Positions 1-64,000 of a stretch of 64,000 bases of DNA are shown one piece after another. Each line of letters opens with the position of its first letter. Within the stretch, counting starts at the first letter, position 1. A program made the translations under genes and the position numbers. Source of the stretch: Anaerotruncus colihominis (GTDB lineage Bacteria; Bacillota; Clostridia; Oscillospirales; Ruminococcaceae); contig CP102255.1 in assembly GCA_025146135.1 (NCBI GenBank), forward strand, positions 1,178,001 to 1,242,000. The letters run 5' to 3'. A model generated the notes under the pieces. It made no database searches. It had not been told where the DNA came from and saw nothing but the letters and a program-made list of their open reading frames with translations.

Positions 1-138
1 GAGGCGGCGCGCGATGTAAAAACGCATCGCCACTTTCATTGTCCCAAATGCGGCCAACCGCTGCGGGTACCGCGCGGGCGGGGAAGGCTTGAAATCAGGT
101 GTCCGCGCTGCGGTTATTGCTTCAAGCGCAGAACATAA
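1..138 (+). CDS. C-terminal end of a zinc-ribbon protein (5' truncated)
   Basis: The window opens inside an open frame (frame 1) that ends at TAA 136-138. The 45 visible residues hold two CPxCG-type knuckles, CPKCG and CPRCG, with a basic tail, a treble-clef or zinc-ribbon arrangement. The N-terminal part is outside the window, so the function cannot be stated. A strong bidirectional terminator follows directly, so this is the last gene of its transcription unit. Confidence 0.6.
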   Translation, partial: EAARDVKTHRHFHCPKCGQPLRVPRGRGRLEIRCPRCGYCFKRRT

Positions 139-144
139 CTATAT

Positions 145-183
145 AAAAAAACCGCGTGCACCGTCCGGTGCACGCGGTTTTTT
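145..183. terminator. Bidirectional intrinsic terminator
   Basis: A perfect stem with arms 145-162 and 167-183 and a 4-nt GTCC loop is flanked by A and T tracts, so it can end transcription of both convergent neighbours (zinc-ribbon gene on +, nucleoside kinase on -). Confidence 0.9.
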
Positions 184-190
184 ATATAGT

Positions 191-1129
191 TCAATTCTGT
201 TTAATAAATTCCTGAATTAAGGATGCGGGCGGGATCAACGATTGATCGATTGGGAAGAAAAACGCCGCGCAGGCGCGTAGCCGTTCGATGGTTTCATGAT
301 AGGGAGAATCACTATCCGGGTGTTCAAGAAGCCTGCAAAGCGCGTCCCGGTATAAAAACGGCTCATAATTGTGGACGGAATTGACATGCCGGTCAGCATA
401 AATGCGGTATGGGCGGATGTACAGATCCTCTCCGCGGAGCACATAATCCCACATTTTCAAGGTTTCCTCCGCCGCGGTGCCGCGATAATAATAGTCACGC
501 AGCAGACGGCGTGTCAAGCGCAGATCGCGAGCGCTCATTAAAAGATCACCCTGATCATTTACAAAATCGCTGTGCACGCTGATATAGGTTTTGACTGTGC
601 GATGTCCATGAAAAGCAGGCGCAAGCACTGGATTAAGCGCATGAATTCCCTCTATAATCAAATACGTATGATTATCAAAAGTCAATTCAAATGTTTTTTC
701 CGCACGTCTGCCGGCTGTAAAATCAAAGATAGGAAACTGCGCGCGGCCATCGCGGAAAAGTGTTTGCATCACGCGCTCAAAACATTCAAGATCAAGCCCT
801 TCGACACTTTCATAGTTCTGATAGCCGTCCTCCCACCGGGGAAGTTCGTCGCTTGATTTGTAAAAATTGTCCAATGAAAGGCGGTTGACGCGTTTACCCC
901 GCACATGCAGCTCTAAAGCAAGCTTTTTTGCAGTTGTTGTTTTTCCGGAGGCGGACGGTCCCGTTACAAGCAGCAGATGGATGTGGTCATGAGTAACCAT
1001 ATCACAAATAGAGGAAATCTGCTGATAGTAAGCATCCTCCACCTGTGCGATGGCATCGGCAGGATGACTAGACAGCGCACTTGCAATGGAAGATGTCCGC
1101 ACCTGCTCCATAACCTGGCTGTATTTCAA
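191..1129 (-). CDS. Uridine kinase-like nucleoside kinase (P-loop), 312 aa
   Basis: Likely ATP-dependent phosphorylation of a nucleoside in the cytoplasm (pyrimidine salvage). A Walker A motif GPSASGKTT lies near residue 56, followed by the LDNFYKSSDE segment and DFTAGRR and LIIEGIHALNP segments typical of the PRK/UDK family. It has no N-terminal TGS-type region, unlike the longer (about 550 aa) clostridial nucleoside kinases. The start is TTG at 1129: an AGGGGG ribosome site lies 8 nt upstream and no in-frame ATG precedes it. Substrate is inferred from family only. Confidence 0.8.
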   Translation of the reverse strand: MKYSQVMEQVRTSSIASALSSHPADAIAQVEDAYYQQISSICDMVTHDHIHLLLVTGPSASGKTTTAKKLALELHVRGKRVNRLSLDNFYKSSDELPRWEDGYQNYESVEGLDLECFERVMQTLFRDGRAQFPIFDFTAGRRAEKTFELTFDNHTYLIIEGIHALNPVLAPAFHGHRTVKTYISVHSDFVNDQGDLLMSARDLRLTRRLLRDYYYRGTAAEETLKMWDYVLRGEDLYIRPYRIYADRHVNSVHNYEPFLYRDALCRLLEHPDSDSPYHETIERLRACAAFFFPIDQSLIPPASLIQEFIKQN

Positions 1130-1223
1130 TATCCATACCCCCTGTCCGGCAGTTTTAAAGGCGGCTGCCGTTCGTTAAAATAGGGCGGGCGCCTGACATA
1201 CGCCCGCCCCACGCTTGTTCTGA

Positions 1224-1607
1224 TCAGATGGGCGTTTTCCACAGCCCATGCAAATTACAGTATGCGAAGGCGGCCACCGCTTCGTCATCAACCACAAGAA
1301 AACGCGCGGCAGCATCCTTTCCTGTTTGCAAAGCTTTGCGCTGGCCGCCGTGGCGGGTCTGTAAATAAATCCATGCGATATGGTGCTCGTCGCTCATCGG
1401 ATGCGGCGCGGAACCGACCTTTACACGCACTTCATTGCCCTCCACTTCGACGACAGGAACATGCTTTTCTGTTGCTGCGTCGGTTGTATTTGTGACAAGC
1501 TCTGTCATTGGTTCGCCACAGCAGACCGGCTTCACACCGGCATCATGGATCATACCGATGATATTGCCACAATGCTTACAAATCATAAATCTGTGTTCCA
1601 TGCTCAT
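1224..1607 (-). CDS. dfx: Desulfoferrodoxin, two-iron superoxide reductase, 127 aa
   Basis: Reduces superoxide to hydrogen peroxide using a reduced redoxin, protecting anaerobes from oxygen. Centre I, the desulforedoxin FeCys4 site, is complete: Cys10, Cys13, Cys29 and Cys30. Centre II, the catalytic FeHis4Cys site, shows His49 after the conserved Glu47-Lys48, His69, His75 and the C-terminal CNLHGLW motif (Cys117, His120). Length matches the two-domain class. A GGAGG site precedes two close ATG codons; the first is taken. The gene has its own promoter. Confidence 0.95.
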   Translation of the reverse strand: MSMEHRFMICKHCGNIIGMIHDAGVKPVCCGEPMTELVTNTTDAATEKHVPVVEVEGNEVRVKVGSAPHPMSDEHHIAWIYLQTRHGGQRKALQTGKDAAARFLVVDDEAVAAFAYCNLHGLWKTPI

Positions 1608-1654
1608 GCTGAAAGACCTCCTTCAATTATGCTGCTCATCATTTATATGTCGAC

Positions 1655-1715
1655 GACCACGCAGACACAGTGGTCTATGCTCTTTTATTGTAACATGTGT
1701 GCAAGGTTTTCGCAA
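1655..1715 (-). promoter_or_regulatory. Promoter and inverted repeat of the dfx gene
   Basis: On the minus strand TTGCGA (1710-1715) and TACAAT (1687-1692) are separated by exactly 17 bp. Downstream of the presumed start lies an inverted repeat GACCAC/GTGGTC (1655-1660 and 1670-1675, 9-nt gap), possibly an operator or a 5'-UTR hairpin. Confidence 0.6.
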
Positions 1716-1770
1716 GCGGCAGCCTTATAGCAAAAAAGTCTTTAAGGCTATGGCGTGAAGCGTCCTGCTG

Positions 1771-2110
1771 TGGTATAATAACCGCAGAGCGGTTAATTAT
1801 ACCGGCTTATGCCTAACGGCTCGCTGCTTACGCGGCAATCGCCTTTTGATGGCCGATTATACCATGCCGCTTCGCGGATATGGTATAATAACCGCAGAGC
1901 GGTTATTATACCGAGGTTATGGCCAAGGCGATACGCGGGCGCGGCCCGCTTCCGCCCTGATGGCCGATTATACCATACCGCTTCGCGGATATGGCATAAT
2001 AACCGCAGAGCGGTTATTATGCCGAGGTTATGGCCAAGGCGATACGCGGGCGCGGCCCGCTTCCGCCCTGATGGCCGATTATACCATGCCGCTTCGCGGA
2101 CATGGTATAA
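1771..2110. repeat. 111-bp tandem repeat with paired palindromes
   Basis: Two full 111-bp units (1848-1958 and 1959-2069) are flanked by a diverged partial unit upstream (from 1771) and a partial unit downstream (from 2070). Landmarks TGGTATAATA or TGGCATAATA fall at 1771, 1881, 1992 and 2103. Each unit contains a 14-bp perfect stem with arms GGTATAATAACCGC and GCGGTTATTATACC around AGA, plus a competing TTATACCAT/ATGGTATAA palindrome. The unit is a multiple of three, so repeat-encoded reading frames stay open, but no ribosome site or codon pattern suggests translation. Confidence 0.85.
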
Positions 2111-2184
2111 TAATTACAGGAGTCTAGCGCATTAAAACGCTGACCTCGCTATGATTCTATTAATAATATGATTGCCGCCAGTAT

Positions 2185-2213
2185 AAAAAATAGCTGCTTC
2201 ACAGCTATTTTTT
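2185..2213. terminator. Intrinsic terminator-like hairpin
   Basis: A perfect 12-bp stem (2185-2196 with 2202-2213) has an A tract on the left arm and a T tract on the right arm, so it can act in both directions. It closes the repeat region. Confidence 0.7.
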
Positions 2214-2286
2214 GCGCATCTGCCCGCTCTGCAGGCAGGCGCGTTTTTATAAAATAGCCCAGCGCCGGGAGAGCGCATATGGCCAA

Positions 2287-2320
2287 TTTTTTATCGATTG
2301 CGCTTTGCAATCGATAAAAA
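2287..2320. promoter_or_regulatory. Palindrome upstream of the PPC-domain gene
   Basis: A 14-bp perfect inverted repeat (ATCGATTGC core with A/T flanks, 5-nt loop) lies about 30 bp before the downstream ATG. It lacks a T tract after the stem, so an operator or a 5'-UTR stem is more likely than a terminator. Confidence 0.4.
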
Positions 2321-2352
2321 TAACCACGGCATAAAGAAAGGGAGGCTGTTCA

Positions 2353-2772
2353 ATGCAGTATAAGAAATTTGGTGATACGTATGCTGTACGCCTGGAAAAG
2401 GGCGAGGAGGTGGTTGCAGCGATCAAGGGCCTGTGTGAAAAGGAACAGATTCGCCTTGGCACTGTTACAGGACTCGGCGCTGCTGACCGCATTGTAATTG
2501 GATTGTTTAACACAGTTGAGAAAAAGTATTATTCTACGACGTATACTGAGCCGATGGAAATGACGGCCCTCTGCGGTAATGTGACCGAAATGGATGGTCA
2601 GATTTATCTGCATTTCCATGCGAATTTCGGGCGTGCCGGCGGCGCCGTGATCGGCGGCCATCTTAATGAGGCGCATATCTCTGCGACAGGTGAAATCTTT
2701 GTCCGGCGTTTGGATGGCGAAGTCGGACGTACCTTTAACGAAGAAATCGGTCTGAACCTCATGAAATTCTGA
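2353..2772 (+). CDS. PPC/DUF296-domain protein, 139 aa
   Basis: A single PPC (DUF296) domain fills the protein: the GTVTGLGAADR strand-loop near residue 36, the HFHANFGR segment and the GGHLNEA motif near residue 104 are family hallmarks. Bacterial single-domain members form trimers and are thought to bind DNA or a small ligand; the biochemical role is not established. A GGGAGG site precedes the ATG. It stands alone between a palindrome and a tRNA promoter. Confidence 0.85.
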   Translation: MQYKKFGDTYAVRLEKGEEVVAAIKGLCEKEQIRLGTVTGLGAADRIVIGLFNTVEKKYYSTTYTEPMEMTALCGNVTEMDGQIYLHFHANFGRAGGAVIGGHLNEAHISATGEIFVRRLDGEVGRTFNEEIGLNLMKF

Positions 2773-2805
2773 CCAGATCAATGTCCACAAAAACAGAAAA
2801 ACCCC

Positions 2806-2834
2806 TTGATTTTTCCGGAAAAGTGTGATAAAAT
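2806..2834 (+). promoter_or_regulatory. Promoter of tRNA-Pro
   Basis: TTGATT (2806-2811) and TAAAAT (2829-2834) are 17 bp apart and sit 23 bp upstream of the tRNA 5' end. Confidence 0.7.
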
Positions 2835-2856
2835 AACATAGTTGATTCATCACAAT

Positions 2857-2933
2857 CCGGATATGGCGCAGTTTGGTAGCGCGCTACCTTGGGGTGGTAG
2901 AGGCCGTGGGTTCAAGTCCCGCTATTCGGACCA
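2857..2933 (+). tRNA. tRNA-Pro (anticodon GGG)
   Basis: A full cloverleaf can be folded: acceptor CCGGATA with TATTCGG, D stem GCGC/GCGC, anticodon stem CTACC/GGTAG with loop TTGGGGT (anticodon GGG, 2891-2893), T arm GTGGG-TTCAAGT-CCCGC, discriminator A and encoded CCA (2931-2933). A terminator follows. Confidence 0.95.
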
Positions 2934-2951
2934 AAAAGAATGCCCACTTTG

Positions 2952-2989
2952 GATACCATCGGCAGAAATGCCGATGGTATCGGGCTTTT
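2952..2989 (+). terminator. Terminator of tRNA-Pro
   Basis: A 13-bp perfect stem (2952-2964 with 2969-2981) closes on a GAAA tetraloop and is followed by GGGCTTTTT. Confidence 0.9.
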
Positions 2990-3095
2990 TAGAGGTTTTT
3001 CCCCCTCAAATTTCACAGGTGAAACAAAAGATCCAAACGGGGTTTTCACAGAAGCTGGCTGGATTCGAACCCCAAAAAATTCTTTAGAAATCTAC

Positions 3096-3237
3096 AGCGC
3101 CCTTTTTAAAATGGGATTTTCAAAAAGGGTGTTATTTTCATATCCAGAAAAAATCAGAGTGCCAAAGGCGTCAATCTCTCAGCCAACAGGCTGAAGGGGT
3201 GGCGCCTTTTTTCATATTCCGAAAAAGGGCGCTAAAT
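3096..3237. repeat. Dispersed hairpin repeat, copy 1
   Basis: Bases 3096-3150 (AGCGCCCTTTTT arm, loop ATGGGAT, TTTTCAAAAAGGG arm, then TATTTTCATATCC) match a perfect hairpin at 15493-15548. A second partial copy of the tail (TTTTCATATTCCGAAAAA, then GGGCGCTAAA) lies at about 3211-3235. The unit borders dead transposase sequence in both places. Otherwise nothing is coded between the tRNA terminator and 3289. Confidence 0.7.
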
Positions 3238-3288
3238 TGGCACTGTATAGTAAACATAAAAAAATAGAACGCGAAATTAGAAAAAACT

Positions 3289-3804
3289 CTACGCAACGAG
3301 CAAAAGCTCCCGTTTGCGTTTTTTGGATAGATTGATGCCAGCACACTGCGCCGGAGTAAGGTTGTTCAGGGTGGAATGGAGACGGACAAAGTTGTAGAAG
3401 AAGATGAACATGGAAATGAGGTTGTTGGTAATGTCCGCGTGGAAGATCTCCACGCGGATGTACTGAACCCGGTGCAGCGCCTTGACAGGCATTTGGCAGG
3501 CGAAGTAACGGTCGCTTACAATGGTGCGAAGCGAGCCCGAATCTTTCACAACTTCCAGTATGGTGAAAGCCTGAGGGCTGTCCCTGAGGTGGTCGATATG
3601 GAAGCTGGGGAGAAAACGCGTCTTGCTGCCCCAAATGAGCCAGAGACAGTATTTCCTGCCTTGTATCTTAACGACAGTTTCATCGGTGTGCCACTCGTCG
3701 GAGTTGAAATTGAGCGCCGGAAGCAGCTGTATGGCAATGTTTTGGAATATTGGGGCGAAACAGGTACACCAGTTGCTGGTGGAAGCCGAAGCCCCGGTCG
3801 GCAA
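3289..3804 (-). pseudogene. DDE transposase remnant, internally deleted
   Basis: The C-terminal half of an integrase-fold transposase is readable: the DEWHTDETVVKI segment with the first Asp, HLRDSPQAF, TIVSDRYFAC with the second Asp, then FYNFVRLHSTLN and LTPAQCAGIN at the end. The region holding the catalytic Glu is missing: the protein runs from ADITNNLI directly to FIFFYNFVR, consistent with a deletion between two NNLI-coding repeats that full-length relatives are expected to have. The N-terminus is also lost into IS110-like sequence. It cannot transpose. Confidence 0.75.
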
Positions 3805-3829
3805 TCAGAAAGGAGACAGGCAAGCGAGG

Positions 3830-4200
3830 AGTAAAGCATTCCGAATTTCTCCATAGCAAATATCAGACGAACCAACTTTTTAGCAGTATGGGAAACTGCG
3901 ACATGGTAATGCTTGCCTTCCGTCCGATTCTTGGCGAGGTAAGCGGCAAAAACCGATACCCGGCGCCAGACATACTTGGTTGTATTGTAAAGAGCGCAGC
4001 GCAGGTGTCTGGGGCCAAGCTTTTCCATATATGTGCAGCAATTTTTAAGCTGCCCGGACGAATATGCAGAAGGAGACATCCCGGCGCAGGCCAATTGCTT
4101 GTCAGGAGAATTAAAGTGTGAGAAAGCGCCAACCTCAGCAAAAATCATAGCGGCCATGCGCAGCCCCATGCCTGGGATAGTTGCAGAGGCCTTTAAAAAA
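3830..4200 (-). pseudogene. IS110-family transposase C-terminal fragment
   Basis: Minus-strand translation from about 4195 gives TIPGMGLRMAAMIFAEVG, then a CAGMSPSAYSSGQ segment, RHLRCALYNTTKYV and a terminal EGKHYHVAVSHTAKKLVR, the conserved order of the Transposase_20 domain of IS110 elements. The N-terminal RuvC-like catalytic part is absent; weak residues of it may persist to about 4310. The frame then runs into the neighbouring DDE remnant, so the two dead elements are fused end to end. Confidence 0.75.
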
Positions 4201-4401
4201 TTCTCCTTATACAGAGTGTGACCTGAAAGCTACTTGATTTGCAAGATTGGCATATTTCGGCTTTTTCAATGCCAGCTCGGATAGTTTCTTTCTCACTATC
4301 AGTTTTTATAAAACACAGGTTAAGACACGGCTGGCTGCCGCATCTTAACCCGTAAGTATGAAAATATTTTGAAACAGGAGCAGGAAATGTAATGAGCGGA
4401 T

Positions 4402-5334
4402 TTACAGGCCGCAGAGCTTGAGAAGATCTTCCCAGTTGTGGTCCACTTCCTTCTGGACATCTTCGATCATCCACTCGTTGCCGGGCTTGAACATGTGGGC
4501 GAAACGGCCCTGCATCTTCAGGTATTCCTCCACCGGCAGCTTGTTCTTGGGCTTGTAGCTGAGGATGTACTTGCCCTCGACCACCTCATACAGCGGCCAT
4601 ACGCAGGTTTCCACCGCCATCCTGGTGATCTCCATCAGCTTTTCACTGGGATAGCGCCAGCCGCGGGGGCAGGGAGCCATCACGTTCAGGAAGGCCGCGC
4701 CAGGGGTGTAGATGGCCTTATAGGCTTTTTCGCTGATATCCTTGAAATTGCCGGTGAACGTGGTCTGGGCCGCGTAGGGGATTCCGTGGGCCGCCATGAT
4801 CTTGGTCAGGTTTTTCTTCTGCTGCATCTTGCCGGGGATCACACTTCCCTGAGGGGTAGTGGTGGTGTCGGCAAAGCGGGGCGTTGAGCTGGACCGCTGG
4901 ATGCCGGTGTTCATATACGCCTCGTTGTCGTAGCACACATACACCATGTCGTGGCCCCGTTCCATGGCGCCGGACAGACTTTGAAACCCGATATCGTATG
5001 TGCCGCCGTCGCCGCTGAAGGCGATGAACTTCCACGTTTCGTCCAGCTTACCGCGCTTTTTCATAGCGCGGTAAGCCGTCTCCACACCGGAGATGGTGGC
5101 CGCCGCGTTCTCAAAGGCGTTGTGGATGAAGCTGTCCTTCCACGCTGTGTAGGGATACATGAAGGTGGAGACTTCCAGGCAGCTGGTGGCGGAGCAGACG
5201 ACCGCCTTGTCCTCAGGCTCCAGCGCCCGCAGCACCGTGCGCACCGCGATGGGAGAACCGCAGCCTGCGCACATTCTGTGGCCGCCGGACAGGCGCTCCT
5301 CTTTCATCAGATTTTCTTTCAGACTATATGCCAT
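4402..5334 (-). CDS. porB: 2-oxoacid:ferredoxin oxidoreductase beta subunit, 310 aa
   Basis: Binds thiamine diphosphate and an iron-sulfur cluster in the oxidative decarboxylation of a 2-oxoacid to acyl-CoA with ferredoxin reduction. The N-terminal CAGCGSP motif supplies cluster cysteines. The ThDP site is the GDGGTYDIGFQSLSGAMERG stretch around residue 120, followed by CYDNEAYMNTGIQRS. The APCPRGW motif near residue 210 is also typical. It is the last gene of a four-gene unit, 15 bp after porA. Pyruvate is the default substrate; the neighbourhood allows another oxoacid. Confidence 0.93.
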   Translation of the reverse strand: MAYSLKENLMKEERLSGGHRMCAGCGSPIAVRTVLRALEPEDKAVVCSATSCLEVSTFMYPYTAWKDSFIHNAFENAAATISGVETAYRAMKKRGKLDETWKFIAFSGDGGTYDIGFQSLSGAMERGHDMVYVCYDNEAYMNTGIQRSSSTPRFADTTTTPQGSVIPGKMQQKKNLTKIMAAHGIPYAAQTTFTGNFKDISEKAYKAIYTPGAAFLNVMAPCPRGWRYPSEKLMEITRMAVETCVWPLYEVVEGKYILSYKPKNKLPVEEYLKMQGRFAHMFKPGNEWMIEDVQKEVDHNWEDLLKLCGL

Positions 5335-5349
5335 GACAGTTTTCCCTCC

Positions 5350-6528
5350 TTATTCCCGAACGTCCAGATAGCGGTAGGTATCTCCGGTATCGCCGGAACC
5401 GGAGATCTTCTCCAGTTCCGCGAACACGTGTTGGATACTCTCTACCCGCACGTCGCGGCCGCCCAGACCGTAGATATAATTGATGCCCTTGGGCGCGCTG
5501 ACGCCGGCGGCATAGAGGGCGGCGGCGGTTTCTGCGAAAATGGGGCCGCAGTGGGCGTTGAAGCTGTCATCCTTGTCCATGGCGGCGAAAGCCTTCACAT
5601 CCTTCAGCGCCTCGGCGATCGCCTCGGCGGGGAACGGACGGAAAGAGCGGATTTTGATGAGGCCCGCCTTTTTGCCCTGAGCGCGCAGTTCCAAAATGGC
5701 CTGCTTGGCGGTACCCGCGGAGGAGCCGATGATGATAATGGCCATCTCGGCGTCATCCATCATGTACTTCTCGATCAGGCCGTACTGCCGGCCAGTCATG
5801 GCGGCAAATTCGGCGCCGACTCTCTTGATGACCTCCTTGGCGTCCATCATCGCCTGGGCCTGCTGACGCTTGGCCTCCATGTAATAAACGGGGGTGGCGT
5901 AAGCGCCCACGGCCATTGGCTCGTCCTTGTTGAGCAGGCAGTGCTGCGGCTTGTACTCGCCCACAAACTCCCGGACCTTCTCTGTCTCCACCAGCTCGAT
6001 GTTCTCGATGGCATGGGAGGTGATGAAGCCGTCCTGACAGATCATGATGGGCAGGCCCACAGCTTCGCCGATGCGCATGGCCTGGAGGTAATTATCATAG
6101 ACCTCCTGGTTGGTTTCGGCAAAGAGCATCAGCCAGCCGGCGTCCCGCACACCCATGGCGTCGGAATGGTCGTTGTTGATGTTGATAGGGCCGCTCAGGG
6201 CGCGGCAGGAGACTGCCAGGGTGATGGGCAGACGGTCGGAGGCCGCCACGTACAGCATTTCGGTCATGTAGCACAGCCCGCAGGAACTGGTGGCGCTGAC
6301 GGCGCGGCAGCCGGCGGCCTGGGCGCCGATGCAGGCGGACATGGCGCTGTGCTCGCTCTCCACGGCGATAAACTCTGTGTCTACCTCCCCATTATCCACA
6401 TAGGCGGAGAAATACTGGGGGATCTCCGTAGACGGGGTGATGGGATAGGCGCCCATCACATCGGGATTAATCTGTTTCATGGCATAGGCGACGGCCTCAT
6501 TGCCGGAAAGTCTTTCTCTGATTCCCAT
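5350..6528 (-). CDS. porA: 2-oxoacid:ferredoxin oxidoreductase alpha subunit, 392 aa
   Basis: The alpha chain supplies domains I and II of the enzyme and contributes to substrate binding. Visible features are GAYPITPSTEIPQ near residue 34, EFIAVESEHSAMSACIGAQAAG, the SGPININNDHSDAM loop and a long C-terminal Rossmann-like domain. Length is normal for separate-subunit enzymes. A GGAGGGG ribosome site precedes ATG 6528. It lies 15 bp after porD and 15 bp before porB. Confidence 0.93.
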   Translation of the reverse strand: MGIRERLSGNEAVAYAMKQINPDVMGAYPITPSTEIPQYFSAYVDNGEVDTEFIAVESEHSAMSACIGAQAAGCRAVSATSSCGLCYMTEMLYVAASDRLPITLAVSCRALSGPININNDHSDAMGVRDAGWLMLFAETNQEVYDNYLQAMRIGEAVGLPIMICQDGFITSHAIENIELVETEKVREFVGEYKPQHCLLNKDEPMAVGAYATPVYYMEAKRQQAQAMMDAKEVIKRVGAEFAAMTGRQYGLIEKYMMDDAEMAIIIIGSSAGTAKQAILELRAQGKKAGLIKIRSFRPFPAEAIAEALKDVKAFAAMDKDDSFNAHCGPIFAETAAALYAAGVSAPKGINYIYGLGGRDVRVESIQHVFAELEKISGSGDTGDTYRYLDVRE

Positions 6529-6543
6529 TGTCGTTTCCCCTCC

Positions 6544-6852
6544 TTACTTTTCATCCTTGACCATGGTGATGGCCCCGAAGGGGCAGGCGTTCGCGCAGAT
6601 CCCGCAGCCTTTGCAGAAGAAATAGTCAAAATCCTCCCGCTTGCCTTCCTTGTTCACGGGGATGGACATATCCGGGCAGACCGGGGCGCACAGCAGGCAT
6701 TGCTTACACTTCGCCCAGTCAATGACAGGCTTTATGGTGCGCCAGTCGCCGGTCTCCACGACCTGGGATGTGCCGCCCTCAAAAATATTGCAGCCGGGGG
6801 TGATCTCTTTCCAAGTGACGCTGGGCGTCATATCCTTTGCCAGATGGCTCAT
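6544..6852 (-). CDS. porD: 2-oxoacid:ferredoxin oxidoreductase delta subunit (2x[4Fe-4S] ferredoxin), 102 aa
   Basis: Carries electrons from the ThDP site to external ferredoxin. Two full cluster motifs are present: CKQCLLCAPVCP and CKGCGICANACP. The N-terminal 40 residues are the usual delta-subunit extension. Its ATG overlaps the porG stop codon (ATGA at 6852-6849), indicating translational coupling. Confidence 0.93.
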   Translation of the reverse strand: MSHLAKDMTPSVTWKEITPGCNIFEGGTSQVVETGDWRTIKPVIDWAKCKQCLLCAPVCPDMSIPVNKEGKREDFDYFFCKGCGICANACPFGAITMVKDEK

Positions 6853-7427
6853 CCTGCCTGCACCTCCTCCATGGAACGCTTCAAAGCGCGCATATTCCCC
6901 TCGATGACCTGAGGTTTGGAGGTAAACTTGTGATGGAAAGAAGCCTCCATATCTTTGACAAACGCGTCAGGCTCCACCACACCGGAGACCTTGACGATGG
7001 CGGCCAGCATGGGGGTGTTGGGAAAGTTCTTCCCCAGTTCTTCCTCGCTGATCCTGCCGGCGTCGATGGTGAATACACGTCCCGCATACCCCTTGAGCAG
7101 AGGCCGCAGCTGGGCAGGGGACTTGCCGGAGTTGATAACGATGGCGCCTTCCTTCTTCAGCCCCGCAGTCACATCCACAGCGGAAATCAGGGTTTCGTCC
7201 ACCACCACCACGTAATCCGGCTCATAGATATTGGAGTGAACGGTGCTGCGTTCCGAGCTGATCCGGTTGTACGCCGTGATAGGCGCGCCCATCCGCTCGG
7301 GGCCGTACTCCGGAAAGCCCTGCACGTACTTTCCGGTGTTGAACGCCGCGTCTGCCAGCAGCAGCGACGCTGTCTTCGCGCCCTGACCGCCCCGGCCATG
7401 CCAGCGGATTTCTACGATATCTTTCAT
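6849..7427 (-). CDS. porG: 2-oxoacid:ferredoxin oxidoreductase gamma subunit, 192 aa
   Basis: Gamma chain (domain III, CoA-side). Starts MKDIVEIRWHGRGGQGAKTA, the diagnostic GRGGQG motif of the family, and continues with EYGPERMGAPITAYNR. The frame is open 77 codons further upstream, but that stretch has no homology signature; ATG 7427 has an AAAAGGAG site at good distance. First gene of porGDAB. Confidence 0.92.
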   Translation of the reverse strand: MKDIVEIRWHGRGGQGAKTASLLLADAAFNTGKYVQGFPEYGPERMGAPITAYNRISSERSTVHSNIYEPDYVVVVDETLISAVDVTAGLKKEGAIVINSGKSPAQLRPLLKGYAGRVFTIDAGRISEEELGKNFPNTPMLAAIVKVSGVVEPDAFVKDMEASFHHKFTSKPQVIEGNMRALKRSMEEVQAG

Positions 7428-7695
7428 AAATGGCGTCTCCTTTTTGAACGACTGTAATTTTGTTTGCAAAAAATTTAAAATGACAGATTTTGGACACCAA
7501 TAAGGTGTGATCCAGTCTTGACCACACCCTACTGGCGCCTGCGTGAGAGAAGGATCAACCCTGGTTATGGAGGAGCGCAAAAAAAGCATGGAAAGCGGCA
7601 AAATCTGTGATGCAGACCTCCTCGGGATCAAATCCAGGGTTGTGGTGGGGGAACACAATTACCTTTCATAAACGCACTGAGCAGCCGCAGTGCGT
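7428..7695 (-). promoter_or_regulatory. Gap between the YfcC carrier and porG
   Basis: The 268-bp gap has no convincing gene. A 9-bp stem AACGCACTG/CAGTGCGTT (7671-7696) overlaps the end of the carrier gene but has no T tract on the minus strand, so read-through into porGDAB is plausible. AT-rich sequence at 7455-7490 could hold a por promoter; I cannot define its boxes. Confidence 0.35.
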
Positions 7696-9078
7696 TCATA
7701 CGCCCGCGATGCTCGCGAAAACAAGAATCAGGCAGGAGACAACGATAAAGATCGCGGTAAAGGGCATAAACCATTTAAGCCATCTCTTGAAGGGAATATT
7801 TGTAAATGCAAGAGGAGCCAGACAGGCGGTGGGCCAGATCATGTTGCTGAAGCCGTCGCCAAATTGGAATGCCAGAACAGCACACTGGCGGCTAACGCCG
7901 ATCAGGTCCGACAAAGGGGCAATAATAGGCATAGTGGTTACGGCCTGCGCGGTACCGGAAGGAACCAGAAAGTTAAAGAAGAACTGGAAGAGGTAGATCA
8001 TCAGCAATCCAAAAATGCTGGATGTTCCGGAGAGCAGTTCTACGGCCGCGTGAAGAATGGTGTCCAGCGTGTTTCCCTGTTCCAGGATAGACAGGATTCC
8101 GCCGGCCATGCCCACCACGATACAGGGTACCAGAACCGTCTTGATACCCTCAACAAATCCCTGGGATATTTCATTGTAATTGTTGCCGTTCACCACCGCG
8201 ACAATAATCCCGCAGGCGGTGAGCCAGGCCGCAATTTGACCGCTGCTGGTCATATCAAAAACGGCGATCATGATTACCAGACCAACGAATTCCGCAACCA
8301 GGCATCCCAGCGCGGCCTTGCGGCGGGGCGTCAGTTCCACCGCGGGCGCTACCTCCGCGGCCAGATTCTCAGAGGTGTCGCAAAGATCGTATACGATGCT
8401 TTTTGACGGGTCCTTTGCAACTTTGCGGGCGTAAATATAGGTGTATCCCAGAAGCAGGGCCATACATAAAACCCAGATAAAAAGACGCAATTCAAGTCCG
8501 GAGAACAGGGGAAGCTCACTGATTTGCTGGGCAATGCCGACGTTCCATATACTCATCGGCCCACACATAAAACCGATATTATTTGCCACAGCTACCGCCA
8601 CAAATGCCACAACGATATCGTACCCCATGGCAGTGGTCATCAGGGCTACAACTGGCGTGAACGACCAGAAGCTCTGCTGAATGCCGACAAATGCGCCGCC
8701 TGCGGAAAAGAGGAAGCTGACGAGGACGATGAGGAAAAAAGACTTTTTTTTCTTTCCACGCAGAGCATTCTTGATGCCGTCCTCAATCAGGTTTGTGTGG
8801 ATTAGAATTCCAAAAGCGCCGCCCCAGCCCATAACATAGGCGATGACGGAGATATTTTTTTCAAATCCGCCGGGAATGGCGGCCAGCATGTCCATAATGC
8901 CGACAGGGGTCTGTTCAATAAGCTGAAAGGTATTGGGATCTACCAGCGTGCGGTTCAGTTCCTCGTTGAAATAACGTGTGTATGATCCCGCTGGGACAAC
9001 CCAGGTCAGAACCATGGCGATGGCCATCATGATGAATGTGAACACGATTAAGTCCGGGGCCTGAAGCTTTTTCTTCAT
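7696..9078 (-). CDS. YfcC/DcuC-family membrane carrier, 460 aa
   Basis: A multi-pass inner-membrane protein with about 12 hydrophobic segments, starting with a cytoplasmic KKKLQAPDLIVF and a long first helix. Landmarks of the family are WVVPAGSYTR near residue 25, GGAFGILIHTNLIEDGI, FSAGGAFVGIQQSFWSFTP and a C-terminal FLVPSGTAQAVTTMPIIAPLSD-type loop. Relatives carry C4-dicarboxylates, amino acids or related acids; the substrate is unknown. It probably imports the substrate handled by the neighbouring por or LarA-type enzymes. Its promoter resembles that of the larA gene. Confidence 0.85.
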   Translation of the reverse strand: MKKKLQAPDLIVFTFIMMAIAMVLTWVVPAGSYTRYFNEELNRTLVDPNTFQLIEQTPVGIMDMLAAIPGGFEKNISVIAYVMGWGGAFGILIHTNLIEDGIKNALRGKKKKSFFLIVLVSFLFSAGGAFVGIQQSFWSFTPVVALMTTAMGYDIVVAFVAVAVANNIGFMCGPMSIWNVGIAQQISELPLFSGLELRLFIWVLCMALLLGYTYIYARKVAKDPSKSIVYDLCDTSENLAAEVAPAVELTPRRKAALGCLVAEFVGLVIMIAVFDMTSSGQIAAWLTACGIIVAVVNGNNYNEISQGFVEGIKTVLVPCIVVGMAGGILSILEQGNTLDTILHAAVELLSGTSSIFGLLMIYLFQFFFNFLVPSGTAQAVTTMPIIAPLSDLIGVSRQCAVLAFQFGDGFSNMIWPTACLAPLAFTNIPFKRWLKWFMPFTAIFIVVSCLILVFASIAGV

Positions 9079-9151
9079 TCTCTACTTCCCTCCTGTGGTG
9101 ATTATCAGTGATTTTGAAATTTCAATGTTCCTGTGTCCCCCTTTCTTTTCA

Positions 9152-9182
9152 AGCCTATCATTCAATTTGAATCAAAGGTCAA
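9152..9182 (-). promoter_or_regulatory. MerR-type promoter of the YfcC carrier gene
   Basis: On the minus strand TTGACC (9177-9182) and TAGGCT (9152-9157) are 19 bp apart, the over-long spacing used by MerR activators. The sequence CTTGACC-TTTGA-N9-AATGATA matches the larA promoter in every fixed position and in the N9 spacing. Confidence 0.6.
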
Positions 9183-9332
9183 GTATGTATTTTCTCTAAA
9201 ATAAGGCATTTGATTTTGGCTATATAACCGAATGGATTGAAAAGAGAGATTTCCCAGACTGGGCACAAATAAGAACTTGACAAATCGAGCGTTTTGACGA
9301 TAATGGTAAAAAATCAGTTGGAGGGAGCCGGC

Positions 9333-9977
9333 ATGAAGACAGCGGTTTATTTTGGCGGTACGTTTGATCCGATCCATCAGGAACACATCCGGGTCTGTGA
9401 TCTTGCATACAACGAAGTGAGGCCTGATAAGCTTATGCTGGCGCCGGCTCCGGACGGCCTCTGTAAACGGGCGGCGGCATCGGCGGAGCAAAGGCTGCAA
9501 ATGTGCAGGATTGCCGCCCGGGATCGTCCCTGGCTGGAAGTTTCCGATATTGAGATCAAGCAAAATGTGCGCTATTCAGCAGACGCCCTGTTCCATTTAC
9601 TGGAACAGGGCGAATACTCCAAAATCTGGTTTTTGCTCGGAGAGGATCAGTTCAGCACCCTGCCGCAGTGGCGCGGCTGGGAACGCATTGTGGAAATCGC
9701 GGATATTCTGGCTGTTCGCCGGAATGGAGAACTGCTTTTTCCGGAAAACACAGCCCGGGCTGAACACCTGCTTCAGCAGGCTTCGGCGCGGGTCCGATGG
9801 CTTGACGAAACGCCTGCGGCGGTTTCCTCCTCCAAAATCCGCAAAGATTTGCTGGAGGGCAAGCGGCCGCAGGGATTATCCGACACAGTGTTTGCATACA
9901 TACTGGAGAGCGGATTGTATAAAGGAAGCTTGTTGGACCGGTCCGCTGCACCTGCAATACTCCGCAAAGCCCGCTGA
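9333..9977 (+). CDS. NadD-like nicotinate-nucleotide adenylyltransferase, 214 aa
   Basis: Predicted to join nicotinate mononucleotide and ATP to give nicotinate adenine dinucleotide (NaAD). The nucleotidyltransferase signature GGTFDPIHQEH is at residues 8-18 (Glu replaces the usual Gly of HxGH), EDQFSTLPQWRGWE is the family loop, and SSSKIRKDL is the C-terminal ATP motif. ATG 9333 has a GGAGGG site; an upstream in-frame ATG at 9294 has none. It is not next to the usual nadD neighbours (yqeK, rsfS) but sits upstream of a LarA homologue, whose cofactor is made from NaAD. Confidence 0.85.
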   Translation: MKTAVYFGGTFDPIHQEHIRVCDLAYNEVRPDKLMLAPAPDGLCKRAAASAEQRLQMCRIAARDRPWLEVSDIEIKQNVRYSADALFHLLEQGEYSKIWFLLGEDQFSTLPQWRGWERIVEIADILAVRRNGELLFPENTARAEHLLQQASARVRWLDETPAAVSSSKIRKDLLEGKRPQGLSDTVFAYILESGLYKGSLLDRSAAPAILRKAR

Positions 9978-10032
9978 AAAAACTCTGTACCGTGATCCAA
10001 AAAAGGAAAATAGAAAAATTTTTGAAATAATC

Positions 10033-10064
10033 CTTGACTTTTGACCTTCCTCTAATGATACATT
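10033..10064 (+). promoter_or_regulatory. MerR-type promoter of the LarA-like gene
   Basis: TTGACT (10034-10039) and TACATT (10059-10064) are 19 bp apart. The block CTTGACT-TTTGA-N9-AATGATA repeats the pattern at the YfcC promoter. The MerR gene lies downstream at 11360-12172. Confidence 0.65.
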
Positions 10065-10114
10065 CAAGCCAGAGATTCATGGTGACTGTCATTTTTAGAC
10101 GGGAGGTATATTTT

Positions 10115-11335
10115 ATGCTGATCCAACTTCCTGCGCACAGTTTATATGGCAATGAGCCGGTTGACGTGCAGTTCCCAAATGACTGGGACGTTCAGGTTTC
10201 AAGCTTTCAGGGAGAGAGCGAACCGGCTCTCACAGAGAGGGAGATTGCAGAGGCCATCCGGCATCCGAACTGTACTCCGCCTATCCGTGAGGCCGCCAAA
10301 GGCTGCAAAAACGCAGTTATCATCTTCGATGATATTACGCGCGCTACGCCGGTCGGCCCTATTGCCAAGGCAGTGATTGCAGAACTGGAGGAAGCCGGAG
10401 TTCCCAGAGAAAAGATTGAGTTCATGGCGGCGGTGGGCGGACACCGGGCGATGTGCAGGGAAGATTTTGTGCGCAAGCTCGGGGAGGATATTGTCAATGA
10501 GTTCCGCGTCTGGTCTCACAATCCTTTCTTCAACTGTGTATATCTTGGGAAAACAAGCCAACAAATTCCCATTGAGCTGAATGCGGAATGTGTATATGCA
10601 GACTTTAAGGTGGCAATCGGCGCAATCTTCCCGCATGTTTCTACCGGAGCGGGGGGCGGCGGAAAAATTATTCTTCCCGGAATAGCTTCCATGGAGACGA
10701 TCCGGCGCTGGCACCTCACAGATTCCGGCATGTGGCTGACCGACAGCGATTGCCGCAGAACCGTTACAGAAGCCGCTGATTTGCTGGGACTGAATATAAA
10801 GATCGACGTTTTGATGAACGGCCGCGGAGAAATTGCCAGGGTGTATGCGGGAGACTGTGAGAGCAATCTTCAGGATCATTATGACGAGATTCAGCGGTTT
10901 TTCTGTACGCGTCATGTACCGGATGTTGATTTGGTTCTTACAAACAACTATTTCAAGCCCACAGAGCCAAACTGCGCTCTGGTGCAGATGGGAATGCTGG
11001 AAACCATTCGGCCGGGCGGGGATATCATCCTCTCATACCACAGCCCGCAAGGGTGCGCCTGCCATTATGTTTGGGGAAAATGGGGGGATTCCGGGATCGG
11101 CGGGTGTATGTACCGCAAGCAATGGCGTATCCCGGAGAATGTAAACCGGTTTTTCGTGTTTACAAAATATCCGGATTTTGCAACGAGTTCCTCGTACCAT
11201 TTGAACGAGGACGGCAATTTCTTCGCCAGACAATGGGGAGAAATTATGGACGCGCTCGGGAAAAGCCCGCGCAGAGTTGCGGTGTATCCTTACGGGGATG
11301 CCTGCTGCTTTGAAGATAAAATGGGGACCCGGTAA
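10115..11335 (+). CDS. LarA-family (DUF2088) nickel-pincer racemase/epimerase, 406 aa
   Basis: LarA enzymes invert a 2-hydroxy acid centre by hydride transfer to a nickel-pincer nucleotide covalently attached to a lysine. Key residues are present at almost identical positions to Lactobacillus LarA: His110 in GGHRAM (catalytic base), His174 in IFPHVS (second base), Lys184 in GGGGKIILPGI (cofactor attachment) and His200 (nickel ligand). DDITRATP at 72-79 is the family's N-terminal motif. ATG 10115 has a GGGAGG site 8 nt upstream; the frame's earlier codons lack one. Other family members act on malate, 2-hydroxyglutarate and similar acids, so lactate should not be assumed. No larB, larC or larE is in the window. 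Confidence 0.88.
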   Translation: MLIQLPAHSLYGNEPVDVQFPNDWDVQVSSFQGESEPALTEREIAEAIRHPNCTPPIREAAKGCKNAVIIFDDITRATPVGPIAKAVIAELEEAGVPREKIEFMAAVGGHRAMCREDFVRKLGEDIVNEFRVWSHNPFFNCVYLGKTSQQIPIELNAECVYADFKVAIGAIFPHVSTGAGGGGKIILPGIASMETIRRWHLTDSGMWLTDSDCRRTVTEAADLLGLNIKIDVLMNGRGEIARVYAGDCESNLQDHYDEIQRFFCTRHVPDVDLVLTNNYFKPTEPNCALVQMGMLETIRPGGDIILSYHSPQGCACHYVWGKWGDSGIGGCMYRKQWRIPENVNRFFVFTKYPDFATSSSYHLNEDGNFFARQWGEIMDALGKSPRRVAVYPYGDACCFEDKMGTR

Positions 11336-11348
11336 TCACCGGGTCCCC
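11323..11348 (-). terminator. Hairpin between the convergent larA-like and merR-like genes
   Basis: An 11-bp perfect stem GGGGACCCGGT/ACCGGGTCCCC overlaps the larA stop codon. On the minus strand it is followed by ATTTTAT, so it best serves the MerR gene. Confidence 0.7.
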
Positions 11349-11359
11349 AGAAAAAGGCC

Positions 11360-12172
11360 TTATAGCTGAATTTGAATTTCAAAGCACGATTGAGTAAACG
11401 CCTGGACGGAGTCATCCGTGCTGTCCTCAAGCTCGCAGGCAAGTACCAGCCGGGGAACCTGATCACAGGACAGAAGGGGAAGAAGCGGAGAGATCTCGGC
11501 ATCCCTTTTCAGTATATGGCTGCGGAAGCATAAAAAATCTCCGGCCGGAACCATCTGGACATTTTCGCAGGACTCAGGGGGCGCATTCGCCAGCATCATA
11601 AAATAATGGGTGGGGCGCACCCGCCCTGATTTGAATTCGTCGCGGTCCAGCAAAAAGCCGATTTGCCGCAAAAAGTTGAGATCTGAGCAATCAGGGGCGC
11701 TCTTTCGCACCATAAGCCGATAGCCCGCGGTTCCGTAGAGCGATTCGCCGGGGCGGTATGCCTCTGCAAAAAGATAGCGTGTTTCAAAATGCGCCTTAAA
11801 CGGCACATTGAACAGCATCTGCTCGTCGGATCGCTGATAGTAGCGCTGGTATTGCTCCACTGTGTCGCGCAGCGTTGTCAACCGGCTGATCTCGCGATCC
11901 AGTTCCTCCTTTTTGCCTGAAAGCAGATTCCGAAATGTATCCATAGTCGTATCAGAGATAATGGCTTGGATTTCTTCCAGGCTGAATTCCAAATGCTGGA
12001 GGTGCCGGATTCTCTCCAGCGTAAAGAGCTGGTGATAGGCATAGAAGCGATATCCCGTCTGCTCGTTGACGCTTGCAGGCTGAAGCAGCCCAATTTTGTC
12101 GTAATAGCGCAGCGTATGGCTGGACAAGCCGAGGAGATGGGAGATTTCCCCGATAGAAAAATACTCTTTCAT
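11360..12172 (-). CDS. MerR-family transcription regulator with C-terminal effector domain, 270 aa
   Basis: The N-terminal 70 residues are a MerR winged helix: YFSIGEISHLLGLSSHTLRYYDKIGLL, then a coiled-coil dimerisation helix from about residue 75 to 120. The C-terminal ~150 residues resemble a GyrI/BltR-like effector-binding domain in length, but no ligand can be assigned. ATG 12172 has an AGAGG site; earlier in-frame codons have no site. It is divergent from the five-gene operon and lies between that operon and larA, so it is the obvious regulator of both, and its probable operators are the 19-bp-spaced promoters at 9152 and 10033. Confidence 0.85.
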   Translation of the reverse strand: MKEYFSIGEISHLLGLSSHTLRYYDKIGLLQPASVNEQTGYRFYAYHQLFTLERIRHLQHLEFSLEEIQAIISDTTMDTFRNLLSGKKEELDREISRLTTLRDTVEQYQRYYQRSDEQMLFNVPFKAHFETRYLFAEAYRPGESLYGTAGYRLMVRKSAPDCSDLNFLRQIGFLLDRDEFKSGRVRPTHYFMMLANAPPESCENVQMVPAGDFLCFRSHILKRDAEISPLLPLLSCDQVPRLVLACELEDSTDDSVQAFTQSCFEIQIQL

Positions 12173-12224
12173 GGCGGAACCTCTTTTCGTGCTTATCCCG
12201 GAAATCCGGATCAATATTGAATAC

Positions 12225-12253
12225 AAGGTAACAAAATCATGAAAAAATGTCAA
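12225..12253 (-). promoter_or_regulatory. Promoter of the MerR gene
   Basis: TTGACA (12248-12253) and TACCTT (12225-12230) on the minus strand are 17 bp apart. The divergent plus-strand unit starts 30 bp away, so a regulator bound here could act on both; a TATAAT at 12255-12260 may be the plus-strand -10. Confidence 0.55.
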
Positions 12254-12291
12254 CTATAATTATTTTTGTCTAACAAGAGAGGATGATGACG

Positions 12292-12681
12292 ATGAAACTG
12301 ATGCACACAAAACTGCCTGAGTTTATTCAAAGGCTCCAGGATGCGGCTGTAAGGCACACGCCGGAGATGAAAATGGAAATTAAGGGCATGGAAAATGTTC
12401 ACTCTGCAAAACTGCAGTCCCTGCGTACAGGCCGGATTGCAAACGCGGTTGAGGAGATTGCCTGCACGCAGGGAATAGACCATATTGAGGTTCTGGTACG
12501 TCCGCGGATGCCGGAAACCATGCACACGCTTGTGATTAAAGGCTACGATAAGGACGGCAAAGCCAAAAAGGCCATTGTGGAAACGGTTGATATGTTGGTT
12601 CCCACCGAGGAGCTGGATCTGTTCGATTGTGAAGAGGTCATCGACAGAAGACCAAAAATGACAGTATACACAAAAATTTAG
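12292..12681 (+). CDS. Unrecognised 129-aa protein, first of a five-gene operon
   Basis: I do not recognise this family. The protein is soluble, with no signal peptide or membrane segment, mixed helix and strand, a VEEIACTQGIDHIEVLVRP stretch in the middle and an acidic LDLFDCEEVIDRR near the end. Three ATG codons compete (12283, 12292, 12301); 12292 is best spaced from AGAGAGG. It is followed after 15 bp by the next gene of the operon. Role unknown. Confidence 0.65.
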   Translation: MKLMHTKLPEFIQRLQDAAVRHTPEMKMEIKGMENVHSAKLQSLRTGRIANAVEEIACTQGIDHIEVLVRPRMPETMHTLVIKGYDKDGKAKKAIVETVDMLVPTEELDLFDCEEVIDRRPKMTVYTKI

Positions 12682-12696
12682 ATGGAGGGCAAGTGA

Positions 12697-13725
12697 ATGG
12701 TTCGCCTGAAATATAGACTGCTGCCTGAACTCAGTGTGGATGGTATTTTGCCTCTGGCGGTGGCGCTGATTGACTATCAGGACATTTTGGATGCGGGAAT
12801 TGATATGCCGGCGGCGTGCCAGGCGGTGGCAAACTGCATAGACGGTCCGGTGGCCATCAATATCATTGATCTGGATGCCGTGACAACCACCAGCGACGGC
12901 ATCATGATTCCCAGTGCAATCCGGTCCATGGCGGCCGCCGACCGCGGAAAAATTCATCCGGAGTTTGGATATATCCCTATGGCGGAGATCCCGCATACGG
13001 ATGAGATTTTTGCCCGGGAGCCGCACCTGCGGCAGTGGGACATCAACTATCCGGGCAGAAGGCTCTTCCGGGGGCCGGATGTGGCCGACAAGGCGGTTCC
13101 CGTCCATAATGTTGTCATTACGGGGCGCGCCTGCAATAACAACTCCGGCACGGAAATGATGCATCTTGTTACGATGGGTGAGATCCTCATGCCCTATGTT
13201 GGGCAGCATGTGATCATGACCGGGGAGGGGCGGCTGCTTGCGGGAGAGTCGGGCGAGCACATTTCTGTCGGCATTGGAATGACTGTGGCTGAAAAATTCG
13301 GCCGGGTGTTTTCCACATACAGGTACCGTGCCGGCGATACGGCTCATGGTTCGGGCGAACAGGCAAAGACGCTCAAGCGGGATATTCCGTGCATTGTGGC
13401 GGATAAGCGCACACATGCAGAATTTGTAATCCGTGCTTTGAAAGCCGGCATGGTGCCTGGCCGGGACATTGGATGTTCTCCGGTCAACCTGTCCATTGCA
13501 AGGGCGCTGCGCCTGCCGGTGGATCTGGATAATATCACTGCCCGGGCCTGGGCTGAATTACAAAGCGTGGACATTACCCGCCAATGGCTGGAGATGCCTG
13601 TGCAAAAACTCACGGAAGAAGATGTTTTGGAGAATGCGGATGAAATTCTTCCGGGGGTCGTCAATCCTCGGACGTATGACGTGAACGACGTTGTTTTCAC
13701 ATGCTTTGCGGAGGTTGGCAGATGA
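12697..13725 (+). CDS. Unrecognised 342-aa protein, probable enzyme of the five-gene operon
   Basis: No family recognised. It has several conserved-looking polar clusters that could be a metal or substrate site: HPEFGYIPMAEIPHTDE (about residue 86), CNNNSGTEMMH, GDTAHGSGEQ and HAEFVIRALKAG. No signal peptide or membrane helix is seen. A GGAGGG site precedes ATG 12697. Its stop overlaps the start of the next gene (ATGA at 13722). It is the largest member and the most likely catalytic one; that is inference from size and composition. Confidence 0.7.
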   Translation: MVRLKYRLLPELSVDGILPLAVALIDYQDILDAGIDMPAACQAVANCIDGPVAINIIDLDAVTTTSDGIMIPSAIRSMAAADRGKIHPEFGYIPMAEIPHTDEIFAREPHLRQWDINYPGRRLFRGPDVADKAVPVHNVVITGRACNNNSGTEMMHLVTMGEILMPYVGQHVIMTGEGRLLAGESGEHISVGIGMTVAEKFGRVFSTYRYRAGDTAHGSGEQAKTLKRDIPCIVADKRTHAEFVIRALKAGMVPGRDIGCSPVNLSIARALRLPVDLDNITARAWAELQSVDITRQWLEMPVQKLTEEDVLENADEILPGVVNPRTYDVNDVVFTCFAEVGR

Positions 13726-14084
13726 TTTCTCAGGAATTTATCATTGCGGCCGCGGATAAAAGTATTTTGAAAATATCCGGGATTCATGTCCGCGGCCTTA
13801 ATACACAGGATCTGGAACGCCGCCTGTCGGAGCGGCTGCACACGCTTGTGCGCGTGATCGGCGTTACCGGAGAACAGATTGAGATGGATGTATATGGGAT
13901 TGATCCCGCGCAGATACGCAAGGATGAGAAAGCTGTGATTCAAGCGATCTCCCTTGTGGAGGGGATCAGCGCCGAAGACCTCTGTCAGATTTCTGTCAGT
14001 GAGAAAATCATAGATGTCAATATTGACGACGTGCCAGACAAACCCTATCACGGCTGCGCACGGGAAAGATGGATTCGGGCTTGA
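13722..14084 (+). CDS. Unrecognised 120-aa protein of the five-gene operon
   Basis: Family not recognised. Starts MISQEFIIAAADKSI with its ATG overlapping the upstream stop and ends on a TGA that overlaps the next ATG, so it is tightly coupled on both sides. A predicted strand-rich N-terminal half (ILKISGIHVRGLN) and an acidic C-terminal half (IIDVNIDDVPDK) can be seen; no cysteine cluster or membrane helix. Perhaps a small subunit of the 342-aa partner. Confidence 0.6.
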   Translation: MISQEFIIAAADKSILKISGIHVRGLNTQDLERRLSERLHTLVRVIGVTGEQIEMDVYGIDPAQIRKDEKAVIQAISLVEGISAEDLCQISVSEKIIDVNIDDVPDKPYHGCARERWIRA

Positions 14085-14608
14085 TGAATCGTATTTGGAT
14101 TATTCCGACGGGCGATGAAATCCGAAACGGGGTCGTTCGGGATCTGGACAGTCCGATGGTTATGTCGGAAATGCTCCGGATTTGGCCGATGGCAGAGATT
14201 GTACGCACTGCTCCGGTGTACGATGAGATGCAGGAGATCCTGAATATGCTTTTGTCTGCGCGCGAGGATGGAGCTGATCTGACAGTTTTAATCGGCGGCA
14301 GCGGCGGCGGGCACCGCTTCAGCCCCACGTTGGGGAAGGATTTCAGCCACTCGGCGATGGATGTTTTTCTGGAGCAGGGAGCTTCCAGAGAGATTTATGG
14401 GAAAAACGGACACTTGTGGTGCCGCCTTGTGTGCGGAAGAAAAGGGAAGATGCTTGTGATCAATCTGCCTGGCCCATATACGGAGGCAAAGGCTGCGATT
14501 CAAGCGTTTTCAGCCGCCGTATGTGAGACGGATGATGTGGCGGAGATTAACCGGGTGATGGCAGAGGCCGTATTTTCCCAATATCCGGCGGGAAGTGCTG
14601 AATTGTGA
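14084..14608 (+). CDS. MoCF-fold (MogA/MoaB/MoeA-like) domain protein, 174 aa
   Basis: Starts with IIPTGDEIRNG, the opening strand-turn of molybdopterin-binding (MoCF_biosynth) domains, and has GGSGGGHRFSPTLGKDF at the central glycine loop and VINLPGPYTEAK near the end, the same order as in MogA, MoaB and MoeA. These domains bind or adenylylate pterin-type nucleotides. In this operon the ligand could instead be another dinucleotide-type cofactor. ATG 14084 overlaps the upstream stop; a weaker in-frame ATG is at 14069. Confidence 0.7.
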   Translation: MNRIWIIPTGDEIRNGVVRDLDSPMVMSEMLRIWPMAEIVRTAPVYDEMQEILNMLLSAREDGADLTVLIGGSGGGHRFSPTLGKDFSHSAMDVFLEQGASREIYGKNGHLWCRLVCGRKGKMLVINLPGPYTEAKAAIQAFSAAVCETDDVAEINRVMAEAVFSQYPAGSAEL

Positions 14609-15183
14609 TGAAAATGGACTGTTTTGCAGCAAAAGTGTGCCTGAGAGACCAGACAAAGATTTTGATTGGCGGATTATGCATATCAGGAGTGGTTCCGGAG
14701 CTTCTGCGCCGGTGCAGAAAGCTGGAGGATGGTACTTTGCCAGTGAATACGGTTGTGGGGATTGACCGCGCCATGGCGCAGATGCTGGATACGTTGCAGA
14801 TGGAAGGGGTTTTCGCCGCAGGAGCGGCGGCTTCATCGCCGGAGGCGTCCGCACGATTTGCAAAAGCCGGATGGAGGACAGGCGGTGTAATCGGGATTCC
14901 CGGAACGCCGCCGGAGTCTGCGGATGATCAGATGGAAAGGACAAAAGATGGGTTGTATCTATTTTCCAGAGCCGGCGGGCCGGGCTTTGCCGCTGCCGTG
15001 TCCGAGAAGCAGGCAATTTATCTGTCAGAAATTTCCTTGACTGTGCCGCCTCACGAATTTTGCAGGGAAATTCAAATCCTTGCCGCAGATGGATATCTAG
15101 CGGTATTTGACGGAATTGGATATCAGGCAAAGTGTATTTTGGTCGTGGGAGCAGGGCAGCAGCGCTTTTGGCTGGAGTCGTAA
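14608..15183 (+). CDS. Unrecognised 191-aa protein, last gene of the five-gene operon
   Basis: No family recognised. Glycine-rich: ILIGGLCISGVVPELLRRC at the N-terminus, VVGIDRAMAQ, GGVIGIPGTPPESADD and ILVVGAGQQRFWLES at the end suggest an alpha/beta nucleotide-type fold. Its ATG overlaps the preceding stop (TGATG), so it is translationally coupled to the MoCF-fold gene. No clear terminator follows. Confidence 0.62.
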   Translation: MKMDCFAAKVCLRDQTKILIGGLCISGVVPELLRRCRKLEDGTLPVNTVVGIDRAMAQMLDTLQMEGVFAAGAAASSPEASARFAKAGWRTGGVIGIPGTPPESADDQMERTKDGLYLFSRAGGPGFAAAVSEKQAIYLSEISLTVPPHEFCREIQILAADGYLAVFDGIGYQAKCILVVGAGQQRFWLES

Positions 15184-15580
15184 ACTGTCAGAGTCAGAAA
15201 ACCGATGATAAGAAAGCGGTATAATGAACATACTGGCAATTGACGGTCCGGGTAGCATCTGATTTTCAAGATCATCATATTCCACCCGTGAAATGGTCGC
15301 CGTTTCTACAGGACACCATCCACGACTTTGAAATTACAGATCTTTTTATAGTGCTTGGGCAAAGATATTTGAAGCATGGTTTTCCATTTATCCAGCGGTT
15401 GGATTCTGAAATAGCATTCAATCGCTTCCCACAGCAATGACAATGCACAATTCTTTCCAAAAAAGCATTTATTCTTCAATGCGGACGGTTATAGCGCCCT
15501 TTTTGAAATGGGATTTTCAAAAAGGGCGCTATTTTCATATCCCGAAAAAGGATGCTAAAGTTACAGAGGAGGGAGAATAA
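15184..15580. other. Intergenic stretch with remnant sequence and hairpin
   Basis: No intact gene. The minus strand of 15275-15460 reads CHCCGKRL followed by a C-rich short frame that looks like the zinc end of a dead transposase, but I cannot place it in a family. The right part is the dispersed hairpin repeat listed separately. Confidence 0.4.
15493..15562. repeat. Dispersed hairpin repeat, copy 2
   Basis: A perfect 16-bp stem (15493-15508 with 15515-15530, loop TGGGAT) is followed by ATTTTCATATCCCGAAAAAGG and GCTAAAG. It matches copies at 3096-3150 and about 3211-3237, 12 kb away. It could also act as a terminator. Confidence 0.75.
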
Positions 15581-16210
15581 CTGTTATGCCGGGGACAAAC
15601 GCCAGCGGCTGCTGGAGGATATCCACCGCGCAAAACGGCTCCGATCCCTGTGCTGACAAAATCATCGGGCGGACCGCACATAAGTGCGAGGGTTGCCCGT
15701 ATCCCCAACACGGCGCTTCATCTGTTGGGGCAGGGATGGAAGCTGCATGCGCACCGATATGGAGGGGCTAACCCAGCTGCATTGAAGGACAAAAAAGGGC
15801 CGGCGATTTTGTCCAGTATTGTGTGTCATTAAGAAACGGAAGTGAAGCGTTGATTTTCAACGCGATTCTCAAAAATCCAAAACACGAAGAATATGGCGAG
15901 ACAACCGCCCTCTTTCCAATTCCGCCCAATGAGTATGAACCCATTTTGGAGCATCTGGAGGTGTTGGAGTTGGGGAACGCCGCTCTGCCTGAATACGGCC
16001 TGCTCCGAAGGTAAGATGGTTACTCCTGCCCCGCTTTGAGGCGGTGCTGATGAGTATGAAGTCCCGCCCGGGCCATGTGGTCTACATCGATTTCAATGTG
16101 GAGCTGGTCAACCTGTTCCGCTGCGTCAAGGAGCGGAGCAACGTCCTGCCGGGGCTTTGTGCCCGAGATTTGGAACGCGGCGATTGGACGGGACTTCCCG
16201 TCTAATCGGG
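15580..16210 (+). pseudogene. Fragmented accessory-protein remnants of a mobile element
   Basis: Several short frames with coding character but repeated frame changes: about 15590-15640 (GDKRQRLLEDIHRAKRL in one frame), 15829-16014 (ALIFNAILKNPKHEEYGETT) and 16021-16205 (VVYIDFNVELVNLF). They lie just upstream of a broken relaxase and read in the same direction, so they are probably the accessory genes of a decayed mobilisable element. Families not recognised. Confidence 0.45.
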
Positions 16211-16449
16211 GTGAAGCGAGGGATCGCAAAAAAGGCAGGATAAAGCGGCGGCGTCACCGCCCCCCACACCGTCCCGCAACACGGGCCGGGAATCTGCATG
16301 AACAGCGGTTTTGTGTAGATAGGCAGTTTCCGCCTTTTATGGCATAACAAAGATCGGGTGGGCATTTAAAGTGACATAGTCCTATCATAAAACTGCATGG
16401 CCGCGCACTTTCAGGAGCTATTAATGTGGTGTACAGGAGGAAAATCGAA

Positions 16450-16850
16450 ATGAAAGAGAAAATCCGCTTTCAGATGCGTATTTCACCGGAAACAGATCAA
16501 AAGGTCAAAGCGGTGCCCCCGCTTGCAAACTGCCAGAGTCAGAATGAGTTTGTGGACTGGCTCTACTCCATTACTGCAGCTGTTTGCAGGCGGCGGAGGC
16601 CGCCTGCATCCGCGCGCCGGAACTCACCGTCACCCTGCGCATGACGGTGCGGGACAGCGCGACGCACACCTGCCGCCTGATCTTCAAGCTGGCGGTGGAG
16701 GTGGATATGTTGATGCATGTACTGGCGTCGGGGATGGAGATCGACCCGGCAGTGCTGGATAAACTGCGCGGGAGATGTGTCCAAGAGTTAATGTCCACCA
16801 ACGGCGGTAGCTACTTCAAGGATGCGGTCAACTACCAGAACGGCCTATAG
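16450..16850 (+). pseudogene. Ribbon-helix-helix-type mobilisation accessory gene, frameshifted
   Basis: An AGGAGG-like site precedes ATG 16450. The first 35 residues (KEKIRFQMRISPETDQKVK, then LANCQSQNEFV) look like a RHH/MobC-type DNA-binding start. The frame then shifts near 16555 and coding sequence resumes in another frame (LRMTVRDSATHTCRLIFK to DAVNYQNGL, ending 16850), directly before the relaxase remnant. Inactive as read. Confidence 0.55.
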
Positions 16851-16853
16851 CAG

Positions 16854-17473
16854 ATGCCCCGCCTCATTTTCAATTGTCCATACATTAAGGGCAGCGCGCA
16901 AAACGCGACACGGCGAGAGAACTATGTTCGGTACATCTCCACCAGAGGGGGCATCGAACTGATCCGCCCGGATAATGCGGACAGCCCCGTAACGTCAAGA
17001 CAAAAGGAACTGCTCTCAAACCTGCTGCGGGATTTCCCAGACAGCAGAGGGATGTTCGAGTATGAGGACTACCGTGCGGCTCCCACCAGGGGCCATGCCT
17101 CGGAGCTGATCTGCCGGATCATCGAGGAGCATCTGCACCAGATGTTTGGCGGGAAAAGTATCTGGATTACATCGCCAACCGTACCCGCGCCGAGAAGCTG
17201 GGGCGCATGCCCTGTTTACCGCAGGTGCAGATTCACCGGCGCTGTCCCAGGTGGTGGAGGAGGTGTTCAGACACACCGGAAATCTGTGGCTGCCCACCCT
17301 CTCCCTGCGGCGTGAGGATGCCGCCCGGCTCGTCTATGAAAATGCCGAACTTTCGCTGGTACGTCGTTTTTCATAACGAGAGCCACCATCCCCATGTGCA
17401 TATGGTCTGCTATAGCGCAAAGCCTATCGTCATCAGGGAGGCGGTGAGGCTGGAGGAGCTGTCTGCCGTTTAA
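16854..17473 (+). pseudogene. MobP-type relaxase, frameshifted and truncated
   Basis: Starts MPRLIFNCPYIKGSAQNA, continues NYVRYISTRGGIELI and LLRDFPDSRGMFEYEDY, then shifts frame near 17145 to LHRQ..., ALSQVVEEVFRHTGNLWLP and LSLRREDAARL, and again near 17340 to RWYVVFHNESHHPHVHMVCY. The last piece is the HxxxHPHVH metal motif that ligates the relaxase metal ion. At least two frameshifts and loss of the C-terminal half after residue ~200 make it dead. Confidence 0.7.
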
Positions 17474-18408
17474 GGCATGTTTTGACAGCTTCGACCATCA
17501 TGTTATGGTGAACTTCCTGCGGGAACGGATTGAGGACGAAAATTTCCTCGCTCTTATCTGGAAATTCCTCCGGGCCGGATATATGGAACAGTGGCAATAC
17601 CACAGAACTTATTCCGGCACACCCCAGGGAAGCGGCGTAAGCCCTATTCTTGCTATCATCTATCTGGACAAGCTGGATTACTTTATGGCGCAGTACAAAA
17701 ACTGCTTCGATATAGGCTCATCGAAAAATCGAAAGGCAGACAGCGGCTACACCAGATCAAGAGGACAATATCACAAGTTGAAAAAGTCGTTCGCACCCAA
17801 GTGGCAAACAGCGACGCCGGAAGAAAAAGCAGAAATGGACTGCCGGATTCGCAAAACAAAAAACGAGATGCTGTATGTTCCCAAAGAAAAGTGGATGAGA
17901 AAGCTGCTGGAATACCATGCTTTCAAAATCAAGCTGGATGAAAACGGGAAAGAAACATGGAAAACGATACATCAAGGCAAACTCATCAATCATCCTGATA
18001 TAGAAATCATAAGCAAGTTCAACGTGGAAATCAGAGACCTGTACCACTACTGTCAGTTGGCGCACAACGTGTCTGTACTTGGCAAGTTCGCGCATATTAT
18101 GGAGTACAGCATGTACAAAACCTTTGCCTGCAAGTACCGCGCAACCGTGAGCAAAATAATCGATTAATATTCACACAACGGAATATTCTCCGTTCCTTAT
18201 CAAACGAAAAAGAGCCTTAAATGGTGTGAGTTTTATCATTGACGATTTCAAGCGGATTAAGGAAGTGTGTCTGGCTGCCGACACATTGCCGGAATATGGG
18301 CGGAAATATGGCAACCCCAATGGCAATGACGCCCGCATCAAACGGAGCGTCTGCGAATTGTGTGGACAGTCGATCAAGGACATCCGCATGTACCATGTTG
18401 GACTATAG
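17470..18408 (+). pseudogene. Group II intron reverse transcriptase/maturase, internally deleted
   Basis: Reads CFDSFDHHVMVNFLRERI, then the RT motif YSGTPQGSGVSPILAIIYLD, then a maturase X-domain (FAHIMEYSMYKTFACKYR) ending 18167, and a zinc/HNH-like tail CELCGQSIKDIRMYHV (18226-18408) in another frame. The catalytic YADD region expected between residues ~120 and ~250 is missing: the chain jumps from TKNEM to LYVPKEKWMRK. It abuts the truncated relaxase, as if the intron had inserted there before decay. Intron RNA domains were not identified. Confidence 0.75.
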
Positions 18409-19160
18409 TCAATAAGTAGGACAAGTAAAAAGCCGAAAAAAGTTATTTTCAGCTTGAATGGGAGAGAGGCCGTGATTGTGAGAATGAGGGCGGACGGGGT
18501 TGTAGAAGCCGTCAATGTAGGTAAGTAGGTTGTGCTTTAATTGATCGAGAGATTGGAAATGCCGACGGTCCAGTTCCTCTTTTTTCAGGTATTTGAAAAA
18601 ACACTCCATAACGGCATTGTCATAGGGATGCCCCTTTTTTGAAAAAGATTGGACCATGTGAAGGGAATCCAGTACTTTTCGGAAATCGGCAGAAGTAAAT
18701 TGAGCGCCCCTATCGGAATGGAACATGACGCCCTGAGAAACGCCTCTGTTGTGGACAGCGTCCCGGAGAGTCTTCAGGGCGAGGAACCGGTCCAGCCGGG
18801 TGCCAACCCGGTAAGCAATGACTCTCCTGGCAAAGAGGTCTAGAATAACGCAGAGATAACAGAACCTTTGGCCAACCCGAACATAGGTAAAGTCGCAGAC
18901 CCAGACCAGATTGGGGCCGGCTGATCGAATTTTTGGGCGAGCAGATTCTGGAAAGCCTGAGAATCATCGGATTGTTTGGGAGGTCTGGGGGGCTTGACAG
19001 TGGACATTTTAGAGAGATTCATTTCTTTCATCAGCTGGTACACCCGACCTTCACTGATGGATGTGCAAAAATCACGCGCAAGACAAAACCCGATTTTGCG
19101 GCATCCCAGGCGCTGACCAGTTTTGGCATAGATCTCCAGAATCTTTTGCCGGATGTGCTG
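18409..19160 (-). pseudogene. IS3-family transposase OrfB, frameshifted
   Basis: The C-terminal part (18409-18726) is clear: MFHSDRGAQFTSADFRKVL, SFSKKGHPYDNAVMECFFKY and YNPVRPHSHNHGLSPIQAE, i.e. the integrase core with the second Asp and the Glu. Upstream segments that would complete it (LCVILDLFARRVIAYRVG-type and YQLMKEMNLSKM) lie in other frames up to about 19160, so there are at least two frameshifts. OrfA was not found. Confidence 0.75.
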
Positions 19161-19179
19161 TCCTACTTTTTAGTATACA

Positions 19180-20128
19180 TCAAGATATTGAGGTTTCCAA
19201 ACTGTGCGTGGGCTGTATGGGTTTCGGACAGGCGGGAACCATGCACGACTGGACACTGGATGAACAGCAGAGCGAAGCGGCGATTCGGCGTGCCCTGGAT
19301 TTGGGCATAAACTTTTTTGATACCGCAAACGGCTATTCAGCCAGGACTAGTGGGGAATACCTGGGAGGATACTCAAAAAGAATATTGCCAGAAACAAGGT
19401 GGTGCTCGTCTCCAAAGTGTATTTTAACGAAGGCCGCCTATCGAAAACGGCAATTCTGCAGGAGATCGACGGCAGCCTGAAACGCTCACCGCTTTGACTA
19501 TGACACGCCTATTGAGGAAACCATGGAGGCGCTGCATGACCTGATCAAGGCGGGGAAGGTGCGGGCACTGGGAGCCTTGGCCATGTACGGCTACCAGTTT
19601 TACAATATGCAGACGACAGCAAAGCAGCACGGCTGGATGCCGTTCTCAGCTATGGAGAACCGCTTTAATCTGATTTACCGGGAGGATGAACGGGAGCTGA
19701 TCCCCATCTGCAAGCAGATGCAAGTATCCCCGTTGCCGTACAGCCCCCTGGCGGCGGGTTATCTGGCGCGGCCGAAGTGGAGGTCGGATTCCGTTAGAGG
19801 AAAGACAGACCGGGTTGCCGTCGGGAAATATGACCACATGGAGCAACAGGATATTTTGGTGGTTCAGCGAGTGCAGGAGCTGGCCGAGAAGCACCGCTGC
19901 ACCATGTCCCAAATCGCCATTGCGTGGCAGTGGGCAAAGGGCGCCGCCTCGCCCATCATCGGCGCAACGAAGGTACGATATTTGGACGATGCGGTCGGTG
20001 CCCTGGATGTGGCGCTTACATTAGAAGATGTGGATTATCTGGAAAAACTCTATGTCTCCAATCCTATTGTAGGAGCTATCGACAAAAATCCAGAGCAGGG
20101 CGTCATGCCGCTGGATGAGAAGAAATAG
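19180..20128 (+). pseudogene. Aldo/keto reductase, frameshifted
   Basis: N-terminal part reads KLCVGCMGFGQ, then ALDLGINFFDTANGYSARTS, with the catalytic Asp and Tyr of the family; the frame is lost near 19390-19500. The C-terminal 200 residues (19523-20128) are intact: PYSPLAAGYLARPKWR, then IAWQWAKGAASPIIGATK and a MPLDEKK end. Two or more lesions make the gene inactive as an NADPH-dependent reductase. It follows the dead IS3 directly, which seems to have removed its start. Confidence 0.8.
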
Positions 20129-20140
20129 GAGGAACAAAAT

Positions 20141-20266
20141 ATGCCCTATGCAGCAATTGCGACGGTCTCCAACCGGGACGATGAAGTCAAATATACTCTG
20201 GTTCAGCTCTATGCAGGAGCTGCTTGCGCTCTGGAGCAGTTCGACCCGTATCGCACCGCCATTTAG
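20141..20266 (+). CDS. 41-aa ORF after the aldo/keto reductase remnant
   Basis: ATG 20141 has a good AGGAGG site 8 nt upstream and the frame runs to TAG 20264. The product (MPYAAIATVSNRDDEVKYTL...) is not recognised and is probably the truncated start of a longer gene. Confidence 0.35.
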   Translation: MPYAAIATVSNRDDEVKYTLVQLYAGAACALEQFDPYRTAI

Positions 20267-20804
20267 GAGTGGTTGATCTATGGTCTACACAGAGGACAGG
20301 TTGTCTCAAGCAAATGTGGCAGATTATTAATTTTGACTTCACAAGAAACAAATTTAATGATACAATTATTAAAATAAAATTGTTTCATATAAAGATATTA
20401 TGAATTTGACAACAGCGATTTTTTGATTATTTATGGCGCCCATTTGGCAATGTCCGTGAGCTGCTGAAATATGCAAGAACTGGCTCTCGAGAAGATAAAA
20501 TCTATGCTGTAATTTGACTGAAAAGTAAACCGCGCTTTTCCGGAACCCAGATTGTGTGATATAATAAAACATAAAATGTTACCTATTTGGAGTCTGTGAT
20601 CAGAGGTCTTGCTATGGAAGGTGAACTGGGGCAGCCGTTAAATGCTCTGCTCAAATATGAAAAATTGATTTTGTCCAAAGAAGAAACCACATCCGGCCAT
20701 GGATGCGGCTTCTTTCCTGCGGACTTTTCATGCCCTGCGCCAGTCTGTCCCTGTGACAGTGCGGCGCAGGGCTTTTTTCTATCTTCTGAAAGGAGTTAAA
20801 GCGT
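20267..20804 (+). promoter_or_regulatory. AT-rich intergenic region with promoter and terminator-like leader
   Basis: No gene of normal quality. An extended -10 (TG-A-TATAAT, TATAAT at 20560-20565) with a weak TTTCCG 17 bp upstream may start the following unit. A hairpin at 20732-20773 (GCCCTGCGCC arm with GGCGCAGGGC, then CTTTTTTC) is a strong intrinsic terminator placed 25 bp before the ribosome site of the next gene, so it could be an attenuator. Confidence 0.5.
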
Positions 20805-21104
20805 ATGAGCCTGAAACACAATTGTCCCGTCTGCGGGACGTCCTTAGGAGCGGAGACTGGCGGGCCGGCAGGAAATCTGCTACAGTCTGAGACCGTACAT
20901 CAAAAAGCAGATGCAGGCGCGGGGGTATCTGCTGCTCCTCAAGCTGAGCCGGGCATACATCAGAACCCGGACGCCCAGAAGCTGGTCAAGGAAAGCGCAA
21001 GGTATCTGGAGGAAGAAAAGATCTTTGAACTGGATATGGCCGGGCAGGAGGAATTTATCCGGCAGAAGATTACTGCTGACGAGAGAGGATGCATAAATGG
21101 ATAG
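20805..21104 (+). CDS. Small protein with one CPVCG knuckle, 99 aa
   Basis: AAAGGAG precedes ATG 20805. The N-terminus MSLKHNCPVCGTSLGAETG has a single CxxC pair; the rest is a charged, helical, low-complexity region. Family not recognised. Overlaps the next gene by 8 bp and lies in the run of small genes that leads to the polyimmunity-like protein. Confidence 0.5.
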   Translation: MSLKHNCPVCGTSLGAETGGPAGNLLQSETVHQKADAGAGVSAAPQAEPGIHQNPDAQKLVKESARYLEEEKIFELDMAGQEEFIRQKITADERGCING

Positions 21105-21327
21105 CGGGAAAATCATGGCCTTTTTGCAGGAGCATTGGTGTTTTGCCGCCCTGGTCATGGGCGTGCTGGTGCTGATTGGAGCCGTCCGGAACTGGAACTG
21201 GCTCTGTGATCCAACCGGCACACCGGATGTTCACCATCATGGCCGGGGATACCGACGGGCGATCTTCTTTCTGCTGGGAATCGTGCTGATCGTGGTGAGT
21301 ATCTGGAGCTTCGTACTGGTATTGTGA
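21097..21327 (+). CDS. Small membrane protein, 76 aa
   Basis: Two clear membrane helices (about residues 15-33, CFAALVMGVLVLIGAV, and 54-74, AIFFLLGIVLIVVSIW) flank a short loop with a HHHGRG stretch. Starts inside the end of the upstream gene (8-bp overlap). Function unknown; two-helix proteins of this type often accompany immunity or toxin-delivery loci, which is inference here. Confidence 0.55.
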   Translation: MDSGKIMAFLQEHWCFAALVMGVLVLIGAVRNWNWLCDPTGTPDVHHHGRGYRRAIFFLLGIVLIVVSIWSFVLVL

Positions 21328-21338
21328 GGAAATTTGGT

Positions 21339-21575
21339 ATGAACATACGAATTCAATCCTTTGACAATCTGCATGACAACAGAGTTCTGCGTTATTGTGC
21401 CGATTTTGAGGCGAATACCCTGAACATGGACACCCAAACCGAAGCCGGAAAGATCGTATCCGTTCACTTTTCAGGTCTGCTGGCCCACTGGTTTGAAAAT
21501 GTGATCCAGAACAACATCCTTTTTGGAATGGATGAAATTACCGTTAGCGGTTTTTTTGAGCAGTACACAGAATAG
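21339..21575 (+). CDS. Unrecognised 78-aa protein
   Basis: ATG 21339 is preceded by GAGGA. Product MNIRIQSFDNLHDNRVLRYC... has no recognised domain, no signal peptide and no membrane segment. It ends just before a stretch (21683-22008) of decayed coding sequence. Confidence 0.45.
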   Translation: MNIRIQSFDNLHDNRVLRYCADFEANTLNMDTQTEAGKIVSVHFSGLLAHWFENVIQNNILFGMDEITVSGFFEQYTE

Positions 21576-21682
21576 CTGGACCGCTCTCTCCAATACGGCT
21601 TTCCTGCCTGCTGTAACGCCGAGGAACTGCGGCAAAGGATGACGCGGGAGAATATACGGATATTTGTTATTGATTCCGCCCT

Positions 21683-22008
21683 TTGACTATGTGGGTTTGT
21701 GCTGGCTCAGAGGATGGAAATACAATGGCTCTAACGGTTTATGAAGCGCAGGCCCACGGTCATGACTGGAATCATGATGACTATGGCCATGTAAATATCA
21801 TTTACCGCTACGGCAACAGCAAGCCCCGCCCCAGACCAGATTGGTGCAAGAGGATGGAGGCCATGTGGGCGGATAAAAGTGTCTACGGGCGCCTGTCCCC
21901 GGCTGTAAGGCGAGCTGCCGCCGGGAGCAGCCGGGCGGGCGGATGGGACAGAGGCTGGTGTTTCAGCCTGGGGATGGGCTGGAGCTGGAAATTAAGGAGG
22001 AAAACAAG
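21683..22008 (+). pseudogene. Decayed coding remnant upstream of the polyimmunity-like gene
   Basis: One frame reads DWNHDDYGHVNIIYRYGN and MWADKSVYGRLSP to about 21900; a second frame then reads a QRLVFQPGDGLELEI run into the next gene's start. No complete protein can be assembled and no family is recognised. The second frame is in phase with the following gene, but the good ribosome site lies at its end, so it is not taken as an N-terminal extension. Confidence 0.4.
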
Positions 22009-25000
22009 ATGGAACTGCTGGAACAATGCCAAATTTGGAATGAAAACGACGAATACCAAAAGATCATTGATGCGCTGGAGGCTGTCCCTGCCGGGGAGCG
22101 TACCCCGGAGATGGACAGCGAACTGGCACGGGCCTACAACAATCTGGCGGAACTTGGGGATCGGGAGCTGTTTAAAAAAGCGATTGCTCTGCTGGCCCCC
22201 CATGAGGAATATTTTGAAGGCGACCATTGCTGGAATTTCCGCATGGGTTATTCCTATTACTATCTCGACCAAGAGGGCCGGGCACTGCCTTATTTCCGCA
22301 AGGCGCTGGAGGCCCGTCCCGGCGACGAGGATTCGCAGATGCTCATAAATGACTGTGAAAAGCGTATCACCCTCCCACGATTTGAAAAATGCTTCCGGGA
22401 GCGGACAGAGGCGGCATGGGAAGCCTTTGCCCAACAGGAGGCCGGGCTGCGCCGATTTATGGACGAGGATAAAAACCGTGAACGCGGCGAGGAATTGATC
22501 GGGCAGTGCGAAAAAATCCTGAACTTTGCTTTTGACGAAATCTGTTTTGAGATGGGCTTCAATGGAAAAAAGCATGAGCTGATCCTCACCCCGGAGGGAA
22601 ATCGGGTGAAGCTGTTCCAGCTTGTTTACTTTCAGAAGCACGCGCCCAAAGAGGTGCTGGAGCACTGGAACATCCTGGTGGGCCGCCAGTCCAATCCGAA
22701 CATCGGCCTGCGCTCTGGCGGCTGGGAGATTTCCGGAGATGATGTGCAGCTCTGGTTGGAACAGCAGGGCGAAAACAGCTTTGCTCTCTCAGCCTACTGT
22801 GAAAAACTGCTGCCCCTGCTCCGGGAGGATGAGAACCGGGTATGGTGGATTCTCACCAACCTCACCGACCAGGTGCTGGGCGAAATCCCCCATATGAGAT
22901 ACATAGACTCTTTTGATATGCTGGAGACTCCCAGAGAGGAGCCTTGCGTTCTCCTCTCGAAGCTGCCGGACGAGTTAAAAGGGATGGGGCTTGACCTTTC
23001 CATCGACCCGGAGGTTCTTTTGGAGAGCTATACTGGGTATGAGATGAAACCGGATGAAAATCCCGATGCTGATTGGCGGCTGGATATTATCGCCGGCATC
23101 ACCTGCTGCCCGCCTTTTATCAACGACTACATGAGTGCGGAGAGTGGCTGCATGGACGATTTTCACGCTGACGGCGCTGTGGCGGGCTTTTTCTGTTATC
23201 CTCTGGATACCCTGCGCGATGAGAACGGCAGTCAGAAAATCTTTGACTTCCGGGAGAAGCTGGAATCGGCGCTGCTGGCGGACGCTGGGGAGGATGCTGT
23301 TACCCTGACCGGCGGGGCCACCGGTCTCTACTGCGGCTATGTGGACTTCATCGCCTGGGATTTGAGAGCCGTCCTGAATGCGGCTCAGGAGTTCTTTGAC
23401 GAAACCGATCTGCCCTGGGCAAGCTTCCATGTGTTCCGCCGGGATGTGGGGACAGTGACTCTGAAGGAACCGGAAGGGGATAAGCCTGAAGATGACGGGT
23501 TTGATGACGAAGAATCCCTGGACAATCTGGAGTACATCCCCTACACCCCGGAGAATGCAGAGGCATTTTACCGGCAGTTGGAACGGTGGAACGACGAGGA
23601 CGAATACACCCGCTGCATCGCGGCGCTGGGGACGATCCACAAGGACCAGTGGGACTATCGCGCCGCCTATGCCATGGCACGGGCGCTGGAAAACTACGCC
23701 ATCATTGGGGACCATGAGGAGGGTACCCCCAACTACAAGGGGGATAAGGCGCTCCTGCAGGCTATTGAGATGCTGGAGTCCGTCCGGGAGGAGGGCCAGG
23801 ACAAGGCGGAGTGGAATATGCGGATGGCCTACGGCTATCAGTATCTCCACGGCCAGGAGGAAAAAGCCATTCCCTACGCCCAGCGGTGGGCGGAGCTGGA
23901 CCCGGAGGATGAGGACGCCCCGGCAGTGATCCGGGAGTGCCGGCAGGAGATCCGGAACCGGCAGCGCAGCCGGAAAAAGAAAACCAGGTTTGCGCCCGGC
24001 GACACTCCCTTTGAAGGCTTTGATTTTACAGACTTTTGGGATGATGATGAGTACGCTCTGAAAGAGTATGTCAGTGAGCCACCCTCCGATGAACTGATCG
24101 CCAGTGTGGAGGAGGAGTTGGGCTACAAGCTGCCTGCCTCTTATATCTGCCTGATGAAACAGCACAACGGCGGGATACCGGCCAATACCTGCTATCCCAG
24201 CGACGAACCAACCAGTTGGGCGGATGACCATATAGCCATCACCGGCATCTTTGGCATTGGCCGGGAGAAGGACTATTCTCTCTGCGGAAAGCTGGGCAGC
24301 CGGTTTATGATCGACGAGTGGGAATATCCGGCCATCGGCATAGCCATCTGCGACTGTCCCAGTGCAGGACACGATATGATCTTTCTGGACTACCGGGACT
24401 GCGGCCCCCAAGGAGAGCCTGCGGTGGTCCATGTGGATCAGGAGAACGACTATAAAATCACCCGTCTTGCCGACAGTTTTGAGGAGTTTATCTGCGGTCT
24501 GGAGAACGAGTCTGTCTATGATATGGATGAAGATGATGACAACGAGGATGATGACACTGACGAAGAAGCCGATCAGGATAGCAGAGGCGCCTTCGCCGGC
24601 TTTGTCCTGATGTCCAAAGGAAGCTGGGACAAGGCCCAGTTCATTCAGGATATGAAAGCAAAGTGGGACATCACCGTGGAGGAGGATGAGGACGGGGGCA
24701 ACCGCGACGACGCTGTGGTCTTTGAAGTGGGCGGCATGATCGCCGCTGTAAGCCTGATGCCCTATCCTATCCCTGACGGCGAGGCCGAACTGAACGCAGA
24801 AAACAACTATATGTGGCCGGAGGCGGTCAAGGCCGCCAAGGAGCACTGCGCCCATATCATGGTGGCGGTCCTGGGCAAGGAGGAAAATCTGCTGGAGCGT
24901 GGCAAGTTCTACGCCAAGCTGGTGGCCGCCTGTTGCCGCCAGAAATACGCCGCCGGCGTCTACACCAGCGGCGTGGTGTTCGAGCCTCGGTTCTATGAGG

Positions 25001-26628
25001 GCTTTGCCGATATGATGCAGGAGGATGAACTGCCCATTTTCAACTGGATCTGGTTCGGCCTGTATCGGAACGAGGGCGGCATGAGCGCCTACACCTATGG
25101 TATGGAGGTGTTCGGCAAGGACGAAATGGAGGTGCTGAACACCGGCGCCGAGCCGGGAGAACTGCGAGACTTCCTGGCCAGCCTTGTGTCCTATGTGCTG
25201 GAAAATGATGTGGAACTTCACGACGGGGAAACCATCGGCTTTTCGGCAGAAGATAAGCACACCATCACCCGCAGCAAGGGCGTGGCTCTGCCGGATCAGA
25301 TGACCTTGAAAATCTCCTATGTGCCTGCCGGGGACGATCCAGAGCAGGATGATGACGACAGCATAGGCATGGACGATGCCTCCTGGCACATGGAAAGCAT
25401 TGAGGAGAAAGAACTGGAAATCGACCCCATCAATGCCTGCAGCCACATGGCAATCTACCTGCGCTGGTGCATAGAGCATGACCTGATGGAAGAAAACTTC
25501 CTGTCAGAGCATAGCGAAGTTGTAAAACAGGTCAAAGCCGATCCTGCCAACGTGGATTTGCGGGCGTTCATCCGTGAGAAGCTGTTCGGCTGCTTGTACT
25601 CCGCCCTGTTCAATCAACAAGGCCGCGCCTTTGCCGGGTACTACTACGGAGAGGGCGACAGCCCTTACTTTCCCAGTGATGTGGATGACTACGCTCTGCA
25701 ATATTTCGGCCCAAAGCGGTATCACTCCAATGAATTTCAGCAGGAAGCCTATCTGTTCATTCCCTTTGACGAGGACTATTATCAGGCCATGGCAAAGGTG
25801 ATTGATAAACGTTTTGTCAACTGGCAGGGACAGGGCTTTGATGAGGATACTTTGGAGCCTTCCGATGTGGCTCAGGCTATCATGGAGTATCTGGACTGCG
25901 AGTGCACCTATTTCCCTTCCATGAAGGACGACGACCCCATCATGTCGGCGTACAGCTACGCCCGGCGGCTGGGCGTGCGGGAGGGCTTTATTCCCGTGCT
26001 TGTCAAGCCGGACGAAACGCTGCTGGAGTGCCTGGTAATGAACGCCGACCCGGAGAACGAGGCGGACTGCTATGAATTTGACCTCAAAACTGTGACGGGG
26101 TACCGGAAGAAGATTCTGGATGCTCCCATCAAAGACGGAAAGGCTGTCTTGGAGCAATTGGCCGGACAACGCAGGGAAGAAGCCGAGGATGACGATCTGG
26201 ACTGGGCGGAAGAAGTCCTGGGCGAAATGGAAGGCGGCTATGATAACTGCCGTTTCTCCTGTTACTGGGATTCTGACACTAACATGACTTATCCGCTTAT
26301 TCTGGCGAAAATTCCGGTGAAGAATCCGTGGGATATTTTCGCATACCTGCCCTTTGGCAACTGGAACGAGTGTCCCGACACACCGGAGCTGATGGCGGCG
26401 GCAAAATACTGGTTTGAGCAGTATGGCGCGGTCCCTGCGGCTATGACCCATGATGAATTGGAATTTGAACTCCCGGCCCCCATTTCCAAAGAGAAAGCCA
26501 TGGAGGCAGCCACGGAGCAGTATGGTTTTTGCCCGGATATTGTTGACCAGGAGCAGGATGATCCCACAGTGGGTAACTTGGCGGATGTCCTGTGGCAGTC
26601 CACTGTCTGGTATTTCTGGTGGGATTGA
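22009..26628 (+). CDS. Giant polyimmunity-like protein (TPR, SUKH, DUF4261, DUF4253), 1539 aa
   Basis: A single frame strings together modules known from immunity proteins of polymorphic toxin systems: a TPR-like module (1-120), an unnamed alpha/beta region (~120-490), a second related TPR-like module (~508-659), a SUKH/SMI1-KNR4 domain (~692-833, with ELGYKLPASYICLMKQHNGG), a run of acidic residues (~838-858), a DUF4261 domain (~862-1100, GFVLMSKGSWDKAQF), an unassigned domain (~1122-1290) and a C-terminal DUF4253 domain (~1300-1539, GNWNECPDTPELM and a WYFWWD end). Start ATG 22009 has TAAGGAGG; an in-frame ATG at 21943 does not. Likely role is neutralising several incoming toxins in the cytoplasm (inference). 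No toxin gene is seen nearby. Confidence 0.8.
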   Translation: MELLEQCQIWNENDEYQKIIDALEAVPAGERTPEMDSELARAYNNLAELGDRELFKKAIALLAPHEEYFEGDHCWNFRMGYSYYYLDQEGRALPYFRKALEARPGDEDSQMLINDCEKRITLPRFEKCFRERTEAAWEAFAQQEAGLRRFMDEDKNRERGEELIGQCEKILNFAFDEICFEMGFNGKKHELILTPEGNRVKLFQLVYFQKHAPKEVLEHWNILVGRQSNPNIGLRSGGWEISGDDVQLWLEQQGENSFALSAYCEKLLPLLREDENRVWWILTNLTDQVLGEIPHMRYIDSFDMLETPREEPCVLLSKLPDELKGMGLDLSIDPEVLLESYTGYEMKPDENPDADWRLDIIAGITCCPPFINDYMSAESGCMDDFHADGAVAGFFCYPLDTLRDENGSQKIFDFREKLESALLADAGEDAVTLTGGATGLYCGYVDFIAWDLRAVLNAAQEFFDETDLPWASFHVFRRDVGTVTLKEPEGDKPEDDGFDDEESLDNLEYIPYTPENAEAFYRQLERWNDEDEYTRCIAALGTIHKDQWDYRAAYAMARALENYAIIGDHEEGTPNYKGDKALLQAIEMLESVREEGQDKAEWNMRMAYGYQYLHGQEEKAIPYAQRWAELDPEDEDAPAVIRECRQEIRNRQRSRKKKTRFAPGDTPFEGFDFTDFWDDDEYALKEYVSEPPSDELIASVEEELGYKLPASYICLMKQHNGGIPANTCYPSDEPTSWADDHIAITGIFGIGREKDYSLCGKLGSRFMIDEWEYPAIGIAICDCPSAGHDMIFLDYRDCGPQGEPAVVHVDQENDYKITRLADSFEEFICGLENESVYDMDEDDDNEDDDTDEEADQDSRGAFAGFVLMSKGSWDKAQFIQDMKAKWDITVEEDEDGGNRDDAVVFEVGGMIAAVSLMPYPIPDGEAELNAENNYMWPEAVKAAKEHCAHIMVAVLGKEENLLERGKFYAKLVAACCRQKYAAGVYTSGVVFEPRFYEGFADMMQEDELPIFNWIWFGLYRNEGGMSAYTYGMEVFGKDEMEVLNTGAEPGELRDFLASLVSYVLENDVELHDGETIGFSAEDKHTITRSKGVALPDQMTLKISYVPAGDDPEQDDDDSIGMDDASWHMESIEEKELEIDPINACSHMAIYLRWCIEHDLMEENFLSEHSEVVKQVKADPANVDLRAFIREKLFGCLYSALFNQQGRAFAGYYYGEGDSPYFPSDVDDYALQYFGPKRYHSNEFQQEAYLFIPFDEDYYQAMAKVIDKRFVNWQGQGFDEDTLEPSDVAQAIMEYLDCECTYFPSMKDDDPIMSAYSYARRLGVREGFIPVLVKPDETLLECLVMNADPENEADCYEFDLKTVTGYRKKILDAPIKDGKAVLEQLAGQRREEAEDDDLDWAEEVLGEMEGGYDNCRFSCYWDSDTNMTYPLILAKIPVKNPWDIFAYLPFGNWNECPDTPELMAAAKYWFEQYGAVPAAMTHDELEFELPAPISKEKAMEAATEQYGFCPDIVDQEQDDPTVGNLADVLWQSTVWYFWWD

Positions 26629-27076
26629 GAAGGGAGGAGGAGCGCATCCTGGCGCTTAGGGATTTGGCCGCGGCCCCGGAAATCTTTGCGCGGGCCGAAA
26701 CACTGTGGCTCACCTCAGAACTGGACGATCTGGAGGATTTGGTGGATAAGGCTCTGCCCTGCCTGATGGACTGGGCAGAGCCTTATCTGTAATGGAGAGA
26801 GGCAGTCTGCACAAGCAGCAAGGTGCCGGAGGAAACTTTCTCCGAGCAGGATCGGGTGAATATCTTAATGGATTTTGTAAAGCAAGGGTATTACCAGCAA
26901 GCGGGGGCCTTTGTGAAACAGTTCAGCGAGCCGTTTTATCAGATTATTGTCTCTCAGCCTTTTTTGTTATGTTGTTCCTATTATTGTTTCGGGTGTAATG
27001 ATGGGCAACAAAATATAAATCTTCTTTCTTTGGCAGCAGTATTATACAGATTCTATAAAATGTGGGATGAAATATA
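26629..27076 (+). pseudogene. Short remnant frames after the polyimmunity-like gene
   Basis: Two coding-like stretches in different frames: 26629-26792 (RDLAAAPEIFARAETLWL to WAEPYL) and about 26820-26960 (FSEQDRVNILMDFVKQGYYQ to QFSEPFYQIIVS). Both start in or close to ribosome-like purine runs but neither is a complete protein. Probably remains of further immunity or accessory genes. The last 100 bp are AT-rich and lead into the ROK promoter. Confidence 0.4.
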
Positions 27077-27105
27077 TTGTATTTATATAAGAAATACGAT
27101 ATAAT
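27077..27105 (+). promoter_or_regulatory. Promoter of the ROK regulator gene
   Basis: TTGTAT (27077-27082), 17-bp spacer, perfect TATAAT (27100-27105), 30 bp before the start codon. Confidence 0.75.
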
Positions 27106-27135
27106 GACATCGTGAAATAATGGAGCGTGAAAAAT

Positions 27136-28329
27136 GTGATCTGTAAAACTGCACCGCAGGATCAAAGTACAATTAAATACAACAATATGAAAATGATCCT
27201 CGATATTATTCGGGACAGCCGCGAGGTTTCCCGCAGTGAAATTGCGCGAATGACCGGCATGAGTCCTACAAGCGCGACCCGGATTGTCGGATCCCTGGAA
27301 GAATGTGGACTTGTCAGGGATATGGCGGCGGTTTCAAATGGGGTTGGACGTAAGGCCGTCATGCTCGATGTGGAGGAGAACGCTTTTTATTGTATCGGGC
27401 TGGACATTTCCGAAACCAATTTAAAACTCTGTATCCTCAACTTTGGCGGGCAGATCGTCGCGCGGGGCGCCGCGCCAGCGCCGGGCGATTCTTTTCAGCC
27501 GGAGGAGGTTGTTGAGATTTTTTACAGGATGTACCAGCGGCTTGCTATACAAGCAAAAATCCCGATGGAAAAAGTTGCTGCAATTGGGGCTGGCGCGGTT
27601 GGGACGGTCGACTCCAAAACCGGAGAGGTCATATTCGGGGATCTGATCCGGTGGAGTCATGTGCCGATCGGGCAGATGATAGAGGCGCGGTTCGGCCTTC
27701 CCACCTATGTGGATAATGATGTCAAATGTGCGATTATCGGGGATTGCTCCACACCGCCGATCAAGGGGGCGGATGATGTTGTTCTATTAAGCTTTGGGTG
27801 CGGTGTAGGCGGCGCAGTGATCCATAGGGGACGCTTAGTACGCGGCTCCATCAACTCCGCAGGCGAGATCGGACATACCATCGTGGACTATACCGACGGC
27901 CGGCTCTGCTCCTGTGGACGGCGTGGGTGCGCGGCGGCCTACTTGACCAAGGACCAGATCATCCAACAGGCGGCAAAATCCTGTCCGGGAATCTCCAGCC
28001 TTGAAGAGATCATGGCTGCATGGGAGCGCAGGGAGCCTTGGGCGGAAGCCCTTCTTGACCGGATAAGCACTTATATGGCAATCACCGTAAGCAACGCCGC
28101 TTGTTTTCTCAATCCACGCAATATGATACTGGGCGGAAAGCTGATGAACGAATCTCCCTTCCTGTTTGATCTGGTGCTGGAAAAATACAGTGCTATGATG
28201 TACCCCCCGCTGCGGGGAGCGACCACTTTTATCCGTTCCCCGCTGGGTACGGACGCAACCTGCGTCGGCGGTGCAATGATCGCGGTGGAAAAACATGTGT
28301 ACAAGGTTATGCGCTCGGCGTCGGAGTGA
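27136..28329 (+). CDS. ROK-family transcriptional repressor, 397 aa
   Basis: An N-terminal winged helix (about residues 10-70, ILDIIRDSREVSRSEIARMT and SPTSATRIVGSLEECGLV) is followed by a ROK sugar-kinase fold with the zinc motif CSCGRRGCAAAYL near residue 260. ROK repressors bind a sugar or sugar derivative and control nearby catabolic genes. The start is taken as GTG 27136, 10 nt after GGAG; GTG 27127 is possible. It is followed by a terminator and then the promoter of the transporter operon, its likely target. Confidence 0.85.
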   Translation: MICKTAPQDQSTIKYNNMKMILDIIRDSREVSRSEIARMTGMSPTSATRIVGSLEECGLVRDMAAVSNGVGRKAVMLDVEENAFYCIGLDISETNLKLCILNFGGQIVARGAAPAPGDSFQPEEVVEIFYRMYQRLAIQAKIPMEKVAAIGAGAVGTVDSKTGEVIFGDLIRWSHVPIGQMIEARFGLPTYVDNDVKCAIIGDCSTPPIKGADDVVLLSFGCGVGGAVIHRGRLVRGSINSAGEIGHTIVDYTDGRLCSCGRRGCAAAYLTKDQIIQQAAKSCPGISSLEEIMAAWERREPWAEALLDRISTYMAITVSNAACFLNPRNMILGGKLMNESPFLFDLVLEKYSAMMYPPLRGATTFIRSPLGTDATCVGGAMIAVEKHVYKVMRSASE

Positions 28330-28371
28330 TGCGCTGCGGGCGCGGCCGTTTCTGCCGCTTTTTTGTTTTAG

Positions 28372-28397
28372 AGCCGGGATTTTCCCGGCTGTTTTTT
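28372..28397 (+). terminator. Terminator of the ROK gene
   Basis: 8-bp stem AGCCGGGA/TCCCGGCT with a TTT loop, followed by GTTTTTT. A second GC-rich stem with a T run lies at about 28340-28364. Confidence 0.8.
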
Positions 28398-28443
28398 ATT
28401 AGATAAAAAAGCTGACAAAAATTAATATAAAAATTTGTGATTA

Positions 28444-28495
28444 TTTATAATTATTGTTGAAAGTTGTTGACAAATCATGCTGTTTTGTTGATAAT
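28444..28495 (+). promoter_or_regulatory. Promoter of the M24/ABC/M81 operon with TTGTTGA repeats
   Basis: TTGACA (28467-28472) and GATAAT (28490-28495) are 17 bp apart. Three TTGTTGA direct repeats overlap or flank the boxes (about 28454, 28464 and 28485), a plausible operator for the ROK protein encoded just upstream. Confidence 0.65.
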
Positions 28496-28563
28496 GTAGT
28501 CATGTTATTTTTTTATTGCCATTTAATAACGCCACGGGAGAAATTAAAAAGGAGTGTATTAAT

Positions 28564-29961
28564 ATGGGACCGGTCCGGATTACAGAAGCCGACAGCTTCT
28601 TCTTTGAACGGCAAAAACTGCCGCTGCCTCATTTTACCGCTGAAGATTATCTGGCAAGACTGGACCTGCTCACCGGCCGGATGCGCGAAAAGGGCGTCAG
28701 CCATGTCGTGATCTACGGTGATAGGGAGCATTTCTCCAACATTGACTATTTTTCCAGTTATGATTGCCGCTTTGAGGAGGCCCTGCTGGTGGTGGATAAG
28801 GAGGGCGGACGTTGGATCATTGCCGGCAATGAAGGGATGGGATACAGCTACCAAATCCCCTATCCGATCAACCGGATGCTCTGCCAGCACTTCAGTCTCC
28901 AGGGGCAGCCCCGCGACAGCAGTCTCGCGCTTGAAAAGTTGTTGGAACAGACTGGGATCCGGCGGGGAAGCCGCGTCGGTGTGGTAGGATATAAATATTT
29001 TTATCCTGCGTACACCGCCGATCCGCTGCACAGCTTTGACGTGCCGATGTATATGATGGAGGCGATCTTTGCGGCGGCGGGCCGGGAGAATGTGGAGAAT
29101 TTCACCAGTGAGATCACTGGACTGCCGGACGGCATCCGGATGCGGGTTTATACGCCAAAAGAGATCGCCTGGGCGGAATACAGCGCGACAAAATCCGCCG
29201 ATGTGTTGCTCAACCTATTTGACGCGCTCGAGGTCGGCGGGCAGGAGCTGGAAACCTCACGCCATGGGCGGATTGATTTCACGCCGGTGTGTATGTACAG
29301 CCTTGTCAATTTTGGAGCGTTCAACCTTTCGCTCGGCCTGCGCAGCCCAGATGACAGCATTTTGAACTTGGGAGATCCCTGCGGGCTTTGCTACGGCGCC
29401 CGAGGGAGTCTGACCTCCCGTACCGGGATCGCAGCAAGCAGTGGGGACGACTGGCCGCGGGCGCTCGCGGAGGAGCTGGAAAATTTCTATATGCCGTTTT
29501 GGTCCGCGATCGCCGCATGGTATGAAACCATTCGGGTTGGGACGACCGGCGGCGCGCTTTACGACGCGGTTATGAAAATAATAGGCGGTCCCGAGTTCGG
29601 CGTCGCCCTCAATCCCGGTCACAACACAGGGATGGATGAATGGACGAATTCTCCCGTTTATCGAGGCTCCACGCTGCCGGTTTTGAGCGGCGCCTATATG
29701 CAGTGCGACATCATTGCGTCGCGGCAGGAGCCGTATTTCCATAACGCGATCTGTGAGGATACCGTTATCATCGCGGACGAGACGCTGCGTGCCGGGATTG
29801 CAGCGCAATATCCTGAAATGCACGCCCGCATTCGGGCACGGCAGGAGAAGATGCGTTCGGCGCTTGGCATCCGGCTGGATGACAGCGTCCTGCCGATGAG
29901 TAACCTCAACGGCGTATATTTTCCCTTTATGCTGGATATATCCCGCGTTTTTGCCAAATAA
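28564..29961 (+). CDS. M24 (pita-bread/creatinase-fold) hydrolase, degenerate metal site, 465 aa
   Basis: N-terminal creatinase-type domain (about 20-170), then the pita-bread domain (~180-460). In aminopeptidases the metal ligands are Asp, Asp, His, Glu, Glu. Here GDPCGLCYGARGSLTSRTG keeps the first Asp but lacks the second, NPGHNTGMDEW keeps the His, the next Glu position seems to be Asp (YMQCDII), and ICEDTV keeps the last Glu. This pattern suggests a metal-poor relative such as creatinase, which uses the fold without metals. AAGGAG precedes ATG 28564. First gene of an operon with an ABC importer. Confidence 0.75.
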   Translation: MGPVRITEADSFFFERQKLPLPHFTAEDYLARLDLLTGRMREKGVSHVVIYGDREHFSNIDYFSSYDCRFEEALLVVDKEGGRWIIAGNEGMGYSYQIPYPINRMLCQHFSLQGQPRDSSLALEKLLEQTGIRRGSRVGVVGYKYFYPAYTADPLHSFDVPMYMMEAIFAAAGRENVENFTSEITGLPDGIRMRVYTPKEIAWAEYSATKSADVLLNLFDALEVGGQELETSRHGRIDFTPVCMYSLVNFGAFNLSLGLRSPDDSILNLGDPCGLCYGARGSLTSRTGIAASSGDDWPRALAEELENFYMPFWSAIAAWYETIRVGTTGGALYDAVMKIIGGPEFGVALNPGHNTGMDEWTNSPVYRGSTLPVLSGAYMQCDIIASRQEPYFHNAICEDTVIIADETLRAGIAAQYPEMHARIRARQEKMRSALGIRLDDSVLPMSNLNGVYFPFMLDISRVFAK

Positions 29962-29995
29962 GGCGCGGGCCTATTTAAAAATTCAGGAGGTAGCT

Positions 29996-31072
29996 ATGAA
30001 AAAGTTTTTGTGTGGATTGTTTGCATTTGTCCTCTCTGCATCCCTGCTGGCCGGGTGCCAGTCGCCCGCCCCAACGGATACCGCTGCTTCGGCCAGTACC
30101 GCGTCTCTGGGCGATACACAGGCAAACCAGCCGGAGGACGGCCGGATTAAAATTGGAGTTTCCTTTGCATCCGAGGCGCAGTATCGTTTTAAATTCGATA
30201 AACAGATTATGGAGCAGAAGGCGGAGGAGCTGGGCGCCGACATTATCTTCCAGTATGCGAACTACGACGCAACCAAACAGGCCAATCAGGTTGAAAATCT
30301 GATCTCCCAGGGGATTGACGTGCTGGTTCTGAATGTGGTAAGCGGCAATATGGTAAACCTTGTGGAAAAGGTACGCAGCCAGGGCATCCCGGTCATTACC
30401 TTTGACAACACGGTCGAGGGCGCGCAGGTCGACTTGAATGTGGACCGGGACAATGTGAAGGTTGGGCGGCTCCAGCTTGAAGCGGCTCTTGAATATATGG
30501 GACCGGAGGGCGGCAACGTCGTGCTGGTCAAGGGAGACCCCGGCAGCGCGGTGGCACAGCGGATCAGCCAGGGCTATGAGGCTGTCGCGGCGGAGCACCC
30601 GGAGCTGAACATTGTGGCTGATCAGTTCCATGAGGCGTGGAGTCCTGATAAGGCACTCAAAACCGTCGAAAATGCGCTCTCTGCAAACAACGATGATATT
30701 CAAGCGTTTGTCGCGTCCGCCGACTCGGTCGCTTTGGGCATCGTTCCTGCGATCAAAGCAGCGAAGCTGGACGGCAAAGCGTTCCTCTGCGGGATGGATG
30801 TGGAGATCTCCGCCGCCAAGCTCATCAATGAGGGCGTTATGACCATGAGCATTTGGACTGATATTGTCTCCGGCGACCAGCGCACGATCGAGGCCGCGGT
30901 TAAACTGGGCAAGGGTGAGGAAATCACGCCCGACGAGATCCAGCAGATCGGCGGGTTTGACATTCCAGTCCTTTTGGTGGACGTTATGCCCGTCACAAAG
31001 GATAATTTGCGCCAGTGGCTGGATGAGATCGCTCCCGCCGGGTGGGCAACCGAGGAGGAGATCTTCGGCTGA
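29996..31072 (+). CDS. CUT2-type ABC transporter substrate-binding lipoprotein, 358 aa
   Basis: MKKFLCGLFAFVLSASLLAGC is a lipoprotein signal; Cys21 would be lipidated and anchor the protein outside the cell. A low-complexity T/S/A linker (to about residue 45) precedes a periplasmic-binding type 1 fold (KIGVSFASEAQYRF, QGIDVLVLNVVSG, GIPVITFDN, GNVVLVKGDPGS). The family binds monosaccharides or related small ligands such as autoinducer-2. GGAGG precedes ATG 29996, 35 bp after the M24 gene. Confidence 0.9.
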   Translation: MKKFLCGLFAFVLSASLLAGCQSPAPTDTAASASTASLGDTQANQPEDGRIKIGVSFASEAQYRFKFDKQIMEQKAEELGADIIFQYANYDATKQANQVENLISQGIDVLVLNVVSGNMVNLVEKVRSQGIPVITFDNTVEGAQVDLNVDRDNVKVGRLQLEAALEYMGPEGGNVVLVKGDPGSAVAQRISQGYEAVAAEHPELNIVADQFHEAWSPDKALKTVENALSANNDDIQAFVASADSVALGIVPAIKAAKLDGKAFLCGMDVEISAAKLINEGVMTMSIWTDIVSGDQRTIEAAVKLGKGEEITPDEIQQIGGFDIPVLLVDVMPVTKDNLRQWLDEIAPAGWATEEEIFG

Positions 31073-31162
31073 CCGTGAGATATCATAAAAACGCTCTGAT
31101 TTGACCGTTTAACGCGGGGCCTTCCGGCCCCGCTATTATAAAGCAAAAAAGGGGGCGGCATT

Positions 31163-32692
31163 TTGCCGAATGCAGTATTAGAGATCCGCGGGCTGACCAA
31201 ACGCTTCCCCTCCGTCCTTGCGGTCGACCGGGCTACCCTGTCGATTGAGCCGGGCAAGGTCCATGCGATTGTCGGTGGAAACGGCGCCGGAAAATCCACG
31301 CTGATGAAAATGCTTTCAGGCGTTTATCCATATGGGAGCTACGAAGGAGAATTTTTTGTGGATGGACGGCCCTGCCGGTTCCGGTCGATTATGGACGCGG
31401 AAGCCAACGGCATTTCGATGGTCCCGCAGGATTTAAACATGGTCAACGAGATGACGGTTGCAGACAATCTGTTTATCAATCGCCAGCCGGGACGTGCAGG
31501 GCTGGTTAACCAAGCTGTTATGATGCGCAGAGCGCAGGAGATCATCGACGACTTTGGGCTGCATATCAACCCCAACAGCCTGGTCAAGGAGATCGGTATC
31601 GCACAAAAGCAGCTTATTGTGATCGCCCGTGCGATGCACAATCAGGTCAAAGCATTGATTTTGGACGAGCCGACCGCCACGCTTTCCAGTGAGGAAAGCG
31701 AGCTGCTGTTTGCCAAGGTGCGGGAGCTGCGCGGCAAAGGGATCGCCTGTATCTATATCTCCCACCGTCTGGAGGAGGTACAGAGTTTGTCGGACACGAT
31801 TACAGTCATGCGCGATGGACGGATCATTGAAACCGATGCGGTTGAGCGCATGGACGAGCGGCGGATCGTTTCGCTGATGGTCGGCCGGGATGTGGACGAT
31901 TTCTATCCTCCGCGTACGAACAAGCCCGGCGATGTGGTTTTCCGCGCAAAAGGCGTTACGGTTTACAACCAGAAATTCCCGGATAAAAAGGTGGTCGACA
32001 ATGTGGCGTTCGACCTGCGCTCCGGCGAAATCCTTGCGGTCTATGGGCTGGTCGGCTCGGGGCGCACCGAGATGGCGATGGGGATGATCGGCGCTTGGAA
32101 GGGCAACGTCGAATGTGAGGTTGAGGTCAAGGGCAAGGCCGTTGTAAGCCGCAACCCCGCGCAAGCGCTCAAAAACGGCATCAGCCTGCTGCCTGAGGAC
32201 CGCAAGCGGGAAGGTGCGATCGCCAGGCAGTCCGTAGGGAGCAACATCTCCGCCTCGAGCCTGCCGCGCTTTTCAAAATTCGGTGTGATAAACAGCCTGC
32301 TGGAAAAGCAGAACAACCAGGGGATGATCCGCTCCATGTCCATCAAGACCCCGTCGATGGACGCTCTGATCGAAACGCTCAGCGGCGGCAATCAGCAGAA
32401 GGTTATTCTGTCGCGGCTGATCTCGGCTGATTCGCCGGTTTTGATTCTGGATGAGGCGACGCAGGGGGTCGATGTGGAAGCAAAAACACAGATCTACAAT
32501 ATTCTGAACAATCTTACAGCACAGGGCAAGGCTATCTTGTTTATCTCGTCTGACATTGCGGAAGTGATGGGGATTGCCGACCGGATCATGGTAATCCGCC
32601 ACGGCAGAGTAGTCAAAATTCTTGATAATCAGGCTCTCGATAAGGAGCAGGTGCTTTGGTATGCGACGGTCGGAGATGAAGGAGGAAAATAA
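31163..32692 (+). CDS. CUT2-type ABC transporter ATPase with two nucleotide-binding domains, 509 aa
   Basis: RbsA/XylG-like fused ATPase. First domain: Walker A GGNGAGKST near residue 38, signature KEIGIAQKQLI (degenerate), Walker B LILDEPTATL. Second domain: degenerate Walker A GLVGSGRTEM near residue 296, ABC signature LSGGNQQKVILSR, Walker B LILDEATQGVD. Start is TTG 31163 (MPNAVLEIRGLTKRF), with GGGGGCGG ahead; no ATG fits. It ends exactly before the permease start. Confidence 0.92.
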   Translation: MPNAVLEIRGLTKRFPSVLAVDRATLSIEPGKVHAIVGGNGAGKSTLMKMLSGVYPYGSYEGEFFVDGRPCRFRSIMDAEANGISMVPQDLNMVNEMTVADNLFINRQPGRAGLVNQAVMMRRAQEIIDDFGLHINPNSLVKEIGIAQKQLIVIARAMHNQVKALILDEPTATLSSEESELLFAKVRELRGKGIACIYISHRLEEVQSLSDTITVMRDGRIIETDAVERMDERRIVSLMVGRDVDDFYPPRTNKPGDVVFRAKGVTVYNQKFPDKKVVDNVAFDLRSGEILAVYGLVGSGRTEMAMGMIGAWKGNVECEVEVKGKAVVSRNPAQALKNGISLLPEDRKREGAIARQSVGSNISASSLPRFSKFGVINSLLEKQNNQGMIRSMSIKTPSMDALIETLSGGNQQKVILSRLISADSPVLILDEATQGVDVEAKTQIYNILNNLTAQGKAILFISSDIAEVMGIADRIMVIRHGRVVKILDNQALDKEQVLWYATVGDEGGK

Positions 32693-33850
32693 ATGGCTGG
32701 CAGAGATATCAAATCCATTTTAACCGGCAAAGCTGGCAAGAATATCGTGATGGCGGCCGGCGTCATCATCCTGATGTGTATCTTTAATCTGTTAACCGGC
32801 AACATTTTCACTTCCGTGCGAAATCTTACGCTGCTGATGAAGCAGGGTTCGGTACTTATGATTGTGGCGTCAGGGCTGATGCTGCTGCTGATCGAACGCA
32901 ATTTTGACCTGAGCGGCGGCGCTGCGGTCTATTTTGTCAGCGTGATTGCGGCCCAGTGTGCCGTTACCTATAAACTCCCGCTGCCCTTCGCCCTGCTGAT
33001 TGCGATGCTCTGCGGCCTGCTCATGGGCGCACTCAATGGTTTTTTCATCGGCTATGTGGGTATCCCTGCGTTTATCGGTACGCTGGCCGCACAGCTTTTG
33101 TTCAAAGGGGTCGGCTACACATGGACCAATGCGGCGACGATTGGTCCGCTTTCAGACGAGTTTGCATGGCTGAGCGAGGGATACATCCCACCCGCCGCGA
33201 GCGCGGTTTTAATTGTGGCGGTTGCATTGGCCGCCTGCCTGTTCTGCATTTTCGACTATAAAAAAATGCGCCAGTGGTATGGCAGTGTCAACCGCCTGTT
33301 CACCCGCATCGCAGCGATTGTGATTGCCGCAGTTCTGGCAATTTGGATCTTCACCGGCTATTACGGCATACCGATGTGCGTGTTTTTTGCGGGGATGATG
33401 GCCTCGATTACGGGGTTTATCTCCAACAAGACCGTATTTGGACGGCATATTTACATCATCGGCGGAAATCCGGAGGCGGCAAATCTTTCGGGAATTAAGA
33501 CAAAGCGCCGCATCTTTCAGTCATATGTCTATATGGGTGTGATCTATGGTGTAGCGGGCATTGTGATTACCGCGCGGCTGGGCGGCTCCACCGCTACCTC
33601 CGGAAACCTGCTCGAGCTGGACGCCGTTGCGGCGGCCTGTATCGGCGGGACGAGCATGTCCGGCGGCGTCGGCCGGATCACCGGCGTTGCGCTGGGCGTG
33701 CTGGTGCTTTCCGCTGTGGACAATGTGATGAGTTTGATGAACGTCTCCTCGTATTTGCAGATGGTGGTCAAGGGCTTAATCCTGCTTCTGGCAGTCTGTA
33801 TGGACGTCTGTATGAACCAAACCAAATTCCGCCTGAAGAAGGCCAAATAA
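32693..33850 (+). CDS. CUT2-type ABC transporter permease, 385 aa
   Basis: About 10 membrane helices of the BPD_transp_2 family (XylH-like). Characteristic pieces: VASGLMLLLIERNFDLSGG, a GALNGFFIGYVGIPAFIGTL loop, and the coupling segment NPEAANLSGIKTKRR. The ATG is directly adjacent to the ATPase stop (TAAATGG), with GGAGG inside the ATPase end. Confidence 0.92.
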   Translation: MAGRDIKSILTGKAGKNIVMAAGVIILMCIFNLLTGNIFTSVRNLTLLMKQGSVLMIVASGLMLLLIERNFDLSGGAAVYFVSVIAAQCAVTYKLPLPFALLIAMLCGLLMGALNGFFIGYVGIPAFIGTLAAQLLFKGVGYTWTNAATIGPLSDEFAWLSEGYIPPAASAVLIVAVALAACLFCIFDYKKMRQWYGSVNRLFTRIAAIVIAAVLAIWIFTGYYGIPMCVFFAGMMASITGFISNKTVFGRHIYIIGGNPEAANLSGIKTKRRIFQSYVYMGVIYGVAGIVITARLGGSTATSGNLLELDAVAAACIGGTSMSGGVGRITGVALGVLVLSAVDNVMSLMNVSSYLQMVVKGLILLLAVCMDVCMNQTKFRLKKAK

Positions 33851-33871
33851 ATAATAAACAGAGGGAAAGAT

Positions 33872-35335
33872 ATGAAAATTGCTGTCGGCTTATTTTATCT
33901 GGAATGCAACACCTTTAACCCCGATCTGGTTGGACGGGAGCAGTTTATCTTCGCCGAAGGCCAGCAGGTGCTCCCCTATCTGCATGTATGTGATATCTTC
34001 CAAGAGGAGGGTTTTGAGCTGGTGCCAACCATTATGGCCTCCACACTGCCTGCCGGACGGCTAAAAGAGGACGATTTCTGGTTTTTTGCCAATAAGATTT
34101 TGAATACTGTGAGGGCAACCCCTGATCTGGACGGCATCTTTCTGCACCTGCATGGTTCGATGGAGGTCGAAAACATTGGCTCCGGAGATCTGCGGCTTGT
34201 GAAGGAGCTGCGGCGGATTGTTGGGGACAGCCTGCCGATCGGCATCGCGCTCGATGCGCATGCCAACAACGACGCGTCCCTTGCCGATTATGTAAACATG
34301 ATGCGTGGATACCATACGATTCCTCATTCGGACCAGCCGGAAACCGAACAGGCGGTAGCGCGCGCGCTGGTGAAATTTATCCGGGAAAAGCGGCGGATCA
34401 AACCTGCGCTTACCATTGTACCCGCGATCATCTCGGGAGAAAAAGGGCTTTCTGCCGTCGAACCGCTCAAAGGTCTGATTGAAAAAGCAGAAGCTTACGA
34501 ACAGATGGAAGGAATTGAAAGCGCAACCGTCTTTATGGGCGATCCGTGGTCAGACTGTCCAAACAGTCATCTTTCGGTCGTCGTGGTTCCCGAGCGGGAG
34601 GAATATAGCGAAAAGGCCCGTGCGCTTTCACGGGAGCTGGCGCAGGAAATGCTTGATTTGCGCCGTCAGTTTGACTTTGAGGTACCGGCGTTGCGTCCGC
34701 CCGAGGCGCTTGCATGCGCGCTGGCGTTTGAAGGCGGGCAGGTATTCATCACCGACTCGGGTGATAACACAACCGGCGGGGCGGTGGGTGAAGGCACCGA
34801 GATGCTCCGTCTGATCACGGCCTGCCCCGATTTAAAGGGTAAAAAGGTTTTGATTGCCGCGATCCATGATGACGCTGCGTTTGCAGCCTGTATGCAGGTG
34901 GAAATCGGCCAGCCGGTTTCGCTGACGGTTGGCACCGGACGGGATGAAACTTCCATTTCGACCAAAATTTCCGGAGTGCTCAAATGCCGCGGCAAGGTGC
35001 TTGGCTATCTCAATACCGACAGCGACGAGTGCGGGTCCTGCTGTACGGTGTCGCTGGGTGCGGTGGATGTTGTGATCTCCAACGCGGCGACTTCTTTTAT
35101 TACGCCGGGACATTTTGAGGCCGCGGGAACGCCGCTCGATCATTATGACATTTTGGTCATCAAGCAGGGGTATCTGTTTGCGCAGCTCAGACCGTTTGCC
35201 AAATTGGCGATGATGGCGGTTACAAAGGGCGCCACCTATCAATTTATTGAAGAACTGCCGTACAAGCATCTTATGCATCCCATCTTTCCGTTTGAGGATG
35301 CTCATAAAATCCAGTCTATGGCGAATGAAAACTGA
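33872..35335 (+). CDS. M81-family (MlrC-like) metallopeptidase, 487 aa
   Basis: Begins MKIAVGLFYLECNTFNP, the diagnostic start of the M81/DUF1485 family, and has LHLHGSMEVENIGSGD and GIALDAHANND segments expected in the metal site, with a separate MlrC C-terminal domain from about residue 290. MlrC, the founder, cleaves linearised microcystin; other members act on unknown amide substrates. GAGGGAAAG precedes ATG 33872. Last gene of the operon, so the imported ligand is probably an amide or peptide-like compound processed by this enzyme and the M24-fold protein (inference). Confidence 0.87.
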   Translation: MKIAVGLFYLECNTFNPDLVGREQFIFAEGQQVLPYLHVCDIFQEEGFELVPTIMASTLPAGRLKEDDFWFFANKILNTVRATPDLDGIFLHLHGSMEVENIGSGDLRLVKELRRIVGDSLPIGIALDAHANNDASLADYVNMMRGYHTIPHSDQPETEQAVARALVKFIREKRRIKPALTIVPAIISGEKGLSAVEPLKGLIEKAEAYEQMEGIESATVFMGDPWSDCPNSHLSVVVVPEREEYSEKARALSRELAQEMLDLRRQFDFEVPALRPPEALACALAFEGGQVFITDSGDNTTGGAVGEGTEMLRLITACPDLKGKKVLIAAIHDDAAFAACMQVEIGQPVSLTVGTGRDETSISTKISGVLKCRGKVLGYLNTDSDECGSCCTVSLGAVDVVISNAATSFITPGHFEAAGTPLDHYDILVIKQGYLFAQLRPFAKLAMMAVTKGATYQFIEELPYKHLMHPIFPFEDAHKIQSMANEN

Positions 35336-35377
35336 ATCGCAGCTTATTTCAAAGCGAAGCCGTTGTATCTACAGCCT

Positions 35378-35422
35378 AAAAAGCCGCAGGCAGGGCATGA
35401 ATGCCCTGCCTGCGGCTTTTTT
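35378..35422 (+). terminator. Terminator of the M24/ABC/M81 operon
   Basis: A 20-bp near-perfect stem (AAGCCGCAGGCAGGGCAT and its complement, GA loop) ends in TTTTTT. Confidence 0.95.
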
Positions 35423-35550
35423 GTAGCTTTAGCGAAAGAAATCAACCAGCTATGCTGGTAAGAATAGAAATCTTAAGATACAAGAAATCCTCCTTTTGCT
35501 AAAATAGATGAGGGTTTGCCGGCCGCATCAAGGCAAAAGGAGAATATTGT

Positions 35551-35612
35551 CATGAAAGACGTAAAGACTTGTGCAAACCACGCGTTCTACGCGTGGTTTT
35601 GATTTATGAAGC
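35551..35612 (+). repeat. Minigene overlapping a hairpin; possible insertion-sequence end
   Basis: AAAGGAG and ATG 35551 open a 16-codon frame ending in a stem AAACCACGCG/CGCGTGGTTT (loop TTCTA) and its stop TGA. Structures like this occur at ends of IS200/IS605-type elements, and no transposase is left. Alternatively it is a leader peptide with terminator. Both are weak. Confidence 0.35.
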
Positions 35613-35640
35613 GGTTGATTATGCGATGCCTGATAACTGT

Positions 35641-36094
35641 CTAACGACTCCCGTTTAAAGCAATCAACTTCTCGATAATCTTTTCCCGATATTCTGTATG
35701 ACGCGGCATACCTTTGCCTAAACCGCCTCGCTTTGGAAACTGGAGCTTGAGGAAACCGCCGTTCTTCAACGTGATCGAACAGTTGACAGCTCCCATAATA
35801 GCGTTTTTTATCTCACAGCTTTGAATATCTGCCAGCGGAAAACAAACGCCAATATCTTCTGCCACGGTCCTTCTTAAGTCTGGCACGTGATAGAACTCAT
35901 TTAAATACTTGCGTTCTTCACATTCAGATACTATCAAATAGTCTTTTGTGATACCAATATATACATCAAATCTTGATGTTTTTTTTGTTTACTTGAAGCG
36001 TAACACCATGTATACCTGCCGTAAGCGTTTCGCCGTTGGGAATGCATGTTTCCAAAACCTGTATCATTCTGTGCTCGTCAAAAATGCCATTCAA
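35641..36094 (-). pseudogene. Hypothetical gene with a frameshift at an A8 run
   Basis: TTG 36094 follows a GGAGGAG site and reads LNGIFDEHRMIQVLETC to NKKNIKI before stopping at about 35966. A second frame continues exactly there with VYIGITKDYLIVSECEERKY and runs to 35641 (98 more codons). The break coincides with a run of eight A (minus strand, about 35980-35987). Together the two halves make a ~150-aa protein, apparently a small PH-like beta protein; family not recognised. Confidence 0.55.
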
Positions 36095-36629
36095 AAGATT
36101 CTCCTCCAGTTAAAGATTTGATGATGAGTTTGTCTGTCCCATTTTAACATAACTTTATTAATATGAAAAGAATATGCCTTTTAAAAGATAGTCCTTTTTG
36201 CGGAGATGCGGTACAGGCATATTTCTAAATTTAGCAAAGATTCTTTTTGATGATTGTAAAATTTCCCTTGACGGAAATATTCAAATCAGATAAAATGGAA
36301 AAAAAGAATAATGAGAATCTCGAGCAAAATAGCCTAAAAAGAGGAAGTTTCTTCATGGCCTTTTGCCTGGACCCACGGATGATCGGTTTATCACAGCGGT
36401 GGTCCACGGGGTTGCCGTAGAAATGCGGCCGCCTTCACATTTTGAAAAGAGATCGACGAAGCGTTAAAGAGACGGCTTTTTAGTTGTGCGCAGTTATGCC
36501 TGGCGGCAGGCAGCCACACCGGAAGGCTGTCTTATACCGTCTGTTTTTGTGAAGGCTGCCACAGTTTGGTGTGGCGGCCTTTTATTGTTATAAAGCCGTT
36601 TAATATTGTATAAGGAGGAGGCGTCCGCC
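36095..36629 (+). promoter_or_regulatory. Leader of the moeA-like operon with alternative hairpins
   Basis: No gene is seen in 36095-36490; one frame at 36360-36450 has coding character without start. At 36554-36579 lies a terminator stem GGCTGCCACA/TGTGGCGGCC followed by TTTTA. The upstream stretch 36509-36520 (GGCAGCCACACC) can pair with 36568-36579 (GGTGTGGCGGCC) in 11 of 12 positions and so would disrupt the terminator. This is the logic of a riboswitch or attenuator. Given the MoeA gene downstream, a molybdenum/tungsten-cofactor signal is a candidate, but I could not match the known Moco motif. Confidence 0.5.
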
Positions 36630-37865
36630 TTGGAAAACCAGTTTAGTCCGACATTTGAAAAATTGTTATCCCGCGAGGAAATCATCGCTTCGGTGATTCG
36701 CAACTGGACTCCCGAAAGGGTAATTGAACAGATTCCCGTAACTGAAGCGTTAGGACGTATCCCATCCGCAAAGGTTTGCTCTGTATGGACACTTCCGGTG
36801 GTTCGATCCTCTGCTGGGGATGGTATTGCTGTTGATTCGTCCCGGTTTGCACAGGGGATACCGGATACCTCCGGCTGGATACAGGGACGTGATTTTGTCC
36901 ACGCCGATACAGGGGATGATTTTGACGATGCTTTTGACGCGGTGATAATGGTCGAAGATATCGCGTTCTCCCCAGAAGGGCGGCTGACGATCCGGGATGG
37001 GGTTCAAGTGTATCCTGGATACAATGTGCGCCCGGCAGGCTCTATCGTCCAAAAGGGAGAGGCGCTGGTGAGAGCCAATCTCCCTTTGCGTCCCAGGGAT
37101 TTGGCCTGCCTTCAGATGGGCGGCGTGGGACAGATCTCTGTTTGGAAAAAGCCGGTTGTGGCCTTTATCCCATCGGGTAGCGAGCTGATTGCTCCAGGCA
37201 CGCCTGTAACCCGCGGCAAAAATGTGGATACAAACAGCTTGCTTGTGCGTGAGACTATAAAACAGTTGGGGGCCGAGCCTCTGTGCCTTCCGATCGTTCC
37301 GGATGACTATGAGCCTATTCTGGAGGCCCTGGACAGCGCCCTCATCAAAGCCGACATCATTATTTTGGGAGGCGGATCCTCCAAGGGAGCAGAGGACTTT
37401 TCCGCCACCCTGCTGCACCAGCGTGGGAAGGTATTGTGCCATGGCGCGCAGGCGGTTCCCGGAAAGCCGCTGTGTGTCGCTATGATACAGGGAAAGCCTG
37501 TCATCAACCTGCCCGGTCCGTTCATGGCGGCCTATCATGGACTGGAGTGGCTGGTCAATGCCCTGGTTTCTCATTTTCTGATGCAGCCAAAGCAAGCGCG
37601 CCAGACTGTGAAAGCTACGCTGACCCAACCTGTAGAGGGCAGCGAAAGGGTTTCCATGCTGTTGGTGGTAGAGGTAAGCCGAAAACGGGATGGATCGGGC
37701 TATTGGGCAACGCCGTATAATTTTAAAAAGATTCCGATGAGCCGCACGGTTGCAGCAAATGGACAATATATGACGAAACTGGGGGAATCGCTGCCGGCCG
37801 GCAGCGAGATCGAGGTGGAGCTGCTGCGTGGTCCGGCATATATTCCAGATGCCGGCTGGGATTAA
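36630..37865 (+). CDS. MoeA-like molybdopterin molybdenumtransferase-type protein, 411 aa
   Basis: MoeA proteins insert molybdate or tungstate into adenylylated molybdopterin. Domain order is the usual one: a domain with VTEALGRIPSAKVCS near residue 35, the MoCF core with FIPSGSELIAPGTP (~185), NVDTNSLLVRETIKQLGAEP and LGGGSSKGAED (~250), INLPGPFMAAYHG (~295) and a C-terminal beta domain. Two differences: the first domain's SAGDGIAVD replaces the typical DGYA motif, and the core has GGGSSKG instead of the canonical GGxSxG. Start TTG 36630 follows AAGGAGGAGG. Confidence 0.82.
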   Translation: MENQFSPTFEKLLSREEIIASVIRNWTPERVIEQIPVTEALGRIPSAKVCSVWTLPVVRSSAGDGIAVDSSRFAQGIPDTSGWIQGRDFVHADTGDDFDDAFDAVIMVEDIAFSPEGRLTIRDGVQVYPGYNVRPAGSIVQKGEALVRANLPLRPRDLACLQMGGVGQISVWKKPVVAFIPSGSELIAPGTPVTRGKNVDTNSLLVRETIKQLGAEPLCLPIVPDDYEPILEALDSALIKADIIILGGGSSKGAEDFSATLLHQRGKVLCHGAQAVPGKPLCVAMIQGKPVINLPGPFMAAYHGLEWLVNALVSHFLMQPKQARQTVKATLTQPVEGSERVSMLLVVEVSRKRDGSGYWATPYNFKKIPMSRTVAANGQYMTKLGESLPAGSEIEVELLRGPAYIPDAGWD

Positions 37866-38019
37866 GGGGCTGTTTAAAAAATAATAATTCCCGCCGCCTT
37901 CTGTAAACAGAGGCGAAAAATTTGTCAATTGCGCTATTTTCAAACAAGCCCTAGAGAGTGCCTGAAAATCGGGGCTGCTTTGATTCTCAAAGAATTTCGA
38001 AACCAGGGAGGGTCCTGCG

Positions 38020-38664
38020 GTGCTGACCGTAAATTCAAACACGATGCAGAGAATTCCGGAGGGATATGAATTTGACTGGATCGCTCAAAACATCTTTTTT
38101 CCTATTTATCCGGTTATTGTGGATGATATTCTGGCCCGTATTCCCCGCCGGGACGGTGTTTTGATTGATGTGGGCTGTGGGAGCGGGCATCTGGGGCTGG
38201 CGCTTCTGGAACGGACACGGTATAAAGGCTGCTTGATTGATATCAATCAAACGGCGTTGGAACTGGGCCGTGCTCACGCGCGGGAACGGGGACTGGCTGA
38301 CCGGGCAGTATTTATGCGGCAGGATGTGCATTCCATGGACTTTCCGGATGGATACGCCGATCTGATTATCAGCCGTGGCTCTTATCATTTTTGGGCAGAT
38401 TTGGAGAAGGCTCTGACAGAGATATACCGGGTATTGGCTCCGGGCGGCAATACATATATCGGAGGCGGAATGGGAAGCGCGGCGTTGGCAGAATCCATCC
38501 GTCCGCAGATGCAGGCTGTTATGCCGGGGTGGCCCGATGGGCCGCTGCAACGCAGCGGTAAAATATCGACAGAATATTTGAACACTTTTTTGGAGCGCCA
38601 GAGCATCCCTCATGAAATCGTAGAAAACCAGGAGCAGGGACGCTGGATCATTATGCATAAATAG
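38020..38664 (+). CDS. Class I SAM-dependent methyltransferase, 214 aa
   Basis: Seven-strand Rossmann methyltransferase with motif I VLIDVGCGSGHLGLALL near residue 45, acidic motif II LIDINQTALELGR, and post-motif SRGSYHFWADLEKALTEIYRVLAPGG. Start GTG 38020 has an AGGGAGG site. The substrate is unknown. It sits between the MoeA-like gene and a metal-type ABC permease, an arrangement seen in molybdate or tungstate uptake loci; a metal-chelator or cofactor methylation role is inference. Confidence 0.8.
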   Translation: MLTVNSNTMQRIPEGYEFDWIAQNIFFPIYPVIVDDILARIPRRDGVLIDVGCGSGHLGLALLERTRYKGCLIDINQTALELGRAHARERGLADRAVFMRQDVHSMDFPDGYADLIISRGSYHFWADLEKALTEIYRVLAPGGNTYIGGGMGSAALAESIRPQMQAVMPGWPDGPLQRSGKISTEYLNTFLERQSIPHEIVENQEQGRWIIMHK

Positions 38665-38683
38665 CATGGATTCGGGGTGTATT

Positions 38684-39535
38684 ATGTCGGAAAATTGGAA
38701 GGAAAAGTGGGCTGCGGCATGGCCGGTTCTGCTGGTTTTGCCTATACTGGCGTTTGTGTTCTCATTTGGTGTTGGACGATTCTCCATTTCGCCGTCGGAG
38801 CTGCTGCACACATTGTTTTATCATTTTGCAGATCCCAGTCAAATTGTCGATTCCAATATGGAAACCACGCTGTTCAATATCCGGCTGCCTCGTATATTGG
38901 CGGTATTGCTGGTGGGGGGCGGACTATCTATCGCTGGCGCGGCTTATCAGGGGATGTTTAAAAATCCAATGGTATCGCCGGATATTTTGGGGGCCTCCGC
39001 TGGAGCCGGATTTGGGGCTTGTTTGGCTATGTTGATGGAGCTGCCTACTGTGTATGTCCAGATGTTCAGCTTTTGTGGAGGTATTTTGGCGGTATTCATA
39101 GCGGCCACAGCCACGCGCCGGTTCAGCATGGACCCGATTCTGGGATTGGTGCTGGGCGGTATGATGGTAAGCACCCTGTTCCAGTCCGGAACATCCACCA
39201 TCAAGATTTTAGCCGATGCGGACAACAAGCTTCCGCAGATCACCTTTTGGCTGATGGGAAGCTTTAATGTCATGAACAAGGCAAAGCTGTTCAGCATTTT
39301 AATTCCTATCGGAGCAGGCTTTTTAATTCTTTTTCTGGTTCGCTGGCAGCTCAACGTCCTTTCATTTGGGGAGGATGAGGCCAGCAGCCTGGGAATTAAA
39401 ACGAAACGTATACGCAGTATGGTCATCATCGCCTCCACGCTGATCACTGCTTCCTGTGTTTCCGTGTGCGGCATGGTGGGCTGGGTCGGGCTGGTCATCC
39501 CGCATGCGGGCCGGGCCTTTGTTGAGGTAAGATAA
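38684..39535 (+). pseudogene. FecCD/BtuC-type ABC permease truncated by the ICE
   Basis: Membrane permease of iron-siderophore, cobalamin or MolB-like molybdate transporters. The first ~275 residues are normal: IRLPRILAVLLVGGGLSIAG, GMFKNPMVSPDILGASAGAG, and the coupling-helix region with GMVGWVGLVIPHAGRA. Immediately after, where relatives carry about 55 more residues, the frame runs into AFVEVR and stops at 39533-39535 within the inverted repeat that starts the ICE. So the gene was split by integration; the rest should lie at the element's other end. Confidence 0.85.
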
Positions 39536-39575
39536 CGATACCTTTTTTGCAGAGGGTGTTATCTTACCTCTTTTT
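39520..39575. other. Left end of the integrative element with terminator-like palindrome
   Basis: The FecCD coding sequence ends here. A 13-bp inverted repeat GAGGTAAGATAAC (39524-39536) and its complement (39558-39570), 21-nt loop, is followed by TTTTT. It marks the junction, and also provides a terminator between host and element. The exact crossover dinucleotide cannot be fixed without the right end. Confidence 0.6.
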
Positions 39576-39583
39576 GATGTATG

Positions 39584-41305
<1,722 letters not shown>

Positions 41306-41360
41306 CTATATTATACCACATACCGCTGCCTGTGTCATGTATAAAATGTGAAGAAACGCC

Positions 41361-41528
41361 CTATTTCCGGGCGTTTGCGGGGTTCAGTTCCATGTCTTTG
41401 CGAATGAGTTTTTTTATCTTTTTATCCAGTGTGTCCGTTGCGCGTTCACTTGCGGACGAACATACAAGGTAAGTAACTTTTCCTATTTTATGCTCCGTTG
41501 TGGTAACGGGCGTTTGGTTTTGCGTCAA
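41361..41528 (-). CDS. TnpW-like small transposon protein, 55 aa
   Basis: The core EHKIGKVTYLVCSSASERATDTLDKKI matches the small transposon-encoded TnpW family found beside serine recombinases. Start is TTG 41528 with GGGGGA upstream; a longer frame from 41588 lacks a site. Function unknown. Confidence 0.7.
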   Translation of the reverse strand: MTQNQTPVTTTEHKIGKVTYLVCSSASERATDTLDKKIKKLIRKDMELNPANARK

Positions 41529-42005
41529 AGAAAATCCCCCTTTCTTTCGCAAACATATAATATAGTCTATGAATAGCAGCAAGTCCACTATTCAATAAAA
41601 CAAAGGCTTTAATCGGACGGTTATTAGCATAACCTCATGGGAATTTCACCCCGGCATGGTTCTCATGCCGCCCTACCCATTGCCTGCGACGCTCTTAACG
41701 CTCGGACTGTGGCTGTAAGGAAGTATCATTGTATATTCTGCGTGTCGTCGCCCGCAAGCCGCTACACTTGCTTTCCGGCGCGGTGTTGGTCGCTCGGCTG
41801 TCCGGGCGGGGATAACCTCACCCGGATAGCGTCATGGCGCACCCGCCGTATGGCTCGGCGCAAAAGGAACGTATCCGATTTGCCCTATGCTGCGCCGCCG
41901 TTATCTTGCGCCGCTTTCTTTTTCAAGGTTCAAAATGGCTGTGCTACCCGCGTCAACAGCGGAACGGAAAAGGGGGTGAGAGAAAGCGTCCCGCCGCCGT
42001 TGCGG
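41529..42005. other. Non-coding GC-rich stretch of the ICE
   Basis: Nearly 480 bp without a plausible gene on either strand; frames there lack ribosome sites. A short inverted repeat CGGCATG-gttct-CATGCCG lies near 41651-41670. It may hold regulatory or excision sequences. I see no other structure. Confidence 0.5.
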
Positions 42006-42266
42006 TTATTCCTCTGTCCTAAAGGTGAGGACAGCCATCATCAGTTTTGCTTGCAGCCGTTCCCGAATGTCGTGGTCTACGCCGAAATAGACGTTCCCGC
42101 GCTCGTCGTACAGCTTCCGCATGGAGAGGCGGGCTATGTAGCCGCTAAAATGCTGCAAGACAATCTTCATGGCGTCCGGGTCGCCCTTTGTCGCTGCCAC
42201 AATGACAGGATAGGGAACAAGGGCATTTTCCGGGTAGCCGGGTTCGTTACCATTCGTCCCATTCAT
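42006..42266 (-). CDS. Helix-turn-helix domain protein of the ICE, 86 aa
   Basis: Matches the short HTH family common to Tn916/Tn1549-like elements (ALVPYPVIVAATKGDPDAM, then HFSGYIARLSMR and a VDHDIRERLQAKLMMAVLTF end). ATG 42266 is 9 nt from GGAGG; ATG 42272 is too close. Overlaps the end of the sigma-like gene, so co-translated. Probably regulates excision or transfer genes. Confidence 0.7.
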   Translation of the reverse strand: MNGTNGNEPGYPENALVPYPVIVAATKGDPDAMKIVLQHFSGYIARLSMRKLYDERGNVYFGVDHDIRERLQAKLMMAVLTFRTEE

Positions 42267-42687
42267 CAGCATTTTCCTCCAGATATTTTCTTAATTTCTC
42301 AAAAGAGCTTGTCCGCCTGTACTGTATCGTGCTTCTCGATGTATTGAACAACTTCGCAATCTCGGTGTCGTTCATTCCCTCGAAATAGTACAGGAGTACG
42401 GCTTTGCGCTTTTCTTTCGGCAAAGTACGGATTGCTTCAAGAAGCAGCTTCGGCGTGATTTTCTTCCCGGCTTTCTCAAAGACGGTTTCGGCGGTTTCCC
42501 GTTTGAAATATTCATCAAAGGTATGAAGCTGCCGCGCTTCGTCTAAGGGCAAATCGGAAAAGGTGACTTCCCTTGCCTTATGCCTGTGCAGCTCCCTGTG
42601 AGCGTCACACGCTTCATTGTGCAGCACCGTATTACAAAACTTCTGAAAAGCACATTGTTTGTAAAACTCCCTGCTATTAGGTTCCAC
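42247..42687 (-). CDS. Sigma-70-family RNA polymerase sigma factor-like protein, 146 aa
   Basis: A C-terminal sigma-4-type helix-turn-helix (LPKEKRKAVLLYYFEGMNDTEI, then AKLFNTSRSTIQYRR) follows a charged N-terminal half. Start GTG 42687 has GGAGGTGAG 5 nt upstream; the frame's earlier part has no site. Such genes sit next to the recombinase in Tn1549-like elements and control transfer or excision. Confidence 0.8.
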   Translation of the reverse strand: MEPNSREFYKQCAFQKFCNTVLHNEACDAHRELHRHKAREVTFSDLPLDEARQLHTFDEYFKRETAETVFEKAGKKITPKLLLEAIRTLPKEKRKAVLLYYFEGMNDTEIAKLFNTSRSTIQYRRTSSFEKLRKYLEENADEWDEW

Positions 42688-42814
42688 ATTCTCACCTCCT
42701 TTCTCGTTGGAAAGTTGGTGGTGCTTCCCCCTTTTCGCGGGGCAATACGGCGTTTTTGAAAAACGCCGAAGATTTTTTGAAATTTTTTCAAAAAATTTTT
42801 TGAGCAGCAAAATA

Positions 42815-42841
42815 CGCCTGTCCGAAAAGCCCGGACAGGCG
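42815..42841. terminator. Hairpin near the sigma-factor gene
   Basis: 10-bp stem CGCCTGTCCG/CGGACAGGCG with a 7-nt loop. No strong T tract, so terminator function is uncertain; an A/T palindrome (TTTTTTGAAA repeats) precedes it at about 42772-42802. The rest of 42842-43144 shows no gene. Confidence 0.45.
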
Positions 42842-43144
42842 TATAGGTATTGTAAGCAGTATTTAGATGATTAGACAGTTCATAGTCAAGGGTAGAGAGG
42901 TTCCCGGCGGTGGTCGGGCTTTTTTTGATATGTCAATGACCGTCGGATTTTGTCGATAGGGTATGTGCTTCATGGCGGCTACCTCCTTTAGCCGCCGCTT
43001 TTAACAGTGATACCGCGTCATTTCATTAGAAGATAAAAAGAAACGGCGGCTTTGATTTTTCAAAGCTGCTGCGGAAATCAAAGAACGACAAGCAACAGTT
43101 CTGATTTTGCTCCAATATGGTTATTAGGGGCACAAATTAAAATC

Positions 43145-43192
43145 AAAAAAGAGCCGATAACAGCAGTATTTCAAACTGCATATTATCGGCTC
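43145..43192 (-). terminator. Terminator of the rRNA methylase cargo gene
   Basis: Stem GAGCCGATAA/TTATCGGCTC with an inner GCAGT/ACTGC helix; on the minus strand six T follow. Confidence 0.85.
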
Positions 43193-43223
43193 TGCGTCTG
43201 TGCGTCTGGCTCTTTTAATTAAA

Positions 43224-44213
43224 TTATTTCTGTTGTTTTTTGGCTTTATTATATGTATTAGCTAACTGTCCACAAGCTGCTTTAATCTCTCTACCATGAG
43301 AAACTCTCATGGTAACTTCAAGTCCTGTTTGCTCTAATTGATGTTTGAACGCAACCATTTCTTGTTTTTGTGGTGCTCTAATTTTTGAATTACTCGTCGG
43401 GTTGTATTGCAGCACGTTAATCATAACATTTTTGCCCTTAAACCATTTTGCAAGTTGCCTTATATCTGAGGAACGGTCATTTATACCTGGTAAAAGCAAA
43501 TACGCAAATACCACTTTTCGATTATGCCTTTGAGAATAGGACAATGCTTGCTTAACAACATCTTCAATAGCGTACATGTGCATATGAGGAATGATACAGT
43601 TTCTCGCAGCCTGTGTTGCTGCATGTAAAGATATTGTCAACTGAATTTTTAGATGTTCTTCGCGCAATTTTTTTAATTGATTAACTGGACCAACTGTTGA
43701 TACGGTAATGCCGTCGGTTGGAAAGTTAAGTCCATTTCTATCTCGAAGAATATGGATTGCTGCAATCAAGTTGTCGTAATTGAATAAAGGTTCTCCCATT
43801 CCCATAAAAACGATACGATTTACTTTTTGACGTATCAATACAACCTGCTGCACAATTTCAGACGGTGTTAGATTACGAACAAAACCATTGCGTCCGGACT
43901 CACAAAAAATACAGCCAACAGAACAACCAACTTGCGTACTTACGCAAACAGTCCCACCATCTCGCCGTTTAATAAAAACCGTTTCAATATACCTGTTATC
44001 TTTCAATTCATAAACATACTTTTCAGTATCGCTACTTTTATAGACTTTTTTTGTTGATATTGATAGATTTTCTTTGTGAAATGGCTGTTTATACAATTCC
44101 GTATATAAGGCTCTTGCTTTATCCTCTCCAATTACTTCCGACATTTCTTTGTAAGTAAATCCGTATGGGTCATTCAATATTTCCGTAGGTGTACTTTTAG
44201 GTAAGTGTTTCAT
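43224..44213 (-). CDS. RlmN/Cfr-family radical-SAM rRNA methyltransferase (cargo), 329 aa
   Basis: Enzymes of this family methylate A2503 of 23S rRNA, at C2 (RlmN) or C8 (Cfr, causing resistance to phenicols, lincosamides, oxazolidinones, pleuromutilins and streptogramin A). Visible: CVSTQVGCSVGCIFCESG with the CX3CX2C cluster motif and the preceding Cys, RNLTPSEIVQQV, FMGMGEPLFN, LTISLHAAT, and the methyl-carrying Cys in AACGQL near the C-terminus. At 329 aa it is shorter than typical RlmN or Cfr, and I cannot tell C2 from C8 specificity. It is clearly more AT-rich than the ICE backbone, sits with a KTR gene behind an attenuator, and is thus a likely acquired resistance gene. Confidence 0.85.
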   Translation of the reverse strand: MKHLPKSTPTEILNDPYGFTYKEMSEVIGEDKARALYTELYKQPFHKENLSISTKKVYKSSDTEKYVYELKDNRYIETVFIKRRDGGTVCVSTQVGCSVGCIFCESGRNGFVRNLTPSEIVQQVVLIRQKVNRIVFMGMGEPLFNYDNLIAAIHILRDRNGLNFPTDGITVSTVGPVNQLKKLREEHLKIQLTISLHAATQAARNCIIPHMHMYAIEDVVKQALSYSQRHNRKVVFAYLLLPGINDRSSDIRQLAKWFKGKNVMINVLQYNPTSNSKIRAPQKQEMVAFKHQLEQTGLEVTMRVSHGREIKAACGQLANTYNKAKKQQK

Positions 44214-44236
44214 TTAAATATCCTTCCTTTTCAAAA

Positions 44237-44416
44237 TTAAAAAGTTTGTTTTTCAGAGTTTTTGATTATGATTTCTAGTTTTTCAACATCAACGATATGC
44301 GTTAATTTACATTTAGGGCAGAAAAGAGGAAAATTTCTTAATACCGTATTATAAAATACTTGAACCCTCGTCTTTCCGTTACAAATTGGATATTTTATCC
44401 AATATTTTTCAAGCAT
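44237..44416 (-). CDS. Cysteine-rich KTR-domain protein, 59 aa
   Basis: Carries the pattern PICNGKTRVQV, then NFPLFCPKC and a hydrophilic end, i.e. the cysteine-rich KTR family often found next to mobile resistance genes; here the first Cys pair is reduced to a single Cys. AAAAGGAG precedes ATG 44416. It is the first cargo gene after the attenuator. Function unknown. Confidence 0.75.
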   Translation of the reverse strand: MLEKYWIKYPICNGKTRVQVFYNTVLRNFPLFCPKCKLTHIVDVEKLEIIIKNSEKQTF

Positions 44417-44439
44417 AATATTTCTCCTTTTGCGCAAAA

Positions 44440-44480
44440 AAATGCAGGTCAATTCTCAACATGAGCATTGACCTGCATTT
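44440..44480 (-). terminator. Second attenuator hairpin in the cargo leader
   Basis: 14-bp perfect stem AAATGCAGGTCAAT/ATTGACCTGCATTT; on the minus strand seven T follow. Located 24 nt before the KTR gene start. Confidence 0.85.
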
Positions 44481-44575
44481 ATACATATAATACTACAACA
44501 AAATTAAGGCATAGTTTTTATACTATGTCTATACGTCGTTAGTTTTGTTGTATAGCATACGCAAAATAAGCATGA

Positions 44576-44600
44576 CAAAAAAGCCCATATTGAAAATGGG
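44576..44600 (-). terminator. First attenuator hairpin after the leader peptide
   Basis: Minus-strand stem CCCATTTTCAATATGGG followed by CTTTTTT, 25 nt after the leader stop codon. With the leader peptide upstream this forms a transcription attenuator. Confidence 0.75.
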
Positions 44601-44624
44601 AAAAATCTTTTTTGATTTCAATGC

Positions 44625-44651
44625 TTATCGAATACGCATGCTATGTAACAT
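44625..44651 (-). CDS. Leader peptide MLHSMRIR (attenuator)
   Basis: A very strong ribosome site (GGGGGGA, 6-nt spacing) drives an 8-codon frame, ATG 44651 to TAA 44625. Followed by an intrinsic terminator and then a second one before the cargo genes. Ribosome stalling by an antibiotic on this peptide could prevent termination, as in other drug-inducible resistance leaders (inference). Confidence 0.7.
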   Translation of the reverse strand: MLHSMRIR

Positions 44652-44675
44652 AAACATTCCCCCCTTTTATATAAT

Positions 44676-44703
44676 ATTATATACAAAAGCAGCTTGTTGT
44701 CAA
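44676..44703 (-). promoter_or_regulatory. Promoter of the resistance-cargo unit
   Basis: Minus-strand TTGACA (44698-44703), 16-bp spacer, TATAAT (44676-44681): close to consensus and about 25 nt from the leader peptide start. Confidence 0.85.
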
Positions 44704-44797
44704 CATATATATATGAATTATTTTGGCTAACTGATAGAACTATGTAGACATATCCAAGAAGAAAGGGGAACAGTAAAATGTAATAGGGTGAATAACT

Positions 44798-45151
44798 ATG
44801 GCAAAAAGACCAGTACCACGATACGACTTTAAGGCTTTTGGGGCAGCGATAAAGGCAGCGCGTGAGGGATGCAAGGAGAGCCGCAAGAAAGTAGGCGACG
44901 AAATGTTTATCTCGCCGCGCTACCTTGCGAACATTGAGAACAAGGGGCAGCACCCAAGTTTACAGATATTCTTTGAGCTGATACAGCGTTACCATATATC
45001 CGTAGACCAATTCCTTTTAGAAACGCCGCCGGAGAAGAACACGCAGCGGCGGCAGCTTGACGCGCTTCTTGACGGTATGAGCGATACAGGCATACGGATT
45101 GTAACCGCAACGGCAAAGGAGATTTCCGAAGTCGAAAAAGAGGGCGAATAG
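44798..45151 (+). CDS. XRE-family helix-turn-helix regulator, 117 aa
   Basis: Cro/CI-type HTH at about residues 12-70 (FGAAIKAAREGCKESRKKVG, then ISPRYLANIENKGQHPSLQI) with a short helical C-terminus. This protein type is a fixed part of Tn1549-like elements and regulates transfer. An AGGGTGA site precedes ATG 44798. The next region is an oriT-like repeat upstream of mobC. Confidence 0.85.
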   Translation: MAKRPVPRYDFKAFGAAIKAAREGCKESRKKVGDEMFISPRYLANIENKGQHPSLQIFFELIQRYHISVDQFLLETPPEKNTQRRQLDALLDGMSDTGIRIVTATAKEISEVEKEGE

Positions 45152-45293
45152 GAATGTCCGACTTAAAACTGAACAGGATTTAGAAAGCGTTGTAATCTTT
45201 TTTGAGGTTGCAGCGTTTTTCTTTTGCGTAAGTTTGGCAAAATCGCTTTTTCTCCGTAGTAGGTGATAAGAGCCTAAAGGATAAAAACATTCG

Positions 45294-45392
45294 TAGCAAG
45301 CATAGGAAGCGGGTACCACTTCCGTATTTTCGCCCTCCCGCGCTGCGGCGCGTCGGTTGAAAATTGCTTGTTGGGAAGTGTCCCAAACCCTC
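45294..45392 (+). other. oriT-like repeat, copy A
   Basis: Begins TAGCAAGCATAGGAAGCGGG, contains the inverted repeat GGAAG-CGGGTACC-ACTTCC, then ends with TTGGGAAGTGTCCCAAACCCTC (palindrome TTGGGA/TCCCAA). The same order occurs on the minus strand at 52743-52842. Position directly upstream of mobC and the relaxase gene fits a transfer origin. No nick experiment or exact nic site can be deduced. Confidence 0.65.
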
Positions 45393-45418
45393 GGAACGGA
45401 AAGGAAAGGAGCGAACAC

Positions 45419-45748
45419 ATGGACGGACGCAAAAGGACAGTGCAAATCAAATTCAGAGTGACGGAAGCGGAACGGGATTTAATACTGGAAAAAATGAAGC
45501 TCGTACCCACCCGGAACATGGCGGCGTATCTGCGGAAGATTGCCATTGACGGGTATATCATTCAGATAGACCACGCCGATATAAAGGCTATGACCGCAGA
45601 GATACAGAAAATCGGTGTCAACGTCAACCAGATAGCACGCCGCGTAAACGCGACGGGGAACGCATACCAAGAGGACATAGAGGAAATAAAGGGGGTGCTT
45701 GCGGAGATATGGCGGTTACAAAGATTAAGCCTATTAAAAGCACTCTAA
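45419..45748 (+). CDS. mobC: MobC-family mobilisation protein, 109 aa
   Basis: Accessory relaxosome protein: ribbon-helix-helix-type N-terminus (QIKFRVTEAERDLILEKM) and the MobC signature INVNQIARRVNATGN-like at residues ~60-75. AAAGGAG precedes ATG 45419. It overlaps the relaxase gene by 40 bp, implying coupled translation, and lies 26 bp after the oriT-like repeat. Confidence 0.88.
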   Translation: MDGRKRTVQIKFRVTEAERDLILEKMKLVPTRNMAAYLRKIAIDGYIIQIDHADIKAMTAEIQKIGVNVNQIARRVNATGNAYQEDIEEIKGVLAEIWRLQRLSLLKAL

Positions 45749-47055
45749 GCAAAGCCCTTGACTATATCGAAAACCCGGACAAGACGGACGGGAAAATGCT
45801 TGTGTCCTCTTTCGGTTGCTCCTATGAAACGGCAGATATTGAGTTTGAATATACCCTGTCGCAAGCACTCCAAAAGGGGAACAATTTAGCCTTTCATCTG
45901 ATACAGTCCTTTGAGCCGGGGGAAGTCGATTATCAGAAAGCCCATGAAATCGGAAAGCAGCTTGCCGACGCGGTAACAAAGGGGCAGCATGAGTATGTAC
46001 TCACGACGCACATTGACAAAGGACACGTCCATAACCATATCATTTTTTGCGCGGTGAACTTTGTAGACCACCATAAATACAATTCCAACAAAAGGAGCTA
46101 TTACGGCATACGGAACATGAGCGACAAGCTGTGCCGGGAAAATGGCTTGTCCGTTGTCGTCCCCGGCAAGGGCAGCAAGGGAAAGAGCTATGCGGAGTAC
46201 CAGGCAGAAAAGACGGGTACAAGTTGGAAAGGCAAGCTGAAAACCACTGTTGACGCGCTTATCCCCCAAGTTTCCAGTTTTGAGGAATTGCTAACGCGGT
46301 TACAGGCGGCGGGCTATGAGATAAAGCCGGGGAAATATGTATCATGCCGCGCCCCCGGACAGGAACGCTTCACCCGCCTTAAAACCCTCGGCGCAGACTA
46401 TACAGAGGAAGCCGTAAGGGAACGGATAGCGGGCAGACGGACAAAGGTGGCGAAAGCTCCCAGAGAGCAGCGCGGCGTGTCGCTGCTTATCGACATTGAG
46501 AACAGTATCAAGGCAGCGCAGAGTAAGGGCTATGAACAGTGGGCGAAAATCCACAATCTGAAACAGGCAGCTAAAACAATGAATTTCTTGACGGAACATA
46601 AGATTGAGCAGTACGCGGATTTAGTCAGCCGGATTGAGGAAATGGCAGCGGAAAGCGGACAGGCGGCAGACGCATTGAAGAACGCCGAAAAGCGGCTTGC
46701 GGAAATGGCGGTGCTTATCAAGAATGTTTCCACCTATCAAAAGACAAAGCCTGTCTATGACGCATACCGCAAGGCAAGGAACAGGGAGAAGTACCGCGCC
46801 GGACAGGAACAGGCAATTATCCTCCATGAAGCCGCCGTAAGGTCACTGAAAGCGGCGGGCATTGCGAAGCTCCCGAACCTCGCCGCGCTGCAATCGGAGT
46901 ATGAAGCCCTCCAAGCGCAGAAAGAAGCCCTTTACGCCGACTATGGAAAATTGAAAAAGAAAGTCCGGGAATATGATATTATCAAGCAGAACATTGACAG
47001 CATTTTACAGGCAGACAGACAGCCGGAACGGGAAAAGGAAACAGAACGCGGATAA
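45709..47055 (+). CDS. MobP-type relaxase, 448 aa
   Basis: Nicks oriT and stays attached to the 5' end during transfer. The N-terminal relaxase domain has Tyr20 in ALDYIENPDKT as the likely nucleophile and the metal motif HIDKGHVHNHIIF near residue 102 (three His). Further motifs: SYYGIRNMSDKLCRENGL. The C-terminal ~200 residues are a long coiled coil. Intact, unlike the relaxase remnant at 16854. Confidence 0.92.
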   Translation: MAVTKIKPIKSTLSKALDYIENPDKTDGKMLVSSFGCSYETADIEFEYTLSQALQKGNNLAFHLIQSFEPGEVDYQKAHEIGKQLADAVTKGQHEYVLTTHIDKGHVHNHIIFCAVNFVDHHKYNSNKRSYYGIRNMSDKLCRENGLSVVVPGKGSKGKSYAEYQAEKTGTSWKGKLKTTVDALIPQVSSFEELLTRLQAAGYEIKPGKYVSCRAPGQERFTRLKTLGADYTEEAVRERIAGRRTKVAKAPREQRGVSLLIDIENSIKAAQSKGYEQWAKIHNLKQAAKTMNFLTEHKIEQYADLVSRIEEMAAESGQAADALKNAEKRLAEMAVLIKNVSTYQKTKPVYDAYRKARNREKYRAGQEQAIILHEAAVRSLKAAGIAKLPNLAALQSEYEALQAQKEALYADYGKLKKKVREYDIIKQNIDSILQADRQPEREKETERG

Positions 47056-47118
47056 GGATAGCAAAATCCCCGCCGCTGTGCTATGATAGGGCTATCAAAA
47101 AGCAGAGGAGCGTTGAGC

Positions 47119-47370
47119 ATGGAAAACCAGAAAATGCCGGAATATGAAACCATACGCGCCGCCGTTGCCGGGGAGAAATGGGCGGTGGAGAAAGTCGTGG
47201 ATTGCTACAAGGACGAAATCGACAGGCTATCGACGGTAGCGGTCAGACAGCCAGACGGAAGCACGAAACAGGAAATCAACGAAGATATGCGCCAGTCTAT
47301 CACAAAGAAGCTGATAGAAGCCCTCCCGCAGTTCCCGCTTGAAGAAATGGAAAAGGGAAATGTCAGATAG
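47119..47370 (+). CDS. Short helix-turn-helix-like protein of the ICE, 83 aa
   Basis: Same small family as 42006-42266 (MPEYETIRAAVAGEKWAVEKV, DCYKDEIDRLS). GAGGAG precedes ATG 47119. Ends this plus-strand unit, followed by a strong terminator. Confidence 0.65.
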   Translation: MENQKMPEYETIRAAVAGEKWAVEKVVDCYKDEIDRLSTVAVRQPDGSTKQEINEDMRQSITKKLIEALPQFPLEEMEKGNVR

Positions 47371-47381
47371 GCAAAAAAAGA

Positions 47382-47426
47382 ACAGGGCGCGGAAGCCAGT
47401 ATATGACTTCCGCGCCCTGTCTTTTT
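47382..47426 (+). terminator. Terminator after the relaxase unit
   Basis: 14-bp perfect stem ACAGGGCGCGGAAG/CTTCCGCGCCCTGT, 11-nt loop, followed by CTTTTTAT. It separates the plus-strand unit from the convergent minus-strand genes. Confidence 0.92.
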
Positions 47427-47547
47427 ATGGGTGCTGTTTTCGTGAATGTTACGCAGTAGAACGCCATTTTCGGGGGTAAAGGTATAAAGTATCGCCTATC
47501 CGATTTTCACGCCCGGAAAGCCCTGTAAATCAAGGGATTTTCCGCAC

Positions 47548-47913
47548 CTACTGCGTAACAGGGGTGCGTCTTTTCCTCATGCGCTCGGCAGCTTGTCTGC
47601 GGGTGATACGCTTCCGGCAGACGGGGCAGTATTTGACACTGTTAGAGGTTGACGCAAAGAACGCGCCGCACTCGGTACACTTCTTCTTGTCCCCTGTCTG
47701 GTAAAGCTCCGCATAGAGTAGCCTGTCGGCGGGAAGCACCGCAGCCCGGAACCACTTGCAGAGAAGCGAATAGGAAATGAGCTGCGGACAAACGCACTCG
47801 TCCCCGTCGTCCAGTAAGATACAGTTCCCGTTATCATAATTGCAGCACGTCCGGCGCACAAGGGCGTTGACTTTCCGGCTCTGGGGCGGCGTCAGCCGCT
47901 TAACCCCGTTCAT
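47548..47913 (-). CDS. Cysteine-rich VLP-domain protein, 121 aa
   Basis: Contains 10 cysteines arranged as CC...C...CVCP and a terminal zinc-ribbon pair CTECG and CPVCR, matching the cysteine-rich VLP family of ICE backbones. Its ATG overlaps the upstream stop (ATGA). Function unknown, perhaps nucleic-acid binding. Confidence 0.75.
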   Translation of the reverse strand: MNGVKRLTPPQSRKVNALVRRTCCNYDNGNCILLDDGDECVCPQLISYSLLCKWFRAAVLPADRLLYAELYQTGDKKKCTECGAFFASTSNSVKYCPVCRKRITRRQAAERMRKRRTPVTQ

Positions 47914-48122
47914 ACTTCATCAGCGGCGTAAATGGGAAGCTCTGCAAATTCCGCTTCGGTCAAAGCGTCCACTTTGGAAAGGGTGCGCTTTGCAAGCTCC
48001 CGCATATCCGCGTCCATGTAGGGCAGCGCGGCGTTGACATTCTCAATCAAAGCCCGCTTGCCGCCCTCGTTGTAAATGCTCAAAAGGTTTGTTTCTTCAA
48101 CAGTCAGTCTAATCATGCTCAT
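47910..48122 (-). CDS. Transposon-transfer assisting family protein, 70 aa
   Basis: MSMIRLTVEETNLLSIYNEG and the PYMDADMRELAKRTLSKVD segment match the short transposon-transfer assisting family. Overlaps both neighbours by 4 bp, so it is part of the long minus-strand transfer operon. Biochemical role unknown. Confidence 0.7.
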   Translation of the reverse strand: MSMIRLTVEETNLLSIYNEGGKRALIENVNAALPYMDADMRELAKRTLSKVDALTEAEFAELPIYAADEV

Positions 48123-49072
48123 ACCTCCATATCGTGATTTTTTGTTTTTGCCGCCGCCTTTTTCGGGGCGGTCTTTGCCTTGTCTGCTTTAAGCTGCGCC
48201 CGGATAGAGGGGCGGGGCTTCCTTATCTTCCTGTCCCGGTTCTCCCCCTTGTCAATCAGCGCATACGTCCCATGTCTGCCCTCGATTTTGGAAAAGGCAA
48301 GGGTCTTGTAGGGCAGCATGGAGAAAAGGCGGTCAGTGTCCTTTGTGGCTGCAAGCTGCATGAACGCCGGGGAAAGCTCTACCATGAAATGGGTCTTGTT
48401 GGGGCTGTTCGGCGTGTCGTGCCGCTTCATTTCCCGTACAATGCGCCGCGCTTCCGTTTCAATCAGCCCGTCCCGCAATGCGGCGATATGCGCCTTGAAA
48501 TCCCCCGGCGGAAGCTGCTCCCGGCTGCGCCGTTCTTCCTGTAAGAGCGATTGCAGCGCGTCCGGGTCGTTGGGTACGGCTTCAAAGCGTTCAAACTTTC
48601 CAAGCTCATAATCGGGATTGCCGTTGAAAAACTGTCCGGCGGGTATCTCCCGTTCCCCATGCTCATAAATCAGCTTCACCGTATCGGCGGGCAGCTCCTT
48701 TTCCTTGACGCGCTCATAATGTTTAGCGTAGTCCAGTTCGTACAGATTGCCCTTGATTTTCCCGCGCTCCGTCCCCGTTAGCTCGATTGCATAGGCAAGG
48801 ACGCGGTCGCTCGTCTGCTCCATGTAGAAACGCCATGTGTTGTGGGGCGCGGTGTCTTTGAGGAAAACGTCGCGCTCCCGGAAGCAATGCGTCCCGGACG
48901 GGCGGCAGAACCACAAAAGGGTCTTGTCCTCCTTGCGGGGGCTTGCCGCCGCCTTTGCGATAATCTCCTTGTCAATCTCCAAGTCGCTCTGGTAAAAGCC
49001 TGTGTTCTGCTTCATAACCGCATTGAGGGAAGCGAACAAATCCACGTTCTCAAATTTACTCTGTTTCGGCAT
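48119..49072 (-). CDS. Uncharacterised ICE backbone protein, 317 aa
   Basis: Family function unknown. The middle part (RFYMEQTSDRVLAYAIELTG to LYELDYAKHYERVKEKELP) and the C-terminal basic tail with the SIRAQLKADKAK motif, also seen at the end of the preceding 1187-aa protein, link the two. It lies 3 bp after that gene. No membrane segment or signal peptide. Confidence 0.65.
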   Translation of the reverse strand: MPKQSKFENVDLFASLNAVMKQNTGFYQSDLEIDKEIIAKAAASPRKEDKTLLWFCRPSGTHCFRERDVFLKDTAPHNTWRFYMEQTSDRVLAYAIELTGTERGKIKGNLYELDYAKHYERVKEKELPADTVKLIYEHGEREIPAGQFFNGNPDYELGKFERFEAVPNDPDALQSLLQEERRSREQLPPGDFKAHIAALRDGLIETEARRIVREMKRHDTPNSPNKTHFMVELSPAFMQLAATKDTDRLFSMLPYKTLAFSKIEGRHGTYALIDKGENRDRKIRKPRPSIRAQLKADKAKTAPKKAAAKTKNHDMEV

Positions 49073-49075
49073 GGG

Positions 49076-52000
49076 TCAGCTCCTTTCCAAATCCTGTAAT
49101 TTCTGCTTTGCGTTTTTCTTCTGCGCCTTTTCCTTGTCAGCCCTAAGCTGCGCCCGGATAGAGGGCTTCTTTTCCGGCTTCGCTTCCTTGCCGCGCTCTT
49201 TGTCGGCTTTGACCGCGTTAGCCAGGTCAACAAGGGAAATTGTTTCTCCCGCCTTAACCTTTGCTTCCAGTTCGTCAACGGTAGGGGTGTTGTTGATGAT
49301 ACCGTCAAAGTTGTTGTCGTTCTGCTCTACGGTGTCCTCGATATGCTTCAAGGGGTTTGCCTTTTCCGGCTGCTCTGCGGCAACAGCAAACGCCCGCGTC
49401 CCGTTCCCCATAATCAGATACTTTCCGTCGTCCGACTGGTGGTGAAAGCCATATCCGGCGGCTTCTATCTGCTCCCGGCTCATGGCGGTCACATGGAAAG
49501 TCCCCCTCGGTGTCTGGATTGTTTCGCCCGTTGTCAGCTCGTCCGGGGTAAGCTGCTTCTGCTCCTGTAAAAACTCCGGCACTTGCCGGAAGCCTACGCT
49601 GTCAACGTAATGCGCGGTGTCCTGTCCGTTCTGATGAAGCACTACCACGTCCGAAACGGAAAGGCTGTGTCCCTTAAAATCTTTTGGGTGGTCGATATTG
49701 AAGCGGGTATAAATATCTTCAAGGGAAGTTTCCGGCGCAAGGGGCGCGGAATAGACAAGCTCATAGTTCGCTTTATCAACCACATTTCCCGCCGCCTGCA
49801 GGCGGTCGTAAGGCTCAAAGCGGAAGTCCCTTGTTTCGTCCCCGCCCTTTATCTGGTAAATGGAAAAGGTGTCCTTGTCCTGTCCGGTGGTCTGCGCCGT
49901 TTCCTGTGCCTTTGCGTAAAGCTGCTTTACGTCGCCCTCGGTCAGCTCGCCGCTTTTGAGCTGCCCCATAAGCTCGCGGCATTTCTCCGGCGTTCCCGTA
50001 TAAAGCACGTCGCCCATTTTCGCCCGCCCGTTCTCCTGTGTCACATAGGCTTGCAAGAGGTGGCTGTTTTCCCGGCTGTCGCTGTAAGGGTTCCGGCGCA
50101 CTCTGTAAATCGTTTCCGGGGTAAAGGCTTCTTTCGGGGCTGCTTCCGGCTTTTCTTTCCCGGCTGTATCTGCTTTTTTCGGGGCTTCCGGCTGTGGCGC
50201 GGCTTCTTGTCCCTCTCTGGTGGGCTGCTCCTGTCCGGCGGTCTGCTCCTTGTCCTGTGCCTTTTGCAGCTCCGCAAAATTCGCGTCTATGGAATTGATA
50301 ATCTCGGCGGCTGCGCTGCGTATCGTTTCAAGGGAGCTTTTCAGCTCGGACAGCTCCCGCCCGCTGCTCCACCCGGCGACATAGCCGAAAGAATAGTCCG
50401 ACGTGTCAAGCCCGTAATGTTGGCAGACGGTATAGGCGACGCTTTCCGCTTCGACTTCGCGGGTGCGGCGGTCAACGCGGGGTTGCTCGTCCTTTGGCGC
50501 GTTGAGGTCAATGTCGTGCAGCTTCGCATGGGCGATTTCGTGAATGGCGGTCTTTAAGGTCTGTAATTCGCTCATGCCCTCGTTGATAGCAATGCGCTTG
50601 TCCTCCAAGTGGTAGTAGCCATGAGAGCCGCCCTCGATATTCTCAAAGGCGATAGGAACGGGGGAAGTCTTTTCAAGGGCTGCGAAAAAGTCCTTATAGC
50701 GGTCAACGTCGCCTGTCAGTTCGTCAACGGCAATGTCCGGCAGTTCCTTTCCCTCGGTCTGGGAAACGTCAAAGACGGATACCACCTTGTAGGCGGGTAT
50801 GGTGATTTCCTTTTCCTCGGTGACGGGCTTTCCGTCCTTGCCGATTATGGGCTTCTGCGTGTGCGGGTCGATTTTCTGCATTTCCTGTTTGATTTTATAG
50901 GGCGACGGGGCAATGATTTTAATTCCCTTTTGCCCTCTCATCACATTTCGCTCAAAGTTGTTCTTCCAAGCGGAAAAGCCCGCCAAAAGGGAAGCGTCCG
51001 GCTTCTGCATGGCGATAAGGACGGTGTTTCGGAAGCTGTAATTATGGAATTTTGACATGACTTTCAGATATTCCTTGTAACGCTCGCTGTCAAAGAGTTC
51101 CGTAATGCCCTGTTCCAGACGGTCGGTAATCTCTTTTAATTTCTCGGCGGGCTTCCCGGCTGTCAGCACGATAGGGATAACCGGGTGCGGCTCCTGTGGC
51201 TGCTCTGCGGCGGTTCGGGCGGTCTGCTCTGTGGCGGCTGCGTCCATAAAGGTCTTGTCCTGTCCGCCGCGTTCCGGCTGTGGGAAGCTCATAACGCGGT
51301 ATTCTTTGGGTATCTCGTTTTCCGTTCCCCGATACCATTCGGTAAAGGTGTTCTGATTGTTATAGATATAGCCCTGTTCGGTAAACTGCCCCTTATCCTT
51401 GCTAACTGCGTCCCGCCCGTATTCTTCATACTTGAAATATTTCTTTGCTTCTTCGGGAAGCTCCAGCTCGTCCAGTTCGTCGATAAGATAATAACCGTAA
51501 TCTTCTTCGCTGCGGACAGTGGGATAGAGCCAGTAACAGTCAAGGTTTTGTGCAAGGTTGATAAGGTCTTTCATGCTTCCGGCATACTCGCCATGTGTAA
51601 CCGCCGCCGCAAATTTATCCTTGTCCCCGTCACTCTGCATTTCCAGAAGTTTTCCAAAATAATTCAGCTCGTCCATGCTTGCGCTTTGGATAACGGAAAG
51701 CGGCAAGTCAAAGGGGCAGTCCTCCGTAGAAGAATACCCGTTGATGAAAAAATCCTGCGGATTGTCTGCGGTAATGCCGACGCTTTCCATAGCCGCATGA
51801 AGCTGCTCTGTTGTGGTCGGCATGGGAAGCCACACGCCGCCCGGTTTGCCTGTTTCAAAGCGGCTGCGGCTGTCGATAAGAATTGAAAACTGCTCGTTTA
51901 TGGTTTCACGCTCCTTTCTCTGTTCGGTGTCCTGTGGCGGCTCTGCTGTGGTGGGGGCTGCTTTTTCAGCGGTAGGCTGCGCCCGTTCCTCGCCCTCGAT

Positions 52001-52639
52001 AGCATAGCCCGGTAAAAGCTGCCCGTTTACTTTGAAATGCTCTGCATACTCTGGCGGGATAGGCGGCGATACCTCGGTGAATAAATGCTGATAGGCTTTG
52101 ATACGCCCATTCAGATATTTTTCCATAGCTGCCTTGTCTGCAAAGACTTTCCTTTCCTGTCCGGCGATTTTTGCCTGTCCGTAATTGTGGGGGCTGTTGG
52201 TGTAAATACTCCATGAAAGCGTCCACGAATAGGGAATGGATTTCTCTTTTTCCCTGTCATACCGGGTATTCTCGGATATGTGGTAGCGCATTTGGTAGAC
52301 GCGGTTGCTGATGTGCTTCCCGTAGTCCGTAGCTTCCCACTGGTTCGCGGTATGCGTAGCTTCGGGTGTCCTCACATACTCAATGGCTTTGTCAATGGCA
52401 AGGGTCTTTCCCGCCTGTTCGTCCCATGCCGCCGCCTGTTCTTGCAAGGCTTCAAAAGCTGCCTGTTCAGCCGCCGCGTATTCTTCCCGCAATGCCTGTA
52501 ACTGTTCTAAGGGCAGGGCGGTAAGCCCGGAAAGGTCAGCGGTCTGTTCCTCAAAATAAATATTTCGCTCTATCCGCATACTGTCAGCCGGGTCTAACTT
52601 GTCACGCTCAAACATGGAGTAACCTTTTTTCTTTTCCAT
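49076..52639 (-). CDS. ArdA-ArdC-YodL-DUF4316 fusion, anti-defence type protein, 1187 aa
   Basis: Multi-domain protein. About residues 255-385 resemble ArdA antirestriction (GVWLPMPTTTEQLHAAMESVG, YSSTEDCPFDLP). About 505-640 is an ArdC N-terminal ssDNA-binding type (YSFRNTVLIAMQKPDASLLAG), and TLKTAIHEIAHAKLH near 690 is an HExxH metallopeptidase site. YodL lies around 920-1030 and a DUF4316-type end (NFDGIINNTPTVDELEAKVK) at the C-terminus. In related elements these modules are separate or partly fused. Likely enters or acts early in the recipient to blunt restriction (inference). AAAGGAG precedes ATG 52639. Confidence 0.8.
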   Translation of the reverse strand: MEKKKGYSMFERDKLDPADSMRIERNIYFEEQTADLSGLTALPLEQLQALREEYAAAEQAAFEALQEQAAAWDEQAGKTLAIDKAIEYVRTPEATHTANQWEATDYGKHISNRVYQMRYHISENTRYDREKEKSIPYSWTLSWSIYTNSPHNYGQAKIAGQERKVFADKAAMEKYLNGRIKAYQHLFTEVSPPIPPEYAEHFKVNGQLLPGYAIEGEERAQPTAEKAAPTTAEPPQDTEQRKERETINEQFSILIDSRSRFETGKPGGVWLPMPTTTEQLHAAMESVGITADNPQDFFINGYSSTEDCPFDLPLSVIQSASMDELNYFGKLLEMQSDGDKDKFAAAVTHGEYAGSMKDLINLAQNLDCYWLYPTVRSEEDYGYYLIDELDELELPEEAKKYFKYEEYGRDAVSKDKGQFTEQGYIYNNQNTFTEWYRGTENEIPKEYRVMSFPQPERGGQDKTFMDAAATEQTARTAAEQPQEPHPVIPIVLTAGKPAEKLKEITDRLEQGITELFDSERYKEYLKVMSKFHNYSFRNTVLIAMQKPDASLLAGFSAWKNNFERNVMRGQKGIKIIAPSPYKIKQEMQKIDPHTQKPIIGKDGKPVTEEKEITIPAYKVVSVFDVSQTEGKELPDIAVDELTGDVDRYKDFFAALEKTSPVPIAFENIEGGSHGYYHLEDKRIAINEGMSELQTLKTAIHEIAHAKLHDIDLNAPKDEQPRVDRRTREVEAESVAYTVCQHYGLDTSDYSFGYVAGWSSGRELSELKSSLETIRSAAAEIINSIDANFAELQKAQDKEQTAGQEQPTREGQEAAPQPEAPKKADTAGKEKPEAAPKEAFTPETIYRVRRNPYSDSRENSHLLQAYVTQENGRAKMGDVLYTGTPEKCRELMGQLKSGELTEGDVKQLYAKAQETAQTTGQDKDTFSIYQIKGGDETRDFRFEPYDRLQAAGNVVDKANYELVYSAPLAPETSLEDIYTRFNIDHPKDFKGHSLSVSDVVVLHQNGQDTAHYVDSVGFRQVPEFLQEQKQLTPDELTTGETIQTPRGTFHVTAMSREQIEAAGYGFHHQSDDGKYLIMGNGTRAFAVAAEQPEKANPLKHIEDTVEQNDNNFDGIINNTPTVDELEAKVKAGETISLVDLANAVKADKERGKEAKPEKKPSIRAQLRADKEKAQKKNAKQKLQDLERS

Positions 52640-52742
52640 TCATTCGCTCCTTTCTGAAATGGCGGCGCACCGCCGCGCTTTTGGGGTTCGCCCCGTACTA
52701 CGGTGGGCTGTGCGTTATGCCAACAATTTTTTCATTTTTTTA

Positions 52743-52842
52743 GAGGGTTTGGGAAACTTCCCAACAAGCAAAATCCCCGTCCGGCGCGTCAGCGGCAGGA
52801 CAGGGATTTACGGAAGTGGGTACCCGCTTCCTATGCTTGCTA
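52743..52842 (-). other. oriT-like repeat, copy B (inverted)
   Basis: On the minus strand it reads TAGCAAGCATAGGAAGCGGG, then TACCCACTTCC, a variable middle, and TTGGGAAGTTTCCCAAACCC. It matches copy A (45294-45392) over about 100 bp with a diverged centre. It lies just upstream of the ArdA-ArdC fusion gene, as copy A lies upstream of mobC, so it may also be a shared promoter or operator region. Confidence 0.65.
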
Positions 52843-52851
52843 TTCAAGTTT

Positions 52852-54942
52852 TTAGTTCTTCTGTACTTCGATACGGTAGTTGACGTATTTCCCGCCAGTG
52901 TCAGCCAGAACGATAGTTCCGTCATAGGTCTTGCCTGTTTTCGGGGAATAGAGCTTCTTCACATTCACTTTGCCGGATTTAAGGAGCGCGGCGGCAATCT
53001 TCGCGGAAAAAGCGGTCTTGCGTTCCTCGAAAAAGCGGTCATTCTTCCACATGACAAAGGCACATTCTTTGTTGCTGCAATAATAGTTTTTCTTCCCCTC
53101 ATGGACGGGGGAACCGCAACGGGGGCATTTGCCGACAGAGGGCTTTTCCTCCCGGAACAAATCCTTTTTCCCGTCCAGTGCTGCGGCGTGTGTCTGCACA
53201 AGCTCCCGCGCCATAGCTTCAATGCCGGACAGAAATTCGCCGGGGTCTGCGGCTCCCTTTGCTATCTGCGTCAGATTGTTTTCCCATTCTGCGGTAAGCT
53301 GCGGGGAAGTGAGCATATCCGGCAAGACTGATATAAGGGCGGCTCCGTTCTGCGTGGGGATAAGCTGCTTCCCCTTGCGCTCTGCAAAGCCGCCCTTTAC
53401 CAGTTTTTCAATGACGGCGGCGCGGGTGGCGGGAGTGCCAAGCCCCCGGCGTTCCGCGTCCGGGTCGGTGTCCCCGTTCCCGGCTCGCTCCATAGCAGAG
53501 AGAAGCGACGCTTCGCTGTGGGGCTTCGGCGGCGTTGTGGTATGCTCCGTTACTTTTGCGGCGGGGTTAGGAAAGTTCTGTCCCTCGGAAAGCTCCGGCA
53601 GCGTCACGCCCTCATTTTCCCCGTCCTCTGCTTCGGGCTTATCTTTCAGCGTCGCCCGGTATCTGCGTTCAAGCTCTTTCCAACCCTCCGCAAGTACGGT
53701 CTTTCCCCTTGCGGTGAAGTCTGTCCCGGCGCATGAGAAAACCGCCGTAACCGCTTCATAAATATGCGGCTCGGCGGTGGCAAAAAGCAGACGCGCCCCC
53801 GCAAGGGTAAGGATATTCTTCTCGCTTTCCGGCAGCGCGTCCGGGTCAGCCTTTGCAAGCTCCATAGTGGGAATGATTGCGTGGTGGTCTGATACTTTCT
53901 TGCTGTCTAATACCTTTGCAATCTCCGGCGTGAAGTCCGCGCCCGCCATAAAGGGGAGCTTTTCGCAAAGCAGCGCGATAATGTCCGCTGCGGTGCCGCC
54001 CATGTCGTCAGTAAGAAAGCTGCTGTCCGTCCTCGGATAAGTAAGGAGCCGCTTTTCATAAAGGGATTGTGCAAGGTCAAGGGTCTGCTTTGCGGTGTAA
54101 CCGAAAATGCGGTTCGTTTCCCGCTGCAAAGAGGTAAGGTCAAAGAGCTTTGGCGGGGCTGCGGTTTTCTTCTCTCTGGTAAGGGAAACGCATACCGCCT
54201 TTCCCGCTTCGCAAGCCCCTTTCAGCGCGTCGGCTTCTGCCTTGTCCGAAATCCTTTCGCTTGCCGCGTCCGCGCCGGATAAATCAAGGCGAACATGATA
54301 ATATTTTTCTTTCTGGAAATGGGAGATAGCCGCGTCCCGGTCGGTGAGCATTTTTAAGGTCGGGGTCTGGACGCGCCCCACGTTCAAGGTCTTTCCATAC
54401 AGGCAGGAGAAAAGCCGGGTGGCGTTAATGCCGATAAGCCAGTCAGCCTTTGCGCGGCAGAGGGCGGACGCAAAGAGCGCGCCATAGTCCCGCCCGTCTT
54501 TGAGGGAAGCAAAGCCCGCCTTAATCGCCCCGTCCTCCATTGAAGAAATCCACAAGCGGCGCATGGGCTTCTTGCAGCCCGCCACTTCGTAGACAAAGCG
54601 GAAAATCAATTCACCCTCGCGCCCCGCGTCACACGCATTTACCACTTCGGAAACGTCGGCGCGGTGCATAAGCTCTTTAATGGTTTTGAATTGCTTCCCC
54701 TTGTCCGGGTCAACGGCGTACTGCCATTCCTCCGGCAGAATGGGTAAGCTGTCAAAACTCCATTTTTTATATTGCTCCCCGTAGGCGGCAGCTTCCGCAA
54801 GCTGTACCAAATGCCCGACGCACCATGAAATGAGGTAGCCGCCGCCCTCGATATACCCGTCCTGTTTCCCCTTAATGCCAAGCGCGGCGGCGATAGTCTG
54901 CGCCACGCTCGGCTTTTCTGCAATCACAAGTCTAAATGCCAT
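52852..54942 (-). CDS. topB: DNA topoisomerase III (type IA), 696 aa
   Basis: Relaxes or decatenates DNA during conjugative replication. Toprim domain at the N-terminus (LVIAEKPSVAQTIAAALG, DAGREGELIFR), active-site tyrosine in LLTYPRTDSSFL near residue 300, and a C-terminal zinc ribbon CPRCGSPVHEGKKNYYC. Length is normal for ICE-encoded TopB. A GGAGG site precedes ATG 54942. Confidence 0.93.
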   Translation of the reverse strand: MAFRLVIAEKPSVAQTIAAALGIKGKQDGYIEGGGYLISWCVGHLVQLAEAAAYGEQYKKWSFDSLPILPEEWQYAVDPDKGKQFKTIKELMHRADVSEVVNACDAGREGELIFRFVYEVAGCKKPMRRLWISSMEDGAIKAGFASLKDGRDYGALFASALCRAKADWLIGINATRLFSCLYGKTLNVGRVQTPTLKMLTDRDAAISHFQKEKYYHVRLDLSGADAASERISDKAEADALKGACEAGKAVCVSLTREKKTAAPPKLFDLTSLQRETNRIFGYTAKQTLDLAQSLYEKRLLTYPRTDSSFLTDDMGGTAADIIALLCEKLPFMAGADFTPEIAKVLDSKKVSDHHAIIPTMELAKADPDALPESEKNILTLAGARLLFATAEPHIYEAVTAVFSCAGTDFTARGKTVLAEGWKELERRYRATLKDKPEAEDGENEGVTLPELSEGQNFPNPAAKVTEHTTTPPKPHSEASLLSAMERAGNGDTDPDAERRGLGTPATRAAVIEKLVKGGFAERKGKQLIPTQNGAALISVLPDMLTSPQLTAEWENNLTQIAKGAADPGEFLSGIEAMARELVQTHAAALDGKKDLFREEKPSVGKCPRCGSPVHEGKKNYYCSNKECAFVMWKNDRFFEERKTAFSAKIAAALLKSGKVNVKKLYSPKTGKTYDGTIVLADTGGKYVNYRIEVQKN

Positions 54943-54957
54943 GAAAAAATCCTCCTT

Positions 54958-55146
54958 TCAGCGTTCCGGCGCGGTGTGCTTCTTCTCCTGTGCCTGTTTC
55001 AGACAATAGCCGATACAGGGGGATTGCGCCTTATAAGGGCAACGCATACACGCCGGGGATTTTGGAACGGGCGGCGCACTGTCACGCCGCCCGGTGGGTC
55101 TTTGTACCATCATTTTTTCTAAAGGGTTTTCGGTAAAAAGCGTCAT
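54958..55146 (-). CDS. Small conserved ICE protein with a Cys cluster, 62 aa
   Basis: Pattern [18 protein letters not shown] gives four cysteines near the middle. Starts inside the stop of the upstream gene (ATGA) and ends 15 bp before topB, so it is part of the transfer operon. Function unknown. Confidence 0.6.
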
Positions 55147-55844
55147 GCTTCCTCGTCCTCCTGTTCTTCATCAGAAAGCCCGTCCCCCTCGTCCTCGTCG
55201 TAATCGTCAAAATCGAAATCTTCAAGGTCGGTGTCGCCCTTGACGTTCTGCTTTGGCTTCATAAACTTAAAATAATAGAACGCGCCCCCGCCGCCAAGAA
55301 GTGCCACGACAAGGAAAAGCACAAGCCCGCCTGTATTGCCTTTCTCTTTGGGCTGCTCTGTTGGTTTCTCGGTTTCCGGCTCCGCTTCCTTGCCGCTGCA
55401 AGCGGTCATGTTGTCCTTGCAGACAGGGCAGCTCACATTTACCTTTCCGGCTTCGCATTTATCGGTGCAACTGCAAACGGCGGGCGGGGCTGCTTCGGTG
55501 CTTCCGTCCTCCATGAGTGCCATAAGGTCGGCTTCGTCCACTTGATTAAGGAAATGTACGGTGTCCTCGCCCTCGTCGTCCCGGTCGATAAGGATATAAA
55601 AGTAATTGCCGTTTTTGGTCGTCACTGTGATAAGCTGCTTGTTGCCGCCGAAATCGTCTACAAGGGTCGCGTTCCCGTCCGGGGTAAGGGGTTCTTCCTT
55701 TTCGGGTTCCTCATAGACAACGCCGCTGTCGTCGGTCGCGTCCTGTCCCTCCGGGGTCTGTGCAAAGGCGGTGACGGAAAAGCCGCCCGTCAGCATGAGG
55801 GCGGCGCAGAGTGCGGTCAAGGTTCTAAGGATTTTCTTATTCAT
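55143..55844 (-). CDS. DUF4366-type membrane-anchored ICE protein, 233 aa
   Basis: [20 protein letters not shown] is a signal peptide. The exported domain follows ([20 protein letters not shown]), then a Cys-rich stretch ([19 protein letters not shown]), a TM helix ([20 protein letters not shown]) and a long acidic cytoplasmic tail. The frame is open upstream but the start is set at ATG 55844 by the signal peptide. Likely a cell-surface part of the transfer machine. Confidence 0.78.
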
Positions 55845-56115
55845 TCTCGGTGTCCTCCATTTCTTCGGTGTCGTGGTCTGCGGGTTCTGCGGGGTAGCCC
55901 GGCGCGGCTTCCATGCCCGGAATACCGCCGCCGGAAAGCATAGCGGAAAGCTCATGCGGGGAAAGGCGCATGGAGCGCACAAGCTGTACGATTTGCAGGT
56001 TTTCCGCTTCGGTTTTCTGCGCTTCAAGCCCCCTTAATCTGTTCTGGTACTCGGTGATTTTCTCGCGGGTCTTTGCAATCTCTTTGTCGATACGTTCAAT
56101 TTTGTTCATAGCCAT
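55837..56115 (-). CDS. DUF4315-type coiled-coil ICE protein, 92 aa
   Basis: Heptad-rich helix in the first half ([20 protein letters not shown]) and an acidic tail. AAAGGAG precedes ATG 56115. Overlaps the next gene's start by 8 bp. Confidence 0.7.
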
Positions 56116-56149
56116 CAATAAATTTCTCCTTTCTTTGCTCAAAAATATG

Positions 56150-58219
56150 TTAATTCCAGTTCATCAGCCCATAGCCTTTGATACAGGAGTAATTGACGGG
56201 GTAGCTCTTTATCTTGCAGGCGTCGCCGGAATTGCCCTCGACGGTATAGACGCGCTCCCCGTCCGTTCCGATAACAAGCCCCACATGGTCTGCGCTCCCG
56301 TCCCCGTCCCAGTCGAAAAAGATAGCGTCGCCGGGGGCGATATTCTCATAGCCCCTCGCGCCCCATTGCCCGCGTGACTGGAACCAGGGTACGCCCTGTG
56401 ACTGGCACCCGGCAAAGCGCGGCTCGCTCTTTCCGGCTTGATTGTAGCACCATGAAACGAAACAGGCGCACCATTCCACGCGGCTGTTAAATCCGTACCA
56501 GCTCCAAAAGGGTCGCCCGCCCACGTTGCCGACTTGCCGCTTCGCAAGGTCTACAACGGCGGTGTTGCCGGGGCGTGTGCCGTTTACAAGCTGTACGCCG
56601 CTTAAATCCTCGGACGCGCCCATATCGGGGGAGCCGCCGCCGAAAATCAGCGGTTTGTTTCCGCTTGTTTCCAGATAGACGCGGTACATTTCAAGCTGCT
56701 GTGGCGTTAGAAGTTCCTCCGCAATCTCGGAAATGGGCTTGTTCGTCAGCTTCACGTTGAGGATATGGTACTCGTAGGGTACTTCCTCGGTGGTCGTTTC
56801 CCCTGTTTCCGGGTCTGTGCTTGTTTCTGTGCGGTAGCGGATTTCCGTTTCTTCTGTCAGCGTCAAAGTGTACTGCATGGCAAAGACGCGATTTAGCTCT
56901 GCCTGTGCGCTCTGCGGGGTGTAGGTCTGTAAAAGGGCGGTGAGGTAGGACGCTAACTCATGGGGGTTATGCCCGATACTGTCAAGGTCATAGCGGTATT
57001 CGTCATAGCCGGGGTGGGTGCTTTCGATATTGTCAATCTGCTGCTGAAGCTCGTTTTCCTTTGCGGCGTAATTGTTCTCCGTCGCCACAAGGTCGCTGTC
57101 CTCCGACGTGTAGGAAGTCCCAAGTATGCCGTTCATCAAGCCGGAGAACATGGAACCGCAAGAGGAAAGCCCCGCCGATACCATGATGAATAAGAGTAGC
57201 GCGGCAACGGCGATACATACGCCCGCCGGGTGCCGCCCTACAAAAGCGATTGCCTTTTTTGTTTCCTCGGCGGTCTTTTTTGCCGCCTTGCGGGTGTTCT
57301 CTGCGGCTTTCTGCGCCGTTTTTGCGCCGCCTTTCCTTGCCGACTTTGCATACTGCCGCTTGATTTGCTGCTTCTGCATGAAGCGGGAAAGGGGATTGCC
57401 CGCAATCTGCGGATTGTCATGCAGGGCTTTATGGTACTGAAAATCCACATTCGCCTTGAACGCCGCTTTCTCTGCCTTTGCCGCCGCCCGGTAGGGTTTG
57501 AGCTTGTGGCTGTGGTAGCCCTCCTTGACTTTCCGCGTCCCGTACTTTGCGCCGCGCTCTGCCAGTTCTTCGGATTTGTGCGCCCCCTCAACGCCGGAAT
57601 TGTCCTTTTCAACGGAATGTATCTTGTTGTGGACGAAAATACCCGCTTCCTGTGCGGGGCGGGATAGCGGGTTATTGTGGGGCTTATTCCTTCCTATGGG
57701 CTTTTCCTGTTCCTCAAAATGTAGGCGGGTCTTGCCTTTCCCGGTGGCTTCATCAAAGGTGCGCTCCCGTACAAGTTTCTTTTCTTTGGGGATAGCCGCC
57801 TTTGCCGCGTCCAGACGGTCGGCTGCTTTGTCCGATTTTCGGATATACCTTTCAAGCTCCGGCGTTGCCCGTTCCTCGTCGGTAAACTGCAAGCGGGAAG
57901 ATTTTTCTTTTGCTGTGGCTTCTGCCTGTGCTTTCCTCGCCGCCTTTTTGCTCGCCTTTCTGGTACGCGCCCCGTCGATACGCTCCAAGACGCGCTCGGC
58001 TGCGGCGGTGTCCTGTTCCCGTTCTGCCCCCGGCGCATGGGGAAGCGGCGGCGCGGCGGCTGTGGGCGCGGGAGCTGCGCCGCCCGGTATGGTCTGCGCT
58101 GCCTGTTCCGGCGGCTGCGGTGCTTCGGTCTTTGCAAAGTCCGCGTCCCTTATCCGCTTGCTGATACGTTTCTTTTTCCCGGTGGCGGCGTTTACCTCGA
58201 CAGCCCCCTCGCGGGTCAT
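56150..58219 (-). CDS. Conjugation-associated CHAP-domain peptidoglycan hydrolase, 689 aa
   Basis: Basic, low-complexity N-terminal half (to ~320), one TM helix (HPAGVCIAVAALLLFIMVSA, about residue 330), a stalk, and a C-terminal CHAP-type amidase/endopeptidase domain with the catalytic Cys in CACFVSWCYNQ and His in GSADHVGLVIG. It opens the cell wall at the mating channel. Start is uncertain: ATG 58219 is used, while the frame opens at 58297, inside the upstream methylase gene. Confidence 0.82.
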   Translation of the reverse strand: MTREGAVEVNAATGKKKRISKRIRDADFAKTEAPQPPEQAAQTIPGGAAPAPTAAAPPLPHAPGAEREQDTAAAERVLERIDGARTRKASKKAARKAQAEATAKEKSSRLQFTDEERATPELERYIRKSDKAADRLDAAKAAIPKEKKLVRERTFDEATGKGKTRLHFEEQEKPIGRNKPHNNPLSRPAQEAGIFVHNKIHSVEKDNSGVEGAHKSEELAERGAKYGTRKVKEGYHSHKLKPYRAAAKAEKAAFKANVDFQYHKALHDNPQIAGNPLSRFMQKQQIKRQYAKSARKGGAKTAQKAAENTRKAAKKTAEETKKAIAFVGRHPAGVCIAVAALLLFIMVSAGLSSCGSMFSGLMNGILGTSYTSEDSDLVATENNYAAKENELQQQIDNIESTHPGYDEYRYDLDSIGHNPHELASYLTALLQTYTPQSAQAELNRVFAMQYTLTLTEETEIRYRTETSTDPETGETTTEEVPYEYHILNVKLTNKPISEIAEELLTPQQLEMYRVYLETSGNKPLIFGGGSPDMGASEDLSGVQLVNGTRPGNTAVVDLAKRQVGNVGGRPFWSWYGFNSRVEWCACFVSWCYNQAGKSEPRFAGCQSQGVPWFQSRGQWGARGYENIAPGDAIFFDWDGDGSADHVGLVIGTDGERVYTVEGNSGDACKIKSYPVNYSCIKGYGLMNWN

Positions 58220-58254
58220 TTTCTGCGTGACTTTCTCACGCGCTCGATACTGTT

Positions 58255-59214
58255 TTATTTTTCTGTCCCTCCAATCCGCGCCCTTGCAAGGGCGCAATAC
58301 TCGGCGTTTATCTCAATGCCTATATAATGCCTGTCAAGCTGCCTTGCGGCTGCTCCCGTCGTGCCGCTGCCGAAAAAGGGGTCAAGCACAACGCCGCCTT
58401 TCGGACAGCCCGCCTTGATACAGGTTTCGGCAAGTTTTGGCGGGAACGCGGCGAAATGCCCGCCCTTGTAGGGTACGGTATTGATAAGCCACACGTCCCG
58501 CCTGTTCCGCATGGTCGGCATGAGGGCTTCGTCGTAGTAGCTGCCGCTTCTCGCCCGGTTAAGCCCCTGTACTTTCCCCTGTCCGGGTACTTCGTCCGCA
58601 TATTTCTGTCCCGCGCTGCGCCCGGTGCGGTACCGCGCCGCCGTTGTGGGGGCTAACGGCTCGGCTATGGCGGCTGCGTCATAGAAATATTTCTTTGACT
58701 TCGTAAGCAGAAAGATATGTTCATAGCAGCGGGTAGGGCGGTCTTTCACGCTCTCCGGCATGGGGTTTTCTTTCTGCCAGATAATGTCGCTCCGTAAATA
58801 CCACCCGTCAGCGCGTAGGGCAAAAGCTAAAAGCCAAGGGATACCGATTAAGTCCTTTTGTTTGCAGCCGGAAACGCGGTTGTTTTTTGCAATCTGCTGT
58901 CCGTTTCTGCCTTTCGGGTTCTTCGGGTCTGCATGGTAGCCCTTGTTCCCTGTGCCGCAGTAGGTGTCCGCGATATTCAGCCAGAGCGTACCGTCAGAAC
59001 GCAGTACCCGGCGCAGCTCGCGGAAAACCTCGGTCAGCCTGTCAATGTACTGCTCCGGCGTGTCCTCCCGCCCAATCTGCATATCAAGCCCATAATCCCT
59101 AAGCGCATAGTAGGGCGGGCTTGTGACGCAACAGTGTACGCTTTCCTCTGGAAGCTCCCGCAAGGCATAGAGCGCGTCCCGGTTGATGATGGTGTCAGTT
59201 TTCAGCCCGTTCAT
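58255..59214 (-). CDS. Orphan N6/N4 DNA methyltransferase, 319 aa
   Basis: Motif IV TSPPYYALRDYG near residue 33 and the SAM motif VVLDPFFGSGTTGAAA near residue 270, in the beta-class order (IV first). The target-recognition region lies between. No cognate endonuclease is nearby, so it probably protects the element from host restriction. Its ATG overlaps the VirB4 stop by 4 bp. Confidence 0.88.
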   Translation of the reverse strand: MNGLKTDTIINRDALYALRELPEESVHCCVTSPPYYALRDYGLDMQIGREDTPEQYIDRLTEVFRELRRVLRSDGTLWLNIADTYCGTGNKGYHADPKNPKGRNGQQIAKNNRVSGCKQKDLIGIPWLLAFALRADGWYLRSDIIWQKENPMPESVKDRPTRCYEHIFLLTKSKKYFYDAAAIAEPLAPTTAARYRTGRSAGQKYADEVPGQGKVQGLNRARSGSYYDEALMPTMRNRRDVWLINTVPYKGGHFAAFPPKLAETCIKAGCPKGGVVLDPFFGSGTTGAAARQLDRHYIGIEINAEYCALARARIGGTEK

Positions 59215-61670
59215 GCTTCGCCCACTTCCTCCGGCTTCGTCGTCATTACCCGGTAAAGCTCGGTGTCTTTCGGGAAGCGGTCTACAAAGGGCAGCACCAC
59301 GTTCCCGTAGAAGATAAGCCCCTCGCCCGCTTCGGTGTGGGTGACATATTTCATCTGCTGCGGGGAGATGTTGAGCTGCTTCGCAAGGATAGCCCGGTCG
59401 CCCGCCGCCTGATTGAGCATGAGGACAAAATCAGAGTTTTCAAAGATATTCTCCACTTCGCGGGAAGCAAGCAAATCCTTGACATTCTGCGTAATGGCTG
59501 TGGGTATGCCGCCCCATTTTCTGAAACGCTTCCAGATTTCAACGGAATAGGCGGCGGTCTGTTCCTCTTTCAAGAGAAGATGAAATTCGTCCATAAAATA
59601 CCGGGTGGATTTCCTTTCTGCCCGGTTGACGGTGACGCGGTTCCATACCTGGTCCTGCACAATGAGCATACCTAACTTTTTGAGCTGCTTCCCAAGCTGC
59701 TTGATGTCAAAGCAGACAAGGCGGTTGTTCAGCTCCACGTTGGTACGGTGGTTGAATACGTTAAGGCTCCCGGAAACATACAGCTCCAACGCCGCCGCAA
59801 TACGCGCCGCTTCCGGCTCCGGCTGCTTCAAAAGCTCGTTGTAGAGGTCGCCCAAGATAGGCATTTTCTCCGGGTCGGGGTCTGCAAGGAAAGGGCGGTA
59901 CACGTTCCTAACGGCGCGGTCAATGACGGTCTTATCGACGGGCTGCAAGCCCTCCTTGCCGCCTATGACAAGCTCGCAGAGGGAGAGGATAAAGTCGGAT
60001 TTCAGCGCAAGGGGGCTGTCGTCCTCGCTGTAATTGAGGTTAATATCCATAGGGTTCACATACTGGGGCTTCCCGTCAATGCCCTTGCCCGTAGGGGATA
60101 AGCGTATCACTTGCCCGTCAAGCCGCTGCACAAGGGAAAAATACTCTGCTTCCGGGTCGCAGATAATTATGTCGTCGTCGGTAATGAGGAAAGCGTTTGT
60201 CATTTCCCGTTTGGCGGCAAAGGATTTCCCGCTTCCCGGCGTACCCAAGATTAAGCCGTTGGGGTTCTTTAGCTGCTTGCGGTCGCAGAGTATCATGTTG
60301 TTACTAAGGGCGTTTAAGCCGTAGTACAAAGCCGCGCCCGTCTGGAAAAGCTCCTGTGTGATAAAGGGGATAAAGATAGCGGTGCTTGACGTGGTAAGCC
60401 CTCTTTGAATGGGGATAAGGTTCTCCCCAAGCGGTACAGAGGACATAAGCCCCGCTTCCTGTTGGTAGTCAAGGCGGGTTAAGGCGCAGTTGTTCTTCTG
60501 TGCAATGCCCGCCGCCGCGAATACGTCATTTTCCAGTTTCCGCTTCGTGTCCGCCATGTTCACCACAAGGAACGTCAAGAGGAACATTCTTTCATTCCGG
60601 CTCTGCAAGTCCTGTAAGAGATTCTTCGCTTCGCTGCCGAAAGTGGCAAGGTCGGACGGTATAATATCCATGTCATAGCCGCTGCGTACCGCTTTCTTCT
60701 GTTCCTCGATTTTCATTTTGTCAAGGTCGGTAATCTTGCGCTTGATTGTCTTTATGGCTTCGGTCTGGTCGATACTGTGGATATGCAGATTGACGATAAC
60801 GCCCGTTTCCAAGTCCAGAATGTCAGATAAGATACGGTCGTTTAATTCCGGCGCAAGGATTTCAAGGAATGAAACCGCGCCGATTTTGCGCCCCATGCGG
60901 AAATAACGCCCCTCGCCAAAACGGAAAGAGGACGGGGCGATAAAGTCCTTTGTGGAAAGCCCGGACGGGGCAAGCCATGAAAAATCAAAGGCAAACTGCC
61001 CGCCCTCCGGGTGGAAAATGCCATGCAGCATTTTAAGGCGTTCATAGCCTGTCATGGGGCGGGCAGACACGCCCAAGAGCTTAAAGTTGTTGAGTACGTC
61101 CGTTTCGATACGGGCAAGGCGGGATTTCGCCGCGCCCAGACTGTCGGCTTCAATGGCAAAGGTGATATATTTTGCTTTGACAAGCCCGTTGTTGCCCTTT
61201 GCAAGCTGGTTTTTCAGCATATCCCGGTATTCTGTGCGGATAGAATTGAAAGCGTCCTCCTGTGCCGGGATATTGACCGCCTTTTCCGCTTCGCCGCGCT
61301 GCGTCCCTTGATTGATGAAAGAAAGCTGCACCGAAACGGAAGCGTCAAAGTAGTTGAGGAAGTCGCACCAGTTCTCAAAAATGGCGGTCTTGTCGTCTGC
61401 CTGTGCAAGCTGATAGTTAATATCTTCAAAGGCGACGGTCTTTGAGTATTTCCGTCCCGTAACCTTGCAGATACCGTCCGGGTACATCTGGATATAGGGG
61501 ATTGTCTGCTGCGCGGTGTGGGCTTTCCCGTCGCCCTTTGCCTGTCTGATGATTTCCGCAATCTGCTTTTTCTCGGCGCGGGTGAGCTTGCGGGGCGGGT
61601 TAGGCTTTGTGCTTCCCGCCGCGCTGTTTCTTCGTGTTTCCTTTTGCAATCGCTGATACCTCCTTTTCAA
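59211..61670 (-). CDS. VirB4-like conjugation ATPase, 819 aa
   Basis: Powers the type IV secretion channel. Walker A ILGTPGSGKSFAAKREM near residue 480, Walker B YFMDEFHLLLKEEQTA near 690, and a long N-terminal TraC/VirB4 domain (SVQLSFINQGTQRGEAEKAV). The start overlaps the PrgI-like gene by 71 bp in the longest frame; an internal start is possible. Confidence 0.9.
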   Translation of the reverse strand: MKRRYQRLQKETRRNSAAGSTKPNPPRKLTRAEKKQIAEIIRQAKGDGKAHTAQQTIPYIQMYPDGICKVTGRKYSKTVAFEDINYQLAQADDKTAIFENWCDFLNYFDASVSVQLSFINQGTQRGEAEKAVNIPAQEDAFNSIRTEYRDMLKNQLAKGNNGLVKAKYITFAIEADSLGAAKSRLARIETDVLNNFKLLGVSARPMTGYERLKMLHGIFHPEGGQFAFDFSWLAPSGLSTKDFIAPSSFRFGEGRYFRMGRKIGAVSFLEILAPELNDRILSDILDLETGVIVNLHIHSIDQTEAIKTIKRKITDLDKMKIEEQKKAVRSGYDMDIIPSDLATFGSEAKNLLQDLQSRNERMFLLTFLVVNMADTKRKLENDVFAAAGIAQKNNCALTRLDYQQEAGLMSSVPLGENLIPIQRGLTTSSTAIFIPFITQELFQTGAALYYGLNALSNNMILCDRKQLKNPNGLILGTPGSGKSFAAKREMTNAFLITDDDIIICDPEAEYFSLVQRLDGQVIRLSPTGKGIDGKPQYVNPMDINLNYSEDDSPLALKSDFILSLCELVIGGKEGLQPVDKTVIDRAVRNVYRPFLADPDPEKMPILGDLYNELLKQPEPEAARIAAALELYVSGSLNVFNHRTNVELNNRLVCFDIKQLGKQLKKLGMLIVQDQVWNRVTVNRAERKSTRYFMDEFHLLLKEEQTAAYSVEIWKRFRKWGGIPTAITQNVKDLLASREVENIFENSDFVLMLNQAAGDRAILAKQLNISPQQMKYVTHTEAGEGLIFYGNVVLPFVDRFPKDTELYRVMTTKPEEVGEA

Positions 61671-62001
61671 GTTTTCTCTGCCGTTCTAAGACGGAATAAA
61701 AGTTGTCTGTCCTGTATGGTCGTTCTTTGGGGGCTATGAATTTCGTCTGAATGATGTTCTTCACCACCACTTCAAGGGGCTGTCCATGCTTCTCATACAT
61801 GGCAAAGAGGAAACAGGGCAGCATGACGGCAATCATAGCCATAGACGCAAGGCTTGTGCCTGTGCTGTCTTTGAGCAGAAAGAAAAGCGGCAAGCCGAAC
61901 AGGAGAGCCGCCGCAAAACATACAATCTGCCGTTTGGTAAGGTTGAACGCTACTTTTGTCTTGACTTTGGATAAGTCTTTGGGTACGGGTACATACGCCA
62001 A
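61600..62001 (-). CDS. PrgI-family membrane protein, 133 aa
   Basis: MAYVPVPKDLSKVKTKVAFNL, then two membrane helices (IVCFAAALLFGLPLFFLL and ASMAMIAVMLPCFLFAM) and a basic C-terminus, the layout of PrgI-type T4SS inner-membrane proteins (VirB3-like). Directly upstream of VirB4, as usual in Gram-positive transfer loci. Confidence 0.85.
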   Translation of the reverse strand: MAYVPVPKDLSKVKTKVAFNLTKRQIVCFAAALLFGLPLFFLLKDSTGTSLASMAMIAVMLPCFLFAMYEKHGQPLEVVVKNIIQTKFIAPKERPYRTDNFYSVLERQRKLEKEVSAIAKGNTKKQRGGKHKA

Positions 62002-62178
62002 GTGAAAACCTCCTTTCTCTGGGTTTGGTGTTGCTGTAACTTCCCATAAGGGTAATCAAGGCAAAGGTCAATCTATGCCCTTTGCCCGCCCGTATTATAT
62101 GGGGGTTATCCGCGTCAAGGTCGGGTCGTATTTTCGCCGCTTCGCTCTGAAAATCTCCACCCTGCCCTTGACACGCCG

Positions 62179-63048
62179 CTAATGCGCGGAGAATATCGAC
62201 TTCGCCAGTGCGCCGGATTTGAACAGGGAGAAACAGAGGATAACGGTATAGGCTGCAAGGGAGAATATCGCGCTGTGCAGATTGTCCGCTATTATCATGT
62301 TGTTTACCAGAACCGCGTAAATGCCGACGCATATCATAATGAGGAAGCCTTGAAAACCGATAGCGAACAGGGATTTGAGGTAGTTGTTTCCTATCTGCCC
62401 CCATTCCCGGTTCGTCATTGTTGCAAACGGGATAGGCGATACCGAACAGTAAAGGTAAATCTCTATCATGCGCCCGTAGAGGATAACGGTTATCAGTACG
62501 GACATGATTTTCATGCACAAGCTCACAAGGCTTGTTTCCATGACAAGTAAGAGCAGTTCGGGGATTTCCATAGCGTCAAGCCCGTCCTGCATGGAAGCAA
62601 GGGCGGCGGCAACATCAATCTCTGTGCTGCCGCCGATTACCCCCGCCGCGCCGGAAACAACGTGCTGCGCCATATCGAACACCGCCATAGTGATGTCAAA
62701 GGTGTGCGTCACAAGGTAGACTGCCACAAACGCCTTGAACACCCACTTGAAGAACATGGAAGTGTCAACGTCGTGCATATTGTTCTTTTCCGTTACCATG
62801 CTGATAAGCTCATAGCATAGGACGTAGGTAATGACAAGCCCCGCAATGGGTACGATTACATTCTCACTAAGGGTCTGTATCATGGAGAATATATTTGCGT
62901 TCCACCCTTGCGGGGTCTGCCCTACCTCTGCGGCGATAGTGCCGACTTTCTCGTTTACGTCCCCGAACATAGTTGACAGATTACCGTTTATGGCTCCTAT
63001 GAGGATTTCCTTTATCCATTCGTTAATCGCGTCAAGTATGCTCTGCAT
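62179..63048 (-). CDS. VirB6/TrbL-like channel protein, 289 aa
   Basis: Multi-span membrane protein with at least six hydrophobic helices (VIVPIAGLVITYVLCYEL, VFKAFVAVYLVTH, LLLLVMETSLVSLCMKIM, IAMVGFQ-type end). The conserved GNLSTMFGDVNEKV N-terminus and SPIPFATMTNREWGQIGNNY loop match Tn1549-type VirB6 proteins. Upstream of it lay the maff2 gene, now broken. Confidence 0.88.
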   Translation of the reverse strand: MQSILDAINEWIKEILIGAINGNLSTMFGDVNEKVGTIAAEVGQTPQGWNANIFSMIQTLSENVIVPIAGLVITYVLCYELISMVTEKNNMHDVDTSMFFKWVFKAFVAVYLVTHTFDITMAVFDMAQHVVSGAAGVIGGSTEIDVAAALASMQDGLDAMEIPELLLLVMETSLVSLCMKIMSVLITVILYGRMIEIYLYCSVSPIPFATMTNREWGQIGNNYLKSLFAIGFQGFLIMICVGIYAVLVNNMIIADNLHSAIFSLAAYTVILCFSLFKSGALAKSIFSAH

Positions 63049-63067
63049 AAGCCTTTACCCGCGCTTC

Positions 63068-63160
63068 TTAACCGAACAAGCCGGAAAGCAGCGGTACAAG
63101 GGTCATGCCGATAAGGGCAACGCCGCCGCCCGCCATAAGCTGTTTTATCCCCAATTAGGT
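63068..63160 (-). pseudogene. Maff2-family small membrane protein, 3' remnant
   Basis: Minus-strand reading gives AGGGVALIGMTLVPLLSGLFG and a stop at 63068, the conserved end of the small Maff2 membrane proteins that precede virB6 in these elements. The N-terminal half is replaced at about 63160 by the sequence of another recombinase element, so the gene has been split. Confidence 0.65.
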
Positions 63161-63192
63161 GTAAAACTCTGCTCGATGGCGGGCGGCGGCGT
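63119..63192. repeat. 17-bp inverted repeat at the nested insertion junction
   Basis: ACGCCGCCGCCCGCCAT (63119-63135) and its complement ATGGCGGGCGGCGGCGT (63176-63192) flank about 40 bp that contain the break in maff2. The second copy begins the foreign DNA. It marks a site recognised or created by the nearby serine recombinase. Confidence 0.6.
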
Positions 63193-63241
63193 ACAAAAAA
63201 TCTATATGGTGTTTTTAAGAGAACCGTCCCGGCGGGACAGG

Positions 63242-64000
63242 TCAGGCAGTGACCTGTTCCACCTCCGGGATGGGTTTGAGATTAAAATGAATTTCGATAG
63301 AAATGTGTCTTGTTTTATCTTCGTCAATGCGCTCATGCACGACGATTTCTTTGATTAAGCGGTTAAGGGTGGCTGCGTCCAGCTCTGTGATGTTGGCGTA
63401 TTCCTGAATGGCTTCCACCCATTGTTTTGCGTCATTGGCAAGCTGGACTTCATCGGACAGCCGCTTTCTGCCCTCGGACACTTTTGTTTTAAGCTCCGTC
63501 TGCTCGGTCTGTGTCTTTTCCAGCATGGTGTTGAAATTCTGCTCACTGATACGCCCGGCAATCATATCCTCATAAAGCCGCATGACCATTTTGTCCAGAA
63601 CCTCAATCCGTTCCGCATCCCTTGTAAGGGAGCGTTCCATTGCTTCCCGCTGTTCTCGTTGCTCGGCTTCGCAGGTATTTGTCAGGCGGTCTGCAACCGC
63701 TTCCCCGTCCATCAAGGCAGCTCTGGCACATTCCCGGATTTTCCGCAGCACATGGCTGTAAAGGGTGTCATAATCAATCCGGTGCTGGGTGCAGTGGTTC
63801 TTTCCAAAGGCATTGTAGGTCTTGCAGGAATAAATCCGCTGGGGATGTTTTGCGTTTGTGTAGCGTACAGTCAGTGATTTCCCACACTCGCCGCACTTTA
63901 TCAGCCCGGCAAACAGGCTGATTTCGTTGGTCTGTCCCGGACGCTGCCGGGATTTCAGCTTGTTTTGCACAATGTCAAAGCTCATGCGGTCAATCAGCGG
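63242..64000 (-). CDS. Second large serine recombinase, C-terminal part (truncated by window end)
   Basis: The visible 252 residues, open to the window edge, include the recombinase-domain end (PLIDRMSFDIVQNKL), the zinc ribbon (GLIKCGECGKSL, then SCKTY and HCTQHRID) and a coiled coil (EQREAMERSLTRDAERIEVL). It is distinct from the ICE's own recombinase. It lies next to the broken maff2 gene and so belongs to an element nested in the ICE. The catalytic N-terminal domain is outside the window. Confidence 0.85.
   Translation of the reverse strand, partial: PLIDRMSFDIVQNKLKSRQRPGQTNEISLFAGLIKCGECGKSLTVRYTNAKHPQRIYSCKTYNAFGKNHCTQHRIDYDTLYSHVLRKIRECARAALMDGEAVADRLTNTCEAEQREQREAMERSLTRDAERIEVLDKMVMRLYEDMIAGRISEQNFNTMLEKTQTEQTELKTKVSEGRKRLSDEVQLANDAKQWVEAIQEYANITELDAATLNRLIKEIVVHERIDEDKTRHISIEIHFNLKPIPEVEQVTA

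Follow-up and report, generated by a model that had tools for sequence, protein, structure and literature searches.

The window analysed here is a 64,000-nucleotide stretch (positions 1,178,001-1,242,000) of the 3.56-Mb single-contig genome of Anaerotruncus colihominis. It carries the genome's second NadD-family gene (nadD2) beside a LarA-superfamily gene (larA), together with the following neighbours (window coordinates).

7696-9078, minus strand: DcuC/YfcC-family transporter gene (yfcC), 79% identical in Oscillibacter sp. (L036)
9152-9182, minus strand: 31-bp element upstream of the transporter gene, the same as that of larA, leave-one-out score 20.0
9277-9304, plus strand: sigma-70-like TTGACA-16-GATAAT upstream of nadD2, a weak match (shuffled sequences average 3.3 such matches)
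9333-9977, plus strand: nadD2, ATG at 9333, stop codon ending at 9977, 214 aa
10034-10064, plus strand: 31-bp element preceding larA, spacer of 19 bp, leave-one-out score 27.2
10115-11335, plus strand: larA, of a subgroup without the K298 segment, ATG at 10115, stop codon ending at 11335, 406 aa
11360-12172, minus strand: regulator gene of the MerR family, starting with the ATG at 12172 (its frame continues to 12253)
12283-12681, plus strand: o1, no Pfam family
12697-13725, plus strand: o2, no Pfam family
13701-14084, plus strand: o3, no accepted Pfam family; homologue adjoins an extra NadD in two genomes of the genus (G006 and G010)
14069-14608, plus strand: o4, MoCF_biosynth (MogA/CinA-like) domain; homologue adjoins the extra NadD in G006 and G010
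14605-15183, plus strand: o5, no Pfam family; weak homologues adjoin the extra NadD in G006 and G010

The nadD2-larA pair and its genome

nadD2 and larA are on the same strand and 137 bp apart, which bears out the earlier note's report of a NadD homologue directly upstream of a LarA-like gene. NadD2 scores 129.7 bits against TIGR00482 (cut-off 112.45), and its AlphaFold model (mean pLDDT 81.4) best matches solved NadD structures. The window copy thus has both the above-cut-off score and the fold by which we assigned NadD membership. The other NadD gene of the genome, at C1:1355358, holds the YhbY-NadD-YqeK-RsfS row, so the window copy does stand outside the usual context, as had been proposed. 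The earlier note had named a sole housekeeping copy as an argument against its proposal; the second NadD in the same genome rules out that the window gene is a single-copy housekeeping gene.

The Lar_N domain (PF09861) is found in the window LarA with E=1.8e-47 and 161.7 bits, against a curated cut-off of 23.3. His110, His174, Lys184, and His200, on which the LarA assignment had been based, proved identical in all 19 LarA-type rows that we aligned, and D73 and R76 are also invariant. One paper gives D72, H108, H174, and K298 as the catalytic residues of LarA and R75, K184, and H200 as its cofactor residues (PMC7583248). The window LarA contains equivalents of all three residues binding the nickel-pincer nucleotide (NPN), and of the catalytic D72, H108, and H174. 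Thirteen of the 19 rows have the YQxxK segment with the catalytic K298, and the other six (the window, L035, L036, L151, L152, and L153) are without it. These six have a common lysine slightly upstream, in NYFKPxE, LKPAE, or NANAKAxE (K281 in the window). The best score of the window LarA against the NCBIfam LarA-type families is 163 bits, where the cut-offs are at least 460, and it stays below the racemase equivalog cut-off of 500. Since the K298 segment is missing, the assignment does not imply that lactate, malate, or 2-hydroxyglutarate is racemised. Judged from its sequence, the window LarA is a member of a divergent subgroup, and the name 'lactate racemase' is unwarranted. This subgroup is rare. 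Of 396 genomes in the window's family, 4 have a match at E<=1e-40, one of them being the window genome; among 391 genomes of the class, the window's own is the single match at E<=1e-60; and a scan of genome contigs gave two loci. An AlphaFold model of the window LarA (mean pLDDT 41.2, three sequences) was set aside.

At L151:8287-10721, a K298-less LarA, 41-42% identical, directly follows a gene resembling by eye a UxaA-type dehydratase, hinting at a sugar-acid substrate for that protein. At L152:6799-12661, another K298-less LarA lies between a frame that by eye is dihydroxyacid-dehydratase-like and a gene 30% identical to the window porA. An annotated larA on the 504-kb Pusillibacter faecalis plasmid pMM59_01 (L225) lies amid carbamoyltransferase, carbamate kinase, and amidohydrolase genes.

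The window genome has three Lar_N matches, namely the window larA, a LarAH10-like gene (481.6 bits, cut-off 540), and a group-22 isomerase gene (498.1 bits, cut-off 400). Its larE, larB, and larC form one row at C1:1844080-1846900, about 655 kb from nadD2 and larA, and do not make up an NPN biosynthesis cluster adjoining the pair. The LarB of this row is 96% identical to that of a genome of the same genus (G003, locus L098), which indicates that the row is the window lineage's own. The housekeeping NadD of G003, 95.5% identical to that of the window genome, is its only NadD, and the window LarA has no match in G003 at E<=0.001.

The 31-bp element is common to larA of the window, L035, and L036 and to yfcC of the window and L036. 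Its leave-one-out scores are 20.0-34.4, compared with at most 12.2 in five shuffled windows, and its 19-bp spacer is the spacing of MerR-activated promoters. The MerR gene adjoins larA in the window, L036, and L035, in the last as a partial gene where the contig ends. The element is absent from nadD2, so nadD2 and larA are probably separate units; read-through from nadD2 into larA is possible in the window. No riboswitch was found upstream of nadD2 or larEBC, and the five gathering-level Rfam matches in the seven sources searched lie elsewhere.

The o1, o2, o3, and o5 products fit no acceptable Pfam or NCBIfam family. Homologues of the o1-o5 operon (12283-15183) lie beside NPN enzymes in L036, L163, and L165, and on the L035 contig (L224). 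Next to the transporter gene, on the minus strand at 4402-7658, are 2-oxoacid:ferredoxin oxidoreductase genes, whose alpha subunit scores 459.6 bits to PorA, under the cut-off of 550. Elsewhere in the window are a molybdenum/tungsten riboswitch (36306-36468, Rfam RF01055, 60.3 bits), a pemK RNA (41635-41732, minus strand, RF02913, 62.9 bits), and frames at 16854-18167 that by eye resemble a fragmented group II intron reverse transcriptase.

Extra NadD genes near LarA-superfamily genes

The closest counterpart of the pair is in Dysosmobacter sp. (L035), whose LarA is 86% identical to that of the window. There, larE (2166-2918), larB (2908-3669), larC (3673-4908), nadD2 (5012-5617), and larA (6001-7221) follow one another in one direction on one contig, and thus the NPN biosynthesis genes adjoin the nadD2-larA pair. 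The Lar genes exceed their NCBIfam cut-offs. Upstream of the row are two Opp/Nik-type permease genes, which are below every NCBIfam cut-off, and further upstream genes for an ATPase and a solute-binding protein. The gap between nadD2 and larA is 383 bp and contains a hairpin of 16 pairs as well as the promoter element of larA itself. The o1-o4 genes are about 12 kb beyond the lar genes on the same contig (L224), with o5 weak, and a large frame at L180:13253-16774 of this contig resembles by eye a pyruvate oxidoreductase. Besides nadD2, the Dysosmobacter genome contains a housekeeping NadD, accompanied by YhbY and YqeK.

Oscillibacter sp. (L036) has a LarA 83% identical to that of the window, at a locus composed of YfcC, larA, MerR, and o1-o5. 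This locus contains no NadD; elsewhere the genome has a housekeeping NadD and a weak match (L160). LarC was not found in the L036 assembly, the completeness of which is unstated.

Our NadD counts cover 61 relatives plus L035 and L036. A second NadD occurs in three of the 61, which are the window genome, G006, and G010. The latter two belong to the window's genus, and in them the extra NadD is the last gene of a row, after group-22 isomerase, o3, o4, and o5. The G006 isomerase scores 473 bits against the NCBIfam group-22 cut-off of 400, although Pfam assigns it to DUF362 rather than Lar_N, and the G010 isomerase is a fragment at a contig end. The o4 and o3 products of G006 are 51% and 52% identical to those of the window. 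All four extra NadDs (window, L035, G006, and G010) therefore lie within 2 kb of a LarA-superfamily gene; the pairings in G006 and G010 may be one event. A gene placed at random would land no more than 6 kb from one of the four Lar blocks of the window genome in 1.5% of placements, and no more than 500 bp away in 0.3%. The conserved adjacency that the earlier note had asked about is thus partly borne out, since L035, G006, and G010 also have extra NadD copies beside LarA-superfamily genes, in layouts other than that of the window.

The linkage is narrow in range. Within the window's family, 78 of 297 genomes have LarC, and none of 77 LarC regions, taken from 76 of the 77 non-window genomes, had a NadD nearby. 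Seven of these regions are shorter than 9 kb, and the survey left out a match in G316 and second fragments in G076, G133, G137, G246, and G275. Across the phylum, LarC was present in 225 of 398 genomes, and among the matches listed we examined 40 genomes, one per family code, with no NadD near LarC in the 40 regions. The same was true for 25 other LarA loci (L010-L034, with flanks of about 1.5 kb where the contig allows), 12 of which were re-examined with longer flanks (L167-L178), and for the 19.9-kb region around the window genome's own group-22 gene. These counts (0/77, 0/40, and 0/25) indicate that the NadD link is not general to NPN synthesis, which usually proceeds without it. We conclude that the association of NadD paralogues with nickel-pincer enzymes is real and lineage-specific. 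Neither the LarA alignment nor NadD2 had a relative among viral contigs. Among plasmids, LarA matches occurred in 13 records (all below 60% identity, none covering 80% of the query, the best at 31.3%) and NadD matches, likewise all below 60% identity, in 41 and 46 records; o2 had no match.

Descent and conserved residues of NadD2

In a first NadD tree of 37 rows, the window and L035 copies form a clade with support of 100/98. The four extra copies are not one group in this tree; the window/L035 and G006/G010 pairs fall within an unresolved set of nine. L160, whose NadD score is only 46 bits and whose branch is very long, was removed from the second tree, where the four extra copies group with support of 92/82 and in 92% of bootstrap trees. 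A single origin of the four, seen in one of the two trees, is suggestive and not decisive. The housekeeping NadDs of L035 and L036 are nearest to a genome from another family of the window's order, so the nadD-larA pairing probably crosses families.

The two NadD2 proteins of the window and L035 are 45.7% identical (dN 0.54, dS 1.88), and the housekeeping NadDs of the same two genomes are 40.9% identical (dN 0.59, dS 1.64). By this comparison, nadD2 is constrained like a working, ordinary nadD. Between the same genomes, larB is 64%, larE 55.5%, larC 55%, and larA 86% identical. Recent transfer as the cause of the high larA identity was rejected because its synonymous sites are saturated; on these sequence comparisons, larA is highly conserved, not newly transferred.

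We defined 31 conserved NadD columns, each kept in at least 90% of 32 housekeeping NadDs, with L160 left out. The window copy departs at eight of them, L035 and G010 at four each, and G006 at seven, three of which are at the cut end of its sequence, compared with four in the most divergent of the 32 housekeeping rows. The window changes include HxGH to HQEH, PPHK to GLCK, and YTxDT to YSADA. HxGH is thus broken in the window (Gly to Glu) and kept in L035, G006, and G010, and L035 has both HxGH and YTxDT intact. The Met after the Asp of GxD is found in all 32 housekeeping NadDs and in none of the four extra copies. Both Thr residues of YTxDT are altered in three of the four; the Thr of this motif probably contacts the nicotinate carboxylate.

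Possible roles of NadD2 and known systems

We propose that nadD2 is probably a lineage-specific NadD paralogue tied to NPN metabolism in some Clostridia, which would supply nicotinate adenine dinucleotide (NaAD). NadD2, if active, would adenylate nicotinate mononucleotide to NaAD, and this NaAD would pass to LarB, which carboxylates and cleaves it. The paralogue would in this way offset the drain on NAD synthesis while NPN-dependent isomerases are made, and in the window the isomerase served would be the LarA-type protein encoded just downstream. PMC11796402 describes LarB as acting on NaAD and proposes that raised nicotinate-nucleotide adenylyltransferase boosts cofactor synthesis. We found no report of a NadD within a lar cluster in the open literature searched. 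The earlier note's suggestion of a dedicated NaAD supply is partly supported and remains the best reading. Its strong form is opposed by the distant larEBC row, the MerR-type promoter element of larA itself, the L036 larA without an extra NadD, the eight departures of NadD2, and the missing K298 segment. Also counted against an NaAD supply are the first tree, where the four copies do not group, the 383-bp gap of L035 with its hairpin and separate promoter, and the DUF362 assignment of the G006 isomerase.

It is possible, though unlikely, that the NadD2 clade is a repurposed adenylyltransferase acting on another substrate of the o1-o5 pathway, such as a different nucleotide or some cofactor that the MogA/CinA-like o4 handles, and that the link to NPN runs through that pathway and not through NaAD. 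In the window, G006, and G010, o3 and o4 homologues accompany the extra NadD, and the L035 contig carries them as well; the loss of the Met after GxD in all four copies and the YTxDT changes in three could reflect a changed substrate. However, the L035 copy retains HxGH and YTxDT and adjoins larC, its o1-o4 lying about 12 kb past the lar genes, and L036 has o1-o5 without an extra NadD. A bolder form, which we regard as very unlikely, is that the NadD2 clade no longer acts on nicotinate mononucleotide and AMP-caps a nickel-pincer pyridinium mononucleotide (P2CMN, P2TMN, or NPN), making or protecting, together with o4, an adenylated pincer cofactor for K298-less LarA-type enzymes.

That nadD2 is an ordinary duplicate merely adding to NAD synthesis, with neighbours explained by chance or shared regulation, seems quite unlikely to us. 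The absence of NadD near all 117 LarC regions, the lack of larA's promoter element at nadD2, and a family score like that of an ordinary NadD agree with such a duplicate, but LarA-superfamily linkage in four genomes and three layouts does not, given the expectation per copy of 0.3% (500 bp) to 1.5% (6 kb), even as G006 and G010 may count once. We consider it most improbable that the window copy is decaying, its activity lost and its pairing a relic of an L035-like layout. The broken HxGH, the lost His of PPHK, the altered Thr residues of YTxDT, the eight changed columns against at most four in 32 housekeeping rows, and the remoteness of larEBC would fit decay; against it stand the 214-codon frame, which is intact, and the dN/dS, which across the entire window-L035 split resembles that of housekeeping nadD.

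NaAD is the branch point between NAD synthesis and the nickel-pincer cofactor. If NadD2 does supply NaAD, a NadD paralogue at this branch would offer evidence from nature that the cofactor can be limited by its supply of NaAD; such a bottleneck has already been raised for heterologous production (PMC11796402). nadD2 would then be a candidate gene for co-expression when LarA-type enzymes are loaded. The locus also points to a K298-less LarA subgroup and to an uncharacterised five-gene operon accompanying nickel-pincer enzymes.

Compared with housekeeping NadD (TIGR00482, YhbY-NadD-YqeK-RsfS), NadD2 is alike in its above-cut-off score and fold, and differs in forming a separate clade together with the L035 copy, in its neighbours, and in its changed motifs. 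With larABCDE of Lactiplantibacillus plantarum and the LarA superfamily (PF09861/COG3875), the window shares Lar_N and the six residues, and its genome also has larE-larB-larC; unlike that system, its LarA is without YQxxK/K298 and a NadD copy adjoins. The characterised racemases (LarA, LarAH5, LarAH6, and LarAH10) are set apart from the window LarA by K298 and by the NCBIfam equivalog scores. NPN isomerase group 22 (NF052515) belongs to a different branch of the superfamily from the window LarA. The NPN enzyme adjoining the extra NadD is of this group in both G006 and G010, the G010 one being a fragment, and the window genome has a member as well.
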